Shown: piece by piece, positions 1 through 64,000 of the stretch | How the letters are laid out: each line of letters begins with the position of its first letter | How positions within the stretch are numbered: the first letter of the stretch is position 1 | Origin: Kalmanozyma brasiliensis GHG001 | Taxonomy: Eukaryota > Basidiomycota > Ustilaginomycetes > Ustilaginales | Direction: 5' to 3' | Length of the DNA stretch: 64,000 nt | NCBI RefSeq assembly: GCF_000497045.1 | Contig: NW_015961959.1 | Coordinates: forward strand, 310,001-374,000 | Notes under the pieces: generated by a model | Database searches by the model: none | Told to the model about the DNA's origin: nothing | Seen by the model: only the letters and a program-made list of their open reading frames with translations | Translations under genes and position numbers: made by a program

Positions 1-391
1 CCCCGACTGCGACGTGGGTCCTGGCCAAGGCAAGAAGAAGAAGGCGTGCAAGGGATGCACCTGCGGTCTCCGCGAACTCCAGGAAGAGGAAGACCGCGCG
101 GCCGCATCCAACGTGGTGCAGCTCGACACGGAGGACATGGACATGCCTGGCGCCGACCCCGCGGCCAACGGAGGAAAGAGGACCGAGGTCACAGAGACCA
201 TCATTGGCAAGGACGGAAAGCCAAAGACGATCAAGCGTATTCAGGTGGACACCAAGGGCGCGACCAGCTCGTGCGGAAGCTGCTTCTTGGGCGATGCGTT
301 CAGGTGCAGCAGCTGCCCGTACTTGGGACTGCCCGCGTTCGAGCCGGGTCAGAAGGTCGAGATTCCTGTTGGGATGGATGATGACATTTGA
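1..391 (+). CDS. DRE2: Anamorsin/DRE2 Fe-S assembly protein, C-terminal part (5' end outside window)
   Basis: This is the C-terminal iron-sulfur (CIAPIN1) domain of Dre2/anamorsin. In the family it passes electrons from the diflavin reductase Tah18 to the cytosolic Fe-S assembly machinery. The frame is already open at base 2 and has no ATG here, so the N-terminal methyltransferase-like domain lies upstream of the window. Two cysteine motifs are visible. The first is C-x12-C-x2-C-x-C (bases 8-64, ending KGCTC), the [2Fe-2S] site. The second is C-x2-C-x7-C-x2-C (CGSCFLGDAFRCSSC, about bases 270-318), the second cluster site. The protein ends in an acidic DDDI tail. The gene converges on BUD23 with about 220 bases between the stops. 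Identification is firm because both motifs and their spacing are diagnostic. Confidence 0.95.
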   Translation, partial: PDCDVGPGQGKKKKACKGCTCGLRELQEEEDRAAASNVVQLDTEDMDMPGADPAANGGKRTEVTETIIGKDGKPKTIKRIQVDTKGATSSCGSCFLGDAFRCSSCPYLGLPAFEPGQKVEIPVGMDDDI

Positions 392-614
392 AGAGACATC
401 AGATCGGAAGAAAGTAATATCATTGTCACGTCTCGTTGAGCCTTCGGTTGTGTCGACTGCACAAGCGGAGACGGATGGGCGACATCACTCAACTGAGCAA
501 AACACGCGCAAACAAACTGAGCTCTTTCTTCTGTCACTGCATGGTTGACTCTGAGAGGGTATCAAGCTCGCCTTTCGTTTTCGGAGCTGCCGAAGGATAC
601 AGTCACTTTGGCCA

Positions 615-1575
615 TCAGAACCCGCCCTTCCTCCTCCTGCCTGTATACCTGCTATCCAGCGGCACATCCTCTTTCCCTCTCTTTCTATTCAACTCCTTCT
701 TCCTGACGATATACTCCTTTGCCGTCTCTCCTCCTCCGCGCTTGCCCTTCTTGCCGCCCTTCCTATCCCTATCCAATCTCCTCTTTTCGAATTTGACCGC
801 GCCTGCCTTTGCCTCTCCCTCATGCTCGTGTGTCAGCCCCTGTGGTAGCTCCTGCTTTCCCTTTTGGCCGTTGGGACCCTCCAGCATCTCTCCACCCACC
901 CACAACACCAGGTAGAACTTCTTGGCTTTCCTCGAATTCGGGTAGTCGACCACCAATCCACCGCCGAAGCCGGCTTTGGTTGCGAATTGCATGATGAACT
1001 TGACCTGATCGTCTGACTCGGGATAGAATTGGAACACCGCTCTTGCGCCTCTGCTCAAGCTAGAGTACAGGGTCGTGAAGAACCCTGCTAGCCTCTGCGC
1101 AGGATTGTGGGACGTGGCATCGGCATTGCAGAGCCACTGCAGCACGGAGATGCTGATGGCGCCGTCGAAGGAGCCTGCGCGGAAGCCACACCCTTGGCCC
1201 GCATCGGCAAGCAACAGGTCCCCCTCGGTCTCCTTTTCGAGCGCCACCTCCAGCATCGAGGGTGAAATGTCGAACCCGATCCATTCGTGACCGTGCTCGG
1301 TGATGATTTCGCCCGACAGACCGGAACCGCACCCGATGTCGAGGAGCAATGCGGGCCGACGATGTTCTGGCAGCATGAGCAGTTCGAGCGCTCGCTCGGT
1401 CATCTCTGCTTGAATGGTCTGCACTCGCGTGCTGTTTCGCAGGAGAAGGTCAGTGGATGCTGCTCAAGGTCCGAAGGAGGGAAGATGATCAGGGTACCTA
1501 CTTTGCCGTATACTTGGCCGCCTCGGTGTCATTGTAGAAGATTTCTGGCGGTGCCAGATGCTCCGGTCGCGACAT
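615..1575 (-). CDS. BUD23: 18S rRNA (guanine-N7) methyltransferase Bud23, two exons
   Basis: Bud23 methylates a guanine of 18S rRNA and helps 40S subunit maturation and export in the nucleus, acting with Trm112. The model is complement(615..1431, 1502..1575), 296 aa. The long open frame starts late, at an internal Met. A 24-codon first exon (beginning MSRPEHLAPPEIFYNDTEAA) restores the conserved family N-terminus. It is joined through a 70-bp intron with donor GTAGGT and acceptor AACAG. Class I methyltransferase motif I is LLDIGCGSGLSGE, followed by the acidic motif IGFDIS and the ISVLQWLCN block. The C-terminus is the Lys/Arg-rich Bud23 tail (KGGKKGKRGGG, then YTGRRRKGGF). Splicing was inferred by eye from frame, signals and family similarity. 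The gene is divergent from the AFG1-J gene. Confidence 0.93.
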
Positions 1576-2106
1576 TGTGACTGATTCTTCTGCTCTGCTG
1601 CTGCTATAAGATCGTCGTGATGTTGCTGATGCTGCAAAAGCTGGCAGGTTCCTCGTGAGGTGTTGTTCGAACGAGAAAGTGTCTGTGTTCTTCTCAAAAA
1701 TTTCCCGTTGGCTGCAGGCACAAACAGCCGAAATCCGAGTCCAGGGTCTTGCTTCAGACCAGCAGCCGACACCGGAAACCGGCCGAAAGGGCCAAAACTG
1801 GCACTTGGAGTGGAGGCATGACGCGCGAAGATTAAGGCTTCGAGGCTGCAGCTGCTCGCTGACTGCACGCTTACATACAGCCTAGTTTGACAAGCTCGAC
1901 GTTGCCGACAAGACATTTGACTCGGACCATCAGTCCCTCCCTTGATATCCAGACGGGTTCGGCGAGGCAGATCCTTGCACAGTGGCACGAACAGCAAGAA
2001 CAGAGGAAGGAAACGGAACAGAACGGCATTGAAAGCAATCACCCTGGTCTTCGGCTCAGCAGAACGGATCCGACATATCCATGCGCTAAGATAGACACCA
2101 GAGATC
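1576..2106. promoter_or_regulatory. Divergent intergenic region between BUD23 and the AFG1-J fusion gene
   Basis: This stretch of about 530 bases separates the start codons of two divergently transcribed genes and presumably carries both promoters. I see no convincing TATA box, no RNA gene and no credible small gene. The short open frames here lack family resemblance and overlap each other on opposite strands. Confidence 0.5.
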
Positions 2107-5100
2107 ATGTTGGTCTCGGCGACGCGGGGCTTCCGCGCTACAAGCACATCACGGACACTCTTGTCTACATCAGCACCTCGTCTAGCATCCTTGCAGTCAC
2201 GGTCCCACTTGACCTACCTTCGAGGACCGCACGCGCCTGGCCCACTTTCGACCTCGAGACCACCCACACTCGCTTCTCGCACCCTCGCATCCTTCGTCGG
2301 TCCCTCTGGCACCATCCCCGAGCCCAACGCGCTCCAAGTCACCGACCCGCTCCTCATCTACCGCGCCAAGGTCGCACGGGGCGAGCTCGAAGAAGACGAA
2401 GAGCAGCTCCGCGCGCTCGTCGAGCTGCGTCGCATCAACCGCACTTTACGCGATTACGTTCCGCCCGCACATCTCCTGGGAATTCTGCATCACGACACCC
2501 AGTCTGCCTCCTCTGCCGCCCTCGCCAGCGCTATCGACTCGCGGCTACGTCCGGGTGCAAAGGAGTTTCGCGATGAACCTTCAGCCAAACCGTCCGGCGA
2601 GAATATCGGAGAGCTCGTCCGTTGGCTTAGCGAGAGCGAGGGTCTTGCGGAATTGGGCACGCCAAAGGGGCTGCTCATCACCGGCACTCCGGGGACAGGA
2701 AAGAGCATGGTCATGGACATCTTCTTCGATTCGTTGCCTACAAAATACAAGTTCCGGCGCCACTACCACCATCTCCTGCTCGATCTGTACAAGATTATCT
2801 GGGAGGAAGCAGAGCGACGACGACTAGCGGTACGTCAGGGGACACCACGCGCCACAGCAACGCCCGAGATCGGGACCGGGGCGATATGGCAGCGCGATCC
2901 AGGGGCACCCAAGAGCGCATCGGCGTGGAGGCGCGCCTTGCGGGGGATGCCGTTCTTCCGACCCGACTCGCTCGCCGATGGCAACAGCGAGCAGCTGCAG
3001 TACATCCCAGGCCCAGACGGCGACGTGGTCAAGACGACACTCCCGCTGCATGCCGCCGCGCATCTGTTCCTCAATCACGGCCACATTTTGCTCTTTGACG
3101 AGATCCAGCTGGTGGACGTCGCCAGTGCTGGACTGTTGCGAAGGACGCTCGAGGCGTACTGGAGATTGGGTGGTGTGGTGATCGGAACGAGCAATCGGAT
3201 CCCCAAAGATCTGTACGCGAGCAATGTGCAGCGTGGACAGCTGACGCAGTTCCTCGAGATCCTGCAGGAACGTTGTCCCAACCACGAGATGCGACGGAGT
3301 CGAGATTTTCGCCGGGAACCTTTCTATCGACAGGAATGGTTGGAGCGCAACCAGGAGGCTGATTCCGAGCATCCTACCGCGGAAGCCAGCGAACCAACAC
3401 CGACCCAACCACAAACATCTTACTTCCTCCGCAACGAGGCTGACAAGTATGATTCCCTAGTCAGCAGCATCATCGCTGGTCGCACCTCCACACCTACCAC
3501 CCTCAACGTCTACGGTCGGCGACTCCTGGTCCCACGTTCTATCCCAGCCAACGAAACCCACCCCTCCGTCTGCCGCTTCCACTTCTCCGAACTGTGCGAT
3601 TCGCCCCTTGGGCCGGCAGACTACCTCACCCTCGCCTCGACGTATCACACGTTCATCCTCGAGGGCGTACCGCAGATGACGCTGATGCAGAAAAACCAAG
3701 CGCGCAGGATGATCACGTTGCTGGATGCGGTGTACGAGGCGGGGTGTCGGTTGGTCGTTCTGGCCGATGCGGGACCGGACGACTTGTTCTTCCCCGATGC
3801 GGAGGGGGCTGCTCGCCACGCGGCGCGTGGACCTGCTGCTGGACCTGGTGACGTTCGTCCCGAACTGCAATACACTGCTCACGAAGACGTCGTTGACATG
3901 TCCACTAAAGGCGGTCGATCACCCTTTCTCACCCCGCCTCCCGGGCAAGGCTATCCGGAAGAGGAGGAGCTAGCAAGACACAAGGCGGGACAAAGGGTCG
4001 ATTTCAGCGCAGACGAATTCACATCCGAGTCCCTCATCATGGCCGAAACGCTCTCCGAAGCGATGCAGGATACCGAAGAGGGCTTTCGACCGAATATCTC
4101 GGCCTACTCGTCCGACCGACCCTCCCGTTCCCCCTCTTCCTTGCCCAAGGACGACAAGGTCGGTTTCAAGCATCTAGCCATCTTCAGTGGCGAAGATGAA
4201 CGGTTTTCGTACCAACGCGCCGTGTCGCGGTTGTTTGAGATGAGTCATCCCGACTGGATGAGGCGGAAGGGGTGGCGGCCGTTCCTCGGGGGCGAAATGC
4301 AGGCTTGGGCCGGCACGAAGAAGGTCGAAGAAGCGGTAGGGAAAGTGGTGGTGGCGAATGAGTTGAATGAGGCACAACGGCATCTGGATCGGGCGGCGGA
4401 GGCGGCGGTCAAGCTGTCTTCCTCGTCAGCAGGAGCGTCCGCAGACTCTCCGGCAAGGTTCGTCGATCCCAGCGGTGATTTTGCCGAAGAAGCGTCGTAC
4501 GAGACCGCCTCGTTCCCCGGGCGACGGGAGGCACAGACAAAGCTCGAGCGCGAAATGGAGCAGTGGTCCGCAAAACAGCAACAGGCAGCCCAGGAACAGC
4601 AAGGGAAGAACAAGTACGAAGCACCGGACTTCTCGCCCGGTCCGATCGGCAAGAAGCGCAATCGGGATCAGGGCCCACCGGTTCTATCCGAAGCGCACGT
4701 GTGGGGGGTTCGGGAGGACTGGGGCAAGAAAGCGGGTGCTTGGGGTCGAGGCTCCTCGATCTTTGCTGACGACACTCCTTCCAACGGAGACAAATCTGCT
4801 CATCCAACGAAACCACTTCGTCGGCCCAGTCCGTCTTCGAGCAGCAGCGGTGGTGGCAGCAAACGCAAGTTCAGCACCACCTCCCTGCGCAGCGCGCAGA
4901 CGCTGAATCACTATACGACGCTCCAGATTCCCCGCAGTGCCACGCAGGCACAGATCAAAGCGCAGTTCTACAAGCTCTCCAAGGAACTTCATCCGGACGT
5001 CAACCCGTCTGAAGATGCCAAGAAGCGGTTTCAAGAGGTGTCGGAGGCGTATGCGACACTGGGTACGCCGGCCAATCGCAAGTCGTACGATCGGGCCTCT

Positions 5101-5544
5101 CAACCGTCGGCCGGTGGAGGGGGGTATGGCGATAATGTCGGTGGTGGGGGGTACCACTACAATGCGGAGGACAACGCCAACCGTCGAGCACGCGCGACGT
5201 ACGCATGGGACTACCAACGTCGACGCAAAGCGCAGGAGACCTCATCCCAATCACAACGAGCCCACTCATCCATCTTCAATCGCGCCGAGACCATGGGCGC
5301 CGGTAGTGGGGATACGGCGTTCGAAACGCTAGCTGCGCAACAGCGCGCAAGGGAAGAAAGAAACCGCGCCAGACAAGCCGGCAGCGACGCGTGGAGCATG
5401 GAGGATAAGGCGTACCAGAACGATGTCAGCAATCCGTTTGTCAGGTTCGGACAGGTGGTCGTCATGTTGTATCTGGTGTACAAGGCCGGGACGATGTTTG
5501 TTGGTGGGGAGAGGAGGGAGAATAGAGCTGGGAGGAGGACGTGA
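2107..5544 (+). CDS. AFG1/LACE1-type mitochondrial ATPase fused to a C-terminal J domain
   Basis: This is a single uninterrupted 1145-aa frame. Residues 1 to about 60 are Ser/Arg/Leu-rich and resemble a mitochondrial presequence. Residues about 70-850 are an AFG1-family P-loop ATPase, with Walker A GTPGTGKS (Lys199), Walker B LLFDEIQLVD (Asp331, Glu332), sensor-like GTSNR, and the family block FSELCDSPLGPADYL. AFG1 proteins act in turnover and quality control of mitochondrial inner-membrane proteins. After a VWGVREDWG block and a Ser/Gly linker comes a complete J domain (about residues 934-1002) with the HPD motif at 962-964. A Gly-rich stretch follows, then a predicted membrane segment (about 1112-1132). 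Just before the J domain is KRKFSTTSLRSAQ, which looks like a second, buried presequence. No Met lies between the modules, so the J domain has no start of its own. Function of the fused protein is inferred. Confidence 0.85.
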   Translation: MLVSATRGFRATSTSRTLLSTSAPRLASLQSRSHLTYLRGPHAPGPLSTSRPPTLASRTLASFVGPSGTIPEPNALQVTDPLLIYRAKVARGELEEDEEQLRALVELRRINRTLRDYVPPAHLLGILHHDTQSASSAALASAIDSRLRPGAKEFRDEPSAKPSGENIGELVRWLSESEGLAELGTPKGLLITGTPGTGKSMVMDIFFDSLPTKYKFRRHYHHLLLDLYKIIWEEAERRRLAVRQGTPRATATPEIGTGAIWQRDPGAPKSASAWRRALRGMPFFRPDSLADGNSEQLQYIPGPDGDVVKTTLPLHAAAHLFLNHGHILLFDEIQLVDVASAGLLRRTLEAYWRLGGVVIGTSNRIPKDLYASNVQRGQLTQFLEILQERCPNHEMRRSRDFRREPFYRQEWLERNQEADSEHPTAEASEPTPTQPQTSYFLRNEADKYDSLVSSIIAGRTSTPTTLNVYGRRLLVPRSIPANETHPSVCRFHFSELCDSPLGPADYLTLASTYHTFILEGVPQMTLMQKNQARRMITLLDAVYEAGCRLVVLADAGPDDLFFPDAEGAARHAARGPAAGPGDVRPELQYTAHEDVVDMSTKGGRSPFLTPPPGQGYPEEEELARHKAGQRVDFSADEFTSESLIMAETLSEAMQDTEEGFRPNISAYSSDRPSRSPSSLPKDDKVGFKHLAIFSGEDERFSYQRAVSRLFEMSHPDWMRRKGWRPFLGGEMQAWAGTKKVEEAVGKVVVANELNEAQRHLDRAAEAAVKLSSSSAGASADSPARFVDPSGDFAEEASYETASFPGRREAQTKLEREMEQWSAKQQQAAQEQQGKNKYEAPDFSPGPIGKKRNRDQGPPVLSEAHVWGVREDWGKKAGAWGRGSSIFADDTPSNGDKSAHPTKPLRRPSPSSSSSGGGSKRKFSTTSLRSAQTLNHYTTLQIPRSATQAQIKAQFYKLSKELHPDVNPSEDAKKRFQEVSEAYATLGTPANRKSYDRASQPSAGGGGYGDNVGGGGYHYNAEDNANRRARATYAWDYQRRRKAQETSSQSQRAHSSIFNRAETMGAGSGDTAFETLAAQQRAREERNRARQAGSDAWSMEDKAYQNDVSNPFVRFGQVVVMLYLVYKAGTMFVGGERRENRAGRRT

Positions 5545-6066
5545 GAGTTGCGCACGCTTCTGCAATGCAAGTGCGTCCGAACAGCCGCACAATGTGGACT
5601 GTGTTCGCTCGCAGCGACTCAAACTGACAGAGCATAATGCCACCCTTTCCTTTGATCCTTTGATGAGATCGTTCATACCACTCTCCATGGCCGATGTTGT
5701 GTGGTGACGAGAAACGGGCAGGATTTTGCGAGCGTGTGCAAATCCTCAACTCGACAGCGCCCAAAAAATGCTTCGGTGCACGTCCCTTTGGTGGTTGCCA
5801 ACCTTCTCAACAGCGCGCGTTCTTCAACTCTTCCGTCGTGCTTATCCCCTTCATCCTTGTTTCGCCATCTGCACTCTCGCTCGGTGCAACGGACGCCACT
5901 GCCTCTCCAGCGTTCACAGCAACGTGGATCACAGTCCATCGTCGACCTGCGACATTCTCATTCGGTAGCTATACGGACGGCGCTGCGTCTCGGCGTGCTC
6001 TTCTCGATCGCTTCATAGGCATCTACAACTTTCGGTCGCATCGCCGCCAACGTTGGCATCGCAACA
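5545..6066. other. Intergenic region, AFG1-J to EMC10
   Basis: These roughly 520 bases hold the 3' flank of the AFG1-J gene and the promoter of EMC10. Open frames on both strands are short and mutually overlapping, with no recognisable protein family. No RNA gene or repeat was seen. Confidence 0.5.
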
Positions 6067-6873
6067 ATGAAGCTCGCTCCGCTCTCCATCGTTTTGGGGT
6101 CTGCGCTGCTGCTCTCGACCAACCCCGTCGCAGCTTCGACGTACACACTGCTGCACCGCATCACGCCGTCGACCGATTGGACGCCACGTGCGACGCTCGA
6201 GCTGACCAACCTCACGGGCACGCTGCAAACCACACTGGATGACGCCCAGATCCGGTCCCTTCACGATCAGGCTTGGACTGCGAACGCAGGAGAGCGGTAC
6301 TACCAGATCGCCTTGCACGAGGATGGCCGCGAGGTGGGGTATACGAGTGTCAAATTGTGTCTGTTGCGCCAAAGCCACGCGGAGTTGCCGAGCATGGATG
6401 ACGAGGTGGTGCTCACCACCCGAGGCATGCAGGTGACGGGTCTTGGCTATCGTGTGCGCGACATCATCCTCGGTTCCGACGGCTGCCCCGTTGCATCGGA
6501 CGCCAAGATGGCCCTGGTCCGCGAGCAAAGGCGCAAAGAACGTCAACGTCAACTTTCCCGACGTCGCTCGTCCACCCCACCTCCACCCCCACCGACAAAC
6601 CCGACCCTGGCGCTCAACACAAAGTTGTCGGTGGTCAAGAGTGCTGCTGTGGGCAAAATCGCCCTGCGCGAAGCAGCCAAAACCAACGAAGACGGAACCA
6701 TCCATGTTCCACCACCGGAGAAGACGTTTGTGCAAAAGTACTGGTATTATGCCATTCCGCTGGTCATTCTGCTCATCATGCCGGATGGGGGGGATGAGCG
6801 CGCCCAGGGAGCGGAGGGACATGCGAGTAGCGAGCATAGAGGCACTGGGATGGGGGCTAAGCAGCTCAAGTAG
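6067..6873 (+). CDS. EMC10: ER membrane protein complex subunit 10
   Basis: The 268-aa product fits the EMC10 family. EMC10 is the lumenal/membrane-anchored subunit of the ER membrane complex, which inserts tail-anchored and multipass proteins. It has a signal peptide (about residues 1-22, MKLAPLSIVLGSALLL followed by AxA-like residues), a lumenal beta-rich domain (STYTLLHRIT at its start), and a Pro-rich linker. A C-terminal membrane segment (about 222-239) is preceded by the family signature PPEKTFVQKYWYY. The start is the first ATG with an A at -3 (gcaacaATGA). The cytosolic tail after the membrane segment is longer and more polar than I would expect, about 29 residues. Identification rests on the C-terminal signature plus overall layout. 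Confidence 0.85.
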   Translation: MKLAPLSIVLGSALLLSTNPVAASTYTLLHRITPSTDWTPRATLELTNLTGTLQTTLDDAQIRSLHDQAWTANAGERYYQIALHEDGREVGYTSVKLCLLRQSHAELPSMDDEVVLTTRGMQVTGLGYRVRDIILGSDGCPVASDAKMALVREQRRKERQRQLSRRRSSTPPPPPPTNPTLALNTKLSVVKSAAVGKIALREAAKTNEDGTIHVPPPEKTFVQKYWYYAIPLVILLIMPDGGDERAQGAEGHASSEHRGTGMGAKQLK

Positions 6874-7430
6874 CGCGTCGAAGATGTGGCAGCTCAATGG
6901 CAGTGATAGTCTACCAGTACTGCGGTGTGCCTGTGACGGTGTGTCTGTGAAAAGCACGCGGAACTACGATACAGCTCGAGCATCGACACTGTTGACCGGG
7001 ACGATGCTGGTGAGCGACTGCATTGTTCGACCGAATCTGGGCAGCAGGGCGCGACCAAGGACAGGAACCTGTGACGGCGGTGACGAGGGACGTTCCGGTT
7101 TCGAGGGGCGTTCCGGTTTCGAGGGGCGTTCCGGCTTCGAGGGTCGTTTCGGACAGGAGCGGCGAGCTGACGAGCGCTCTTCACATGACAACGAGACACG
7201 ATCTTCAGACCTCAATCGGAAAAGAGGGCAGAGTAGCGACAGTGACATTGACTCGAGCCTGAACGGCAACAGAATGCCTCAACCGCACAGACTGCTCCAA
7301 AAACTTCCGGTCTTCGCTTCACAGCCCTGACAAGCCCGCCCTTGGTCAATCACCGTTCTGAGGAACGAACGTCAAACTGAAAAGCGGATAGAGTAGCGAC
7401 AGTGACAATTGAAACGAATGTGCGAACAAA
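6874..7430. other. Intergenic region with an 18-bp minisatellite
   Basis: This convergent gap of about 560 bases lies between EMC10 and the CaaX-protein gene. It contains the short tandem repeat listed separately. Frames through the repeat are open on both strands but match no family, so I read the region as 3' flanks. Confidence 0.5.
7085..7152. repeat. 18-bp tandem repeat (minisatellite), about 3.8 copies
   Basis: The unit is GAGGGGCGTTCCGGTTTC with one or two changes per copy. Copies lie at 7085-7102, 7103-7120 and 7121-7138, with a diverged partial copy from 7139. Because 18 is a multiple of three, every frame through it repeats a six-residue unit (for example EGRSGF on the plus strand or PSKPER on the minus strand). 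This explains the open frames here without requiring a gene. Confidence 0.9.
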
Positions 7431-9140
7431 CTACATGACGATGCAGCAGCAGGCGCTCTTGTCGACCTTGTCGTTGTCGTGCTGCCTTGCGGCTACTGCT
7501 TGAGGCTGACTGTCGGACGTCGACACGTGTGCAGCCTGTTCCTGCTCTTGTGCGGGCTGGAACGTTTGCATGGGGATGACCTCTTGCTGTGGCAGCTGTT
7601 GATGATGATCGCGCTGACTGCGACGGCTGCTGGCCCTGGAACGAGATCTCTCGCCGAGGGCTGTGTCTGTGGTTGGGCTGAGTGCGCTGCTTCCCGCCTG
7701 CAGGGCCGGTGCCGGACCGGGCGTCAGTAGGTCCTCCTCGGCCTCCTCGACCAGCCGCTGCTGCTGCTTCTCCTCTTCTTCTTGCAGCTTCTTTGCCTTC
7801 TGCATGGCCATCACGTCGCTCCTGCTGAGCGGCAGACCGTTCTTGTCCCACGTATCGATAAGACCCTCGTATCGACTGAGTCTGCCTTCCTTACCTGCCC
7901 TGAGAAATTGCTCCTGCTGCATCTTTCTCGCCACTGTCGGAATGATCTGATCTTCCCAGCTGTTGACGCTTTTGCTGCCAGGAGAGCCGCCAAATTCGCT
8001 CGCCGTCGCATCTCCTCCGAACGATGGTGGTGCGGAGGACTCGCGCATGCGCTGATCCGGTCGAGACAAGGATCGAAACGCGTCTGGTTGGATGTTGCGG
8101 TTGCGCGTGCTGGGAGAAGCATTGGAGGAAGGCGACGCGGGATCCGCCTGCTTGTGCGCCTGAAGCAGCTTTGCGGTTGGTGATGGCGTGGCGCCAAGTG
8201 GTCCGAACTCGTCCAACAAAGAGGGATCGTGGGCAGCAGCTTTTGCCGCCTTGCGCCTGGACAGAGAGCTGCTTCGCTGATGACCGCTGACGTTCCCGTT
8301 TACAATGTTTGCGGCTGGTGCCAAGGTCGGCATTGGTTCTTGCGGCGACGAATTCTGAGTCCGTCTGAGGCCACCAGCGTTGTCTGGGTCGATCACATCC
8401 AAGCCGGGTCGCGAAGGATTCGACTGTGTTCGCAGTCTCTTCATATGGAACGACGGCGGATCATGTCCAGAAGCAGCCTGGCCTTCAGGAATGGTGTCGA
8501 TGCTGCTTTCCACGCCCGGCCTTGAGGCGTATCCGTGCGTGTCACTGGACGACGCTACTGAATCCCTGGACGCTTCCAACTGATTCGATTTTCGTTGAGC
8601 AGCAATCTGTCTGGCCTTCTCTCTCGCCCTTGCCGTCGCCTCGTTGAACACAATAGAGCTCCTTGAGTTGGCGCTATCCTGCGATTCGGCCAAGCCGAAC
8701 GGAAAGCTGCTTGCTGCCAGGTCTTGTGATGTCTGCCTCGATGGAGCTCTGACGGATGCGAAGCGGTTGTGGAACTGATCGATGCTCGATTCGCGCTGAT
8801 GCTGGTGGACGACTTCTCGAGAGATCCTGCGGTCCTGATAGTCGCGTGCATGGGCAAGGTTGCGAGGCTCGCGCCCGACAAGAGAGTCGCGAGATCGTGA
8901 CCAGCCATTGTCGCTCTCCTGGATCCGGCTGATGCGTTTGGTGAGATCTTTGGATTCGGCTTCGAGCTTCTTGCGCAGAGCGGGCACCACTTGATCGTCC
9001 CACGGAACGTTGCTTTGCGATGTCGGAGGAACGGAGGAAGGACCCCATTCATCGATGGAGCGCAAGGACTCGTTGGTGTCTTGGCGGGTTGTGAGCGGCA
9101 TGCGCATGCTGCGCGAGAGTGGGAGTGTTGCTGCCGCCAT
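7431..9140 (-). CDS. Predicted farnesylated (CaaX) low-complexity protein with duplicated W-D/E-DQ motif
   Basis: This is a 569-aa protein of unrecognised family. The start is set to the first true ATG (9140), because the longer open frame begins at TTG. The product is mostly polar, Ser/Gln/Arg-rich and probably disordered. Two short related segments stand out: PWDDQVVPALRKKLEAE near residue 46 and SWEDQIIPTVARKMQQE near residue 394. The second is followed by an ordered-looking block (YEGLIDTWDKNGLPLSRSDV) and a Glu/Gln-rich coiled coil. The C-terminus is ACCCIVM: a CaaX box (Cys566) whose last residue, Met, favours farnesyltransferase, with two upstream cysteines (564, 565) able to be palmitoylated, as in Ras proteins. 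I infer a membrane-anchored scaffold or regulator. The same window encodes the CaaX methyltransferase ICMT. Confidence 0.75.
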   Translation of the reverse strand: MAAATLPLSRSMRMPLTTRQDTNESLRSIDEWGPSSVPPTSQSNVPWDDQVVPALRKKLEAESKDLTKRISRIQESDNGWSRSRDSLVGREPRNLAHARDYQDRRISREVVHQHQRESSIDQFHNRFASVRAPSRQTSQDLAASSFPFGLAESQDSANSRSSIVFNEATARAREKARQIAAQRKSNQLEASRDSVASSSDTHGYASRPGVESSIDTIPEGQAASGHDPPSFHMKRLRTQSNPSRPGLDVIDPDNAGGLRRTQNSSPQEPMPTLAPAANIVNGNVSGHQRSSSLSRRKAAKAAAHDPSLLDEFGPLGATPSPTAKLLQAHKQADPASPSSNASPSTRNRNIQPDAFRSLSRPDQRMRESSAPPSFGGDATASEFGGSPGSKSVNSWEDQIIPTVARKMQQEQFLRAGKEGRLSRYEGLIDTWDKNGLPLSRSDVMAMQKAKKLQEEEEKQQQRLVEEAEEDLLTPGPAPALQAGSSALSPTTDTALGERSRSRASSRRSQRDHHQQLPQQEVIPMQTFQPAQEQEQAAHVSTSDSQPQAVAARQHDNDKVDKSACCCIVM

Positions 9141-10059
9141 TGTGGGATGGATAGTCAAAATGGTCGCAGCGAGAGGGAAGCCCCCACTGGAGCAGTCTGG
9201 GAAGTGTCGAGCGGCTTCACTGAGCAGAGGTCATCTTATAGGTCGAGCTGTCTGCCGCTAGCTTCTGCCATCCGAATGCGTTGGAATGAAGGAGGGGCGA
9301 CGTTCCCCTTAGTGCTGGATGAAGAGCGGGCTTCGGTGGCCAGTCTGAGGGGATATGGGCGCTTCGGATGGCTAGTCGGATGAAGTCCGTCGATCGATGT
9401 GGGATGTTCGAAGCAGGGCGTAGGAGAAACCGATGCTGTGCTGAGTCGAAATGTCGGCCTTGGTCCGATGCTTTTCGGCTGCCTGGCTGAGCTTGATCGT
9501 GGTTCGGTTGGAAGTGCTGCTGTGAGCTGCGACAGTGTTCGGATGGCTATTGAGACCCACAGCTCCAATCGCTAGTGCTTGAGGCCAGGGCAAGCAAGAC
9601 CAAGGGTGATGCAGGTTCAGAAGCAGGTCGCCCACCAAGCCGCTTCCTTGAATCGAGTGTGCCGGTTATGCGGGTGGGATTGTTTGCTTGCTCGTGACGC
9701 CAAAAAACCCGCGGCAGCACAACGCTTTGTGATGAAAATGAAACACTCAGCCGTGTCAGCCATGCAACCAAAGCATGCACGGTTCGCTTGCCTCGCCTCG
9801 CCTTGCCTGAGCGGAATCTGAAACACACACACAACAACACTTTCCACGACCAACACCAACCCTTCGAACCCACATCCTGAGCCCCTTTCCTTGCCTCATT
9901 AGCTCGTTTCCCTCATCACTACACAATGGACTAGCAGCAAACAACGGAAGCGTGACATTGGGTCAGGGTAGACGCGCGGCAGAGACAATAGATCGCATCA
10001 CACTACAGGGGCGATGTCAAATGAGTACACAGTAGCCCAGGGACGGCAGGGACGGCCCA
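9141..10059. other. Intergenic region upstream of the CaaX-protein gene
   Basis: These 919 bases include the CaaX gene's promoter and the 3' flank of the GPI-anchored protein gene. Besides the candidate TATA element, a short CA-rich stretch lies near 9820-9840. I see no coding or RNA gene that I can support. Confidence 0.5.
9235..9240 (-). promoter_or_regulatory. Possible TATA box of the CaaX-protein gene
   Basis: The minus strand reads TATAAG about 95 bases upstream of the ATG at 9140. The distance is reasonable for a fungal TATA element, but the motif is short and occurs by chance, so this is only a candidate. Confidence 0.3.
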
Positions 10060-10863
10060 TCAAGCAAGCAGTCCTACACCCAAGCCAAGCACCACCGATG
10101 CCACCGTGCCTGCAAGTGCGACTGCAGCTCCCTTGTTCGAGCCCACAGCGCCGTTGCTGTTGTTGCCGTTGTTAGGGCGGCCAGTCTGACTGTTGGACAC
10201 GGACGAAAGCGTCTGGGTCGGGCCGTTGGGTGTCGTGGTGGACGAGCTGCTGGGATCAGCGTTGGTGTTGGCCGTCACCTCGGCAGGCTGAGTGCCGTTG
10301 GGCTTGATCTCGAATGAGCTCGACGTGTAGTACACCTGAGGTCGGTCCAGCTCGTAGTTGCTGCTGTTAACGAACAGCAGGGTGTAAGTGCCGCTTGGGA
10401 TTTGGTCGATGAAGATCTGAGCCGTGCCGTTCTGCAAGTTCCTCCGTCGATAGATGCGGTATGAATTGTCAGCGGATCCGTGACCTTGTTGTGACTGGAG
10501 GCATGCAGCTTGCTGTTATAACTTACCTCGGTGGTAAGCGCGTTGCCAACCTGAAAGTTGCCATTGAGCTGGCTGTTGTTCGAGTTCAGCAGCTGTACCG
10601 AAAAGAAGCTAGCGTCCGAAGAGTTGGCTTTCCAGTTCAGCGTGTTGGTGTAGTTGGTCTGTGAACGATGACGAGATCGGCAAATGCAATTATGCGAGAC
10701 TGTTCAGTCAGTAGTCGCCCCTGTATGCCAGACCGTGGCAGGAGTCGTGTCACCTCTTACGTACCACCCAATAGCCACCATTGCTGTTCGGAAAGCTCAT
10801 CTCGAAGGCCTGCGAAAGGCTGACGAGAGAGGCGAGCACCGTAAGTGCATTGGAGAAGAGCAT
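10060..10863 (-). CDS. Small secreted GPI-anchored Kre9/Knh1-like protein, three exons
   Basis: The hand-spliced model is complement(10060..10431, 10527..10658, 10765..10863), giving 200 aa. Both introns (95 and 106 bp) are phase 0, with donors GTAAGT and GTACGT and acceptors TTGCAG and TCACAG. The protein has a signal peptide (MLFSNALTVLASLVSLSQAF), then the beta-sandwich pattern of the Kre9/Knh1 N-terminal (Ser-Thr-rich GPI-anchored) family: FPNSNGGYWV, NTLNWKANSSDASFFSVQLL and IPSGTYTLLFVNSS. A Ser/Thr/Asn-rich linker follows, ending in a C-terminal hydrophobic GPI signal (GAAVALAGTVASVVLGLG). Several N-x-S/T sites are present. Such proteins sit on the plasma membrane or in the cell wall, and Kre9 relatives affect beta-1,6-glucan. 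The precise role here is not determined. Confidence 0.85.
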
Positions 10864-11584
10864 CGTGCCGTCGTGGAGATCAGGATGTAGGGGAGAGGAG
10901 ATGGTGGTGGAAGAGGACGAGATGTCAGAGGGCGGGACCAACAAAGAACACTGGATCGACAGGGTCCTGCCTTTCTCATTTCATGTCTCGTTCTTCCTCT
11001 CATGACTTGGCCGAATGCACTCCGCTAGCCGACCGCAACATGAGCGTTCACCAGGCTTGGAGCATTTTGGCTGGCCGAAAGCTTGGCGCAGCCACGGCAG
11101 GTGCTGCCGTTGCATGCTATCGAAATTTCTTCAGGCATCCCTGCTGTCACTTCATTTGCCTCCTGAGTGGCTGCCTTCATTCGACCGTCGATCTCGCTCG
11201 CTCGAACTTTCTTTTGCCCACCTCAATGAGAGCTTCAAGGATCAAGGTTGTCCGTGGCAATCGAGTACGGGTCGTCCCGGAGGACCGAAACTGCGGCCAC
11301 GCGAACTACGCGCCAAGCCCAAATCTGTCATGTGTTGCTCTTTTCTCGGCTAACGAGATCTCGCGCTCCCGCGTCCAGACCCTTTCGAGCTCGGAGCGCT
11401 TCGGCAGCTAGCCGACCATTCGCTTCCTGGACCTCACGACCACGAGTCTCTTTCGAAATTGGCTGCAATGTGCCTGGTTCCGCTGTCTGTGCATATGCTG
11501 ACAATGTCTGGAGCGCTCACGGCGCGATCGATTGAGTGGTAAGGAGCATGTTGTACAAGGATCGGCGAAGGCGTTCAGCTGCCG
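10864..11584. other. Intergenic region between the GPI-anchored protein and a Zn2Cys6 factor
   Basis: This stretch of about 720 bases is the promoter side of the GPI-anchored protein gene and the 3' side of the transcription factor gene. Open frames are short and unremarkable. I see no RNA gene or repeat. Confidence 0.5.
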
Positions 11585-14500
11585 CTACTGGTAAGAAGGC
11601 GGACGACGAGGTGACTGTCCGTGTTGTCCGTAGGCGGACGGCGTGACAGGTGATGGGCCCATGGCAAATTGCATCTCGTCAAAGTTGCCTGACGAAGCAG
11701 CCTGCGGAGTGGTGACGCCCATCATGTTGGGCATCTGTGCTTGCGAGTGATGCGCATAGGAGCCCATGGCGTTCCCTGCACCGCCCGGCGTATTGGACGC
11801 CATGGATGCGTTTGCGCCTCCGATGTCATCCAGGAACTTTGAAAAGTAGTCGGTCCACGAGAGGTCCTCCAGCTGATGCTGCGCAGAGCCGGGATCATCC
11901 GTGTACAATGGCATGATACCGCGCGCATCCCCGAACGAGGCCGGATGGATTGTGGTCATCCGGTCCATCGTTGCATCCATCCCCGTGGCAAGATTCGCTC
12001 GAGGGGACGGGGCACCGTCCATCGGACGCATGCCAGCTGGATGGTTGCTTCCGTTGCCGCTGCTATAGACCCCTCCAGGAGCATGACCGGCTGCGCCGCT
12101 GGTCACAAATTGTCCAAAGGCCGCCGAGGTGATCTGCGTCTCGCTCACATTGCTGCCTTCGCTGATCGAGTTGCGACTGGGAGACATGGGCGCGCTCGGA
12201 ATCGGCGACCAGCTGTGGATGTATGAAGCTGCCGAGATGGGATCGTTCGACAGGTGTCCTCCGCTTGCTGCACCTCCTGAGTCTCCATACTGTCCACTGA
12301 CTCTTCTGTCCAGCCTCTCGTTTCGTGCGGCCATCCTCGCTGAAGGTGGCAAGGTCGGATCTGCACGAGGCTGCATCATGCCAGAAGCGGACTTCATGCC
12401 CGTCATGGTCGAAGGAACCACGCCCGACATGCGGAGATCGGCGCGTACCAGCATGCGACTGACCCTCTCGCGCTGATCCGAAGTCATGGTATGCATGGAC
12501 CGCAGCGCAATGTCGCGCAGGATGCGATGTGCTCGACGGAAGAGACGCGAAAAGTAGCGATCGTCAAAGGCGGCAAAGATGCGCAGCGTCGATTCGACCA
12601 GATCATTGTCTTCGGCCAACTTGTCCACCTCGCGGCATTCGTGCCAAACGGTAATCATGAACGTCGCCGTGCTCATGAAGGCCTGCTGGAAGATGAAGAC
12701 AAGATCGCTCATGTGGTCGCCCTCGTGCAGTGCAATGACGACGCGCAAGCATTCGCGGGCGTGGAAGACGCATTGCGGGTGAAGCATCTTGCGCAAGGCG
12801 CTGTGCTCGAGGAAAGGCTTGAGGATGTAGAGACGGATGTCGTGCGTGCCGCATTGCACCAATCCTGCCTGAAGACGGAATGGGCTCTCGATCGAGCGCA
12901 GATGGCTTGGAGTCTCGGCGACCCATTCTTCGAGCCGCTTGGACAGGATGACCATATCCTTATACTCGGGCATGGCTCTTTGCTTGGCGTTGCCGGGAAG
13001 CTTGCCGCGTCCGCTGCCGTCTTGACGCCAGCGTGGCGTGTAGAGGACATGCACAACATCTTGCACGATGACGTTGAGCTTGATCATGTGCACGAAGCCG
13101 CTCATGACGATGGGTTTGTCCGAAGCCGAACGCGGAGCAGGCGGCGGAATGGGTCCGCCGGACTCGTACTTGAAGAGAACGTCGTCGTCAATCTCGAGGG
13201 GCACTTTGACGTCGCAGTCCGAGAGCTTGAGCGCCAATGGACGACCCATGTTGATGGAGAAGATGCAATCCAGAATGAATGCACCCCAGAAGACTCGCCT
13301 TCGCAGCTCTTGCTCGTAGGGCGAAAAGCCTCTGTATGCCTTCTCCTGGTGCAGACCGATATCCTGCAGCGCACGAATGGCAACTCCGAGCACAGTCCAG
13401 CTGGCACCGGGGCCGATAGCACCATGCATGAAAGTTGCGGTCAAGATCATGACCTGAACGTTGATCAGACTTGCTGCGTACACTTGGTGGTAGAGGCGAC
13501 TGGCGGCGGCAAAGTGGTCGCCTGCGGTGTCAGGGTCGCCGGAGTCCGCGAGCACGCGCGGATCGTTCGAAAAGCGTGAGGCGATGGCGAGGATGGTAAA
13601 GACAAAGCCTCTGAATGCAGAGTCCTTGTCGGCGCGGCCCGTGGCCAGGTCCCGTTCCAGAGACGGGCGATGGACGATGGGCATGAGAGGATGCAGCTGC
13701 TGGAAGAAGACGTCGAGCAGGTCTTTGATCAAATCGCGATCCGGGAGCGTGTAGCGTTCGAACCATTCTTCGGTCGCAGCATCGTCTCGACCAACGGCGA
13801 CGGTGTTCTTGCGACGAAGCAGCTGGATCCACTCCTTCGAATTGGTGGGATAGAGAGGGCGAGGCGCCGATGCAGACGAGGCTTTGTCTCCGCTGTTGTG
13901 CCCGATGGCTCCAGCGGAGGGCATGGACGAGTTGGCTTTGGCGTGACGGGTGCCGAGGTGACGATGTGTCTCGTAGCTGATGCCAGCATGGTGACTGAGA
14001 TTGTCGGAAGAGCGTTGTGCTCCAGCTCCAGGACTGGGTGGACGACTCTCGTCTCCGATGGTGTTGAAGAGCGTCATTGCGGAGGAGCGACCGAAGTAGC
14101 GCGGTCGACCATCTTCGACATCCGGCAGAAGAGCTTCCCTATCTTCGCGTTTGGATGCCTCTGCGGAACTGCCGGCATTGCCATTTCCGTCGCCTGCTGC
14201 ATCCGCGTCGTCGGCGTCATGGCCATCGTGAGCGAATCGGACGCTGGCAGAGCGAGAGGGCAGCTCGTGGTCGTGACGAGATCGGCTCGCTTCACGGTGT
14301 CCGTCGTTTACTGCGAGCTCGTCATCTTCGTCGTCGTCATTCTTGCCGTTGCCAGAGTGGTCGTGCGACTCGAGAGACTGCCATGGATTGGCGTTCTGTG
14401 GTGGTGCACTGGACCCACTTGGGCCTGTGACATTGAGCTCGCCACGATCGAACTGCTGAGCTATATGCGGAGCTACGGAGCGAAGTGCGCTGAGGAGAGT

Positions 14501-14962
14501 TTCGACTTTGCTTTCGAGGATCTCGTATTTGCCTCTGGACCTGTCGGCATCGCTGCTGAAGGTGCAACGATAGTTGTAGGCAGTGCAATTGTTACAGGTG
14601 TTGTTTGGGTTGGGAAGACCTTCGCACTTGATCTTCTTGCGACGACAGGTGTCGCAAGCTACGACGACTCTTCTGCGCTTTTTGCCCTTTGATTCGGGTG
14701 GGCTTGCAGCATCGTCCGCCTTGCTGACTTTCGAGGCGGCTGCTGTTGAGGACGCTTTGGAGTCCGAGCTGGATTTCGAGCGCTTCTTCTGTGATGTTGC
14801 AGGAGAGCCGGAGGAGACTGCTGTTGTGCGCGGCGATGGTGCTGGGAGGGTGGAAGTGGATGGAGGAGCGGGTGAGTTGTCGAAGGAGATGCTGGATCGC
14901 CCGTTGCGCATCGAGACGAGCTCAAAGGCGACGTGCGCCTCGTCCTCGCTCTTGTATGACAT
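11585..14962 (-). CDS. Zn2Cys6 transcription factor with fungal middle homology region
   Basis: The product has 1125 aa. Residues 1-95 are Ser/Ala-rich and end in a basic run (KGKKRRRVVVA). The binuclear zinc cluster has Cys103, 106, 113, 123, 126 and 133 (C-x2-C-x6-C-x9-C-x2-C-x6-C), followed by a short coiled coil (YEILESKVETLLSAL) expected to mediate dimerisation. A long acidic, disordered segment leads to the fungal-specific transcription factor domain (about residues 390-800), beginning PLMPIVHRPSLERDL. Asn/Gly/Ser-rich activation-type sequence fills the C-terminus. The layout resembles xylanolytic-activator-like regulators of basidiomycetes, but the target pathway cannot be read from the sequence. 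The start is an ATG, and there is no intron. Two antisense open frames of over 300 codons lie inside the gene and are treated as shadows. Confidence 0.92.
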   Translation of the reverse strand: MSYKSEDEAHVAFELVSMRNGRSSISFDNSPAPPSTSTLPAPSPRTTAVSSGSPATSQKKRSKSSSDSKASSTAAASKVSKADDAASPPESKGKKRRRVVVACDTCRRKKIKCEGLPNPNNTCNNCTAYNYRCTFSSDADRSRGKYEILESKVETLLSALRSVAPHIAQQFDRGELNVTGPSGSSAPPQNANPWQSLESHDHSGNGKNDDDEDDELAVNDGHREASRSRHDHELPSRSASVRFAHDGHDADDADAAGDGNGNAGSSAEASKREDREALLPDVEDGRPRYFGRSSAMTLFNTIGDESRPPSPGAGAQRSSDNLSHHAGISYETHRHLGTRHAKANSSMPSAGAIGHNSGDKASSASAPRPLYPTNSKEWIQLLRRKNTVAVGRDDAATEEWFERYTLPDRDLIKDLLDVFFQQLHPLMPIVHRPSLERDLATGRADKDSAFRGFVFTILAIASRFSNDPRVLADSGDPDTAGDHFAAASRLYHQVYAASLINVQVMILTATFMHGAIGPGASWTVLGVAIRALQDIGLHQEKAYRGFSPYEQELRRRVFWGAFILDCIFSINMGRPLALKLSDCDVKVPLEIDDDVLFKYESGGPIPPPAPRSASDKPIVMSGFVHMIKLNVIVQDVVHVLYTPRWRQDGSGRGKLPGNAKQRAMPEYKDMVILSKRLEEWVAETPSHLRSIESPFRLQAGLVQCGTHDIRLYILKPFLEHSALRKMLHPQCVFHARECLRVVIALHEGDHMSDLVFIFQQAFMSTATFMITVWHECREVDKLAEDNDLVESTLRIFAAFDDRYFSRLFRRAHRILRDIALRSMHTMTSDQRERVSRMLVRADLRMSGVVPSTMTGMKSASGMMQPRADPTLPPSARMAARNERLDRRVSGQYGDSGGAASGGHLSNDPISAASYIHSWSPIPSAPMSPSRNSISEGSNVSETQITSAAFGQFVTSGAAGHAPGGVYSSGNGSNHPAGMRPMDGAPSPRANLATGMDATMDRMTTIHPASFGDARGIMPLYTDDPGSAQHQLEDLSWTDYFSKFLDDIGGANASMASNTPGGAGNAMGSYAHHSQAQMPNMMGVTTPQAASSGNFDEMQFAMGPSPVTPSAYGQHGQSPRRPPSYQ

Positions 14963-16037
14963 TGCGATGACCCGAGAGAAGCTTACGAGAGCTGAGAAGA
15001 GTCAGCAACAGCGGGAGGAGCCGACGGATGGTCCGAAGCGTGGGAATGGTTGGCTATGTCATGTGATTACTGGACGAAAAGAGCGGAGCTGGTGGGCTTA
15101 TGACTTCGATGGATTGTCGGCGGAGCCGGTTCACCTAGTGCGATAGGAGCGTTACAGGCGTCGTGTGTGCGCGGCCATCCAGCATGCAATGTGGGCGCGA
15201 CGGATGTGACGGCAGTTGTCCGGATCGAGATCGAAGGCTATTTTAGAAACTGGCGCAGAGGTGACCACCGTTGCTGTGCCGTAGATGCTTCGGGAGAAGC
15301 TCTGTTGCAAGGATACGAGTGATGAAGATGGTTCAGACGGGGGACGTTGTGGAAGCAACACGGACAAGATGAGAAGCAAAGTGCAACGGCCTTTTGCGGG
15401 GTAAGCTCGCGGAGTCGCTTTCATCCTCCTGCAACCAGAAAGAAGCTCAGCTCGCCGTTTTGGGTGACAACTTTTTCATTTTGTGTTTTCTTGGCCCTCG
15501 ATCTTCTATACTTCCTTCGCAAAGGGTCTCTATCTCCGGTCGAACACTCGGCGACAAGCCTGCATCATGCTCTGTCCACAAAGCCTACCCGAACGAATCA
15601 GTGACGAAGGAGGCAGCTTGTCAAAGAAGCGGAAGGCAGACATCAACTTCGGCTCAGACAAGTGGGTCGAGCGGATTCATGGCTCTACGCGATACCATCC
15701 AAAGATGTTTCCAGCGACCAAGACGCTCGAGGAGCTCTTCATGGACCCTTTTGGACCATGCTGGCGTCGTCTCAGATGCTGATTCTGAGCTTGAGGGTGA
15801 TTCTGTTCTTGTTTGGAGCTCCAGAAGCAGGCTCCGCGAGACTCTGCCGGGATATCCGGTCTCGCCCGTTTCCTTTTCCTGTGCCGCTTCTCTCCACACG
15901 AGTTGGGAGCGGCTGATGCAGGGTCCAAACGAGGCAAAGCTCAGATCCCTTTTGCTGTTCCGTGTCGAAGTCTTGCCCTAGTCCGTCTTGCATCTTCCGC
16001 TCTTTCGTCTGTCATCACCGCTCAAAGACCAGCAAGA
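14963..16037. promoter_or_regulatory. Long divergent region between a Zn2Cys6 factor and a short-chain dehydrogenase
   Basis: This gap of 1075 bases separates two divergently transcribed genes and probably holds both promoters and long 5' leaders. The plus-strand frame leading into the dehydrogenase is open from 15813, but that extension begins at TTG and looks nothing like an SDR N-terminus, so I leave it out of the gene. I found no RNA gene. Confidence 0.5.
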
Positions 16038-17141
16038 ATGTCGTTGCGTATAATTGCCACTGGTGGGCATTCTGGGCTCGGATACGAAGCGCTCAAGACA
16101 CTCTTCGCTTCTGTGAATCTAGCGTCGGGGTCCAGCCTGACCTTGCTGGTTCGAGACGAGAAAGCATCTCACGTTGAGCGAGCTCGTCGGGAGCTGACGC
16201 AGCAGTACAAGGCCGCCAAAGCTACAGCTGGATTATCTTCAGCTTCCGAGCTTACAGTCGAGGTCAGCAGTATGGACCTAGCTTCTCTGCCATCGGTTCG
16301 GAAAGCGGCTTCCGCGATCAAAGCTCAGCTCAGACAGACTCCACCAGCGCCATCAACAGGTACAGACATCTTTCTTCTCAATGCTGCTGTCGCCAAGTCA
16401 TCTCGTGAGACTGTAGCGGATCAAGATCGCGCTTCGGGCAGTGCATCCTACCCTTCTGATCATCTGACGAGCGCAGACAGCCGCATCGAGACCACCGCCT
16501 GCGTCAACCACATCGCCCACCTCATCTTCATCTCCTCTCTCATCCTGACCATCGCAGAAAACGCGAAGAATGGTCGCAAAACACGCATCGTCTTCACTGG
16601 TAGTGCACTTCATCGCTCCGTCAAAGACCTCGCCGTTCTCGACGGCTACTTCTCCGCATCTTCGCACGCAAGTACTTCGCCATGGACGCTGCGAGAGACA
16701 TACGCAGCGTCAAAGTTCCTGCAAATGCTCGGTGTGCGGGCCCTTCGTCGACGTATCGATGAAGCGCTTCAAGCTGCTTCGGTTCCAGCGGGGAGCGTTG
16801 AGGTTGTTGTGGTGCAGCCCGGCTTTGTGCCTCAGACAGCACTTTGTCGCGAGTCCGGCTTGATGACGCGGCTTGCCATGTCGTATGTGCTGCCGTGGGC
16901 GCCGTTCACCACGAGTCTCGAGGATGCCGGCAAGTACATCGCTGATGCGTGCACCATCGACTTACCCGCGTCCGAGGCAGGGACAAACAAACACGACGGC
17001 TTTCATTCTCAAGATACTGTCGTACGCTCAGCACTTCTGGAGGTGCATGCCAAGAAGCAGCGTTTCGGCACGCTCGATCCGCGTACGGGAGACATCGAGC
17101 TGCAGGACAAGTGGTGGCCTGCTGCATGCGAATTATCGTGA
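16038..17141 (+). CDS. Short-chain dehydrogenase/reductase (NAD(P)-dependent)
   Basis: The 367-aa product has a classical SDR Rossmann fold. The cofactor motif is TGGHSGLG (residues 8-15). LLNAA is at about 113-117, a candidate catalytic Ser is in FTGSA (189), and the YAASK catalytic pair is Tyr222/Lys226, followed by VVVVQPGFV. I start at the ATG at 16038 because the cofactor motif then falls at its usual place. The upstream open frame begins only at TTG and adds about 75 unrelated residues. The layout resembles protochlorophyllide-reductase-like or WW-domain-oxidoreductase-like fungal SDRs, and the substrate is unknown. The gene ends 47 bases before the stop of the converging gene at 17189. 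Confidence 0.88.
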   Translation: MSLRIIATGGHSGLGYEALKTLFASVNLASGSSLTLLVRDEKASHVERARRELTQQYKAAKATAGLSSASELTVEVSSMDLASLPSVRKAASAIKAQLRQTPPAPSTGTDIFLLNAAVAKSSRETVADQDRASGSASYPSDHLTSADSRIETTACVNHIAHLIFISSLILTIAENAKNGRKTRIVFTGSALHRSVKDLAVLDGYFSASSHASTSPWTLRETYAASKFLQMLGVRALRRRIDEALQAASVPAGSVEVVVVQPGFVPQTALCRESGLMTRLAMSYVLPWAPFTTSLEDAGKYIADACTIDLPASEAGTNKHDGFHSQDTVVRSALLEVHAKKQRFGTLDPRTGDIELQDKWWPAACELS

Positions 17142-17188
17142 TGTCACCCAGATCAGATAGTCGCTGGGTAAGGGCTCGGATTCAAGAC

Positions 17189-18659
17189 TCAGTCGCCTTC
17201 CTCGATATCGTTGCCGCCCATGGTCTGCTCCTCTCTCGCCAACATTTGTGTTGCCAGCTCGATGCCCTCCAGTTCGCCTATTGTCGGTCCATCGTCTTCC
17301 GTCTCACCACTCTGGTCCTCCACCGTGCCCACTGCGTCGGTGCTCAGCACACTCGTGCCGCGCGGAGCAGGAGTGGCAGATCCTCGCATCGGACTAGGTG
17401 AGCCTCCCACTTCGCTTTCTGCCGGCGTCGCACCACGGAAGAGCGGGGTAGACCCCCTCCCGATGCTGGCGTTTCGGCTCGATCGCTCCGCTGGCTCGAG
17501 AGAAGTGAACCGCCCTTGCACTGATCCCGAGCGGTTGTTGGCAATGCCAGGAGTCATCGATCGTGGAGCAACCGAGAGCTGACGGATCTCGGTCGTCTTT
17601 TTCTCGCCAAAGAGCTCCGGGTGGGCTGCGAGAGTACGTTTGGATGGCTCGACCACGAGGACGAGGAGCTTGCCGAAGCTGTATACGCCAGGAGATGAGA
17701 AGGAAAGCAGGATCAGCTACGTGTCTCTGGACAGTCAGGAGTAAGGAGTGCTGGACATACATTCGAAAGCCAGCATACTTGACATGCAGCTTTGGTTTCA
17801 TCTTTTCTTCGTCCTCTTCTGTTATGATGATGGGTGCGTCGTCCGCAGCATCGACGCCTTCGTGAAGCAGCGCAGTCGCGTCTGCTGTTGCATCATCAAT
17901 CGCTAGCGCAGCTGCAGGATCCGGCTTGACGTCGACATCATCTTGAATGCGGACCCGCTTCGATCGTCGACTCCCTTCGCTTGCTGTGCTGCTGCCGGCC
18001 CTGCTTCTCCGTGTGCTTGTGCTCGCCGGCGGTGGCATCGAAAGAGCATCGTCTTCTGCTGCACCTCCTCTGAAAAGTGCACTGTCCTCTGCTCCTGACA
18101 ATGTCGCCATGCTCGCATTCGACGATGAAGCTGCCATCTCCTGCGCCTCGGGAGAGTCTTTGATCCTCATAGGCTGATCGCTGCTCTCTCCATCCCTGAC
18201 ACCTGTTCCTGCCGCGACACTGGCCGCCCTCTCTGGCGCTGGCGTCGCCCTCGGAATCGGCGCATGCAGATTTCCATCGCCTTCTTCCTCCACCTTGACT
18301 TCGCCGAGAGTCGGATCGCTCGGAAAGATCAGACTCTTCTCCTTGAGCAGCACCGAATGTCGGTCGTCCATCCTCCTGAAGAAGTAGGCCACCTGGAAGT
18401 CGCGATCCGAGTAGACATCGACTCGCTCCTTCTTGCTCATGGCCGAGAGCTTGCCAGATGAGTCGGACTCTTTGCGAAGTTTCGGCATGATGCGAGTGCG
18501 AAGGATCGAAAGCACCTGGGTGAGGATCGCCGGGTTGAGGTTCATCCATTCCACATGGCGGTAGTCCAGGTAAAGAATGGTTTGGAGGACGACGTAGGGC
18601 GAGGCTCGAAGGTAGAAGACGTTGCGCTGGGTGAACTTCTTGCCCTGTATCGCGCTCAT
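17189..18659 (-). CDS. Unknown conserved-looking protein, two exons
   Basis: The model is complement(17189..17678, 17761..18659), 462 aa, with an 82-bp intron (donor GTATGT, acceptor TACAG) that keeps the frame. The start is the first true ATG; the open frame before it begins at TTG. Two segments look structured. Residues 1 to about 115 (KKFTQRNVFYLRASPYVVL, then YLDYRHVEWMNLNPAILTQV) are predicted helical. A short block spans the splice junction (KLHVKYAGFRI-FGKLLVLVVEPS). Between them are about 180 residues of acidic, Ser/Ala/Pro-rich sequence with a basic patch (RRSKRVRIQDD) that could be a nuclear localisation signal. The tail is disordered and acidic. I do not recognise the family, and no function is proposed beyond a possible nuclear location. 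Confidence 0.7.
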
Positions 18660-18926
18660 CTTGTCGCTGTGACAGCTCGCAATGCTATCGAGGATGTTGG
18701 TGAACAATGGAGCAACAGCAGAAGCAAGCCTTCATGAATGAACAGCTGAGCACCCTTGAAGTGGAGGCTTTGGGCTGCCCGATGCTGCAGCCGATCCATT
18801 TTTTGACTCCGTCCAAAAAGTCGGGAGACCCTTGTCCGAAGCCGAAGCAAAGGGGAGCACAGACCCTTCGCTCCTCCTTCTTCCCCTTCCACACCTCGTA
18901 AAATCAACAGGAGGATCAAACAAACG

Positions 18927-21764
18927 ATGCCATCCTCGAAGCGATCCAAGAAGGTGGCCCCTTACGGCTTCTGGGAGTCGCCCATCTCGACCGACCTTCT
19001 CCTCCAGAAAGCAACGCCTCTATCCGAGGTGGTCGTGCCGGCCAACTCCGAGACGGGTCAAGATGTCGCCTGGATCGAGCTTCGAATGAGCGAGTCCGGT
19101 CGCTATGCCCTCATGCACTCGTCCGATCTTACCTCCGGAGACGCCACCGAGATCACTGCGGGCAAGTTCAGCTCTCGATCCGGAATCCACGAATATGGCG
19201 GTGGTGCGGCAGCGAGCCTCGCCGACGGAAGCTTTATCTTTTCCGACTACAACCCGAAAGCATTCGATGTGCTCAGAGCAAGGAAGGACGAGGAGCCTCA
19301 GGTGGTGACGCCGGAGAACGCGGCTCTCCGATATGCCGACTTTGGGCCCCATCCTACCGATGCGAACCTGTGCCTTGCCATCCAGGAAGATCACGCCGAG
19401 GACAAGCCTTTGACCGTCGTCAACTCGATCGTGCTGCTCGATCTCGCCTCGGCGCCGGCGAAGATCCATACCCTGCTGCAAGGCAAGAAAGCGGACGACA
19501 CGTCCGATGCGAGTGGTCCGCACAATAGAGACTTTTACACTTTCGCACGCTTCTCGCCCAACGGCAGGTACGTCTGCTGGGTCAGCTGGAACCACCCGAG
19601 CATGCCCTGGTGGGACACGCAGGTGTGGGTGGCCAAGCTTGATCGCTCTGACCCCGCGTCACCCAAGCTTGTCTCGCCAACCCAGATAAAGGTGCCATCT
19701 GCCGAGGCGGGAAAGCAGCAGGTGCTCCAGCAACCCGTGTGGGCCATCCCTGCCAACCCCAGGGACGACGCAGCCAAGCTCTTCTTCGCCTGCGATGCGA
19801 CTGGCTTCCTCAACCTCTACTCCACCACTGTATCTTCCGCTGGCGATGATCTCACTTTGACCGCGCCAGAGCCCGTCCTCCCTGAGCCAGTCAAACACGA
19901 CTTCGTCGGTCCAGCATGGACATGCAACAACTCGGACTACATCCCTCTCTCCCCGGACCTCCTCATCGTCACCTACACCTCTGGAGCACGTGAGAACCTC
20001 GGTTTGATCAATCTCCGTCGTCCGCGTCTGATCCCGCTCACCACTCCCTTCGTCGCTCTCTCCCAACTCCGCCGACTCACCTCGACGTCGTTTGCGCTCC
20101 TCGCCACGCGACCGGACGAACCCTCCGCGCTCATCCGCATCGACCTTCGTGGCCTCGCTGCCAACAACTACGTCCTCCAGTCGTCGAACATTACGACCAT
20201 CAAACGCTCCTCTACGCTCATCGCCGATGGCGTTATCGACAAGTCCTACCTTAGCGTCGCACGTGAGATTGACTTTCCTACCACCTTGCCGGATGGCACA
20301 CCGGCCACGGGACACGCGATTATCTTTGAGCCCCAGAACGGCGACTACGTTGGTCCACGCGGCAAAGCCCCGCCGTGCGTGTTCAACATCCACGGTGGAC
20401 CGAGTGCCAGCGCGGGGATGGGGTTCAATTTGCAGACGCAGTTCTGGACGAGTCGCGGATTTATGGTTTGCAGCGTGAACTATGGGGGTAGTACAGGGTA
20501 CGGGAGGGAATTTTTGGAGAGACTGACGGGCGAGTGGGGGGTGACGGATGTGATGGATTGCGTGGCTGCTGCGAAGTACTTGGGGAGCAAGGCGAGTGTG
20601 GGACATAGTTTTGGGGAGTTAAGCGAGGCAGAGCAGAGGAAGGTGAGGGAAGAGCTTGCTCGATCGACGGAGGACGATGCGGTGGTGGAGGAGGAAGACC
20701 TGCCAGGGGGAGGAGTCAAGGTGACGATCCGCAACACCACGCCGGCCTGGTCGTGGTCGGACATTCTCTTGGCTGGTGCGTCTGTCGGCGCAGCATACTT
20801 TGGCATCACCTTCGCCCACACCGTCATGACCAACTACACGCACTGCATCCCGCCTCTCGTCCGGCCCACCACGACCTTTGCTCGACACGCGGTCAAAGCG
20901 GGCATCGCCGCGCTAAGCGTGCTGCCTTATGTGAGGAGCAAGCTCGGGCGGGTGACGAGCGAGTCGGTCTCGCTGTTGCCAGGGATGGGTGTTCAGCTGG
21001 CGACCACCCGTGGGCTGGTGCTGCACACAACGCTGTTCGAGCGCACCACCACGCGTTTGATTCTCGAAGACAGGGTGGTGGATATCTACGTGGGAGAAGG
21101 ATATCGGTTCTTTAGCGTGATCGACTACCTTGCGCTAGCGACACGCACACAGACGGGTGCATCGATCGAGCGGGTCTTCCCTACGCTTCTTCCTCGTCTG
21201 GGCACCGTTCAACGGGTGTATCGCACCCTAGCGCCTCACATCCCCACCAACCACACCGAAAAGCGGGCTTCTGGGCAACGTAGAACCCTAGCCGATCCAA
21301 ACGGGCTCTTGATTTCCGGCGGCAGCGCGGGAGGCTACACCGTTCTAGCGTGTCTCTGCTTCCACCCGACCATCTTCCACGGCGGCGTATCCCGCTATGG
21401 CATCTCTAGCCTCTCCCTCCTCGCAGCAGAGTCGCACAAGTTCGAATCGCAATACCCCTTCCAACTCATCGGCGGTACACCCGAATCCCATCCGCAGCTG
21501 TATCACGATCGATCCCCCCTCTACGCCGCCAGCCGCATCAAGGCGCCCGTGCTGCTGTTGCAGGGGAGCGAGGATAGGGTGGTCCCCCAGAGCCAGGCGG
21601 ATGAGTTCGTAAGGGAGCTCAAGAAGGGTGGTGGTAAAGAAGGCGTCGATTGGAGGTACAAGGTGTACGAGGGGGAAGGTCATGGATTTAGGAAGGCTGA
21701 GAATGTCAAGGATTCACTCGAGGAGGAGCTGCGTTGGTGGCAGACACGGTGTTTGCGTCGCTAA
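18927..21764 (+). CDS. S9 prolyl-oligopeptidase-type peptidase with an embedded PIG-H module
   Basis: This is one open frame of 945 aa. The N-terminal part (about residues 1-470) is the propeller-like region of a dipeptidyl/acylaminoacyl peptidase relative (starting YGFWESPISTDLLL). The alpha/beta-hydrolase follows, with the oxyanion block FNIHGGPSASAGMGF, then NYGGSTGYGREFLERL. The nucleophile elbow is SGGSAGG (Ser800), the acid QGSEDRVVP (Asp883) and the base EGEGHGF (His919), so the triad is intact. Between AAKYLGSK (about residue 555) and LADPNGLLISGG (about 788) lie roughly 230 extra residues that do not belong to S9 peptidases; they are annotated separately as PIG-H. Whether the protein is made as this chimera, or the insert is spliced out or separately expressed, cannot be settled from DNA. 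Confidence 0.82.
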   Translation: MPSSKRSKKVAPYGFWESPISTDLLLQKATPLSEVVVPANSETGQDVAWIELRMSESGRYALMHSSDLTSGDATEITAGKFSSRSGIHEYGGGAAASLADGSFIFSDYNPKAFDVLRARKDEEPQVVTPENAALRYADFGPHPTDANLCLAIQEDHAEDKPLTVVNSIVLLDLASAPAKIHTLLQGKKADDTSDASGPHNRDFYTFARFSPNGRYVCWVSWNHPSMPWWDTQVWVAKLDRSDPASPKLVSPTQIKVPSAEAGKQQVLQQPVWAIPANPRDDAAKLFFACDATGFLNLYSTTVSSAGDDLTLTAPEPVLPEPVKHDFVGPAWTCNNSDYIPLSPDLLIVTYTSGARENLGLINLRRPRLIPLTTPFVALSQLRRLTSTSFALLATRPDEPSALIRIDLRGLAANNYVLQSSNITTIKRSSTLIADGVIDKSYLSVAREIDFPTTLPDGTPATGHAIIFEPQNGDYVGPRGKAPPCVFNIHGGPSASAGMGFNLQTQFWTSRGFMVCSVNYGGSTGYGREFLERLTGEWGVTDVMDCVAAAKYLGSKASVGHSFGELSEAEQRKVREELARSTEDDAVVEEEDLPGGGVKVTIRNTTPAWSWSDILLAGASVGAAYFGITFAHTVMTNYTHCIPPLVRPTTTFARHAVKAGIAALSVLPYVRSKLGRVTSESVSLLPGMGVQLATTRGLVLHTTLFERTTTRLILEDRVVDIYVGEGYRFFSVIDYLALATRTQTGASIERVFPTLLPRLGTVQRVYRTLAPHIPTNHTEKRASGQRRTLADPNGLLISGGSAGGYTVLACLCFHPTIFHGGVSRYGISSLSLLAAESHKFESQYPFQLIGGTPESHPQLYHDRSPLYAASRIKAPVLLLQGSEDRVVPQSQADEFVRELKKGGGKEGVDWRYKVYEGEGHGFRKAENVKDSLEEELRWWQTRCLRR
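20593..21290 (+). other. In-frame PIG-H/GPI15-like module inside the S9 peptidase gene
   Basis: The inserted segment first shows a charged stretch. Two predicted membrane helices follow (SWSDILLAGASVGAAYF, about 20750-20820, and AVKAGIAALSVLPYV, about 20890-20935). Next comes a stretch matching the PIG-H family: TSESVSLLPGMGVQLATTRG, then VVDIYVGEGYRFFSVIDYLA and VFPTLLPRLGTVQRVYR. PIG-H is a subunit of the ER enzyme that adds GlcNAc to phosphatidylinositol, the first step of GPI-anchor synthesis. The helical hairpin followed by this domain is the normal, complete layout of PIG-H. There is no stop codon or private ATG. A strong donor-like AAG|GTGAGG sits at 20640-20648, and a weaker phase-compatible acceptor (GAAAAG, ending at 21263) would excise 621 bases in frame. 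Confidence 0.75.
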
Positions 21765-21824
21765 AGTGCACACACTCGCAATCAATGTGAAGATCAGATG
21801 ATGAAGATGGATTGTGTGAAGTGT

Positions 21825-24800
21825 TTAGGCGAACATGGATCCGCCGGTGACAGTGGCGCTGCGCATACCGGGGACACTGGATACGCGACTAGCTTTGACA
21901 CGGTTGCCGACACCGCTGTTGACCGACTGACCGGGGATGGTTCCTCCTCCTGCGCCTAGGGTGAGCAGCGGATTGGCCTGTCCGATGACGGCTACGCTGG
22001 TTCGGGTGCGGCGTCGAATCGGGCCAGGACCGCCGGCGCTAGGACGAGGGAAGGCTTTTTTCACGGGCACGGCGCCGTCGGTGTCAACGGTGGCGGGGAA
22101 GACGGGGAACGAGGAGCCGTTGAGCAGTCGTGCGGCGGGAGCAGAGGCGGCTGTGTTGGTGGTTGCGCGGAGGGGTGGGCGCGGGTTGAGAGGTCTGAGC
22201 GGCGCAACGGGGGAGGCGTTGGAGATGTCGGCTTCGTCGGCGGATGTCCCGCTGGCCTCGCGAAGAGGGGAGAGCGTGGACGTGCTTGACACAGATCTTT
22301 TGGTCTCGGGGAATGCGCTTAGTCCTCTCGATGCTGTTCCGAGCGATGTGGATCTCGAGATCGGCTTGGCCGCAACCGAGGTCGCTGGCTTGACCAACTG
22401 CGCTGGTGTAGTGCGCCCATCAGAGACGTCCTCCCATTCAGCACCCGAGCTGCTACCCGCACTGTCTCCCGTCGTTGCGGAGTCCTCCGCAGCTGGACCG
22501 TGAGCAAGACCTTTGTCGTCGATCGATCCCTCACCCGCTTCGTCCGCCCAACGGAACTTTTTCTTCTCCTCGACCACGGGTAGGGCTACAGCAACTGGTC
22601 GGCTGGATCGGACTAAGCTCAGCCTCCGCGTCGCGCCGGCTGTGCTGACTCTGCGTGTGGCAGCCGTCTTTCGTGCTGGACTGCTGGTAGTGACCTGCGA
22701 TCGGGCAGAGGAAGAAGAGGTAGGAGCCGCGAAGCTGGGTCGTGATGTCGAGGTGTTCAGGATGTTGCTTGGTTGAAGGGTGGAAGGGGAGCTCGCGACT
22801 TGCATGCTGGTCGAGCGAGCCAGGGGAGGCGCGATGGATGCTCGGCGAGAAGATGCGGCAGTGGCGCGGCTGAACCCAGTCGCTGAAGACGAGACGGATC
22901 GTGTCGAGCCGACCGGAGCAGCTGAGGAGCTCGTCGCGGAAGACGCTGAGCTGGCTGGCGCCGTAGCTGGTGATCGTCGCAAGGCTGAGCTGATCGCCGG
23001 CTTCGTCGTTCGTACTGCAGCTGTACTTGCTGTCGAAGGAGCAGCGGTAAATGCGGGCAAAGGCGCGGCTACGGGCAGCGCTGCTCCGCACATGGCCTCG
23101 AAGATCTTTTCGTTCTCCCCTGCAATGCTGCGCAGCTGTGATGCCAGCAAGGTGAGCGTTGATGAGATCTCTGCGGTGCCTTCACTGCTCGCGGTCTCGT
23201 TGGTTGCGGTAGCCCTGTACTCGAGCTCGCCGGCGACCTCTCGGAGTGCGATCGTGCTCCTCGTCGCTGCAGAGACCAGCTGCGTGGACTCCGTCGTTGA
23301 GCGTCGCAGCGCATCCAGAAGCCCAGTGAACTTGACCTTCGCCTTCTCCGCCTCGACCTCTGCCAGCATGGCGTTGCCCAGCGTTTGAACTGTCTCGGAT
23401 GCCTCTGCATCAAACTTCTGATTGTGCGAAGCGGCGACGATGATGCCTCGCTGCATCTGCAGGCTATTGAGTAGGCTCCTTACACCAGCACACGTGGTCT
23501 CGTCCTTCAGCGCCGCTTCCTCGGCCGCGACCATCTTGCGCAGAACATCGCGTTCACCCTCGAGGTCGGATGGCAGCACCTCGTTTTTGCTGCTGAATCG
23601 CTGAAGGTCGGCTTCGACGACAGCCAAGCGTTTGCGCAGCTCCGCAAGCTTGGTCTCGGCAGCTGCCGTTGTAGCTTCGAAGCCTGCTTTGTCGGTTACG
23701 AGTCTGGTGACGTTGTCGGTGCTCTCGCGCATCCGCTTCTTGGCTTCGTCCACTTCTCGGCCCATCTCTGCACGTTTGCGCTTTTCTGCTGCGGACTCGA
23801 GCGTGCCTCGCTCGTCCAGCTTAGCGCGCAGTCGTTCGTTCTCCTCCTTGAGCTCGTGAATTGCCTGCACGTACTGAGCTACGTGACGATCGACGTTGAT
23901 CATGTTGCGGCTGACCTTGGTGCGGATGTTCTTGGCTTGATTGGCGTACTTGAGCGCGTTGTGCGTCTCTTCGTAGTGAGCGCTGGATGGGCTGATGCAG
24001 ACCACCATGACTGTTTTGCAGTTGCCACCGAGGGAGAACTTCAACAAGCGGGTGAGCTTGGAATTGCGGTAGGGGACGTGCTTAACCACGCCGCCCGACT
24101 GGCAGAGGGCGTTGATGCAGTTGCCGAGTGCGAGCAGCGACTTGTTGATGTTGGCGCCTTCTTTCATTCGCGCACCGTTGTTGCGCGTTGCAGAGGCACG
24201 CTCTGAGCCAGCGAGATCGATAATGTTGAGGGAGGCCGAGGTGGTCTGCTCCGTCATGCTGGCGGTGCGTGGCTTCTGAGTGACGTTGATCTGGAGCACG
24301 GCGTGGGATCGAGAACTGACTGCGTTTGCCTCGGTGGGACTCATAGTGCGTCGGAGGTTGCCTTCCTGCAGGTACTGGAGCACACTCTCTGGACTCTCCG
24401 GGATGAGCTCGGTGATGCCTACCACTGAAATACGGTTGTTCGCGTCTTCGCGAAGTGCCAGACCAGCACCCGGTGGTGTAGGCTCGGAGCTGAGCAGGTC
24501 GCGAATGGTCTCGTTATAGATCTCGAGATAAGAAAGGCGAATTTGGACGTCCGAGTCGTCGCGAGCGTCCTGGATGCGGGCGTAGAGCTCCTTCATGGTG
24601 AGAAAGATGAGGCCTGGGTCCTCAGGTGTGCCGCTGATCGTGTGCGTTTTACCGCATCCTGTCGCACCGTATGCGAAGACACTTGCGTTGTAGCCGTTCA
24701 GAATGCCATCGAGCAGCGGGCTGCAAGTCTCTCGAAAGACGTCGGTCTGAGATGCTGTCGAGTCGAATACGCGGTCGAAGGCATATCGAACGTCTTTGTT

Positions 24801-25100
24801 GCGCCTGGCACCGTGCGCTAATGGCCCGCTGCTGTAAAGTCGAGTGAGCGGGTTGGTGTCGGGAGGATCAAAGACGAGCACTTTTTGATCCATAGGCTTG
24901 ACGATGGGTCGCACGAAGCGAGTCTTGAGTGTCGAGGTCGAGGCTACTGCTGAAGGTGGAAGCTTGTTTGGCGAAATGCCACCCGCGAGGCCCCCATCTC
25001 CGAGAAAGGGTGTGTGATCTTCATTCGGTGCAAGATGTGATGCCTCCTTCTCGCTGAAGGGACGTATTCGAACGCAAACGTTGATGGATGATTCCGTCAT
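21825..25100 (-). CDS. KIP3: Kinesin-8 (Kip3/KIF18-type) motor protein
   Basis: The product has 1091 aa from the ATG at 25100; the open frame extends three codons further, to a GTG that I do not use. The motor domain comprises roughly residues 5-420. Its P-loop is GATGCGKT (about 145-152), switch I is in EANAVSSRSHAVLQI, and switch II is IIDLAGSERAS, followed by NINKSLLALGNCI. A long loop 2 region (about residues 25-100) and the neck sequence after YANQAKNIRTKV fit kinesin-8. These are plus-end-directed motors that shorten microtubules and set spindle length and nuclear position. A coiled coil (about 430-560) is followed by a long Ser/Ala/Thr/Arg-rich basic tail, typical of a second microtubule-binding region. 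The gene converges on the S9 peptidase gene, with 60 bases between stops. Confidence 0.93.
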   Translation of the reverse strand: MTESSINVCVRIRPFSEKEASHLAPNEDHTPFLGDGGLAGGISPNKLPPSAVASTSTLKTRFVRPIVKPMDQKVLVFDPPDTNPLTRLYSSGPLAHGARRNKDVRYAFDRVFDSTASQTDVFRETCSPLLDGILNGYNASVFAYGATGCGKTHTISGTPEDPGLIFLTMKELYARIQDARDDSDVQIRLSYLEIYNETIRDLLSSEPTPPGAGLALREDANNRISVVGITELIPESPESVLQYLQEGNLRRTMSPTEANAVSSRSHAVLQINVTQKPRTASMTEQTTSASLNIIDLAGSERASATRNNGARMKEGANINKSLLALGNCINALCQSGGVVKHVPYRNSKLTRLLKFSLGGNCKTVMVVCISPSSAHYEETHNALKYANQAKNIRTKVSRNMINVDRHVAQYVQAIHELKEENERLRAKLDERGTLESAAEKRKRAEMGREVDEAKKRMRESTDNVTRLVTDKAGFEATTAAAETKLAELRKRLAVVEADLQRFSSKNEVLPSDLEGERDVLRKMVAAEEAALKDETTCAGVRSLLNSLQMQRGIIVAASHNQKFDAEASETVQTLGNAMLAEVEAEKAKVKFTGLLDALRRSTTESTQLVSAATRSTIALREVAGELEYRATATNETASSEGTAEISSTLTLLASQLRSIAGENEKIFEAMCGAALPVAAPLPAFTAAPSTASTAAVRTTKPAISSALRRSPATAPASSASSATSSSAAPVGSTRSVSSSATGFSRATAASSRRASIAPPLARSTSMQVASSPSTLQPSNILNTSTSRPSFAAPTSSSSARSQVTTSSPARKTAATRRVSTAGATRRLSLVRSSRPVAVALPVVEEKKKFRWADEAGEGSIDDKGLAHGPAAEDSATTGDSAGSSSGAEWEDVSDGRTTPAQLVKPATSVAAKPISRSTSLGTASRGLSAFPETKRSVSSTSTLSPLREASGTSADEADISNASPVAPLRPLNPRPPLRATTNTAASAPAARLLNGSSFPVFPATVDTDGAVPVKKAFPRPSAGGPGPIRRRTRTSVAVIGQANPLLTLGAGGGTIPGQSVNSGVGNRVKASRVSSVPGMRSATVTGGSMFA

Positions 25101-26146
25101 GGCGTTCACCTTTTCTGCGTCGGGAGATCAGTTCCTGACTACACGGTAAAGGGCGAGAATATGTCTCTTATCAGGCGAACGCGCGGGGATCCGGCCAATC
25201 CTATCCGTATCTCGGCCGCAAGGAGCAGAGGATCAGAGGAGCTGTTCGGTCTGCTCAGAGCAGTTGTTCAGAGCGACTTGAGCGTGGCGATAGTCGGGAC
25301 CATGTGTCTGCGTTAATAGATATGCGCCGGGGCAGTGGAGAGATGCAGACTGAAAGCGAAAGGTCTTTCTGTACCTACTCTCTGTAAGATAAGGCAGGCG
25401 GAGAGTGTCGATAGATGTGAAGCGACGAAGAAGATACGTCGGCGTAGATGCGGGACATGTGACTGGGAGGAGCGGAAGTGTGATGAAAGTAGAGAGTGCG
25501 GAAGCCATTGATCTTGACATGCAAGCACGCCCTTTCTCAAATGTCACAACTTCATTTCACGCTCGTAAAAAGTCCAACATCAACCAACGCCTTCGCATGT
25601 CAGCGGCGAAGCCGATCGATTTCTCACTGAGCCGGCGTCTACCCGAATCATGCCAGATTGCTGCTTGCTCACAGTCAGACGCAGTCAAGTGTGACTGAGA
25701 ACAGTCAGAGCATGGTATTGCAATGGCAGCGCAGCAAGTGAACCCTGACGGTCGAGAGCAACACAACCTCGAACATGCAGTGTCGAGCAACCCTGCCTGC
25801 CAGCCTGCCAAATTTGGTGAGCATCTCAACGCGTACCGCTTCCACCAAAATTGGGTGTCACGTGCCTTTCTAAATGTCTGAGAGTGTGAGATCGAAGCAG
25901 GACCCGAGCGCTCTTGCTTGGAAATCCGTGACGCCTGGTTGCAGCTCAGCTGAGCTTCGCCAAGCACCTTCCGCTCACCTGCAAAGTGGAGGCTTCTTTC
26001 ATCATACACCTCGAGTTGGCAACCTCCAGCGCTCTTCTTCCGACCATCACATCTCGCAGCACCGGTTCGTCGCACCGTCCCAGCAGCTGTCAGACAGGCA
26101 ACCCATCTGTCGTTTGCACTCGGAAGAGCAAGGCTATAGCAAGAAA
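25101..26146. promoter_or_regulatory. Divergent region between kinesin-8 and DOM34
   Basis: About 1050 bases separate the two start codons, and both promoters must lie here. Frames on both strands are short and unrelated to known families. I saw no RNA gene, repeat or clear TATA element. Confidence 0.5.
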
Positions 26147-27532
26147 ATGAAGATCACATCGCGGCACATCGAAAAGGACGGGTCCGGCAGGATCACCATC
26201 ATCCCGGAGGAAGAGTAAGTGAACAAGTCTCAGATGTTGCTTAACACTTGCCATGCGCACAAGCTGACGCCAATATCTGGCCTGCGATGATCTGACAGTG
26301 AGGACATGTACCACCTCTACAACCTGATCGAGCAAGGCGACCATGTGCGAGCAGCGGCCGTGCGTCGAGTGCAATCCGAATCGTCGACGGGCTCGATGGA
26401 GTCGCATCGAGTGAGGCTGAACCTCACGATCGAAGTGGTCAAGACAACTTTCGATGCGACAGGTTCGAGCGCGCCACCAGATCCGTCGGCAGCAGCGGCG
26501 GCAAATGCAGCGACATCTTCGACGGCGGCAGAGGAGGAGGTGAGCCGAGCTGCGGCAGTGGGCGGCTCAGGCGGTGAAGGAGCGACATTGCAAGTGGCAG
26601 GGAGGGTGGTGGAGGAGAACAAGCATGTCAAAATGGGAGCGTATCACACGCTGGATCTCGAGGTGAACCGAGCGCTCACCATCACCAAGCAGAGCTGGGA
26701 CGCCGTGCATCTGGAGCGACTGGGCGAGAGTACCGATGTCAGCCAGCGCGCCGAAGTGGGAGCTGTCGTGCTCGGAGATGGCACCGCAGCTGTCTGCCTC
26801 TTGACGGGACACATGACCGTGGTACGACAGCGGATCGACGTTCCTATTCCTCGTAAACGGAAAGGACTTCCCGCGACAGCAGCCGACAAGGCCACGGCTC
26901 GCTTCTACGTTCAAGTCTACAACGCAGTGGTCAAGCTACTTCAGCTTCCGGCTCTGCGTCTAATCATCCTCGCATCACCCGGCTTCACGCGAGACTCGGT
27001 CTACGACTTTCTCTTTGAAGAAGCGACACGGCGTGGCGACAAGATCCTCATCGGCAGCGAAGCAAAGCGCAAGTTCCTCAAGATCCACTGCAGCTCGCCA
27101 CACGTCCACTCGCTGATGGAAGTGCTGCGTAGTCCGGAAGTCAACGCACAGCTCAAGGACACCAAATTTGCACGGGAGGGTCAGTTGTTGGAACGCTTCA
27201 TGAAGCAGCTTGCCAGCGACGAGCTGCGAGCATGGTACGGAGAGCAGCACGTACTGCTAGCTGCGTCGAGAGGTGCCATCGGCGTATTGCTCATCTCAGA
27301 TGGGCTGTTCCGAGCCGCGGATCCAGCAAGGCGGAAGAAGTTCGTGGAGCTGGTGGAAGAGGTTCGTGCTCAGGGAGGCGAAGTGGCCATCTTCAGTTCG
27401 ATGCATGAGAGCGGCCGTCAGCTCAATGCTCTGACGGGTATCGCAGCCATCTTGACCTATCCGCTGGACATCGAGGTGGTGGAAGAGGAGGAGGCGGAAG
27501 AGGCAAGGAACAAGCTCGAGCAGACGGCATAA
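26147..27532 (+). CDS. DOM34: Dom34/pelota ribosome-rescue factor, two exons
   Basis: The model is join(26147..26214, 26299..27532), 433 aa. The first exon gives [16 protein letters not shown] and the 84-bp intron (donor GTAAGT, acceptor TGACAG) restores the conserved [12 protein letters not shown]. Dom34/pelota binds the A site of stalled ribosomes with Hbs1 and splits them with ABCE1 in no-go and non-stop decay. The three eRF1-like domains are present: the N-terminal Sm-like domain, the central domain ([21 protein letters not shown] onward) and the C-terminal L7Ae-like domain (ending in an acidic tail). As expected for pelota, there is no GGQ motif. About 45 residues of Ala/Ser/Glu-rich sequence (near 26460-26590) interrupt the N-terminal domain before [20 protein letters not shown]. 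Confidence 0.95.
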
Positions 27533-28024
27533 CAAGATATCACCGCTCTCAATCCAAAGCATTTCATCTCTCATCTCCCGCAACTCTCCGACGCATTGGT
27601 AATGCGCCGAGTGTTGAGCAAAGTCTGTCCGCCAGGAATCCCGCTGTGCCACCCTTGTTGCGTATGACACAAGGTTTGAGTGTCTGCTTTGTTCGCCCGA
27701 AACCAGTCACGTACCGCACAAAGCCAATGCATCGCTCACTAGCATGCTTGACATTATCACATTATCCTGCGATACTCGCCCGACGGACTCGATGATCGGT
27801 GAGGCACACGGGAGACTGAAGCGGGATGCGGATCTGCAGCCAGCCGCGAATCGAGCGACTGGGGTGTCAAGGTGAGGACACAGCGTGCAATCTGGGTTTG
27901 AGCGATGGCTGGAGACCATCACAGCAGCGTATCAGCGGGCTTGAGCGCATGATGGTTCGTGATAGCTCGGGGGTGTGTGTTCAGAAGTATGCGGGAAGTA
28001 TATCATTGATGGCAAAGCGCAGAT
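27533..28024. other. Convergent intergenic region DOM34-NDUFA2
   Basis: About 490 bases lie between two convergent stop codons. I take this as 3' untranslated and spacer sequence; nothing else is recognisable. Confidence 0.5.
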
Positions 28025-28526
28025 CTATGCGGAGGAAGCGAGCAGCTCGCCAAACTTCTTCTCGACGTCAGCCGAGCTCAGGCCGTCGAGCTCAACGTGC
28101 TTTTCGACACCGCGCTCTGTGATCATCAGTGATCGCAAGGACAATATGAGCGGAAGGTCAGTAACACGATCGCAATGATGATAGGGTGCTAAGTCGCACA
28201 AGCGACACGAGAAACACTTACCGAAACGGGCAAAGGCACGTGCGGGGGTTCCGCTAGCCTCTCGGACCAGGAAGGGGAGGTCGGGATTCGATGACTTGAT
28301 GGGCTGGTAGTTGGTCTCGAGGAACTTCCTGTTATGTGTATTGTCGGCAGAACGAGCATCGCAATGAGAGGGTTGAGGGCTGTCAGTCGTTGCTCGCGAT
28401 CATCTTTGAGCGGTCGGGTTTTCGGACTTACCTTGCTCCTGCAGAGGCCTGACCGGTCTGGCAGAGGTGAAGACGGACCTCCTTGAGCGCTTTGGGGAGT
28501 GCTTTTGTCAATTGTTTGGCCGACAT
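28025..28526 (-). CDS. NDUFA2: NADH:ubiquinone oxidoreductase (complex I) B8 subunit, three exons
   Basis: The hand-spliced model is complement(28025..28116, 28222..28328, 28432..28526), giving exactly 97 aa, the family's usual length. The introns (105 and 103 bp) have GTAAGT donors, TAACAG and TCACAG acceptors, and CTGAC-type branch sites. No single long open frame covers the gene. The protein begins MSAKQLTKALPKALKEVRLH and contains LCQTGQASAGARKFLETNY, NPDLPFLVREASG and ARFERGVEKHVEL. Together these identify the thioredoxin-like L51/S25/CI-B8 family member NDUFA2 of the mitochondrial complex I matrix arm. The human protein has a second cysteine in the REC segment that can form a disulfide with the first; here it is REA, so only Cys22 remains. 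Confidence 0.92.
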
Positions 28527-28930
28527 GGTGTGAAGATGTGAGTGAGGATGATCGGTAGATGATAGCGAAGCAGCAAGTACGAGGGTCCCCAATGGCAGCG
28601 TTGAGATGCGAAGGTCGTCACAACCAGCTTCCGAAATGACAATTTGTCAGCATTAGAAGCGTAGTCTGCCGGAGGGCTTAACACTCTGAGATTGAAATTC
28701 GGCTAAAAGACCAACACTTCCAAAGCTGCACTGCGTTTCAGGCTGCGTACCAAGACGACTCTTCTCGACTGAGCCCGCTCTCGTTCTTTCCTTTCACCTA
28801 GCCGACCAACATCGAAGCGCCCGCTCACGCCGACCACTCGGGCTATATATCACATCAGCAACGATCACCATCTCCACCGTCTCTGGCTCATGGCAGCGTC
28901 GGCAGCCCTGGCGCCCTTTGAGGCCTCGAT
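28527..28930. promoter_or_regulatory. Divergent promoter region NDUFA2-FHIP
   Basis: About 400 bases lie between two divergent starts. The region contains a TATATAT element and an upstream ATG near the FHIP gene, listed separately. No other gene is visible. Confidence 0.5.
28844..28850 (+). promoter_or_regulatory. Possible TATA box of the FHIP-like gene
   Basis: TATATAT lies 81 bases before the main ATG at 28931 and 40 bases before an out-of-frame upstream ATG at 28890. The position is plausible, but transcript starts are unknown. Confidence 0.4.
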
Positions 28931-28943
28931 ATGGAGTATCTGA
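28890..28943 (+). other. Overlapping upstream open reading frame of the FHIP-like gene
   Basis: An ATG at 28890 opens a 17-codon frame that ends at the TGA at 28941-28943, passing over the main start codon at 28931 in another frame. If transcribed, ribosomes starting here would miss the main ATG, which would make it a strong translational brake. It depends on transcription beginning upstream of 28890. Confidence 0.45.
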
Positions 28944-31900
28944 GCCGACTCTCCGGCCTGGTGTCGACGCCTTCCAAAGCCGGTGCTGGCATCAGCGCAA
29001 CGCCTCGCCTGCGCAAGAAGCCCTCCCTCCATCCTGTTGGTAGCGTCGACATCTTCCACGCCGACTGGCTCGCTGTCCAAGGCGAGCTCGAGAATCCGGA
29101 CGAAAGGGCCCTCTTCCACGGCGTAGCAAGATCCGACCTGCCACGGCGCTTGCAACGCATCATCGACGCACTCGTCTTCGAAAGCAATCGCAGCAATGAT
29201 GGCCATACAGGTCCGTGTATGGAGTATCTGCTCAAGTACGATATCCTTACCGAGCTGGTACATCTCTCGGTAGATGACCGACCCAAGGGAATCCGCGGAG
29301 AGACGATCCGCGCCCTCAAAGACCTCATCATTCTCATGGATGAGAAATTTCTCTCTCGACAAGCAGCCAACAAGCCCGTCTCTCAATTGATTCAGCTATG
29401 TCTCGACGAAGACGCCGTCCGCTATCAGCTGGATGATGACTCGTTCGATATGAGTGGCTCTAACGCACCTCCGTCTGCCGCCGAGGACAACGACTACGAA
29501 GAGGACCTCGTCGATCTCATGTGCCACATAGCAAGCCGCATTCGCAACACGCCAGACTTACTTCAAATCTTCTTCACAGACGAGTCTGTCGACGACGCGG
29601 ACAACACCGAAGATGCACGCGGTCTCAAAGATGGCTCCATCATCGTCAGTCGCAAGTTGTTCGACAGCCTACTCTCGGATGATAGGCGAGGATGCGAAGC
29701 TTCGAAGATTGCTTTGACAGACCCAGAAGCCGACCCGGCCATGGAACGGCCGGCATCTCCAGCAGACTCCGTCGACTCTACCGCGACCATCCAGCCAGCA
29801 ACAGCTCAAGCTCCTCGGAAGCAATCAAAACGACGGCTCAGGTTCCCTTTGTTCTCCTACTTGCTCAAGTTCGTCCACCGCGAAGGTCGAATCGGTGAGC
29901 TTGCCAGAGCTGGCCTTCTCTTCTTGATTTCGTTAGAAGGTGGGCATGCTCCGAACAGAAGCACCTCGCCTGGTGCGAAAGGGAGAAAACCAACCAAGCG
30001 CGTCTCGTTCGGCACCGAAGACGTTCGTCGCTCGCTGGCCGTCTTCATCGCCCACTCGGACTTTGCAGATGTTCTCGGCGCTGGTTTGGGCGCTGCTTAT
30101 GGCTTGCTGCCGTCACGCATTCGACCAGTACCACGCTACGATCCGACAGAGATCGATGGCTCTTCTTCATCAACAAGCACTCGTGCGACGATCACATTAG
30201 CGAGCAGCATGACGTCTGAAGCCAGCAACGGAGCCTCTGAAGCATTGGCATCGGCAACGCAAAGCGACGACAGCGAGCTGCAAGCGCAACTGCGCTTGAT
30301 GGTCGACCTGATGGAGTTCTGTCAGGACGTGCTCGACTCGCTCTGGCTTGCCTCTAAACACCTCACTGAAGCTGCCAATGCGGCCCCAATAGCATCTAAC
30401 GACACAGACGAGAAGGCTGCCAGAAGGGAATTCTCGCCATCGCCTGCAGCTTCGCCCGACCTGGACCCGATGATCCGCAAGCTTGCCGGCGCCATCGCTA
30501 TCGCCATTCGTGACACCTTCATTCGCAACGTGGTCTATCCTTCGCTGATGGAAAGCAGCGATTTCGATGGCAGTTCTGCTGCCGTGCTCAGCTACCTCGA
30601 CGTCCTCATCATTGTGTTTCGGAGCGGACACATCCTGACAGACGTGGCTCTGGACTTTCTGCTCCCGGCCCCGCTGGACGAAGCAAATGGGTGCAGCTAC
30701 GGACAGTCCATCGGTGTGCCTGTGGACGACTCGGACCGATACAGCGTCAAGGATCTCATCCTGGACAGCCTGGAAGATTCGAAGCGCCCGGCGACGCGCG
30801 TCGCAGCGTGGAGACTGGCGAGGAGTCTACTCGTGTGCCACGGCCTGCGCGCATCCGACGGATTGCTTCGGCTTCCGCCTCGCAAGCCTTTGGCATCAAG
30901 TACCGACGAATGGATGCCGAAAAGCCCAGCTGCCGAGATGGAAAGAGATGATCCGGAACACAGCAACATCGGCATGCACTTCCGCGAGATCGACGGGCTT
31001 TCTGCCCTGCTCGCTTCATTCGAATCCAAGGAGAGCAGCAAATCCATGCAAGCCTCGCTGAGCAACTATCTGCTTGATGCCGAGCAAGCTTTGCGCCAAG
31101 ACAGCATGTTCTCTCTTGCTCTTGATCTCGGAGGCGGACAGATTTCTTTGGCCCGCAACGACCCTTTTGTGCAACAGCTCTTCGCTGATATCTCGTCCTT
31201 CTTCTCGCAGCCTGTCGAAGTCAACTTGGCAGCGAGCGGCGTTCTCTCTGCATTGGCTGCCTCGCCGATGAGGAGCGTGCAGGGGTGGCTCACACATCCG
31301 CCCAAAGGCGAGGCAGACGGACCAGAGCCTGGACTGCTGCAATTGCTCGCGGGCCTGGCGCAGCAGGTGACGGCGTACCGAATTGCTGTATCCGATTTCG
31401 ACAGGTATCTGGCCGAGAGACGAAGAAGCCTGATGCTCACGGAGGATCTGTCTGCCGCACTGAACGTGGTCGAGCCGAGTGGAGAGGACGAAGGCGAAGC
31501 GGAGGCACCCACGTCGCTTGGCGCTTGCTTGACGCTACCACGTCTGCCCTCTCAGAGCAAAGGCAGCAGCAGTCGAAAGCAGACGCCCGCACAAGTCAGG
31601 GAAGCAGAAAGAAATTTCGGCATCGTCGAAGACAAGAGGGCCTCTCTTGCGCCCCTCTCGCCTCCTTCAGCACCAACAGCTCTTCCAGCAAACGCAGCCG
31701 AGACGGGTTCTCTCGGACGAAGCAGTGCCCTGGCCCGGCTTTTTGGCGGCCGCGCCACTCGCACACCCTCCCACCTCGGTAAGGCCTTCCCAACACCCTC
31801 TGTGCCGACCGTCGCTGACGCTCGTCCAGGCTCGGGCGAGCGCAGCGTCTCCGCATCAACCATCAATCCGTACGCAGACCACTTTCGCGAAACGGCCGCC

Positions 31901-32104
31901 GTCATCGTCAAGACCCAGATCGTTGCTGGTGCCGACGATTGGCGTCCGCCACCTGCAGCATCGTCGGCTAAGGATCAGGAGGGCAGAGCGACGCTCTCGA
32001 GTGTGCTGGACAACACTATCCTGCTGGAGGAGCTGATCAAGGAGCTATTGGCAATCGTGCAGGTGAGGAGGAGCTGGGGGATCGATCCCGTTTCCTTTCT
32101 GTAG
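28931..32104 (+). CDS. FHIP/RAI16-like protein (FTS-Hook-interacting protein family)
   Basis: The product has 1057 aa with the RAI16/FHIP architecture. An N-terminal alpha-solenoid contains TGPCMEYLLKYDILTELVHL, and a second conserved block is FPLFSYLLKFVHREGRIGELARAGLLFL. A large helical body with disordered acidic inserts follows. A C-terminal motif, ILLEELIKELLAIVQV, precedes the stop. In filamentous fungi and animals FHIP joins Hook and FTS to link early endosomes to dynein, giving long-range organelle transport in hyphae; that function is inferred from the family. The ATG at 28931 gives the family-like beginning MEYLSRLSGLVSTP. The start is preceded by an overlapping upstream frame. Confidence 0.85.
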   Translation: MEYLSRLSGLVSTPSKAGAGISATPRLRKKPSLHPVGSVDIFHADWLAVQGELENPDERALFHGVARSDLPRRLQRIIDALVFESNRSNDGHTGPCMEYLLKYDILTELVHLSVDDRPKGIRGETIRALKDLIILMDEKFLSRQAANKPVSQLIQLCLDEDAVRYQLDDDSFDMSGSNAPPSAAEDNDYEEDLVDLMCHIASRIRNTPDLLQIFFTDESVDDADNTEDARGLKDGSIIVSRKLFDSLLSDDRRGCEASKIALTDPEADPAMERPASPADSVDSTATIQPATAQAPRKQSKRRLRFPLFSYLLKFVHREGRIGELARAGLLFLISLEGGHAPNRSTSPGAKGRKPTKRVSFGTEDVRRSLAVFIAHSDFADVLGAGLGAAYGLLPSRIRPVPRYDPTEIDGSSSSTSTRATITLASSMTSEASNGASEALASATQSDDSELQAQLRLMVDLMEFCQDVLDSLWLASKHLTEAANAAPIASNDTDEKAARREFSPSPAASPDLDPMIRKLAGAIAIAIRDTFIRNVVYPSLMESSDFDGSSAAVLSYLDVLIIVFRSGHILTDVALDFLLPAPLDEANGCSYGQSIGVPVDDSDRYSVKDLILDSLEDSKRPATRVAAWRLARSLLVCHGLRASDGLLRLPPRKPLASSTDEWMPKSPAAEMERDDPEHSNIGMHFREIDGLSALLASFESKESSKSMQASLSNYLLDAEQALRQDSMFSLALDLGGGQISLARNDPFVQQLFADISSFFSQPVEVNLAASGVLSALAASPMRSVQGWLTHPPKGEADGPEPGLLQLLAGLAQQVTAYRIAVSDFDRYLAERRRSLMLTEDLSAALNVVEPSGEDEGEAEAPTSLGACLTLPRLPSQSKGSSSRKQTPAQVREAERNFGIVEDKRASLAPLSPPSAPTALPANAAETGSLGRSSALARLFGGRATRTPSHLGKAFPTPSVPTVADARPGSGERSVSASTINPYADHFRETAAVIVKTQIVAGADDWRPPPAASSAKDQEGRATLSSVLDNTILLEELIKELLAIVQVRRSWGIDPVSFL

Positions 32105-32411
32105 GCCGACTTGCTATGCCGCAATTATACCCCCTTCCATTCTGGCATCGAGGATGAGCTAACCTGTCATGGAACAGCACCGAGCTCAGCATCGAAGAGG
32201 CCCTGAGGCGTGCTAGTGAGTGGAAGACGGTCGATAAGAGCGAGATTGGAATTTTCGAGTGTGTTAGGGCTGGATGCCTGTCTGCAGATCGGATTTCGGC
32301 CCTGCTGTGAATCTTCTTGCGCGGGGTCCACTTTGGAGAATCTTTTGACCTGCCCTTCCCTCTTCCTCCTTCTCACACACACAGATCTTCACCTTTCGCA
32401 GCATCGGCGTC
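32105..32411. other. Intergenic region FHIP-ATP12
   Basis: About 300 bases lie between two genes in the same orientation. A pyrimidine-rich CT stretch (about 32340-32390) lies just before the ATP12 start, common in fungal promoters. I see no gene. Confidence 0.5.
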
Positions 32412-33248
32412 ATGTTCGCCCGCTCGCTTGTCCGACCGACGTTCCGCGCCACCGTCCTACCACTCCGCACAGCAGCGCTTCACACGACGCGCCCTACGCT
32501 CGAAGAAGCAGCGCTGAACCGGGCCGAGCGACTCAAGTCCCGCTTCTGGAAAACAGTCACTCTCCAACCTCCCACCTCCACGACTCCTGGCTTTCAAATC
32601 CTCCTCGACGGTCGATCGATCAAAACGCCCGGTGGACAAGCCATCATCATCCCCGCCAATCGCGAATTGCTAGCCACCTGCATCGCGCAGGAGTGGAGCG
32701 AACAGGGAAAGCTTCTCAAGCCACACACGCTCCCACTCACCAGTCTGGCAGCGAGGGCGCTCGAAGGCTGTTCTGATCCGGTGGAGCGAAAAGGGGTGGA
32801 GGAGTTTTTGTTGCGGTATTTGGAGAATGAGACGGTGTGTTTCCAGGAAGAACAGCCGGAGAGTCTGGTGAAGTTGCAGAAACGACACTGGGATCCACTG
32901 CTCCACCACGTCAACGAGGCGTACGGCACACAGGTGAGGCCCTTTGAGGGGTTGTTGGGCAACGCACACCCAAAAGGGACCGTAGAAACCTTCAAAACTC
33001 ACCTAGAGAGGTTGGACGGCTTCGACCTGGCAGCCTTCGAACGCAGCGTCATGCTCACCAAAAGCTTCCTCATCTCGGTCGGACTCGTCTCGGGTCACTT
33101 GAGCGTAAAACAGGCCAGCGAGGCCGCCGAAGTCGAGGTCCAGAGCCAGATCGATCGTTGGGGAAGTGTCGAGGATAGTCATGATGTCGATCAGGCCGAG
33201 ATGAGGAGGACGTTGGGAAGTGTGGCTGTTGCCACGGTGAGGAATTGA
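32412..33248 (+). CDS. ATP12: Mitochondrial F1-ATPase assembly chaperone Atp12
   Basis: The 278-aa product matches Atp12, the matrix chaperone that binds the F1 alpha subunit until it pairs with beta. Residues 1 to about 35 are Arg/Ser/Thr-rich and form a presequence (MFARSLVRPTFRATVLPLRT). The body contains the family blocks RFWKTVTL, ILLDGRSIKTPGG, CIAQEWSEQGKLLKPHTLPLT, LLRYLENETVCF and VMLTKSFLISVGLV. Length is normal for fungi. There is no intron. It converges on the DysF peroxin gene with about 110 bases between stops. Confidence 0.93.
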   Translation: MFARSLVRPTFRATVLPLRTAALHTTRPTLEEAALNRAERLKSRFWKTVTLQPPTSTTPGFQILLDGRSIKTPGGQAIIIPANRELLATCIAQEWSEQGKLLKPHTLPLTSLAARALEGCSDPVERKGVEEFLLRYLENETVCFQEEQPESLVKLQKRHWDPLLHHVNEAYGTQVRPFEGLLGNAHPKGTVETFKTHLERLDGFDLAAFERSVMLTKSFLISVGLVSGHLSVKQASEAAEVEVQSQIDRWGSVEDSHDVDQAEMRRTLGSVAVATVRN

Positions 33249-33362
33249 TGCTCACAAATCAAAACTTGCACATGTGACCGCAGTGCGTGTGTGCCAGATT
33301 TGTGAACGATTGCATTGCGTGAGACATGCGATGAGACTTCACAGGTCAGCAGGGGGTCGTTT

Positions 33363-35498
33363 TCAACCAGCCGCCTTTGCGAGTCGATCCGAGATGCTCG
33401 GTCTCTTCGCTGCCAGGGCAGCTTTGGACGGCGAAGCATCCAGTTCGCCCGAATCGGTCGTGGTAGCCGTTTCCACGTCCGTATCCACCTTGGGCGTCAC
33501 AGCCGAATCGACGCCGTCGACCTTGGTGTCCTCCACCTCGGCCTCCTCCTTCTTCACCGCCGTACCCGAAGGCGAAGGCGAGGCAGCAGGGCTAGGGCTG
33601 GGACCGTGTACGCCGTACTCGACGACCTCGAGCAGCACCGCGCGTCGGACCCACTTCCTCCGCCTCGTGTACCTCCCCATGCCAGACTTCTTGCTCATTT
33701 TGTCCCACGCATTGTCGCCGTACTGCCAGCCCTCGGTGTCAACGTCCCAGTCCTGCTCGTCGTCGCCCCCGACGCGATGTGCGGTGGTTCCCACATCGCT
33801 CACTGCATCCTCATCGACTTGCTTCTCAGCACCCGAGGTTCGGGCGCGGATGCGATTGAGTGCGTCACCGAGGTAGCCCTGTTTTGCCGCCGCCACTGCG
33901 TCCTTGTCGCCGAGCACGCTGGCCGATTTGATCGCCGCATCCTTCGCACTGCCCTTGTAGACGGTCGAAGACGGGTAGTAGCCACGCGAGGAGACGCCGG
34001 CGATCGACCATTCGGGGTCCACCCACTGCCATTTGATCGTGCGGCGGGTGAAGGCTTTCGGGTCCGAGGCGGTGGGTGCGGGCGTAAGCATGATCTTGGT
34101 GGCAGGCAAGCTGAACGAAGAAGGTGGCGAGACGGGATTGTTTGCCTCGTCGGACCACGACGGGCGTTCTTGGGGAAGCAACGCGGCAGTCCAATCGAGC
34201 CCCACCCACCAACGCTGGTTCTCGAAGATGGAGAATTGGTAGACGACGTCCTCGTGGCGAACGAACTCTTCTTTGGTGGAAGTGGGCTCCTTCTTGACCT
34301 TGCTGGCGCTGAGAAGCTCGGAGCCGTCGTCGTGGTAGAGACCGTGAGCCCATTCATCGTCGAGGTTGCCTTTGCCGTATGCATCGCGGACCGAGAGCTG
34401 ACCGCTGAGCAGACGACCGGTGCCGCGGACGATGCGGCGGATGGTAGCACTCTTCCACACGGCTTGGCGATAAAGGGTACACCAGGGAGAGCACCAAGTG
34501 AGCGCGAGAGTGCCGACAAGGCAAACCAGACTGCGCATGGTGAGCGCACCGATAGGGTAGGGAGGAAGGAGCGTGATGTTGAAGTTGGTCAGTTGCTCCC
34601 ATCGCACGCGGGCGGCGAGGGCTCGAAGGTGTGCGTAGATGATCGGAAGAGGTGTCTTTGCGACAAAGCCCGAGACATTGTTGTACTGAGTGTAGATCGG
34701 AGCTGCTTTGGTGTGGAAGAGAGCTACGCGGTTTTCGCCTACGAGCCTGAGAATGTGGTGGAAGACGAAGGCGTCGACTTTTCCGATGAACGCGAGGATT
34801 CCAGCGCCAGAGACGGGAAGCACCAAGCTAGGGAAGCCGTTTTCGCGCAGCGGCAGGAATGCAAGCAGCCATAGTGGCCAGGTGAGGATCAAGAACGCAG
34901 CCACCGCCTTGGTGTTCATAGGGCTCGGGTCCCACGAGATGAGCTGTACAGCTGGCACCAGCACATTTCTTCGCAAGGACGAGAAGAAGTCGGCAAGCTC
35001 GGAGAGCTCGAGCAGACTCGCATTGATTGTTGCTGCGGACACCTTGTCGTGCTTGTCGATGAGATTGGCCGGAGTATGTGTTCGAGGGCGAGCAAAGGCG
35101 AGCTGCCTTCGAACGCCAGAGTATCCGATCCAGCCGAGGATGACGAGTTGAGGCGCATAGCGCAGGAGCTCGTAGCCGAAAGCGCACATCAACCAGAACG
35201 AGACAAGCAGCAGTACGGAAGAGGAGGTGGAGCCCTTACCGCCCGTCCAGGTAGCGAGACGGATGAAGCGATGGAATGCATGGATGGCAGGGCCTAGCGC
35301 GGCCACGAGTCGGATGACGGGGCTGGGGATGCGTTCGAGGATTTCAGAGGAGGAGAGCGGCTCGAAGCTTGAGGACAGCGACGTTGCTGTTGAGAACGAT
35401 GTGGAAGGAATGCGAGACGAGTTCGTGACGATTGAGGGTGGTTTTGGCGAGTCCTTCTCCTTTTTGACCGGAGTCGTGGTAGTCGATGTGGACGACAT
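33363..35498 (-). CDS. Peroxisomal/ER membrane peroxin with DysF domain (Pex23/Pex24 family)
   Basis: The product has 711 aa, starting at the first true ATG (35498); the longer open frame begins at TTG. The N-terminal half carries hydrophobic segments (SSSVLLLVSFWLMCAFGYEL, FLILTWPLWLLAFLPL and SLVCLVGTLALTWC), which form the family's membrane domain. The C-terminal half is a DysF domain. Its N-part is FSIFENQRWWVGLDWT, with KWQWVDPEWSI after it. The C-part is DTEGWQYGDNAWDKM and RRRKWVRRAVLLE. The Pex23/24/28-32 family sits at ER-peroxisome contacts and controls peroxisome number and size. Which paralogue this is cannot be decided from motifs. The tail is acidic and disordered. It is divergent from PIG-S. 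Confidence 0.87.
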   Translation of the reverse strand: MSSTSTTTTPVKKEKDSPKPPSIVTNSSRIPSTSFSTATSLSSSFEPLSSSEILERIPSPVIRLVAALGPAIHAFHRFIRLATWTGGKGSTSSSVLLLVSFWLMCAFGYELLRYAPQLVILGWIGYSGVRRQLAFARPRTHTPANLIDKHDKVSAATINASLLELSELADFFSSLRRNVLVPAVQLISWDPSPMNTKAVAAFLILTWPLWLLAFLPLRENGFPSLVLPVSGAGILAFIGKVDAFVFHHILRLVGENRVALFHTKAAPIYTQYNNVSGFVAKTPLPIIYAHLRALAARVRWEQLTNFNITLLPPYPIGALTMRSLVCLVGTLALTWCSPWCTLYRQAVWKSATIRRIVRGTGRLLSGQLSVRDAYGKGNLDDEWAHGLYHDDGSELLSASKVKKEPTSTKEEFVRHEDVVYQFSIFENQRWWVGLDWTAALLPQERPSWSDEANNPVSPPSSFSLPATKIMLTPAPTASDPKAFTRRTIKWQWVDPEWSIAGVSSRGYYPSSTVYKGSAKDAAIKSASVLGDKDAVAAAKQGYLGDALNRIRARTSGAEKQVDEDAVSDVGTTAHRVGGDDEQDWDVDTEGWQYGDNAWDKMSKKSGMGRYTRRRKWVRRAVLLEVVEYGVHGPSPSPAASPSPSGTAVKKEEAEVEDTKVDGVDSAVTPKVDTDVETATTTDSGELDASPSKAALAAKRPSISDRLAKAAG

Positions 35499-35934
35499 GC
35501 TGACAGATAGCAAGCGATGCGGCTAGCAAAGCTGCTTCTTGAGAGAAAGCCCGGATGGAATATTGAAGGAAGAGAACGATGTGATACTTGGTGACAGGAG
35601 GGAGGAAGCGTCGAAGAATGTGATGGTCCAAGAACAGCGTCGGCCAAAGCGAGCGTGACTGTGTGATGTCAGTCTGAGCGGCCGGATGAGCCGCTCGCTC
35701 TGCCTTTCTGATGCGGTCAATCCGTCTTTGCGTCTGTGCGTGAAAGCGCCCAGATGTGGAGACTTTTTCGAGACCAGTTCAAGTGTCGATCTGACACTTT
35801 TAAACAATTCGCGCACCAGCCAACACCGTGTCTCAAAAGTGTTGTTCTCTCGACCCTCCTTCCTGTCTCCTTCCACCAAGCCTACATCGCACAAGGTCGT
35901 CGACGCCGTGGACCCATCCTCGGGGCTCGTCACT
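35499..35934. promoter_or_regulatory. Divergent region between the DysF peroxin and PIG-S
   Basis: About 430 bases lie between the chosen starts. Half of it (35686-35934) is an in-frame extension of the PIG-S frame that begins at a real ATG. I treat this as probable 5' leader, but it could be coding. No other element is recognised. Confidence 0.45.
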
Positions 35935-38001
35935 ATGGCAGTGCCGCTCGTCTTCCAGAGCCTCGGCACGCGCGTCGCCATCTTGGCCTGCTTCTGGGCT
36001 GCCCTCCTCGCAAGCATCCCATCTTGGCTTCGACTCACCACGATCCAGCGGTTACCATTACCGACACGCCAGGTGGAAGCGCTGCAACACTCGGGATCGT
36101 GTCCGGTCACATTTCAAGCCAGCCTTTCGGTATATGTTGATCCCGCGATACTGCCACAAGACGATGCAGAGGGACGCAGCGCCGATACGTTTCTGCAACA
36201 GGTCGAGCAGCTCATACAGCAGAGTCTCGAGATCAAGGCGGGTCTCCCGGCCGCTGCTTCTCTCGAGTGTACGCGGTGGAAGGTCGCTGCGCAATCGACA
36301 GTGGCTGTAGACAATGTAGCATCAGTCGAGCCAGAGACGGCCTCCTACGCGATATTGGTGCTGAGCGAAGCGCCGGCACCTGACAATCATGGTTGGATCC
36401 CAACGGTCTACCTTCCCGATGAAGATGAGCCGGCGTCGCTTCCACTAGTACCGGACACGATCAGCGCTGCTGTCATTGCTGAACTCCTCTCATTGCGGGG
36501 CGACAAAGCGCCTGCAAGCGCCGACGAGGCTTCGAACGCAGCAATCGCGGACATGGAACAAGATCCGCGCGTCATCCAGTACAGCAAGCACGTCCGACTC
36601 GTTTTCAGCGTCATGAATCAAGACACCGCGGACGGAGGCGCGTATGACAGCTCGCTCATCCATGCTCTGGCAAATGCGAATGATGACGCAGACAATCCGA
36701 TCACCAAACTCAGAAGAGAGCTCAGCGACCTGCACGACTTCCATGTCGATACGCAGGTTCAGTGGTTCGCACCTTTGCATTTCCAGCCTACGCAGGAGAT
36801 TTTCGAGGAAATTGTGGAGGGGGAGGTGGAAGAGGAGGTGATAGTGGATGAGGAGATTGAAGAGGAAGTGGAGGAGGAGGTCGAGGTCGATGACGAAGAC
36901 GAGCCGTCGTTGACGGGGCGCGTCGCAGATGATTCAGAATCGGAGGCAGAGCCATCCGAGACATCATCGGAGGACAACGAACGAGAAGAAAGCGAAGTCG
37001 AAGGGCAGCTCCAATCCGCAGCAGCCAAAGCAAAACGCACAAAGCTAATCACCGTCAAGCGCAAACGCATCATTCAGGTTCCGGAGCTTCAGCGGGTCGT
37101 CAAGCAGACCCGCACTCGCCTGCCACCACGCTACGTCGTCGAATGGGACGACCTCAAAGTATTCGTCAACTCGGAAGAGTGGAGTCTCACCTCGACCGTC
37201 CCGCCCACCTCCTCCGCGGACGACTCGAGCCTCGGCCGACCGTACGACGTGCTCTCGCAGACGCACGATCTGCACTTCCTGCTGTACATCCCGAGCAAGT
37301 CGCATTCGCCGCTGCTGATCCGGGACACGGTAACGGGCGGGGTGAACGAAGCGTCCAATGCGTGGCTGATCCCTCAATGGGGCGGTGTGGTCATCCTCAA
37401 CGTCGACGATGGGCGAAACGTTTCGAGCGGCTTGATCGATCCTTCGCTCGAAGCCGAGAAGGGCCGTATCCAGGATCTACCGCAAGACGACGTCCAGCAA
37501 GCGATCTCTCTCTTCGCGTATCAACTCGAGATCCTCCTTGGCCTGGGGGACGTACGTCTACCAGCCCGATCTCTGCATCGTCGAGTGCAGCTATCGACGC
37601 TGAAACAGCGACGCATCCTCGAATTGGCCCGGGAGAGCACCTCGGCGCTGCTCGCCATCACCCGCCTCGTCTCGCGCATCGAGAACCTCGGTGTAGGACC
37701 CGACGTCACGGCCGACACCAAAGCCGCATTGACCATTCTGGAGTCGCTCGCTGAACAAGATCTTGGGTTGGACGACATGCTGGCGCGGGTCAAAGAGGCA
37801 CATGCTTTGAGCAACAGGGCTTTTTTCAACCCGGACATGCTCGGCCTGCTGTACTTCCCCGACGAGCACAAGTATGCGGTGTATACACCCTTGTTCGCCC
37901 CCCTGCTCGTGCCGTTGTTGGTAACGAGCGTCAAGCTGGCCAAGGAGGTAGCGGCGGGGAGGAAGAAGGTGGCCAAGGGCAAGGGGAGACGGTCCACTTG
38001 A
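35935..38001 (+). CDS. GPI17: GPI transamidase subunit PIG-S
   Basis: The product has 688 aa from the ATG at 35935. An in-frame ATG at 35686 would add 83 residues of no family character. With the later start the first membrane helix falls at about residues 10-30, as in the family. PIG-S is part of the ER GPI transamidase that swaps the C-terminal signal of proteins for a GPI anchor. An N-terminal helix (VAILACFWAALLASIPSW, then TTIQRLPLP) leads to a lumenal domain (AWLIPQWGGVVILN, YQLEILLGL). A second helix near the C-terminus is in YAVYTPLFAPLLVPLLV. The lumenal domain is interrupted by an acidic Glu/Val/Asp-repetitive run (about 36800-36910) and then a Lys/Arg-rich run before LPPRYVVEWDDLKVF, which I have not seen described for the family. 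Confidence 0.88.
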   Translation: MAVPLVFQSLGTRVAILACFWAALLASIPSWLRLTTIQRLPLPTRQVEALQHSGSCPVTFQASLSVYVDPAILPQDDAEGRSADTFLQQVEQLIQQSLEIKAGLPAAASLECTRWKVAAQSTVAVDNVASVEPETASYAILVLSEAPAPDNHGWIPTVYLPDEDEPASLPLVPDTISAAVIAELLSLRGDKAPASADEASNAAIADMEQDPRVIQYSKHVRLVFSVMNQDTADGGAYDSSLIHALANANDDADNPITKLRRELSDLHDFHVDTQVQWFAPLHFQPTQEIFEEIVEGEVEEEVIVDEEIEEEVEEEVEVDDEDEPSLTGRVADDSESEAEPSETSSEDNEREESEVEGQLQSAAAKAKRTKLITVKRKRIIQVPELQRVVKQTRTRLPPRYVVEWDDLKVFVNSEEWSLTSTVPPTSSADDSSLGRPYDVLSQTHDLHFLLYIPSKSHSPLLIRDTVTGGVNEASNAWLIPQWGGVVILNVDDGRNVSSGLIDPSLEAEKGRIQDLPQDDVQQAISLFAYQLEILLGLGDVRLPARSLHRRVQLSTLKQRRILELARESTSALLAITRLVSRIENLGVGPDVTADTKAALTILESLAEQDLGLDDMLARVKEAHALSNRAFFNPDMLGLLYFPDEHKYAVYTPLFAPLLVPLLVTSVKLAKEVAAGRKKVAKGKGRRST

Positions 38002-38094
38002 CCACTCATTTGTACAATACCAAACACACTTCGCAAAGCAAGACAGTCGCATGGCTATTTCCGGATGTGAGCGCGCAAGTGTGCAACGTGATGA

Positions 38095-40032
38095 TCAATC
38101 GTACTGCTCCTCAACCTCCACCTCCTCAGCCCCACCGTCCTCCTTCTCCTCTTCGTCGCTCTCGTCATCGCTCCCCTTCTCCTTCTTGGCAATGAGCGCC
38201 TCGTACTCGGCATCGTACTCGTAGTCGTCGTCCTGCATGCGACGCTTGGACACAGCGAGCTTGGGCGCCGGCGGTTTTGGAGCACCGCGATGGTTCAGCA
38301 GCGAGGGAATGTTGGTTTTGCGTGTCAAGCCTGGTCGACGCGCCGCGCTGGAGGTGAGGATCTTGGTGAGGGACTTGCCGTAGAACGAGGACGGGCCGGA
38401 GGTGGATGGGGAGGAAAGTCGGGAAGAGGGAGTGGAGGGGTCGATGCGCTTAATGGCGACTGTGGTTGGTGTGGCGCGGGCGGGTGCGGATACGGAGGAG
38501 GAGGCCGAGGGTGTGGCAGGAGTGTCGGCGGGTTTCGAGGATGAGGCGGAAGGCTCGGAGGAGGGCGATAGTTCCGTGAGTTGCTCCTTCACTGCTCCTT
38601 TCTCTGCTTCTGCTTTGACTTCCTCTGCCTCCTCTTCCTTTTCAGCCTCTGACTCCTCTGCTACTGGCGATGCGGCTTTGCCAGCCCTGGTCGGCTTGCG
38701 CGATGCTGCGTCTTTCCTGCTCGACCGCCCCGTAGGTGCCTCGACTTCTTCCGCCTCGTTGTCCTCGATGTCACCTTCCAGATCGAATGTCTTTGACGGC
38801 TGCCCTTTTCCTTTGCCCTTGCCTTTCTTGCTCTTTGTCGTCTCTTCGAGCTGCTGCTTCTTCGGCGAAGGCGCACCCTTGCGTGACGATCGTCGTGGCG
38901 ATGTGAGCTGCGGTGGTGTCATGATCCCGTCGTCGTGGTCGGAGGCGGCAGCATCGTCGTCGTCATCCTCCACGGTGATTGCTTTCGTCACTTTTGCCTT
39001 TTTGCGATCACGCGCTTTGAAGCCAACGTCTTCGTCTGTGAGGTCTGCATCTCCTTCGCCACGTGTTGCGCCCTTTGCGTTGCTCGATGAGCTTGGACCA
39101 GGCATGCCGCCATCATTAGCGCCATCCTCCTCGTCATCTGAGACCGCTATCGACCTGCGCTTGCTCGTACCCTTCTTCGAAGCAGCAGCGTCCTTCGATG
39201 CAGCTTTCGACCTCGAAGAGCTTGACGTCGCTGCATCCGCTGAGCTCTTCTTCGACTTCAGTGGTCGACCTTCGGAATCGCAGTTCGGCTTGTAGCTGAC
39301 TTCCTTGCTACGGGCGCTTCGTGTCGGGCGACGAGAGGCTCTCTCCTCCTGCGCAGCGAGCTGTGCTGCAAACGCGGCATCGTCATCTACTTCCACGACG
39401 TCAGACGCATCTGACCCACGACGTCGCGATCGGGTACTCTGCGGAGAGTTTGCTTTTCTCTTCGAGCGGGTGCTGTCTCGTGGTGGCACGATCGATGGGG
39501 ACGAAGCTGGGATCTCGACGTAGACGGTGGGCCCGTTATCGTCTCTTGGATCGGTGGACGCGTGAGACTCTCTGCCGGATCGCGAGGGCGAGCGGGAACG
39601 AGGTCGCTCGGGGGTGCTCGGCTCGTCAGCGTGGCCATCGTGTTCTCCGTCCTCTGCATCGCTGCTCGCCACGAATTCTCCCGGCTGCTGGTTGGAAGGG
39701 CCTACAAGGGCAGCCTTGCCTATTCGCCGCGAGCCAGATGGACTGTCGACCACATTCGCCTTCAAAGAGGGCCTCAGAGGAGAAGACCGCGTTCGCGAGG
39801 GCGAAGGAGCGTGACTGGTGGGAGGCGACGAGACCAGGTTGATCTCGGTGATGGTGGTGGGTGGAGCTGCTGAGCTGTCCATGTGTGAAGTGACGGACGA
39901 TGAAGCCGCTGAAGGTGGCCAAGTAGCAGCGCCTACGATCAGCTCGTCGGATGAGGATGTGCTCGCAGCGTTATTGATCCAAGGTGCGGACATGGGCAGC
40001 AGGGGTTGGCCGCCTGCGCCGGTGAAAGGCAT
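38095..40032 (-). CDS. Charged low-complexity protein, probably nuclear
   Basis: The 645-aa product starts at the first true ATG (40032); the open frame extends 35 codons further, to a GTG. Nearly all of it is Ser/Lys/Glu/Asp-rich and probably disordered, with several basic runs (TRSKRKANSP, RSRRRGS, KKGTSKRRS) that could serve as nuclear localisation signals, alternating with acidic runs. The only ordered-looking region is near the C-terminus: SFYGKSLTKILTS, then RRPGLTRKTNIPSLL, then YEYDAEYEALIAKKE. The G-L-T-R core loosely recalls the G-L-S-R motif of RAD51-binding proteins such as RAD51AP1, but the match is too short to name the protein. The gene is real by length and codon pattern; its function is unknown. 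Confidence 0.7.
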   Translation of the reverse strand: MPFTGAGGQPLLPMSAPWINNAASTSSSDELIVGAATWPPSAASSSVTSHMDSSAAPPTTITEINLVSSPPTSHAPSPSRTRSSPLRPSLKANVVDSPSGSRRIGKAALVGPSNQQPGEFVASSDAEDGEHDGHADEPSTPERPRSRSPSRSGRESHASTDPRDDNGPTVYVEIPASSPSIVPPRDSTRSKRKANSPQSTRSRRRGSDASDVVEVDDDAAFAAQLAAQEERASRRPTRSARSKEVSYKPNCDSEGRPLKSKKSSADAATSSSSRSKAASKDAAASKKGTSKRRSIAVSDDEEDGANDGGMPGPSSSSNAKGATRGEGDADLTDEDVGFKARDRKKAKVTKAITVEDDDDDAAASDHDDGIMTPPQLTSPRRSSRKGAPSPKKQQLEETTKSKKGKGKGKGQPSKTFDLEGDIEDNEAEEVEAPTGRSSRKDAASRKPTRAGKAASPVAEESEAEKEEEAEEVKAEAEKGAVKEQLTELSPSSEPSASSSKPADTPATPSASSSVSAPARATPTTVAIKRIDPSTPSSRLSSPSTSGPSSFYGKSLTKILTSSAARRPGLTRKTNIPSLLNHRGAPKPPAPKLAVSKRRMQDDDYEYDAEYEALIAKKEKGSDDESDEEEKEDGGAEEVEVEEQYD

Positions 40033-40556
40033 CTCGATTGAATGCGCTGAACTCGAAGACGGATCTTGCGGCTGAGGAAGCGGAGGTGCCAGACCTGTAC
40101 GGGGCAGTTGACGCTGTCCGAAAGCTAGCGAGTGCACAAGCAGACTGGGTAAGGCGTTCGATGCTGGACGGAGATGATGGGGAAGCGAAGCGTAAGATGA
40201 CGAGAGGAACGACAGATGGCTGAGCTTCTCGAGAAAAGTGTTACTTTCCTGAGTCGCTCTCGCGTTTCGCCACCCTCTTGACGCGTTGAGCTGGGATCGC
40301 CCTTCATCTCTGTGGAGACAAAAACGCTGAGCCTAAAACGCAGAGAAAACTCAGCCGCGGCGGTCCGAATCTGGGTGTTAGATCGCTGAATCTCAGAGAC
40401 CAACACTTTCGCAGACAAACAGCTGTGGACACCTTTGTCAAGACTTCTGTCCGCCTCTGGAGTCATGATCATCTTTCGACAGTCTGAAAGAGAGCATTGA
40501 TTTCATTGATCGTCGAACATCCTCGCAGACGACTGCGTCCTGGATGCGAGGCTCGC
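40033..40556. other. Intergenic region upstream of the charged protein
   Basis: About 520 bases lie between a gene start and the stop of the aldo-keto reductase gene. Part of it (40033-40137) is an open extension of the charged protein's frame without an ATG, so a spliced upstream exon is possible. I see no other gene. Confidence 0.45.
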
Positions 40557-41504
40557 TTAGTCGCAGTGCTGACTTTGGGTTTGCACCTCGACCCAGCCCT
40601 TATCACCCCTATCCAAGGCATCGAGCTCTTTCATGTGCTCGTCCGAGAGCTCAAAGGACAGACATTCGGCGTTCTCGACTTGTCTCTGCGGGTTGCTGCT
40701 CTTGGGCAGAGCTACAATACCATGCTGCACGAGCCATCGCAGCATCACCTGTGCTTCCGTCTTGCCCGTCTCTCCAGCCACCTTCTTGAGCGTCTTGTCT
40801 CCGTAGTATTGACCTCTTGCGAGCGGGCAGTATGCTTGAACGATGATGGAGTGCTTTTCCGACGCAGCCCTCACATCCTTCTGAGCGAAGAAGGGGTGGC
40901 ACTCGATCTGGTTGCAGACAGGCAGCACCTTCGGCTTGCTATCGATCAGCTCCTCAATGTGCTGAGGGCCAAAGTTGGATACGCCCAGGCTTCGAATCTT
41001 GCCCTCTTGCACCAACTCGGTGAGCGTCGCCCACGAGTCCAGTCGGAACTTCTTACCTCCATCGGGAGCGTGGAGAAGAACGAGGTCAAGGTAGTCGAGA
41101 CCGCTCTTCTTGAGGCTATCTTCGATCGCAGAGCGCGTCTTGCTGCCGCCACCCATATCGTTGAGGTAAATCTTAGTGGTGTAGAACAGCTCGGAGCGAG
41201 GCACGCTGCTTTCGCGAACAGCTTGGCCACACTCGTCCTCGTTTCGGTAGTATCTCGCGGTATCGACGTGTCGGTAGCCTGCCTTGTTGAAGGCGTTCAG
41301 CAGAGCTTGCTTGCATTCGCTACCTCGCATGTCCCAGGCACCGATGCCAAAGCGGGGCATGGTGTGACCGTCGACCATTTTGATGGAAGAGGCGAGCGTG
41401 AGCTGTTCGCCTCGCTTGGGTGCAAACCGATCTGTCATGGTGTGCAGGTGACGTCTCAAGCAAGATGATGAGGTTCGGGAGGAGGAGGAAGCGAGAGAGC
41501 TCAT
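40557..41504 (-). CDS. Aldo-keto reductase
   Basis: The 315-aa product starts at the ATG at 41504; the frame runs 22 codons further, to a GTG. The first 22 residues (MSSLASSSSRTSSSCLRRHL) are Ser/Arg-rich and may target mitochondria; a second ATG follows them at MTDRF. The catalytic tetrad is complete: Asp81 and Tyr86 in VDTARYYRNE, Lys111 in YTTKIYLND, and His145 in LLHAP. The cofactor loop GVSNFGPQH, NQIECHPFF and the NADPH-site segment VALPKSSNPQRQVEN are present. The layout fits fungal AKRs of the glycerol/xylose or 2,5-diketogluconate reductase type. The substrate is unknown. Confidence 0.92.
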   Translation of the reverse strand: MSSLASSSSRTSSSCLRRHLHTMTDRFAPKRGEQLTLASSIKMVDGHTMPRFGIGAWDMRGSECKQALLNAFNKAGYRHVDTARYYRNEDECGQAVRESSVPRSELFYTTKIYLNDMGGGSKTRSAIEDSLKKSGLDYLDLVLLHAPDGGKKFRLDSWATLTELVQEGKIRSLGVSNFGPQHIEELIDSKPKVLPVCNQIECHPFFAQKDVRAASEKHSIIVQAYCPLARGQYYGDKTLKKVAGETGKTEAQVMLRWLVQHGIVALPKSSNPQRQVENAECLSFELSDEHMKELDALDRGDKGWVEVQTQSQHCD

Positions 41505-41762
41505 GGACGAGACTGGAAAGTGTCGGGGTCGAGAGGATGTCGAGGATGGTCCGAGCCCTGGGACCTCCACAGCCTGTCACATTCGAAATTTAGCCGGCTA
41601 TCGCCGTGGACAGTCACGGTCGGACCGATCTGTTGCCGCTCTGCTGATTATGCATCGCTTTCACTGTCGTGTATCACAGACGAGAGGAGTAGATGCATAG
41701 ATGTGTGAACGCTCGAGTCTGCTTGTACATGTGAATATTCAGACCGATGATAGAAAGAGCCT

Positions 41763-42491
41763 TCAGCTGCTGACGAGAGGCAAATCGTAGATGGGACAGC
41801 TACAGCCTAACCGACAACGACCCAGGCACAGCTCCTGACGTGGGCACGAATCAGCCGTGTCAATGATCTCTGTGAAGTCCCGTTCCAGCTCCTTTCTCTT
41901 CAAAGAATGAATCGAGAGGAAGCGTGGCGCTTTGTTGAAGAATGGCACGAGCCGGTCATGGTGCCTCACGAGCTCGTCCTGTAGCGTGATTCCGAAGCAG
42001 TCGAGGTAGTGTCCTGCGACATACTCTTCGATATGTTCGATCAGAAGCGGTTCCGGGGATTGCAAACTGACAAGTCCGAGCGCCGATTCGAGGGGCGCTT
42101 CTCTTTGATACAAGAACGCGTTGTCGCTCTGCAAATCTGCCAGGTCGAGCTCGGGTTCCGTCTCCTCATCTTGGCGTGCGTCGTTCGATGGCCTCAAGCG
42201 AGTGGACAATATTTCCGAGATAGGGAATGAAGAGGCTCGAGCCGAGCCTGATGATGTCTCTTGCGGTACGTCTGCGCTGCTGCTTTGCGGCTTGGCGTGG
42301 TGAGCGCTTTCGACCGAGATCGTATCGCTCTTCGACGATTCCTCGACATCTGCGCCTTCGAGCCGTAGAGCTTCTGCAGATTTGCTTGGTGAAGACAAGC
42401 TCTCGCGTACTCGACCAAGCGACCTTCGCTTCAGAGGCGCAGATAAGCCGGGCCTCCGAGAGGTGGATGCTGGTCCTGTAAAGAGTCCCAT
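41763..42491 (-). CDS. Hypothetical protein with Cys-rich C-terminus
   Basis: This is an open frame of 242 aa from the ATG at 42491. The N-terminal half is Ser/Arg-rich. The C-terminal half (about residues 115-242) looks structured and helical (PEPLLIEHIEEYVAGHYLDCFG, then ELVRHHDRLVPFFNKAPRFL). It ends in a dense cysteine cluster (CPRQELCLGRCRLGCSCP) that could bind metal. I do not recognise the family. The codons just after the ATG contain CTCTTTACAG, a good splice acceptor, so the true start may lie in an upstream exon and the shown N-terminus may be wrong. Confidence 0.55.
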   Translation of the reverse strand: MGLFTGPASTSRRPGLSAPLKRRSLGRVRESLSSPSKSAEALRLEGADVEESSKSDTISVESAHHAKPQSSSADVPQETSSGSARASSFPISEILSTRLRPSNDARQDEETEPELDLADLQSDNAFLYQREAPLESALGLVSLQSPEPLLIEHIEEYVAGHYLDCFGITLQDELVRHHDRLVPFFNKAPRFLSIHSLKRKELERDFTEIIDTADSCPRQELCLGRCRLGCSCPIYDLPLVSS

Positions 42492-43008
42492 GATTAGCGA
42501 AGCCTGTGTGCTCCTCTCGCACAGCACGCGCTCCTGTACATCGTCCGAGAAGGGATTGTGGCTTCAAGCTGTATGCACTCCTCCGGTAGAGTCCTGTTGG
42601 GAGCAGAGTCATGTCGACATGACGTGCTGTATGATGAGGAGAACAGAGAAGGCTCGGCATCGGGACCGTGCGTCTGCTCAAAGGGTCCAAGGCCGGCGAC
42701 TTTTTTGACAGCCTTTTTTCTGGCCTTTTTTTTTTGTGGGCCTTTTTCCTCTGATTTCTCCAAATTTAATCTCCTTATTCCCTGTCGTAGCCGACCGAGC
42801 AGCTGCTGGCGAGCGAGGCATGCGCGACGACCCTGCATCTGAATTGTGCAGAACAACACATCGACACCAACGACTTTCCTTGGCGCGCCTGCCCGAGTCC
42901 TCTTCCCTTCTCACCATCATCGGAAGCGCTCCGATAGCGTCCACGTCAGCATCACAGGATGACTCATACCTACCACTGATTGTGCTCAACCGTCCCTTGC
43001 GCTTCACA
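42492..43008. promoter_or_regulatory. Divergent region with T-rich runs upstream of the ArAE/BRE4-like gene
   Basis: About 520 bases lie between divergent genes. On the plus strand at 42700-42750 there are several T runs separated by GGCC-type steps (the longest is ten T). Such poly(dT) tracts often keep fungal promoters free of nucleosomes. The frame of the downstream gene is open from a GTG at 42736, with an in-frame ATG at 42820 that could be an earlier start. Confidence 0.5.
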
Positions 43009-46000
43009 ATGGACAGGACCGAAGGACAACCACAAAGTCACCAGCAACCTTCGGGCGGCTCCGTGCTCTTGCAGCCATCGGCTCGGCCCATCATCCGTCG
43101 CATCGTCTCTGACCGAGATCATCCGTTCAGCACCCAGTCGCTTCCATCCAACGGAACGATCCGACCCAATCTCTGGAATGCCGTGCGTCAGCGCGTCAAA
43201 GTCACTTCCGCCCTCAAGACACCCGCTGACTCATCCAAACGTCGATCTCGCGCCTTTGAGGACGAGCGCAGATTTGACGATGAGGGCATCACATCCGACA
43301 CGCTGCGCGGCGACATCGACCATCTGCTTGCACCAGGCCAATATGCCGAACAATGGCAGTCCCTCGCGCATCTCTTCGAAGCTGCAGACCAGGATCCCTC
43401 CGGCCAGTCCCGTTCCAAATTGCGGCCGAGTAGAAAGAGCAAGCGTCTCTCTGTCGCGCCGTCAGGACATACCAGGTCACCTTCACCTTCACGGATGTCT
43501 GCAGGTCCAAGCAACACTGGTCAGCCCGGGTCAACAGCAAGACCAGCTTCATACGTACGCAACACGCAAGAAGAGAATCCAGATGATTCCTTCGCAAGCT
43601 TTGTCGGCCCGTCCTCGTTCAAGGAGAGCTCAAGCTTCAAGCTGAGATCCCGCACGTCAAAGCTCACCACGTCATCGCACCCACGGAACTCTCCGAGTCA
43701 AGAGCAGGACTCGGCAACCTCAGCCTCGGGGTCATCCGCCGCGAAAGACCCTGTTCGATTCAGCGAGGAGCCATCGAGTATGCTGACCGATGATCCCGAA
43801 CAGACTCCTCTTGGTGAAGACCCGCTTCTGTATTCGACACAAGAGCGTCTTCTGCAGAGCGACAGCGAGACCGACACCGACAGCGAGACTGATAGCGACG
43901 ATGATGACCAACAAAAGAGGGCATCGCCAGCTCGAACATCCAATGGCAGCAAAAGCGGACTGCATCAGAATGGTGGACAAAGGCCGGCATCAGATGAAGG
44001 CCACGGAGCTGGATCGACACGAGTGCTACCCTCACTGCAGAGCAGGATGCGTTCACTGGGCTCTCACGCCAGCGGGTCAAATCTCACCTTGCTGCAGCGT
44101 AGCATCCTCAAATGCGCTCTTGCTTATCTGGTCGCGTCGCTCTTCACCTATTCGACCACTCTGAGCGCCTGGCTTGCAAGCTTCTTGCCCAACAATGATC
44201 CTGACGACGAGGTCCCCTTTTCGAACCTTCACATGATTGCGACGGTAGCCGTCTACTTTCACCCTGCCAAGACGCTGGGTGCCATGATCGAAGCCGACAT
44301 ATTTGCGCTCGGCGCTTTCATCTTCGCCATCTCGCTCGGCTTCTGCTCCATGGCAGTCGCCGTCTTCTTGCATGAGGTCGACCGCATTCTCATCTCTGAC
44401 ATCGTCAGCGTCCTCTTCTTCCTCGGCTTCGGCATGGCGCTGGTTGGCTACGCAAAGATCAAGGTCGCCAAGCCTCAATTCAACACGGCCTGCTCGCTCA
44501 TCTCGATCATCGTATTCACGGTCATTGTCAAAGAGGGTTCGATGCATCTTGGCCACTTCTCGACCGAGAAGACATTCCAGGTGACGTTAGTCGTTCTGGT
44601 CGGCTCCTTCATCAGCAACGTCATCTGCTTCTACGTCTGGCCGCAGAGCGCCACCTCCAATCTGCAGGGCGACATTGTCCGCAATCTGCGAGGGTTCTCC
44701 ACTCTCTTGCGTGTCCTCACCAAGACCTTCTTGCTCGAGGACCCTGCCAACTTTCACTTCAAGAGCGATCGCATCAAGCGCGCCATCGACGACCACCATG
44801 ACAGCTTCACTTCGCTCAAGAAGAATCTAGAAGAGGCCAAGCTCGAATCGCTCTTCGACGTTCGGATGCGTGGCATGAGCGCCAAGTACGTCGAGGCTAC
44901 CGATTCGCTCAATCGACTTGCCCAGCATCTCACCGGTCTTCGAAGCAGCTGCGGTCTGCAGCATCAGATCATGGCCACGCGCAGGGAAGCACAGCGACTA
45001 GCCAGAGAGGCTTCACAGGCAGAGTCTTCCACTCGGACAACCGTGAACGGAGCAAATGCACCTGCCAGCGTGCCTCAGACTAGATCTCGGCCAGCATCTA
45101 CGCGGCTTGCCGACCTGTTCGAAGTGGACGCCGACCTCAACGACGTGGCAGATGGTGGAGCAGAAAAGGCTGGCTCCTCCGACCGCGCCACAGAGGCAAC
45201 TGCATTCGAAGACTTTATCGCCAGCGTCGGTCCGCACATGCGAAGTCTCGTCTTTTCCTGCTGCCGCACTCTCCGTGGATTACGATCTACGTTTGTCGCA
45301 CGCGATGCTTCGGATGCTGTGCTCAAGGTGCTCTTCCAAGATGCGAGCAACAACGGTAGCGCCACTGGCACTTGGCACGACTTTGGCGGTACGTCGAGCG
45401 GCGCTTATGTGCCCGGGACCAGCTTCGACGGTCTCCACAGCGACATCTCAAAGGCATTGCGAAGGTTTCAACACGAGCAAACGGTAGCCATTAAACGCAT
45501 CTACACCATGGAGCCGAAGAAACTGGCGCAGCAGCTTGGCGATGACAGCTACGATGATACGTCAGGTCGAAGCGCCAAAGGCCAGCAGAACGGCTCGTTT
45601 GGAGTCAAGAGCCTCTTGCAAGACGACAAGGGAGACGAGGATGTCTTCCTCATCTTTTTCTTCGTCTTCAACCTCGAGGAATTTGCCAAGGAGTTGGAAG
45701 TGCTTATTGAAGCGCTCGAGGTGATCCGACAAGCGGAGGAACGAATCGCATTGGCGAGGCAAACATCACTATGGATGCGAGTCCGTCTCTTTGTTGGGAC
45801 AATGGGCGCCATGACATCAGAATACGCCTCGATGCTAGGCTGGAGATGGAGCCAGGGTAGCAGAATGAAGAGCAGGCTCGGAAAGACTGTCAGAAGCGTG
45901 CCGGCAGCAAAGAAGATGACGACGCCACTGGACTTCCCATCAAACCGACGACATGCCGTCAACACGGATCAGACTCCGAGAGCTCTGACCTGGCAAGAGA

Positions 46001-47391
46001 AGCTGCAAAGAGTGGTCTGGCACATCGGCGAGTTCTTCCGTCAGCCTGACACAAAGTTCGCGATCAAGTCCGGTCTCGGAAGCGCTCTTCTGGCGAGCCC
46101 TGCTTTCTTCCCCTCGACACGCCCGATCTTCACCAAGTTCCAGGGCCAATGGGCGCTGGTCAGCTTCATGGTCGTGCTCTCGCCGACAGTCGGCCAGTCG
46201 AATCACATGAGCCTTCATCGCATCATGGGAACCATCCTCGGGGCGTGTGCTGCCATCGGCGTCTACAAGCTCTTCCCAGACAACGGGGTCGTGCTGCCGA
46301 TCTTCGGAGTGCTGTTTTCGATCCCTTGCTTCCGCTATATCGTTGGCAAGCCTCAGCTCGCGTCGAGTGGTCGCTTCGTGCTGCTCACGTACAATCTGAC
46401 GGCCCTGTACAGCTACAATCTGCGCAAGACCGAAGTCGAGGTGGAGCAGATTGCGTATCAGCGGACGGTCTCGGTCATCGTTGGTGTGCTGTGGGCCACA
46501 ATCCTCAATCAGCTAGTCTGGCCCTTTGAAGCGCGTCGGCAGCTGGCACTGGGTGTATCGGACGTACTCTTCAAGTTGGCATGGCTCTACCAGCGATTAG
46601 TGCTGTCGTACTCCCGCGATCCTTCGCAGAAGCGATCGAGGCACCGTGGTCCAGGGGAAGATGGCGAGGACGAGGACGCAGACGACAGCTTTGAGCAGCA
46701 CGGTGTGGACGGTCAGAACGACGAAGAGACAGCTCTGCTGGGCACCTTCGCAACGCAACATGGCGACGAATTCCAAGCGATCGAGTTGCACTTGCAGGTC
46801 TCGATCATCAAGTTGGAAGGCCTGCTCGCGCAGACCAAGCACGAGCCGCGGCTGAAAGGACCGTTTCCCGTCGCCACCTATCGGTCGATGCTGTCGTGCT
46901 GTCAGAACATCCTGGACAAGCTGCACAGCATGCGATGCGTGACCACGCGACAAGACTGGTACCGACACGTCCGACGCGACTTTGTGATCCCGGTCAACGC
47001 CGAGCGACGCGAGATGGTGGGCAACGTGTTGCTCTACTTTTACACGCTTGGATCAGCATTCCACCTCAAGAATCCGGTTCCGCCCTATTTCCCACCAGCG
47101 GGTCAGTGCCGGTTGCGACTGCTGGATCGGATCCGAGAGCTCCCTGTGGTCAAGAGGAGGGCGGTGCGCGGATCGAGTGCGTATCTGCTGTTTTACTCGT
47201 ACGCACTGGCGATGAAGGATGTGATCGACCAGTTGGATGCGTTGGGCAGATTGACGCAACAGAACTTTGGCGTGTGGGGAGGCAGCGTCGACGACTTTGA
47301 GCGGCATTTTGTGTCGAGCGCCGAGTCGGTGGTGTCGAGCCCGTATGCGAGCAAGAAGCCTTCTCGGAGCAATCTCGGTGCGGCTGGATGA
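43009..47391 (+). CDS. BRE4/ArAE-type multipass membrane protein
   Basis: The product has 1460 aa from the ATG at 43009, which has good context (cacaATGG). An earlier in-frame ATG at 42820 is possible. About 350 residues of polar, Ser-rich N-terminus are followed by two membrane blocks of the aromatic-acid-exporter/fusaric-acid-resistance superfamily. The first (about 44090-44650) holds six or so helices, including LKCALAYLVASLFTY and FHPAKTLGAMIEADIF. The second (about 46060-46540) holds FAIKSGLGSALLASPAFF, WALVSFMVVLSPTVGQS and ATILNQLVWPFEARRQLA. A cytosolic domain lies between the blocks, and the C-terminal domain resembles the DUF2421/Bre4-related region. In yeast, loss of Bre4 causes brefeldin A sensitivity. 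The transported substrate is unknown. Confidence 0.85.
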   Translation: MDRTEGQPQSHQQPSGGSVLLQPSARPIIRRIVSDRDHPFSTQSLPSNGTIRPNLWNAVRQRVKVTSALKTPADSSKRRSRAFEDERRFDDEGITSDTLRGDIDHLLAPGQYAEQWQSLAHLFEAADQDPSGQSRSKLRPSRKSKRLSVAPSGHTRSPSPSRMSAGPSNTGQPGSTARPASYVRNTQEENPDDSFASFVGPSSFKESSSFKLRSRTSKLTTSSHPRNSPSQEQDSATSASGSSAAKDPVRFSEEPSSMLTDDPEQTPLGEDPLLYSTQERLLQSDSETDTDSETDSDDDDQQKRASPARTSNGSKSGLHQNGGQRPASDEGHGAGSTRVLPSLQSRMRSLGSHASGSNLTLLQRSILKCALAYLVASLFTYSTTLSAWLASFLPNNDPDDEVPFSNLHMIATVAVYFHPAKTLGAMIEADIFALGAFIFAISLGFCSMAVAVFLHEVDRILISDIVSVLFFLGFGMALVGYAKIKVAKPQFNTACSLISIIVFTVIVKEGSMHLGHFSTEKTFQVTLVVLVGSFISNVICFYVWPQSATSNLQGDIVRNLRGFSTLLRVLTKTFLLEDPANFHFKSDRIKRAIDDHHDSFTSLKKNLEEAKLESLFDVRMRGMSAKYVEATDSLNRLAQHLTGLRSSCGLQHQIMATRREAQRLAREASQAESSTRTTVNGANAPASVPQTRSRPASTRLADLFEVDADLNDVADGGAEKAGSSDRATEATAFEDFIASVGPHMRSLVFSCCRTLRGLRSTFVARDASDAVLKVLFQDASNNGSATGTWHDFGGTSSGAYVPGTSFDGLHSDISKALRRFQHEQTVAIKRIYTMEPKKLAQQLGDDSYDDTSGRSAKGQQNGSFGVKSLLQDDKGDEDVFLIFFFVFNLEEFAKELEVLIEALEVIRQAEERIALARQTSLWMRVRLFVGTMGAMTSEYASMLGWRWSQGSRMKSRLGKTVRSVPAAKKMTTPLDFPSNRRHAVNTDQTPRALTWQEKLQRVVWHIGEFFRQPDTKFAIKSGLGSALLASPAFFPSTRPIFTKFQGQWALVSFMVVLSPTVGQSNHMSLHRIMGTILGACAAIGVYKLFPDNGVVLPIFGVLFSIPCFRYIVGKPQLASSGRFVLLTYNLTALYSYNLRKTEVEVEQIAYQRTVSVIVGVLWATILNQLVWPFEARRQLALGVSDVLFKLAWLYQRLVLSYSRDPSQKRSRHRGPGEDGEDEDADDSFEQHGVDGQNDEETALLGTFATQHGDEFQAIELHLQVSIIKLEGLLAQTKHEPRLKGPFPVATYRSMLSCCQNILDKLHSMRCVTTRQDWYRHVRRDFVIPVNAERREMVGNVLLYFYTLGSAFHLKNPVPPYFPPAGQCRLRLLDRIRELPVVKRRAVRGSSAYLLFYSYALAMKDVIDQLDALGRLTQQNFGVWGGSVDDFERHFVSSAESVVSSPYASKKPSRSNLGAAG

Positions 47392-49904
47392 CAGCGTTGC
47401 CTCGAAGACAAGGTTGCACGGTGGGACGTTCGAGCGTTTCATTTCGGCTCAAGCGCTATCGCAGGAGACAGGTGGGAAGGTTCCTTAATCTCAACAGCAT
47501 TTCGACCTCGATGTGGAAGATTGACCGTTTCTCTTTGACATCGAGTGGGTCGCAATTGACTGCGCCACAGAAGTGTCGGAACGTGCACACGAAAAACGCT
47601 TCCCACGGCCCCGCCAACAGTCAAGCTCGAGCTCGAGCAGGCTTCAAGCCTGTGCTTGATTGAAAATGCTTTGTTGAGAGGGCGTAGGCCATCAAAGCCG
47701 ACTCACAGACTGCAGCGCCGAGCGGCTCCAGACCAACGCGAGAACATCGAAGCGGAACGCTTCCGAATCAGTTGTGATTCTCGGCGGCGGCGGCGCTTGC
47801 GAGCCAGCAGCAACCAACTGCAGCCGAAGATGCTCGCTTGGAAATGACGGCAGCCAAAGTCGCTCGTTCATCTCGAGACCCTCTCGCCAAAGTCACGCGT
47901 TTTGGCAAGGTGGTGAGTTGCTCGGGGAAGCCGAAGCGCTGGCTCCAAGACAGTGCGCTTGCCGTTGCGGTTCCTTGACTCAATTGCAGGAAAGCCGATT
48001 CGGCAATCTCAAGTCCGGCTTCGCATCTCTGCTCTATTGTGCTCCCATTCATGTGCGGGTTCATGCTTATGCAACAGTATTGATGCAGACTCTGCAGCGG
48101 GCGAACTGCGGTCAGGATCTGGCCTTCGACCAATACACGGCTGCATCTGACATCTTGCCCCATTCGGTCGGCTTGGACTGCGGCTCCGCTCTCGCCTGGG
48201 ACCGTCGTTGGCAAAGAAAGCTCACGCAAAGCACCGCTGACGAACAGATCAATGAAGTTTCGACCTTTCGTGCTGCCGTGGCGACCCACTTTTGCCTTCA
48301 TTGACTGTCATCATTGGGCAGTATCAAGCTTTCGGTGGGGCCCTTTCACATTTCCTTCACGGCAGTTCCGCCGGTTGATAGCAAGCTGATTCGTTGGCGC
48401 CACAATGAGGAGGGTGTTTATTGCCTCCAAGCGCTCGAGGCGTGGGAACGCTTTGTCGCAGCTTCCGATGAGCAGCACCGGAAGCTTGCCGAACGTCTGA
48501 TAGCGGAGAAGCAGCCGTTCTGGCTCCTTTCCGAAAGAACAAAGGCAAGCGCGGCACCCCTTCCGGTTCGCTCGCGAAGCTCATCCCACTTCCTACCTTC
48601 GCTGAGGTGTGAGCATGAGCCTAGGCGAGCCTCGCTGCTTCTGCCGCGTCGCCTTGCGCTTGGTCGAGTCGCTCGCCTGTCCGCAGCCGCCAAGCAGCAG
48701 GCGGCAGAGAGAGGTGGGCGCGAAAAAGAGGGTCCAATTGATTTGATTTTTTAGACTTTTCGTCCAGGCGCGACAGCCGTGTTGGCTCTTTTCTGGTTGG
48801 TTGGCTTCTAGACGAGTGTCCGCTCTGCAACGGGACCTTTGACTTTCTCAGACAGAGTTGGACCGCCGCCACTGTTCTGCTGCTGCATCTCGCGTCTGTG
48901 CAGCGTTCCTTCTGACATTTCTCCTCTCAAAGTCGTCTGCAGCTGCAGTCTGAGTCGGTTGTTCTCTCCTGCTCTCCTGCTCCCTTGACTTGGTGAGCTC
49001 GCTGCTCTGCTCTGTGCAGAACCCTGAAGTGGAAGCATTTCCTATTCGGCTGCCTTACTTGCAACCGACTCAGCTTTCCCCTTCCATCGCTTCCTAGGAC
49101 CATCATCCGATCCGGCTCGCTTCTCAGCCATCTGCAAACGCTCGACGCTAGCGCCTTAGCTCACGCCCCTCGCTTACGCCACGCTCAACATCGGCTCGAA
49201 TCGCGCGCAGCCGCTCGTCTCCATTTGCTTGTAAACCTGCTCCTCCCAGCACGCAGCCATCCATCTCAGACCTTGGGTCTCGAGCATCATCTTACGACTT
49301 TGGTCCGCAAGGTCGCCGGGCGATTCAGTGTGGTCACCGTTCCGCTGCAACACCCCCATCACCTTTCAGCATCCTTTTCGCTGTTACATAGCCGGCTGAA
49401 CGTCTCACCCTTTCCACGAACGGGTTCTATATCCTCACAGCTCTCTATTTGGGGGGAGATCTCCATCATTTCCGGCCTTGCCACGAGCAAGATCGCGCTC
49501 GGCTCGAACGTGTCCCTGTATCCGGGCTTCTGGTCTCTTCAGTAGGCACATACACTCACTCATCCGAAAGTCGGAAGAACAAGGAAGCAGGTCACGAACG
49601 AGAAGCGAGCGTCTCAAGCAGCCGCACCTTTCAGGGCCATATTCACGCTCGACTCGGCCGTCTCTGAGAGAACATCGCTGCACACGGTCAACGGATATCG
49701 CTCCGCATTCGACGCTCCTTCCCCGCACGCCACAACAGCCGGCGATCCTTCCTCTGCCTTTGGCTCTCCGCTTGACGATCTTGTGCGGTACGCCTTCTCG
49801 CACTTGCATGGGTGCTCTGACGAACCCTTCTAGCGGATCATCGAGTCAGCACGTTCCACCGAATCACATCGATACCGTCCAGCATCATCTTCTTCAAGGT
49901 CACG
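47392..49904. other. 2.5-kb gene-free region upstream of a Zn2Cys6 factor
   Basis: This is the longest gene-free stretch in the window. It holds near-coincident open frames on opposite strands (plus 47774-48304, minus 47768-48301) with no family resemblance, and a run of CT-rich sequence from about 48700 to 49450. I found no tRNA-like box or repeat. The simplest reading is the 3' flank of the BRE4-like gene followed by an extended promoter and long 5' leader of the transcription factor. An unannotated non-coding RNA is possible but not supported. Confidence 0.5.
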
Positions 49905-52178
49905 ATGCCACCTGCAAAGTGCGACGTCATTCCGAAGGAGCAATTCACGCCCTTTGCCGAGAGACGCGCTTGCTCGGGATGTCGCAAGATCAAATCACGC
50001 TGTATCTTCCCAGACGACTCCAACAACTGCACACGATGCATTCGCCTCAGCATTGAATGCGTCGTACCGTCGCATCATCGCGGCGTCAAGCTCGAGGGAC
50101 AACGTTCCAAGTCGTCGTCCTCGGTGCCTCTTAAGCGCTCTAAGAGTCAATCGCGAGATTCGGCCAGCCCAAGTCCAAACGAAGAGACGGACGGATCGGC
50201 TTCGGCCTCGGTCAACCCCTTCTCGGTGCAAAGCTTGCTCGACACCACGTCGTCCGAACGCACAGCTTCGAAAGCGCTGCTCTCGTCCACCATGCATTCG
50301 CATCTTCAGGAAGAACCCGCCGTCAAAGTGTCCACACCGGCGGTGCGACGTCCGCTCATCGAGTCCGTCATCATTGCAAATCTCTTCGACGAAGATGAAG
50401 TAACAGAGCTCGTCCACTTCTATTACGAACGCTTGAATCCCATCATTGCGTTGCTCGACAGCCAGATCTACAACCTCAAATCGCTCAAGACCAACCCGGA
50501 CTATCGCATCTTGCTAGCCGCGATCTGCACCGTCGCCTCCAAGTTCATCAAGGTCGACCGCTATCTCGACTCGCTCGAGTTCCTCAAGCCTGCTCTCTCG
50601 CGTATCGCCGCAGACGACATTCCTCCGCAGCTCGAGATCATTCAGTCGCTCTCCATCCTCGCTATGTGGAAGCATCCCAAGGACGGCAGCAGTTGGCGCA
50701 AAGTCAGACTCGCCATCACACAAGCATTCGAGCTTGGCTTGCACGAGCTTTTCGGACCCCAGAAGCGCTCCAAAGGCGGCCCGTCCCGATCCTACATCCA
50801 GTCACAGCGCACTCTGTTCCAGCTTTCTTGCTTCGAAGACGGCTACCGCGACCAACGTCACCTGCCACCTGCCATTGACCCGAGCTTGCTGCCTGACCCG
50901 CGCGAGTGGATCGACTCGCTTGGAGATATGGTGCAGGACATCGATGTGCGCCTCGCCGCCTCGCGGGAGAACGCCAACATCAAACGCGATCTCATCACCT
51001 CCCTCAAGCACTCCAACGCCAAGAGCCCGAACCCTTCGCAGATCAGTCGTGCCACCTGCCTCCGCAATGCGCGGCTGATCAAGATGGCCATCACGGCGCA
51101 GACATGTTCCAGCTCGGTCTGGATGAACCCGCCGGCGAGCGAGATTCCTTGCCAGCACTCTGGACGTCCTTGCTTGCTGTTTCACGACACCAACACGCTC
51201 TTCAACTACTATCGGGCGCTCTACTCCATCTACAGCTCACCGCTGCTCTCAGGCCCGTCTTTCGCCGACGACAGGCAAGCAGCATTCCAAAAGTGTTCGG
51301 AGCTCTCGGTGCAGCTATTCGAGCTTCTCAACGGCGCCTACGGTCAGGCTGGATACTATCGCTACGTGCACGACATTGTCATCCTGAACTTGGCCGTCTC
51401 AGCTGTTTGGATCTGCGACAACTGGCGTGCCATGCCGCAGGAGCTGGCCATGCAGGCATGTGCGGCGATTCGACAGGCTGCCGATGCCACCTCGCCCTCG
51501 TTGGAGGATTACCTAGAGCAGGGCTCCTACCTTGCCCGATTCCTGCGCTTCTGCTGCAAGAAGCTGCCATCCACCATGTCGATCAACGAGAACTCGCCTG
51601 TCAATGCCGAAGATCTCGTCATCTCGGAGGATGCCAAGTGGGCCATGGGCCTCAATCCCTTCACGCAGCTGCCCAATGCCTTCGGCAGCGTTCCCATCGC
51701 CTCGGGCTCGTCCTTCCGCCCGCCTTACTTGCCGTCAGCTTCACCCAACAACTCGAATGGCAGTGGCATGCAGGTGCCCAACTACGGAGGTCAATACCGC
51801 ACCGGGAATGGCAACGGCGCACAGCACGGCTTGTATCACAACCACGGCAGTACGGGCAGCCAGGCATCCGGCTCGCCATCCCTGCTGTCCACTTCGTCGC
51901 CGCAGGGTCATCACGGCAGCATGGCTGCGAGCGGCAACGACCCGTCGCTGTTGTTCAACAATGGGCACAACCACGGTCACGGCCACAACCACAGCCACAG
52001 TCATGGCCAGAGTCATGGCCGTCAGTCGCATCATCAATCTGGCGGCGGCATGAACAACTCGACCGTTCAGTACTTGTCGGAGAGCCTTGTGCCACCCGCA
52101 TACCCCATGAATTGGGACACGTACGACGACAATTCGATCATCACCTTCCTACAGTCGATCTCTAGCGCCTCCGCCTGA
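49905..52178 (+). CDS. Zn2Cys6 transcription factor with His-rich tail
   Basis: The product has 757 aa. The zinc cluster is near the N-terminus with Cys23, 26, 33, 42, 45 and 52 (C-x2-C-x6-C-x8-C-x2-C-x6-C). A Ser/Lys-rich linker follows, then a fungal-specific transcription factor domain from about residue 145 (ELVHFYYERLNPIIALLD, then LQSLSILAMWKHPKD-like helices). The domain order resembles the PriB/Leu3-like regulators of basidiomycetes; this is a weak assignment. The C-terminal 150 residues are Asn/Gly/Ser-rich with a marked His run (NNGHNHGHGHNHSHSHGQSH, about 51957-52016). A final aromatic/acidic patch (YPMNWDTYDDNSIITFLQ) looks like an activation domain. The start is an ATG after a very long upstream region. 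Confidence 0.9.
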   Translation: MPPAKCDVIPKEQFTPFAERRACSGCRKIKSRCIFPDDSNNCTRCIRLSIECVVPSHHRGVKLEGQRSKSSSSVPLKRSKSQSRDSASPSPNEETDGSASASVNPFSVQSLLDTTSSERTASKALLSSTMHSHLQEEPAVKVSTPAVRRPLIESVIIANLFDEDEVTELVHFYYERLNPIIALLDSQIYNLKSLKTNPDYRILLAAICTVASKFIKVDRYLDSLEFLKPALSRIAADDIPPQLEIIQSLSILAMWKHPKDGSSWRKVRLAITQAFELGLHELFGPQKRSKGGPSRSYIQSQRTLFQLSCFEDGYRDQRHLPPAIDPSLLPDPREWIDSLGDMVQDIDVRLAASRENANIKRDLITSLKHSNAKSPNPSQISRATCLRNARLIKMAITAQTCSSSVWMNPPASEIPCQHSGRPCLLFHDTNTLFNYYRALYSIYSSPLLSGPSFADDRQAAFQKCSELSVQLFELLNGAYGQAGYYRYVHDIVILNLAVSAVWICDNWRAMPQELAMQACAAIRQAADATSPSLEDYLEQGSYLARFLRFCCKKLPSTMSINENSPVNAEDLVISEDAKWAMGLNPFTQLPNAFGSVPIASGSSFRPPYLPSASPNNSNGSGMQVPNYGGQYRTGNGNGAQHGLYHNHGSTGSQASGSPSLLSTSSPQGHHGSMAASGNDPSLLFNNGHNHGHGHNHSHSHGQSHGRQSHHQSGGGMNNSTVQYLSESLVPPAYPMNWDTYDDNSIITFLQSISSASA

Positions 52179-52679
52179 GTGCCGAAAACTCGCGCCGGCT
52201 GCCGTCTCACAACTTTTACACTATACCAGCAGCTTCTCGCTATCACACTCAAGCCAGCACTCGCGACCAATGTCACCCCTTAGCTATCGCTCTTATTTAT
52301 GTATCACCCACGCACAAACACATTTAGAGCTTCTTCTCGCGCGTGCACCCATCATGCTGATTGTGATTGTCTCCTCGTAAAGAGATGAGATGAGGTGCAT
52401 TGCTGAAGGGTGAGGAGGAATCGAAGCACGGAACACGTTTGTGCAGCGCCATGAAATTCGGATGTCGGAAATGTGGCTCGGGCCAGCAAAGCGCTGTTTG
52501 AGGTGATGTGTCTCTTTCTTCCTCCACTCTCTGTACCCTCACGCTCCACACAACCTCGCTTCTTCATACACCCTGACCTAGATTGTGGCACAGCTGTCCA
52601 TACCGAGCGCGACTCTTCTAGCACCACAGACAATCGTACAGGGCATGCCCAGGCGGACTCGGCGCCGTGACAGCTCACG
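52179..52679. other. Intergenic region, Zn2Cys6 factor to SEC39
   Basis: About 500 bases lie between genes in the same orientation, presumably the 3' flank of one and the promoter of the next. I see no gene, repeat or RNA element. Confidence 0.5.
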
Positions 52680-55600
52680 ATGACCGCCATGCCCGGACCA
52701 AGTTCAAGGGCCGTTCAAAAATCGCGCAAGGCGAGCACGGATCACAACGAAAGGCAGCAACAACGCAGATGGATACAGCTCATCGAATCATGGCAGAGCT
52801 CTAGCAAAGAAGCTGAGTCGTTCGGTACGGTCTTTCGCGATGAGCTGGTAGAAGAGATCTCTCACCAAGCACAGGTTCTCTGCCGCATCATCAAGGACCG
52901 TTCTTGGCTTCTCGATGCTTTCCAGATGGCTATCGATGCTATTCTCTTCGTCAATCTAGATGGAGTCGCGTCAGAAGATGGCGCCGAGCTGTCCCGTATC
53001 GAGCAGCTCGGGCAACAGCTGCTCCAGCTTGCGATACACTCGGTCGCAGCGCCATACCTCAACAGTTTGAAGGCTCAAAACGCAGACGACACGCGCTTAC
53101 GCACGGTGATGGACACAATGGCAGAGCTCGAACAATTTTCGAGACGACTGTCGATGTACGAGCGACAGCGCGGTCTCACGCAAAAGTTGACTCTGCCGAC
53201 ACTGCCACTGTCGTTGGTGCTGGAAGAACCAAGCAGGACCGTCTTGCTATGCCTGGCGTCTCTTCCTGAGGGCGCCGAGGCGATCGGACCGCTCCTGCAG
53301 AGCTTCCCTTGGCTCGTGTCCGAGTCTGCTCCCGTGCGGCTATCAATCCTCTCCCAACTGCTGACCACCAACGCAGGAAGCAAGGACGACTATGCTTCCC
53401 TGGCCGCATCTGGCCTCCTCATCGGCTGGAAGGGTGGTCGCGAATCTGGCATCTGGAAAACAGCGCAAGGAGCGCATCAGCTTTCTCCGCACGATGTAAT
53501 CGCAGTCTACAGCGAGGCCATTCAGAGTCTAACCCAGATCGGCTCTGGGGCCCAGGCGGACGCGCTGATCGACCTGCTAACGGGAGAGTTGCAAGGACAG
53601 GAAGCACAGCAGGCTCTGTCGCAGCTTCGAGCAATAGCAGCGTCGTCCACACAATCTCGTGACAAGCAGCAAGACGAACACGACGCCGCCAAATTGGCTA
53701 CAAGGCAACGCTTCGACCTCCTTTCTATTCAAGGCATAGCATCGAAGATGTCTTCGGTCGGTCAGAACAACGACGCCCGCAGGCAGCTTGCGAAGGAGCT
53801 GCTTTCGACGTCAGGCACTGGTTCGGCTGCTAATCGCGTGGCACAGCTCATCGACACCAACGATGGCGCCTCGGCCCGCAGCTTTGGTCTTGCTGTCGTG
53901 TCTCAAGCAGCAAGCTCGCCGGCTTCTGTCGGGATGGCCCATCTCACGGCCGCGATACTATACGCGAGGCCTGCGGTCGGACGCTTCCGCTTGGACCTCA
54001 ACACGCCTCAGTCTCTGCTCAAGGAGGCCGATGCGGTTCTCGCTCAGCTCAATCAGAGACACAACGAACACACGGCTAGCTCCAACAGCTCACAGCTTGG
54101 TATCGCCCTACGCTCAGCGCTGCAGCTCGATTCGCAGAGCGCGGTGCCTGCGTGCCAGCTGCTAGCACTTCTGTTGAGCGGCCTGAGGGAGGACGACGCC
54201 AAATTGCTCAACGACGCTCAGCTGCATCTTGGCTGGTTGATATCCATCGCTGAATTGATAGAAGGACAGAGCCACAAGCCTTCCGATCTAGATCTGTGCT
54301 GGCTCGCCGCGTATGGCGGTCTTCACCAATCGGACGGCTCAACGCAAGCAAAGGAAGATACCGAGCAGCAGCAGACGACAGCTTTCGACTCGCTATTGGC
54401 ATCCTTCGACGCAGCACATCCACCGCCGTCGTCGCTCGGCGGCCGTCCCGATCGCCCTGGCGTCACAGACCCCGCCTTGCTGCGCTTCCGAGCCGCCTGG
54501 GACGCCTTCTGCCATCGGCTGCTCGAGCTGACAGGCTCAGCCTCGCTCTCGGCACCCTTTGCACTCGTTCCAGAGAGCCACGCTGTCCAACGCCTGCTCT
54601 CGCAGATCCTCCGCACCGGCGACGTCGATCTCTTCCGCTCACTCTCCACCAGCAGAGCCTCAGCGACACTCTCACCTTCGCAACTCGAAGCCCTCGTCCT
54701 CGACGTGTCGACTGAGCTCTTTGACAAATCCAACGTCGCTTCCACACGAAGTCGCGATGTCCGGCTTTCGCTGGACGTTCTTTCTGCCCTTCCCGCCAAC
54801 TCGGCTCGCGCCAAAGCCCAGAAGGACTTTATCGAAGCCGCCTGTCGACTGTCCTCGTTCAAAGTCAAATCCATCCTGCACCCTGGATCTCTGATGGAGC
54901 CTCTCGAGATCCGGTCGACGCCGGACAAGCTCGAGCTGGTTGCCCGTCTGTTAGCTACGCAAGGGGACGCGCATCGGTCGCCCGAACTCGTGCTGGATGT
55001 GGCGAACCGACTGTGCGGTCTGAGTCCGTCGGATCGGACGCTGGTGGAAGCGCGAACGCTGGCGATGCTGGCAGACGCCGCGACTGCAGCGGAGGACTTT
55101 GAAGACGCCTCGGGTTTCTGTCAGAGGCTGGTGGACAAGGTTGCTACCACCCGCACCCGACCTTCGGCAGCAGCGATCGTGGAGATTGCCTGGAAGACGT
55201 GTTTCCAGCTCTCCAAGCATCCAGCGTGGGAAGACACGCCGGAGCGGATCACGATGCTGGCGCACGCCATGACGATGTGTCCGCCGAACCAGTTGGGTGG
55301 GATGCTGCGGCAGTGGGCGACGTTGGATGCGCAGCTGGCGCGCGAGGTGGGTGAAGGAAAAATGTTTGCCAGTGCCAAAAAGGCGGCGTCTGCAGAGGGC
55401 GGGGTTGGGGGAGGAGGGTGGCTGGGTGGGAAAGGCGAGTATACGGCGGCAAGTGTAGGGGCGATGGTGGGGAGCGCGGCCAACATGCTCCCGTTGAGCT
55501 TTAGTCCGTTAAGTTACTTTGGTAATGCTGCTACGGGTACTGGTGCGGTGGTCCAGAGAGCGGGAGGGGTGGCGAAGGAGGGAGAAGTGGATGCGAGGAC

Positions 55601-55868
55601 GGCCAAATTGTTTGATTTTGATGGTGTTTCGGGTGCTTCCGGTGAAGGTGGCGGGGGTGCTGGTGGAGCGGGAGGATATGTGGACCCGACAGAGAGGGCG
55701 GTCCGCGCGGCGAGGGCGGCGAGAGATTTCTTGGGGTGGAAGAGCGATCAGCCCGGATCGCAGCAGGACCAGAAGCAGCAGCAGGGAGGTGGCGGAGGTG
55801 GCGGGCTGGGCGGCTTTTCGTTGAGTCGCGGAGTGGGTTGGCTCATTGGTGACGGCGAGAAGCGTTGA
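52680..55868 (+). CDS. SEC39: Sec39-domain protein (Dsl1/NRZ tethering complex)
   Basis: The product has 1062 aa, mostly alpha-solenoid. The C-terminal third carries the most recognisable Sec39/NBAS features (EDFEDASGFCQRLVDKVATT, then AAIVEIAWKTCFQLSKHPAW and MLAHAMTMCPPNQLGGMLRQW). Sec39 is part of the ER-resident Dsl1 complex, which captures COPI vesicles coming from the Golgi and works with Tip20, Dsl1 and ER SNAREs. The last 180 residues are Gly-rich and low-complexity, with a possible amphipathic stretch. The start is the first ATG in the frame. The family is divergent, so the call rests on the C-terminal domain and size. The gene converges on MED21 with 99 bases between stops. Confidence 0.78.
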   Translation: MTAMPGPSSRAVQKSRKASTDHNERQQQRRWIQLIESWQSSSKEAESFGTVFRDELVEEISHQAQVLCRIIKDRSWLLDAFQMAIDAILFVNLDGVASEDGAELSRIEQLGQQLLQLAIHSVAAPYLNSLKAQNADDTRLRTVMDTMAELEQFSRRLSMYERQRGLTQKLTLPTLPLSLVLEEPSRTVLLCLASLPEGAEAIGPLLQSFPWLVSESAPVRLSILSQLLTTNAGSKDDYASLAASGLLIGWKGGRESGIWKTAQGAHQLSPHDVIAVYSEAIQSLTQIGSGAQADALIDLLTGELQGQEAQQALSQLRAIAASSTQSRDKQQDEHDAAKLATRQRFDLLSIQGIASKMSSVGQNNDARRQLAKELLSTSGTGSAANRVAQLIDTNDGASARSFGLAVVSQAASSPASVGMAHLTAAILYARPAVGRFRLDLNTPQSLLKEADAVLAQLNQRHNEHTASSNSSQLGIALRSALQLDSQSAVPACQLLALLLSGLREDDAKLLNDAQLHLGWLISIAELIEGQSHKPSDLDLCWLAAYGGLHQSDGSTQAKEDTEQQQTTAFDSLLASFDAAHPPPSSLGGRPDRPGVTDPALLRFRAAWDAFCHRLLELTGSASLSAPFALVPESHAVQRLLSQILRTGDVDLFRSLSTSRASATLSPSQLEALVLDVSTELFDKSNVASTRSRDVRLSLDVLSALPANSARAKAQKDFIEAACRLSSFKVKSILHPGSLMEPLEIRSTPDKLELVARLLATQGDAHRSPELVLDVANRLCGLSPSDRTLVEARTLAMLADAATAAEDFEDASGFCQRLVDKVATTRTRPSAAAIVEIAWKTCFQLSKHPAWEDTPERITMLAHAMTMCPPNQLGGMLRQWATLDAQLAREVGEGKMFASAKKAASAEGGVGGGGWLGGKGEYTAASVGAMVGSAANMLPLSFSPLSYFGNAATGTGAVVQRAGGVAKEGEVDARTAKLFDFDGVSGASGEGGGGAGGAGGYVDPTERAVRAARAARDFLGWKSDQPGSQQDQKQQQGGGGGGGLGGFSLSRGVGWLIGDGEKR

Positions 55869-55967
55869 GCTGCGCAATCGAATGTTGGACGCGAACCTGT
55901 TACATACAGTAGCTGTGACGAATGTGTTCCCTGAGGTGCGGTACAAATACAATCCTTGCTGGCGATG

Positions 55968-56456
55968 CTACGCTATCCTTCCCTCGACTCCCTCGTTGGG
56001 TATTGCCTTGCCCCCCTCCAACTCGTTCACCAACCACGCCCGCCCTTCGGCCTGTCTCTCACTGACCAGCCTCACCAACTCGCCTACCTCCCCTTGCAGC
56101 ACCTTGCACTCCTCCACAGCTGCTCTGTACTCTTCATTGACCCCTCGCATCTCATCCTCCAACCTCCCTAGCTCCTGTTGCAATTCGACATCCCCGCCCA
56201 AACTCTCCTTGGTCGGCAGATGCTCGATGATCTCCCGGATCCCCGCCGCCTTCTCGACCAGGTCCGCCACGAGCTCCGAGATCGCCTCGTCCATCGCTTC
56301 TGGCTCGATCGCCTCCGTCTTGCCCAAGATGGTCAAGGGGATGGAGGAGGAGGGGAGCGGCGCATGCTTCGCTTTGCGTGATATGAAGGCGACCGAGGAG
56401 GACATGATTTTGAGTAAGAGATCGATGTCGCTGTCGAGCTGCGTGAGTAGGTCCAT
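55968..56456 (-). CDS. MED21: Mediator complex subunit 21
   Basis: The 162-aa product starts at the ATG at 56456, giving MDLLTQLDSDIDLLLKIM, the conserved start of Med21/Srb7; the upstream 21 codons begin at GTG and are dropped. Next come SVAFISRKA, IPLTILGK and the block ISELVADLVEKAAGIREIIEHLP, then a long coiled coil that pairs with Med7 in the Mediator middle module. Mediator bridges transcription factors and RNA polymerase II in the nucleus. Length is typical for fungi, and no intron is seen. Confidence 0.92.
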   Translation of the reverse strand: MDLLTQLDSDIDLLLKIMSSSVAFISRKAKHAPLPSSSIPLTILGKTEAIEPEAMDEAISELVADLVEKAAGIREIIEHLPTKESLGGDVELQQELGRLEDEMRGVNEEYRAAVEECKVLQGEVGELVRLVSERQAEGRAWLVNELEGGKAIPNEGVEGRIA

Positions 56457-57164
56457 GTTGGCGAGGTCTCTGGAAGAGGATGCCCGATACGATGTAGGTT
56501 GTGCGCGAATGCGTTCCACGCTTTATGTGTTGGTCGTTTCGGCGCTCGAGTGTGATCGAATCGCGCAATTGATCGGGCGGTTCTTATAAGTAGGTTAGGA
56601 TTGGAGATAGATCTGAATGAAGTCGTTGATCAGATGGCCGTGGTATCAGTGATGTCTGTTCTGGGTCAGGGATTGATTCTTTGCGCTGATGTGAGCTGTT
56701 TTGGCGAGAGATACAGTAGAGCAGCGAGGGCGGGAGAGCAGGTGGATGTTGTCGTTGTGTGGGGAACAACCACGGTCCGAAGATTGATCGTGTCGAAGTG
56801 TGGAGCGGAAAGATGACCGAGTTCCGAAGCGCTCCAAGTGTTCTTCTCGCCAAAGTCACACGCTCGCGTGCCAGCTGAAAGGGCCGCTGTTGGACCCTGA
56901 ATTGCGTTCCCACGAAGTCAAAACTCGAAGCTGTCCCTTTCTTCTTGAACAAAGGGAAGCTCCCTTCTTCTCGAAGATTTGCATACGATCTACAAAGGGA
57001 CTACGCAAACAGCACTGGCGAGAAAGCACAAGAGAGTGGCGAAGAGGGCGAGCAGTGTAAGTCCAGCACGTCCTGAGGAAGACTTTATATAACCTGCGTG
57101 CTCATCCGTCGAGCTTCCTTTCCCCTCCAACTTCTCCGTACTGCTCCCTGCCCGTTTGCGCACG
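56457..57164. promoter_or_regulatory. Divergent promoter region MED21-STE14
   Basis: About 700 bases lie between divergent starts. It holds a good TATA element for the plus-strand gene (listed separately) and a TATAAG on the minus strand at 56584-56589, about 130 bases before MED21. No gene is seen. Confidence 0.5.
57086..57092 (+). promoter_or_regulatory. Probable TATA box of the STE14/ICMT gene
   Basis: TATATAA lies 73 bases upstream of the ATG at 57165. Motif quality and distance are both good; a CT-rich stretch sits between it and the start. Confidence 0.5.
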
Positions 57165-58139
57165 ATGACAGACCTCAAGGAAGCTTCCTCTTCGATCGAT
57201 TCGAGCCTCGCTCAGGGAAGCATCGACGCCATGTCAGGTACCGCGAAGTCTTCGACCGCCTCGAGTGTCGATGGCGACCATGCCACCACTGCTTCGACTG
57301 AGCCTTCGGCGGCGGCGACTCCGACGGGCAAGCGCGGCAAATCCGATGCGACATCTGCTTCGTCACAGTCTTGGCTTTCGTGGCTGAGTGACAAGTACAC
57401 GATCCAATACTCGATTCCACCAGCCTATGCGCCGGCCGCACTTCAAGTCGCCATCACGGCATTCCCCCTCGGCATCGTCTTTGGTCTTGTTCTGCCACGC
57501 GCATTCTCCTTCTTGACCAGCGTCTTGGACTCGAAAAGCGCTGCTTCTTGGCAAGATACACCCTGGTGGGCATTCCCGCAGCTTCACCTCTACCTCTTGG
57601 CGTGGGTGACCTTCCACATGCTCGAGTTCACCGTCACGGCCTCGTACAACCCCACGCGCCTCTTCTCGGACAGCTTCCTGCTCAACAACGGCGCCCACTA
57701 CCACATCGCCCACCTCTTTTCGCTGCTCGAGTTCTCGCTCACCGCCTACCTCTACCCCGCCTCCAAGTCGACCTCGATCTTCACACTGGTCGGCATCGTG
57801 CTGATCATCTTTGGGCAGACGCTGCGGAGCATGGCCATGATTCACGCACACAACAACTTCAGCCACATCCTGGCGTTCAAGAAGCGCACAGATCACGAGC
57901 TGGTCACCACGGGCGTGTACGCGTGGACGAGGCACCCAAGCTATGTGGGATTCAGCTACTGGGCGGTGGGCACGCAGGTGATGCTCGGTAACAAGATTGC
58001 TGCGGTTGGGTTTGTAGGAACACTGTGGATGTTCTTCAGCAGGAGGATCAGGGCTGAGGAGAAGGCTTTGATCGAGTTCTTTGGTCAGAAGTATGTCGAC
58101 TACAAGCAAAGGGTGGGCACGGGTCTGCCGTTTATCTAA
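57165..58139 (+). CDS. STE14: Protein-S-isoprenylcysteine O-methyltransferase (ICMT)
   Basis: The 324-aa product starts at the first true ATG (57165); the open frame begins three codons earlier at TTG. ICMT methylates the exposed prenylcysteine of CaaX proteins (Ras, Rho, mating pheromone) in the ER membrane, using S-adenosylmethionine. A polar N-terminus of about 65 residues is followed by several membrane helices. The catalytic C-terminal block comprises TDHELVTTGVYAWTRHPSYV (with the RHPSYVG cofactor/lipid site), NKIAAVGFVGTLW, RIRAEEKALIEFFGQKY (the conserved paired Glu) and a final VGTGLPFI. In smut fungi lipopeptide pheromones need this enzyme. The same window encodes a likely CaaX substrate ending CIVM. 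Confidence 0.95.
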   Translation: MTDLKEASSSIDSSLAQGSIDAMSGTAKSSTASSVDGDHATTASTEPSAAATPTGKRGKSDATSASSQSWLSWLSDKYTIQYSIPPAYAPAALQVAITAFPLGIVFGLVLPRAFSFLTSVLDSKSAASWQDTPWWAFPQLHLYLLAWVTFHMLEFTVTASYNPTRLFSDSFLLNNGAHYHIAHLFSLLEFSLTAYLYPASKSTSIFTLVGIVLIIFGQTLRSMAMIHAHNNFSHILAFKKRTDHELVTTGVYAWTRHPSYVGFSYWAVGTQVMLGNKIAAVGFVGTLWMFFSRRIRAEEKALIEFFGQKYVDYKQRVGTGLPFI

Positions 58140-59657
58140 GGAGGGCATGTCGGAGGGCCCGATTTGATAGAGTCATCTCCGTGAGAAGGGCCAAGACGGA
58201 AAGCGCCCATTAGCAAACAAGCATCTCGCATCATTGTATGTGTTTACTAGCGCCAAAGCGGAGTTCCGCGCACCCGATCATGCCGGCTAAGCGACGGCGG
58301 GCCAATGTGATAGCTCGATATGATTACAACGTGTGACCCTTGAGAAGAGAGAGGAGCTTAATCGGGCTTGGAAGAAGGGTGGTGGTAAGCGAGCACGGAA
58401 GAGCGGGTGTGACGGCAAATTGAGACACCACGCTCGGCAGGTGTATTCGGCGGATTCGCCGCTCGTCCATCACGGTTCCTTCGGAAGCGCTCCGTTAACG
58501 CTTTAGAGACAAGATCATGGCTCGAGGCTGCGGATCGGAAACGCATTGCAACCTCGATGTCACGACGCAGAGAGGCGATGGTGAGTGAGAGATCGCCTGC
58601 TGCTGCTGCCGATAGAACTCGGATCGTCGGATGAAAGGAGATCAGGATCAGCCCACCAACAGAGCGAGTGGTACATAATTTGGCGTCCATCCTTTGAGGC
58701 GCGCGTTGAACAATTGGCCCGCACCGCTCCCGTGTCCATTCTTCATGCGAAGGCCAGAATGAGGCGTTCTCGTTGTCTCGACACCCGCCATCGATGGCAA
58801 GAGAGCCTCAGAAGCCACCGTCTTGATGGAAGGCAGCAAAGCAAGTCAAGCGACACCGCGACAATTGGTTGTCACCAAACAGGCAACCTTTCGCTCGATG
58901 TGAAACCCGAAGAAAAGGGTCTCTCTGCACCATGCACAGCTTGCCGTCACCTCACTTGACGCCCAAAAGTTCACGCTTTGCATTTGTTTGCAATTTGACG
59001 CGCGCAGCTTTCTGCTGTTCCTGAGAAATGAGAAACATAAAAATAAATAAAAAAATCCGGAAAGCACGCCCGCTGCACAGCCGCTGCTGCGAGTTGCGAT
59101 TTTCTCAGTGCTTGAGACGACTGATGAGGAAATCGGACTGCACCTCGAGGCATCCGATTTTCAAAGATTGAGCTGAGTGAGAGCGTGTCTCTCGTGCAAA
59201 TTGGCGGCTGATGGAGGGCGGCGAATGATTGTTCTGCAAATCTGTCAAAATCGCAACTCCGTCCCTTTGCAAGGGGCAGCAACACCTGCACGACTTGGTT
59301 GCTTCGAAGTGACCATCTGATTGCCATCTCCTCATCGCATCGCACCGTATTGTGACCATCCTCACCTTTTCTTCATCGGCGCATCTTCTTTCACTTCCAT
59401 CACGGCGTCATCCCTCACCAAAGAACGGGAGTCAAGTAGCTGCTCAGACACTACCACTGTCGACCCGGCGACGATCTCTTCATCTCTAGCCACGCGCCAT
59501 CATCCTGCTTGATCTCGACCCAGATGGCGACGCTTCGCTGCTCATCGATGATCTGATCGCCCTCTCCTCGAGTCTCGGCTCGCCCTCATATACTTCATCT
59601 GATCGTCGGTGTTGTGACCAAGCGTGCACAGTTTCGGTCACAGCTTGTTCTGACACG
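58140..59657. other. 1.5-kb intergenic region upstream of the TRP-like gene
   Basis: This stretch is about 1500 bases long and shows an AT-rich run around 59030-59056. Open frames are short and overlap on both strands. Neither a tRNA-like sequence nor a repeat was found. It probably combines the STE14 3' flank with an extended promoter/leader of the membrane-protein gene. Confidence 0.5.
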
Positions 59658-62600
59658 ATGGCACGCATCACCTACTCGCGCCGCAATGGCTCAGCATCGA
59701 CCTCGAAGCTGCGGCTGCTCTGGTCCGTCCTGGTGCTGTCCTGCTCGTTTATCGCGTTCAGCTCAGCGCAGACTGTCACCGAGGTCGTGACCATCAGCAC
59801 TGGCTCAGCTTCCCTCAATGCGCCAACGAGAACCCCCGCCCCAGCCGGGAGCGCCTCCGCCAGCAGAACCACGCCCCAGGTCACCAGCACGCAGATCCCT
59901 GATGTTCAACTCTCCGGTGCCCAGGTCCCTTTTCTAATCCAAAAGCCTATCCCGTCTCGCTACGATGAGCTCTCCAAAAAGGTCAATTCGCGCATGAAGG
60001 ACGTCTACTTCACAGGATGTCCTACAGACCAGGTCAACTACGTCGATCCCAGCCTGCGTATCAACATTTCTGCCGTCTATACCCAGTTCGACACCGATCT
60101 CGGCAGCAATCGCCACTTGGCGGATCAGGACTCGTACAGCTCCGGCGTGCTCCGTATCGTTGCAGTTGGCGCAACCGACACCGTGGGCAGAACAGTCAAC
60201 ACCAACGTCACCCCTCAGCTCCTCAGCACCCTCTCGGTAGAGACCCAGTTCCTTACCTTCTCGCTCTTTCGCAACGACTCGTATCTTTGCGATAGCCTCT
60301 ACCCCGTCGTCCCAGATCCCAATGGCACCGTCGTCAACAACGTCGTCATTCAGCCAGGCGGATGTCTCTACGGTCCTGGTCAGGTCTCGCTCGGCGTCGG
60401 CATCCCACTCAATGATACCTACAACCTCGGAACTCTCTGGACCCGCATCCGTCTCAGCGACACTTCCAGTCCGCCCCTCGACATTGCTTGCATCGAAGTG
60501 TATGCCAACCCTTATGACGATGCAAAGTGGTACTGGGAGCTCATCTTCTGGTTCCCCGTCGCTTTGACCATTGGCTACTTTGTCGTCATCGCTCTTGCCC
60601 GCGTCTTCTGCGCCTTCACAGCTCGTGCACGTGCGTTCAAGAACAAGGCGAGAGAGGGCAGTCAGCCCAACGTCATCAAGGACACCATCGCACCCACTCT
60701 CGTTTCGGCTATCTCGGGTCAGAAGCTTGCACTCAGCGCTGCACTCCTCCGCTTCGCCACGCCTGGATGTTGGGACATCATTCAGCATACCCAATTCGTC
60801 GCTGCCATCTCGATGGTTGCTGTACGATGGCCCGAATTCTCTTATGGCTTCTTCAAGCAGGCTGCCTGGTCAACCTTGACCGGCAACGTCACCATCGTCC
60901 GCCCTGCAGACCTCGACAGCCAATACAACTTGCTCAGGACCAATGCGACTCTGCCGTCAGGAGACGTCGGCACACAGTTCTCGAATCAGACTTCGCCGCT
61001 GTACATGAACGCACAGGCTCCTAATCGCTTCATGAACCTCGACGGCGCACGCGCTGGCATGGACGCCTACGCCCATGCTATCGGGCTTCGAACGCGCGAC
61101 CTATTCGGCACTTGTCTCAGCATTTGGTTCCTCATCGTCGCCGCCATCGTCGCTCTTTCGCTCGTGGCCTGGATTGTCGATTCGTTCCACGACACCTTCC
61201 TGCGCTTGCAGAAGCGTCGCGAGGACGGATACAGCTTGAACGTCGCCCGCACACCTGGTGCCGCCGAGACCAAAGAGATGGCAGAGGCGGATGACGATCG
61301 TCCGCGTTCCTCACTCAGCCGTCGCGGAGGGTACCGCTTCCTGGGAACGGGCGGAAAGCGTCTGTTCGGGTCCAGCGACAACCTCTTCCATCTTCGCATG
61401 CTGCACGGCAACATCTTGCGCGCCATCACCCTTTATCACCTGCCCATCACCATCTTTACCACTTTCCACATGGCCAACGCCGACATCTTTTCCGCCACTT
61501 CGGTCGCTCTCGCCGGTCTTGCGTTTGCCATCCTCTCGGTCTTGGCTCCAGCCTACACAGTCTTTTGCATCAGCCGTGCGCCTACAGCCAAGCTCTACGA
61601 CTCGATCGGCACGCTTTCCGCCTTTGGCCCGGTCTACAATAACTACAGCCCAGGATCGCAGCTGTTCTGCATCGTCGACTTCGCACGCACGTTCGTCTTG
61701 GGTGTCGTCATTGGCGCGGGTCAGATGAACGGCAGTGCTCAAGCCATCATCATCTTGGTCTTCGAGATCATGTTTGTGCTCGCCTGCAGTCTCTGGCTGC
61801 CATGGGGAGAGGGCGCCATGATGGGTCCCGTCAGCTTTGTCTCCAACGTCCTGCGCATCTTCACAGCGGTCTTGATCCTGCTGCTCAGCCCTTTGGTCAA
61901 CTTCGGCCGTGCACCCAACGGCTGGCTCACGTACGTCGTCCTTCTCCTCCAGGCGATCCTCTACGTCTGCGCCGCCCTCATCTTGGTGGTCAAGATCGTC
62001 GAGGGCCTGGTGCGTCTAGCGTGGCGAGCCTCCTTCGACGAGCGTGCATCGACGCGACTTTCAGGTCTGGGAGGCGCGCTTCGCAAGATCAAGAAGAGGA
62101 AGGAGAGCAAGCTCCGTCTCAACAAGAAGGGTAACACAGCACTCAAGCGTCTCTCACGGACGCAACCGCCACTGGATCGCTCGGCGTCGGTGAACACGCA
62201 GACCATGATGCTCGCGACGCTTGGCAAGGAGAGCTACTCGGGCGAAAACACACCAGCGATGCCCTCGTCGCCACGCAAGCTCAGCAGCTCGATGCCGTCC
62301 ACCATGTCGATGAATCGCATGCCCATGCACTCTCGTCAGGCGTCGTATGCTTCGTATCTGGACAGCCAGCTGCAGGGCCGCAAGTCGCCCGCGGACATGC
62401 TGGCCGATGGCAACAGTCCTTACTCGACCTATCTTCGAGGCGATCCACACGACGAAGGCTTCATCATGGCTGCACTACCACCCGCTCCTGGCAACGGCAG
62501 GCCAGTGTCACCAAGACCCGTGTCGCCGCCTCCGCATTTGCATCAATGGGGTGGACGGCAGTCGCCCCCGCCTGCACAGCAGTCTGGATTCGTGCGAATG

Positions 62601-64000
62601 GGCGGCGGTCGCGCTTCCGAAAATGCGCCGTACCAGGCGCTGCACGGTCACGGTCACGGTCACGGTCAACGTCCACTTGCCAGACCGCAGAGCAGCGGTA
62701 GCGTCGAGCGCATGTCACCAACGCATCAGTTCCATTCGCTGCCGCCCCAACGCCGTCCGCGACCTTTGTCACAAAGCGCCATGGTCGAGTCGTACTTTGA
62801 CAATCGTCGACCATCTTTCGACCCGGACGCCGGCATTGGGCTATCGAGCACCGAAGCTGCCGCCCGCAACGCTACGATACGTCGCTACTCGCAGGGCGCA
62901 CAGCTGCGCGCTAGTCAATCGATTGCTGGTATGATGGCGGTCGACGAAGAAGGACAGCCGATCCAGCCGGCCAGCAAGAAGCAGAAGGGCAAGTTCTGGA
63001 AACGAGGCGGCGCACGTAGCGATTCGGACAGCGACGACGATGATGACGGAGGGTATGGTGCAGATGGCGCTGCAGCCTTCCGATCGCGTGGTGGCTGGCG
63101 AGGACTTAACAAGATGAGTGCCGCCATGAACAGTGTAGCTGCGCGACTCGGAGGCGGCAAGTCGGGAGGAGGGATCGCAGAGGAAGGAAACACGAGCCTG
63201 GAGCCTCCCGCCTCGGAAGCGGATGTGTCTGGCACAAGGCAAGGTGGTGGATTCGAGGTGGTGCGTCCGCAACGACCGAGGCGTAGTCTACCAGGCGTAG
63301 ACAGGGCGATGGACTCGACAGCGCTGGCAGCAGCGACGGCGAGCTCGAGGGCGGATGGTGCTGGACAGGCGCATCCGTCTCCCACGCCCACCGCCGTTCA
63401 GCGATTGAGCAGCACGGATGTGATGCCAGCCAGGAGTGGCAGCCGTGCCGGTCTATCCTCTGCTGCGGATGCGTATTCGATGCCTGCCTACGGATCGCAC
63501 CAGCAGCAGCTGGACGAGTTTGACGCGTCCTCCGGCACACTTCCTCCCGGCGCTGGTCAGCAAGCGCTGCTCCTGCCGTATCGGGCCCCGTCTCGGCCAA
63601 CATCGGCCATCATGTCCGCAAGCAACTCGAAGCCTCAAGTGAACGAGGACAGCTTCTGGGTCTCATCGAGCTCGCGGCCGCAGTCGCAGGCCTCGCGGCC
63701 GATCTCGTCGTCGTCGTCTCGCATGATGGCCGTCGCCCTCTCCTCAGGCGGTGAGACGCGCGACTCTCGCCAGCAGGTGTCGACCTCCTCGTCGCGTGGC
63801 AGGATCGCCGAGCCGATGCAGGCCGAAGTGGTCAATGCCGAAGAATCGTCGTCTTCGGCAGGAGGCACACCGCCTGTGGCCGCAGAGACGGCGACGGACC
63901 CGATGACGTTCTACGATGCTCAGGAGGAGGCGCCGATATTCGATGCGGATGGCAAGCTGATCACGTCTGCGATCAACTTTGATCGGCCAGCGTCGAGCAC
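59658..64000 (+). CDS. Large TRP-like multipass membrane protein, 3' end outside window
   Basis: The frame is open from the ATG at 59658 to the window edge (at least 1447 codons). It starts with a signal peptide (KLRLLWSVLVLSCSFIAFSSAQ). An extracellular/lumenal domain of about 270 residues follows, with N-x-S/T sites and paired cysteines (TGCPTDQVNYVDPS, PGGCLYGPGQ). The membrane region begins at WELIFWFPVALTIGYFVVIA and holds roughly eight or nine helices up to about 62010. It includes a segment resembling fungal TRP-like/integral membrane proteins (LSAALLRFATPGCWDIIQHT, then WPEFSYGFFKQAAW). A cytosolic tail of at least 650 residues is Ser/Pro/Gln-rich and disordered, with poly-His-Gly, acidic and Arg-rich patches. 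The match to TRP-like channels is by layout and one segment, so the channel function is tentative. Confidence 0.75.
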   Translation, partial: MARITYSRRNGSASTSKLRLLWSVLVLSCSFIAFSSAQTVTEVVTISTGSASLNAPTRTPAPAGSASASRTTPQVTSTQIPDVQLSGAQVPFLIQKPIPSRYDELSKKVNSRMKDVYFTGCPTDQVNYVDPSLRINISAVYTQFDTDLGSNRHLADQDSYSSGVLRIVAVGATDTVGRTVNTNVTPQLLSTLSVETQFLTFSLFRNDSYLCDSLYPVVPDPNGTVVNNVVIQPGGCLYGPGQVSLGVGIPLNDTYNLGTLWTRIRLSDTSSPPLDIACIEVYANPYDDAKWYWELIFWFPVALTIGYFVVIALARVFCAFTARARAFKNKAREGSQPNVIKDTIAPTLVSAISGQKLALSAALLRFATPGCWDIIQHTQFVAAISMVAVRWPEFSYGFFKQAAWSTLTGNVTIVRPADLDSQYNLLRTNATLPSGDVGTQFSNQTSPLYMNAQAPNRFMNLDGARAGMDAYAHAIGLRTRDLFGTCLSIWFLIVAAIVALSLVAWIVDSFHDTFLRLQKRREDGYSLNVARTPGAAETKEMAEADDDRPRSSLSRRGGYRFLGTGGKRLFGSSDNLFHLRMLHGNILRAITLYHLPITIFTTFHMANADIFSATSVALAGLAFAILSVLAPAYTVFCISRAPTAKLYDSIGTLSAFGPVYNNYSPGSQLFCIVDFARTFVLGVVIGAGQMNGSAQAIIILVFEIMFVLACSLWLPWGEGAMMGPVSFVSNVLRIFTAVLILLLSPLVNFGRAPNGWLTYVVLLLQAILYVCAALILVVKIVEGLVRLAWRASFDERASTRLSGLGGALRKIKKRKESKLRLNKKGNTALKRLSRTQPPLDRSASVNTQTMMLATLGKESYSGENTPAMPSSPRKLSSSMPSTMSMNRMPMHSRQASYASYLDSQLQGRKSPADMLADGNSPYSTYLRGDPHDEGFIMAALPPAPGNGRPVSPRPVSPPPHLHQWGGRQSPPPAQQSGFVRMGGGRASENAPYQALHGHGHGHGQRPLARPQSSGSVERMSPTHQFHSLPPQRRPRPLSQSAMVESYFDNRRPSFDPDAGIGLSSTEAAARNATIRRYSQGAQLRASQSIAGMMAVDEEGQPIQPASKKQKGKFWKRGGARSDSDSDDDDDGGYGADGAAAFRSRGGWRGLNKMSAAMNSVAARLGGGKSGGGIAEEGNTSLEPPASEADVSGTRQGGGFEVVRPQRPRRSLPGVDRAMDSTALAAATASSRADGAGQAHPSPTPTAVQRLSSTDVMPARSGSRAGLSSAADAYSMPAYGSHQQQLDEFDASSGTLPPGAGQQALLLPYRAPSRPTSAIMSASNSKPQVNEDSFWVSSSSRPQSQASRPISSSSSRMMAVALSSGGETRDSRQQVSTSSSRGRIAEPMQAEVVNAEESSSSAGGTPPVAAETATDPMTFYDAQEEAPIFDADGKLITSAINFDRPASS
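62643..62666 (+). repeat. Hexanucleotide repeat (CACGGT)4 in the TRP-like gene
   Basis: Four exact copies of CACGGT encode alternating His-Gly in the cytosolic tail. Being a multiple of three, length changes would not break the frame. Confidence 0.9.

Follow-up and report, generated by a model that had tools for sequence, protein, structure and literature searches.

The locus considered here raises the question of how PIG-H, a subunit of the GPI-N-acetylglucosaminyltransferase (GPI-GnT), comes to be encoded inside the open frame of an S9 peptidase, and whether the product is one chimeric protein, two proteins separated by splicing, or the outcome of internal translation. It lies in a window of 64,000 nucleotides from Kalmanozyma brasiliensis GHG001 (contig NW_015961959.1). 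Elsewhere PIG-H is a small separate protein. GPI-GnT activity in mammals needs PIG-H, whose specific role is described as not clear (PMC7125958), deletion of GPI15 is reported as lethal in yeast, and Caenorhabditis elegans and Entamoeba histolytica are described as lacking PIG-H (PMC6559964). The answer developed below, and judged probable, is that the locus is a real internal gene fusion, a domain insertion that is transcribed and translated as one protein of 945 residues.

A single frame runs on the forward strand from the ATG at 18927 to the stop at 21764, and its 945 codons span both families, which bears out the proposal of an earlier sequence-only reading that a PIG-H module lies in frame inside an S9 peptidase, with Pfam matches to each. 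The peptidase part is recognized by Peptidase_S9 (PF00326) at 140.2 bits against a cut-off of 22.6, in two stretches of which the best covers residues 787-939. The prolyl oligopeptidase of PDB entry 7c72 aligns to residues 7-552 and again to 788-938 with only four residues of its own chain between the two, and the alignment with 3azo and 3azp extends to residue 556 and resumes at 789 with a single chain residue between. The N-terminal part (residues 1-556) comprises the propeller region and the start of the catalytic domain. Further homologues were sought by tblastn against 72,556 plasmid records, of which 84 matched, none with one place covering 80% of the query; ten of the 84 were taken and two of these dropped (L037, annotated as two CDS, and L041, which carries no annotation). 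The resulting alignment holds nine rows, the 945-residue protein and eight prokaryotic S9 peptidases at 30-38% identity. Ser800, Asp883 and His919, to which the triad roles are assigned from the pattern of the S9 family, are invariant in all nine rows, and the intact triad claimed earlier thus stands. Family match and catalytic residues alike place the protein among the S9 peptidases, with the exception that its alpha/beta-hydrolase domain is not continuous, being interrupted by 231 residues. In a profile search the broad S9 family gave 14 matches across the genome, of which this gene accounts for two, and a search with the whole protein hit one place only, at an E limit of 10. No relative of the whole protein appeared in a scan of the genome contig collection, and none of the nine-row S9 alignment in viral contigs. 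The frame has close neighbours on both sides, a divergent 421-residue ORF with no Pfam match that starts 267 bases upstream (18659-18927) and a kinesin ORF that ends 60 bases downstream, tail to tail (21764-21825), which leaves little space for a separate promoter or terminator.

The interruption itself can be delimited closely. Residues 557-787 are absent from all eight aligned prokaryotic peptidases, as expected from the earlier statement that S9 enzymes carry no such insert, and they enter the fold in the loop between a helix and the strand leading to the nucleophile elbow. The interval first proposed, 20593-21290, was nearly right, homology placing the block a few bases inward at both ends (Table 1). 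The block contains no in-frame stop in frame 0, as had been claimed, against 11 and 3 in the other two forward frames. Of the two membrane helices attributed to it, one is clear in the hydropathy profile (residues 613-631, Kyte-Doolittle 1.48) and the second weak (651-669, 1.09); since on the same scale a stretch of the PIG-H core (681-699) reaches 1.17 and one buried in the S9 part 1.58, hydropathy alone proves neither segment. Single-sequence AlphaFold2 places helices at block residues 55-81 and 92-117 with a mean pLDDT of 42.0, and its model of the whole protein, at 33.4, is too poor to judge the fold. The block has no match in the PDB at E up to 1, and scans of the genome contig collection and of viral contigs yielded no relatives of it. 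A flanking direct repeat, considered as an insertion scar, was discarded when 1463 of 2000 random window pairs aligned equally well.

Table 1. Coordinates of the S9/PIG-H open frame, its parts and candidate splice pairs (window positions), and of the CIA30-PIG-P frame elsewhere in the genome.
Feature	Position	Strand	Basis
Complete 945-aa frame: S9 peptidase carrying the PIG-H block	18927..21764	+	ORF and Pfam
S9 peptidase N-terminal part (residues 1-556): presumed propeller region and start of catalytic domain	18927..20594	+	PDB 7c72 and S9 alignment
Inserted block, residues 557-787 (S557-T787), 231 codons, 693 nt	20595..21287	+	missing in 8/8 aligned prokaryotic S9 homologues
Best in-frame GT-AG pair, rival retained-intron model, weak	20596..21291	+	10.2 bits; 11/288 controls as high
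Splice pair named in the sequence-only reading; in frame, fair donor, poor acceptor	20643..21263	+	7.8 bits; donor 6.3, acceptor -1.0
Clearest hydrophobic segment of block (residues 613-631)	20763..20819	+	Kyte-Doolittle 1.48
PIG-H domain PF10181 (residues 680-752, profile 1-67 of 67)	20964..21182	+	Pfam, 52.2 bits, E 5.2e-14
S9 peptidase C-terminal part (residues 788-945)	21288..21761	+	Pfam, PDB alignment, S9 alignment
Ser800 codon, expected nucleophile	21324..21326	+	invariant in 9/9 alignment rows
Asp883 codon, expected triad aspartate	21573..21575	+	invariant in 9/9 alignment rows
His919 codon, expected triad histidine	21681..21683	+	invariant in 9/9 alignment rows
CIA30-PIG-P open frame, 420 aa	L032 1489-2751; genome C8 about 149951-151129	-	Pfam

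That the block encodes PIG-H follows from a full-length match to PF10181 at more than twice its curated cut-off of 25 bits, a match that is far beyond chance. When the genome was searched in six frames with the PIG-H profile, this locus gave the only match (57.7 bits, E 1.5e-14) in 17,269,742 bases on 26 contigs, the whole of the 17.27-Mb genome. That this is the genome's only PIG-H, a condition posed in the sequence-only reading, is thereby upheld at the sensitivity of a profile, one that a second copy divided among very short exons could escape. Profiles for the partner subunits PIG-A, GPI2, GPI1 and PIG-P each matched once, elsewhere in the genome. The frames of GPI2 and GPI1 look ordinary, and that of PIG-A begins inside its own domain, so that PIG-A probably has a separate first exon. 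The window also holds PIG-S, a subunit of the GPI transamidase, at 35686-37998 on the forward strand (330.8 bits), about 14 kb downstream of the S9/PIG-H gene.

The coding character of the frame was followed across the junctions by codon scores, for which 39 long ORFs of this genome served as the training set, in 33 windows spanning residues 451-945. In 31 of these, frame 0 outscores the other forward frames, the scores being weak around residues 736-800. A reverse frame outscores it in 10 of the 33, chiefly at residues 481-571, where the antisense excess is perhaps a by-product of codon bias. An antisense ORF of 315 residues (19659-20606, reverse strand) lies across the S9 part and reaches as far as the point where the block begins. 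Methionines near the block fall at residues 543, 634 and 687, with none between 543 and 634, and the first stop after the block comes only at 21762; PIG-H together with its first hydrophobic segment can therefore be made only within a longer chain, barring unseen splicing.

It is thus one open frame, matches to both families, retention of the triad residues, the sole PIG-H found and the lack of an intron of usual quality that support a fusion, and what counts against it are the weak codon scores around residues 736-800, the windows in which a reverse frame scores higher, a best in-frame splice pair that nearly restores the S9 loop, and the fact that only one of the two expected membrane segments is clear. 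PIG-H adopts a hairpin topology with both ends in the cytosol, and in an alpha/beta-hydrolase the loop between such a helix and the nucleophile strand faces away from the active site. With the PIG-H coding sequence seated in that S9 loop, just ahead of the strand to the nucleophile elbow, the gene would give one transcript and one chain of 945 residues, in which the block would loop through the ER membrane as a hairpin, its two ends facing the cytosol. If it does so, the two halves of the S9 domain could meet again and fold on that face of the membrane, which is also where GPI synthesis is stated to start (PMC7125958). The chimera would then serve as the PIG-H subunit of GPI-GnT and at the same time hold the peptidase at the ER surface. 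A translated chimera is plausible in fold and topology as judged from the sequence, and we infer its topology, its expression as one chain, its membership of GPI-GnT and its peptidase activity.

A second frame in the same genome offers a parallel. The genome's only PIG-P (residues 295-417, 118.6 bits) shares a frame of 420 residues with a CIA30 domain (25-99, 42.5 bits); every donor within this frame scores below 6 bits, and its translation has no methionine between about residues 212 and 385. Another CIA30 match occurs at C12:924313-924567. In two of the five GPI-GnT subunits tested, PIG-H and PIG-P, the subunit is thus joined in frame to a soluble domain. As a control, 39 ORFs of at least 400 residues were taken from 200 kb elsewhere, 32 of which matched Pfam with an E-value no higher than 1e-5, and by the author's judgement against known architectures none of the 39 pairs unrelated families, the combination of Rieske and Pyr_redox in one of them (L002) being taken as a known architecture. 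The idea that spurious fused frames occur throughout the genome was set aside on this count. The PIG-P/CIA30 parallel and the 39 unremarkable controls together favour true fusions. Within the window, two of the 18 ORFs of at least 280 residues pair unrelated families, the S9/PIG-H gene and a frame of 1145 residues (2107-5541, forward strand) in which an AFG1 ATPase (136-561) is paired, unusually, with a DnaJ domain (934-995) and which has a hydrophobic C-terminus. Such fusions are uncommon in the genome and not unique to the S9/PIG-H locus, and nearby fusions could share a cause other than translation as one chain.

Splicing provides another explanation, in which 20596-21291 would be an alternatively spliced intron of 3n length, an exitron like that of PTC7, whose removal would give a soluble S9 peptidase and whose retention would give a membrane form carrying PIG-H. 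The segment has the length, open frame and ends expected of an exitron, being a multiple of three (696 nt, phase 1), free of in-frame stops and bounded by GT and AG in frame, and without it the S9 loop would fall one residue short of its length in the homologues. The strength of its sites was judged with matrices from six introns inferred from interrupted Ras-family genes of the same genome, whose ends were chosen by eye; all six have GTRNGT donors, and all six a CTRAY motif 35-44 nt before the intron end, although the last CTRAY at 30-50 nt upstream of the acceptor was what defined the branch site, which makes the consensus partly one of construction. Further candidate introns toward the 5' end of L048 were ambiguous and did not enter the set, and looser de novo lists of 59 and 31 candidates were too noisy for use. 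Against 22.6-34.6 bits for the six in-sample, the pair 20596/21291 reaches 10.2; left out of their own matrix the six score 6.9-31.4, five of them at least 16.6 and one, at 6.9, below the pair in question. Only 11 of 288 control placements, which overlap and lie on both strands of long ORFs, score as high. The CTRAY motif is missing before the 21291 acceptor, where the best branch-like site has 4.0 bits. With the same matrices no acceptor and branch of 11 bits or more occurs inside the ORF, in which two lone donors, 19568 and 20776, reach 7 bits. The sites named in the sequence-only reading, a donor at 20643 and an acceptor at 21263, are in frame and the donor is fair, but the pair was rejected on its poor acceptor, GAAAAG. 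Intron retention is reported as the main form of alternative splicing in Ustilago maydis, where the retained introns carry degenerate sites and can be as long as 743 nt (PMC2219887), and fungal genes giving two proteins are described for PTC7 and SKI7/HBS1 (PMC3597508). Weak splice sites are thus compatible with a retained intron, given such degenerate sites and the near-restored S9 loop. The PIG-P frame, however, is a fusion of the same kind without any comparable donor, and a retained coding intron is on balance considered rather unlikely here.

It is quite improbable that PIG-H is instead a nested or overlapping gene, with a promoter of its own or an internal start of translation, and ended by unseen splicing or processing. 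Nested genes are known in eukaryotes, and Met543 stands in the same frame 14 codons ahead of the block. PIG-H has neither a start nor a stop codon of its own, however, and because the block lacks a stop, a product begun at Met543 would run through the C-terminal half of the peptidase and carry half an S9 domain, which disfavours internal initiation; nor does the ORF offer a strong acceptor to which a separate first exon could be joined. Were an unrelated gene placed here, composition predicts a shared frame with open linkers on both sides about 4% of the time, the linker limits being the author's choice. A misjoin in assembly or sequencing that brought the block into the peptidase gene is scarcely to be credited; the analysis covered the assembled sequence, in which such an error would have to place the assembly's sole PIG-H in frame and exactly in the loop between conserved S9 segments. 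Of the three explanations first offered, the chimera is accordingly the best supported, splicing being weak.

Set beside known systems, the fusion resembles PIG-H/Gpi15 in its full-length profile match, with one clear and one weak candidate membrane segment ahead of the domain, and differs in residing within a peptidase frame. It resembles the S9 peptidases 7c72 and 3azo in homology over both flanks and in the conserved Ser, Asp and His, and differs from them in the extra residues ahead of the nucleophile elbow. In PTC7 of Saccharomyces cerevisiae, described as having an intron that is spliced or retained with both forms coding (PMC3597508), there would be a likeness if the block were a retained coding intron, although here the splice signals are weak and the block amounts to an entire subunit of a different complex. 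The SKI7/HBS1 gene of basidiomycetes, whose exon 2 is described as skipped in Ustilago maydis (PMC3597508), is likewise one fungal gene with two functions, but its two proteins are related and have common domains whereas S9 and PIG-H are unrelated. The CIA30-PIG-P frame, which also joins a GPI-GnT subunit to a soluble domain without a strong donor, is an end-to-end join and not an insertion within the partner. Both gene fusion and domain insertion are familiar events, and PIG-H inside a peptidase would be a further case. A PIG-H/peptidase fusion is not named among the literature matches listed, a set mostly outside subscription journals and domain databases, and an unremarked smut annotation is possible.

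One practical consequence concerns annotation, as a gene model that removed the block as an intron would report a genome without PIG-H. For the pathway, it may tentatively be proposed that GPI-GnT has been rebuilt with soluble cytosolic modules, PIG-H in a prolyl-oligopeptidase-type enzyme and PIG-P with CIA30, such that the first GPI enzyme would carry its own peptidase. Were the block spliced, one gene could make either the ER subunit or a soluble peptidase, with the removal of a whole-subunit block as the switch. If the sole copy of PIG-H does lie inside the peptidase, GPI synthesis and a peptidase would be joined in one polypeptide, an apparently essential subunit would depend on the gene of an unrelated enzyme, and what PIG-H does, like any regulation that the peptidase exerts, would become directly testable.
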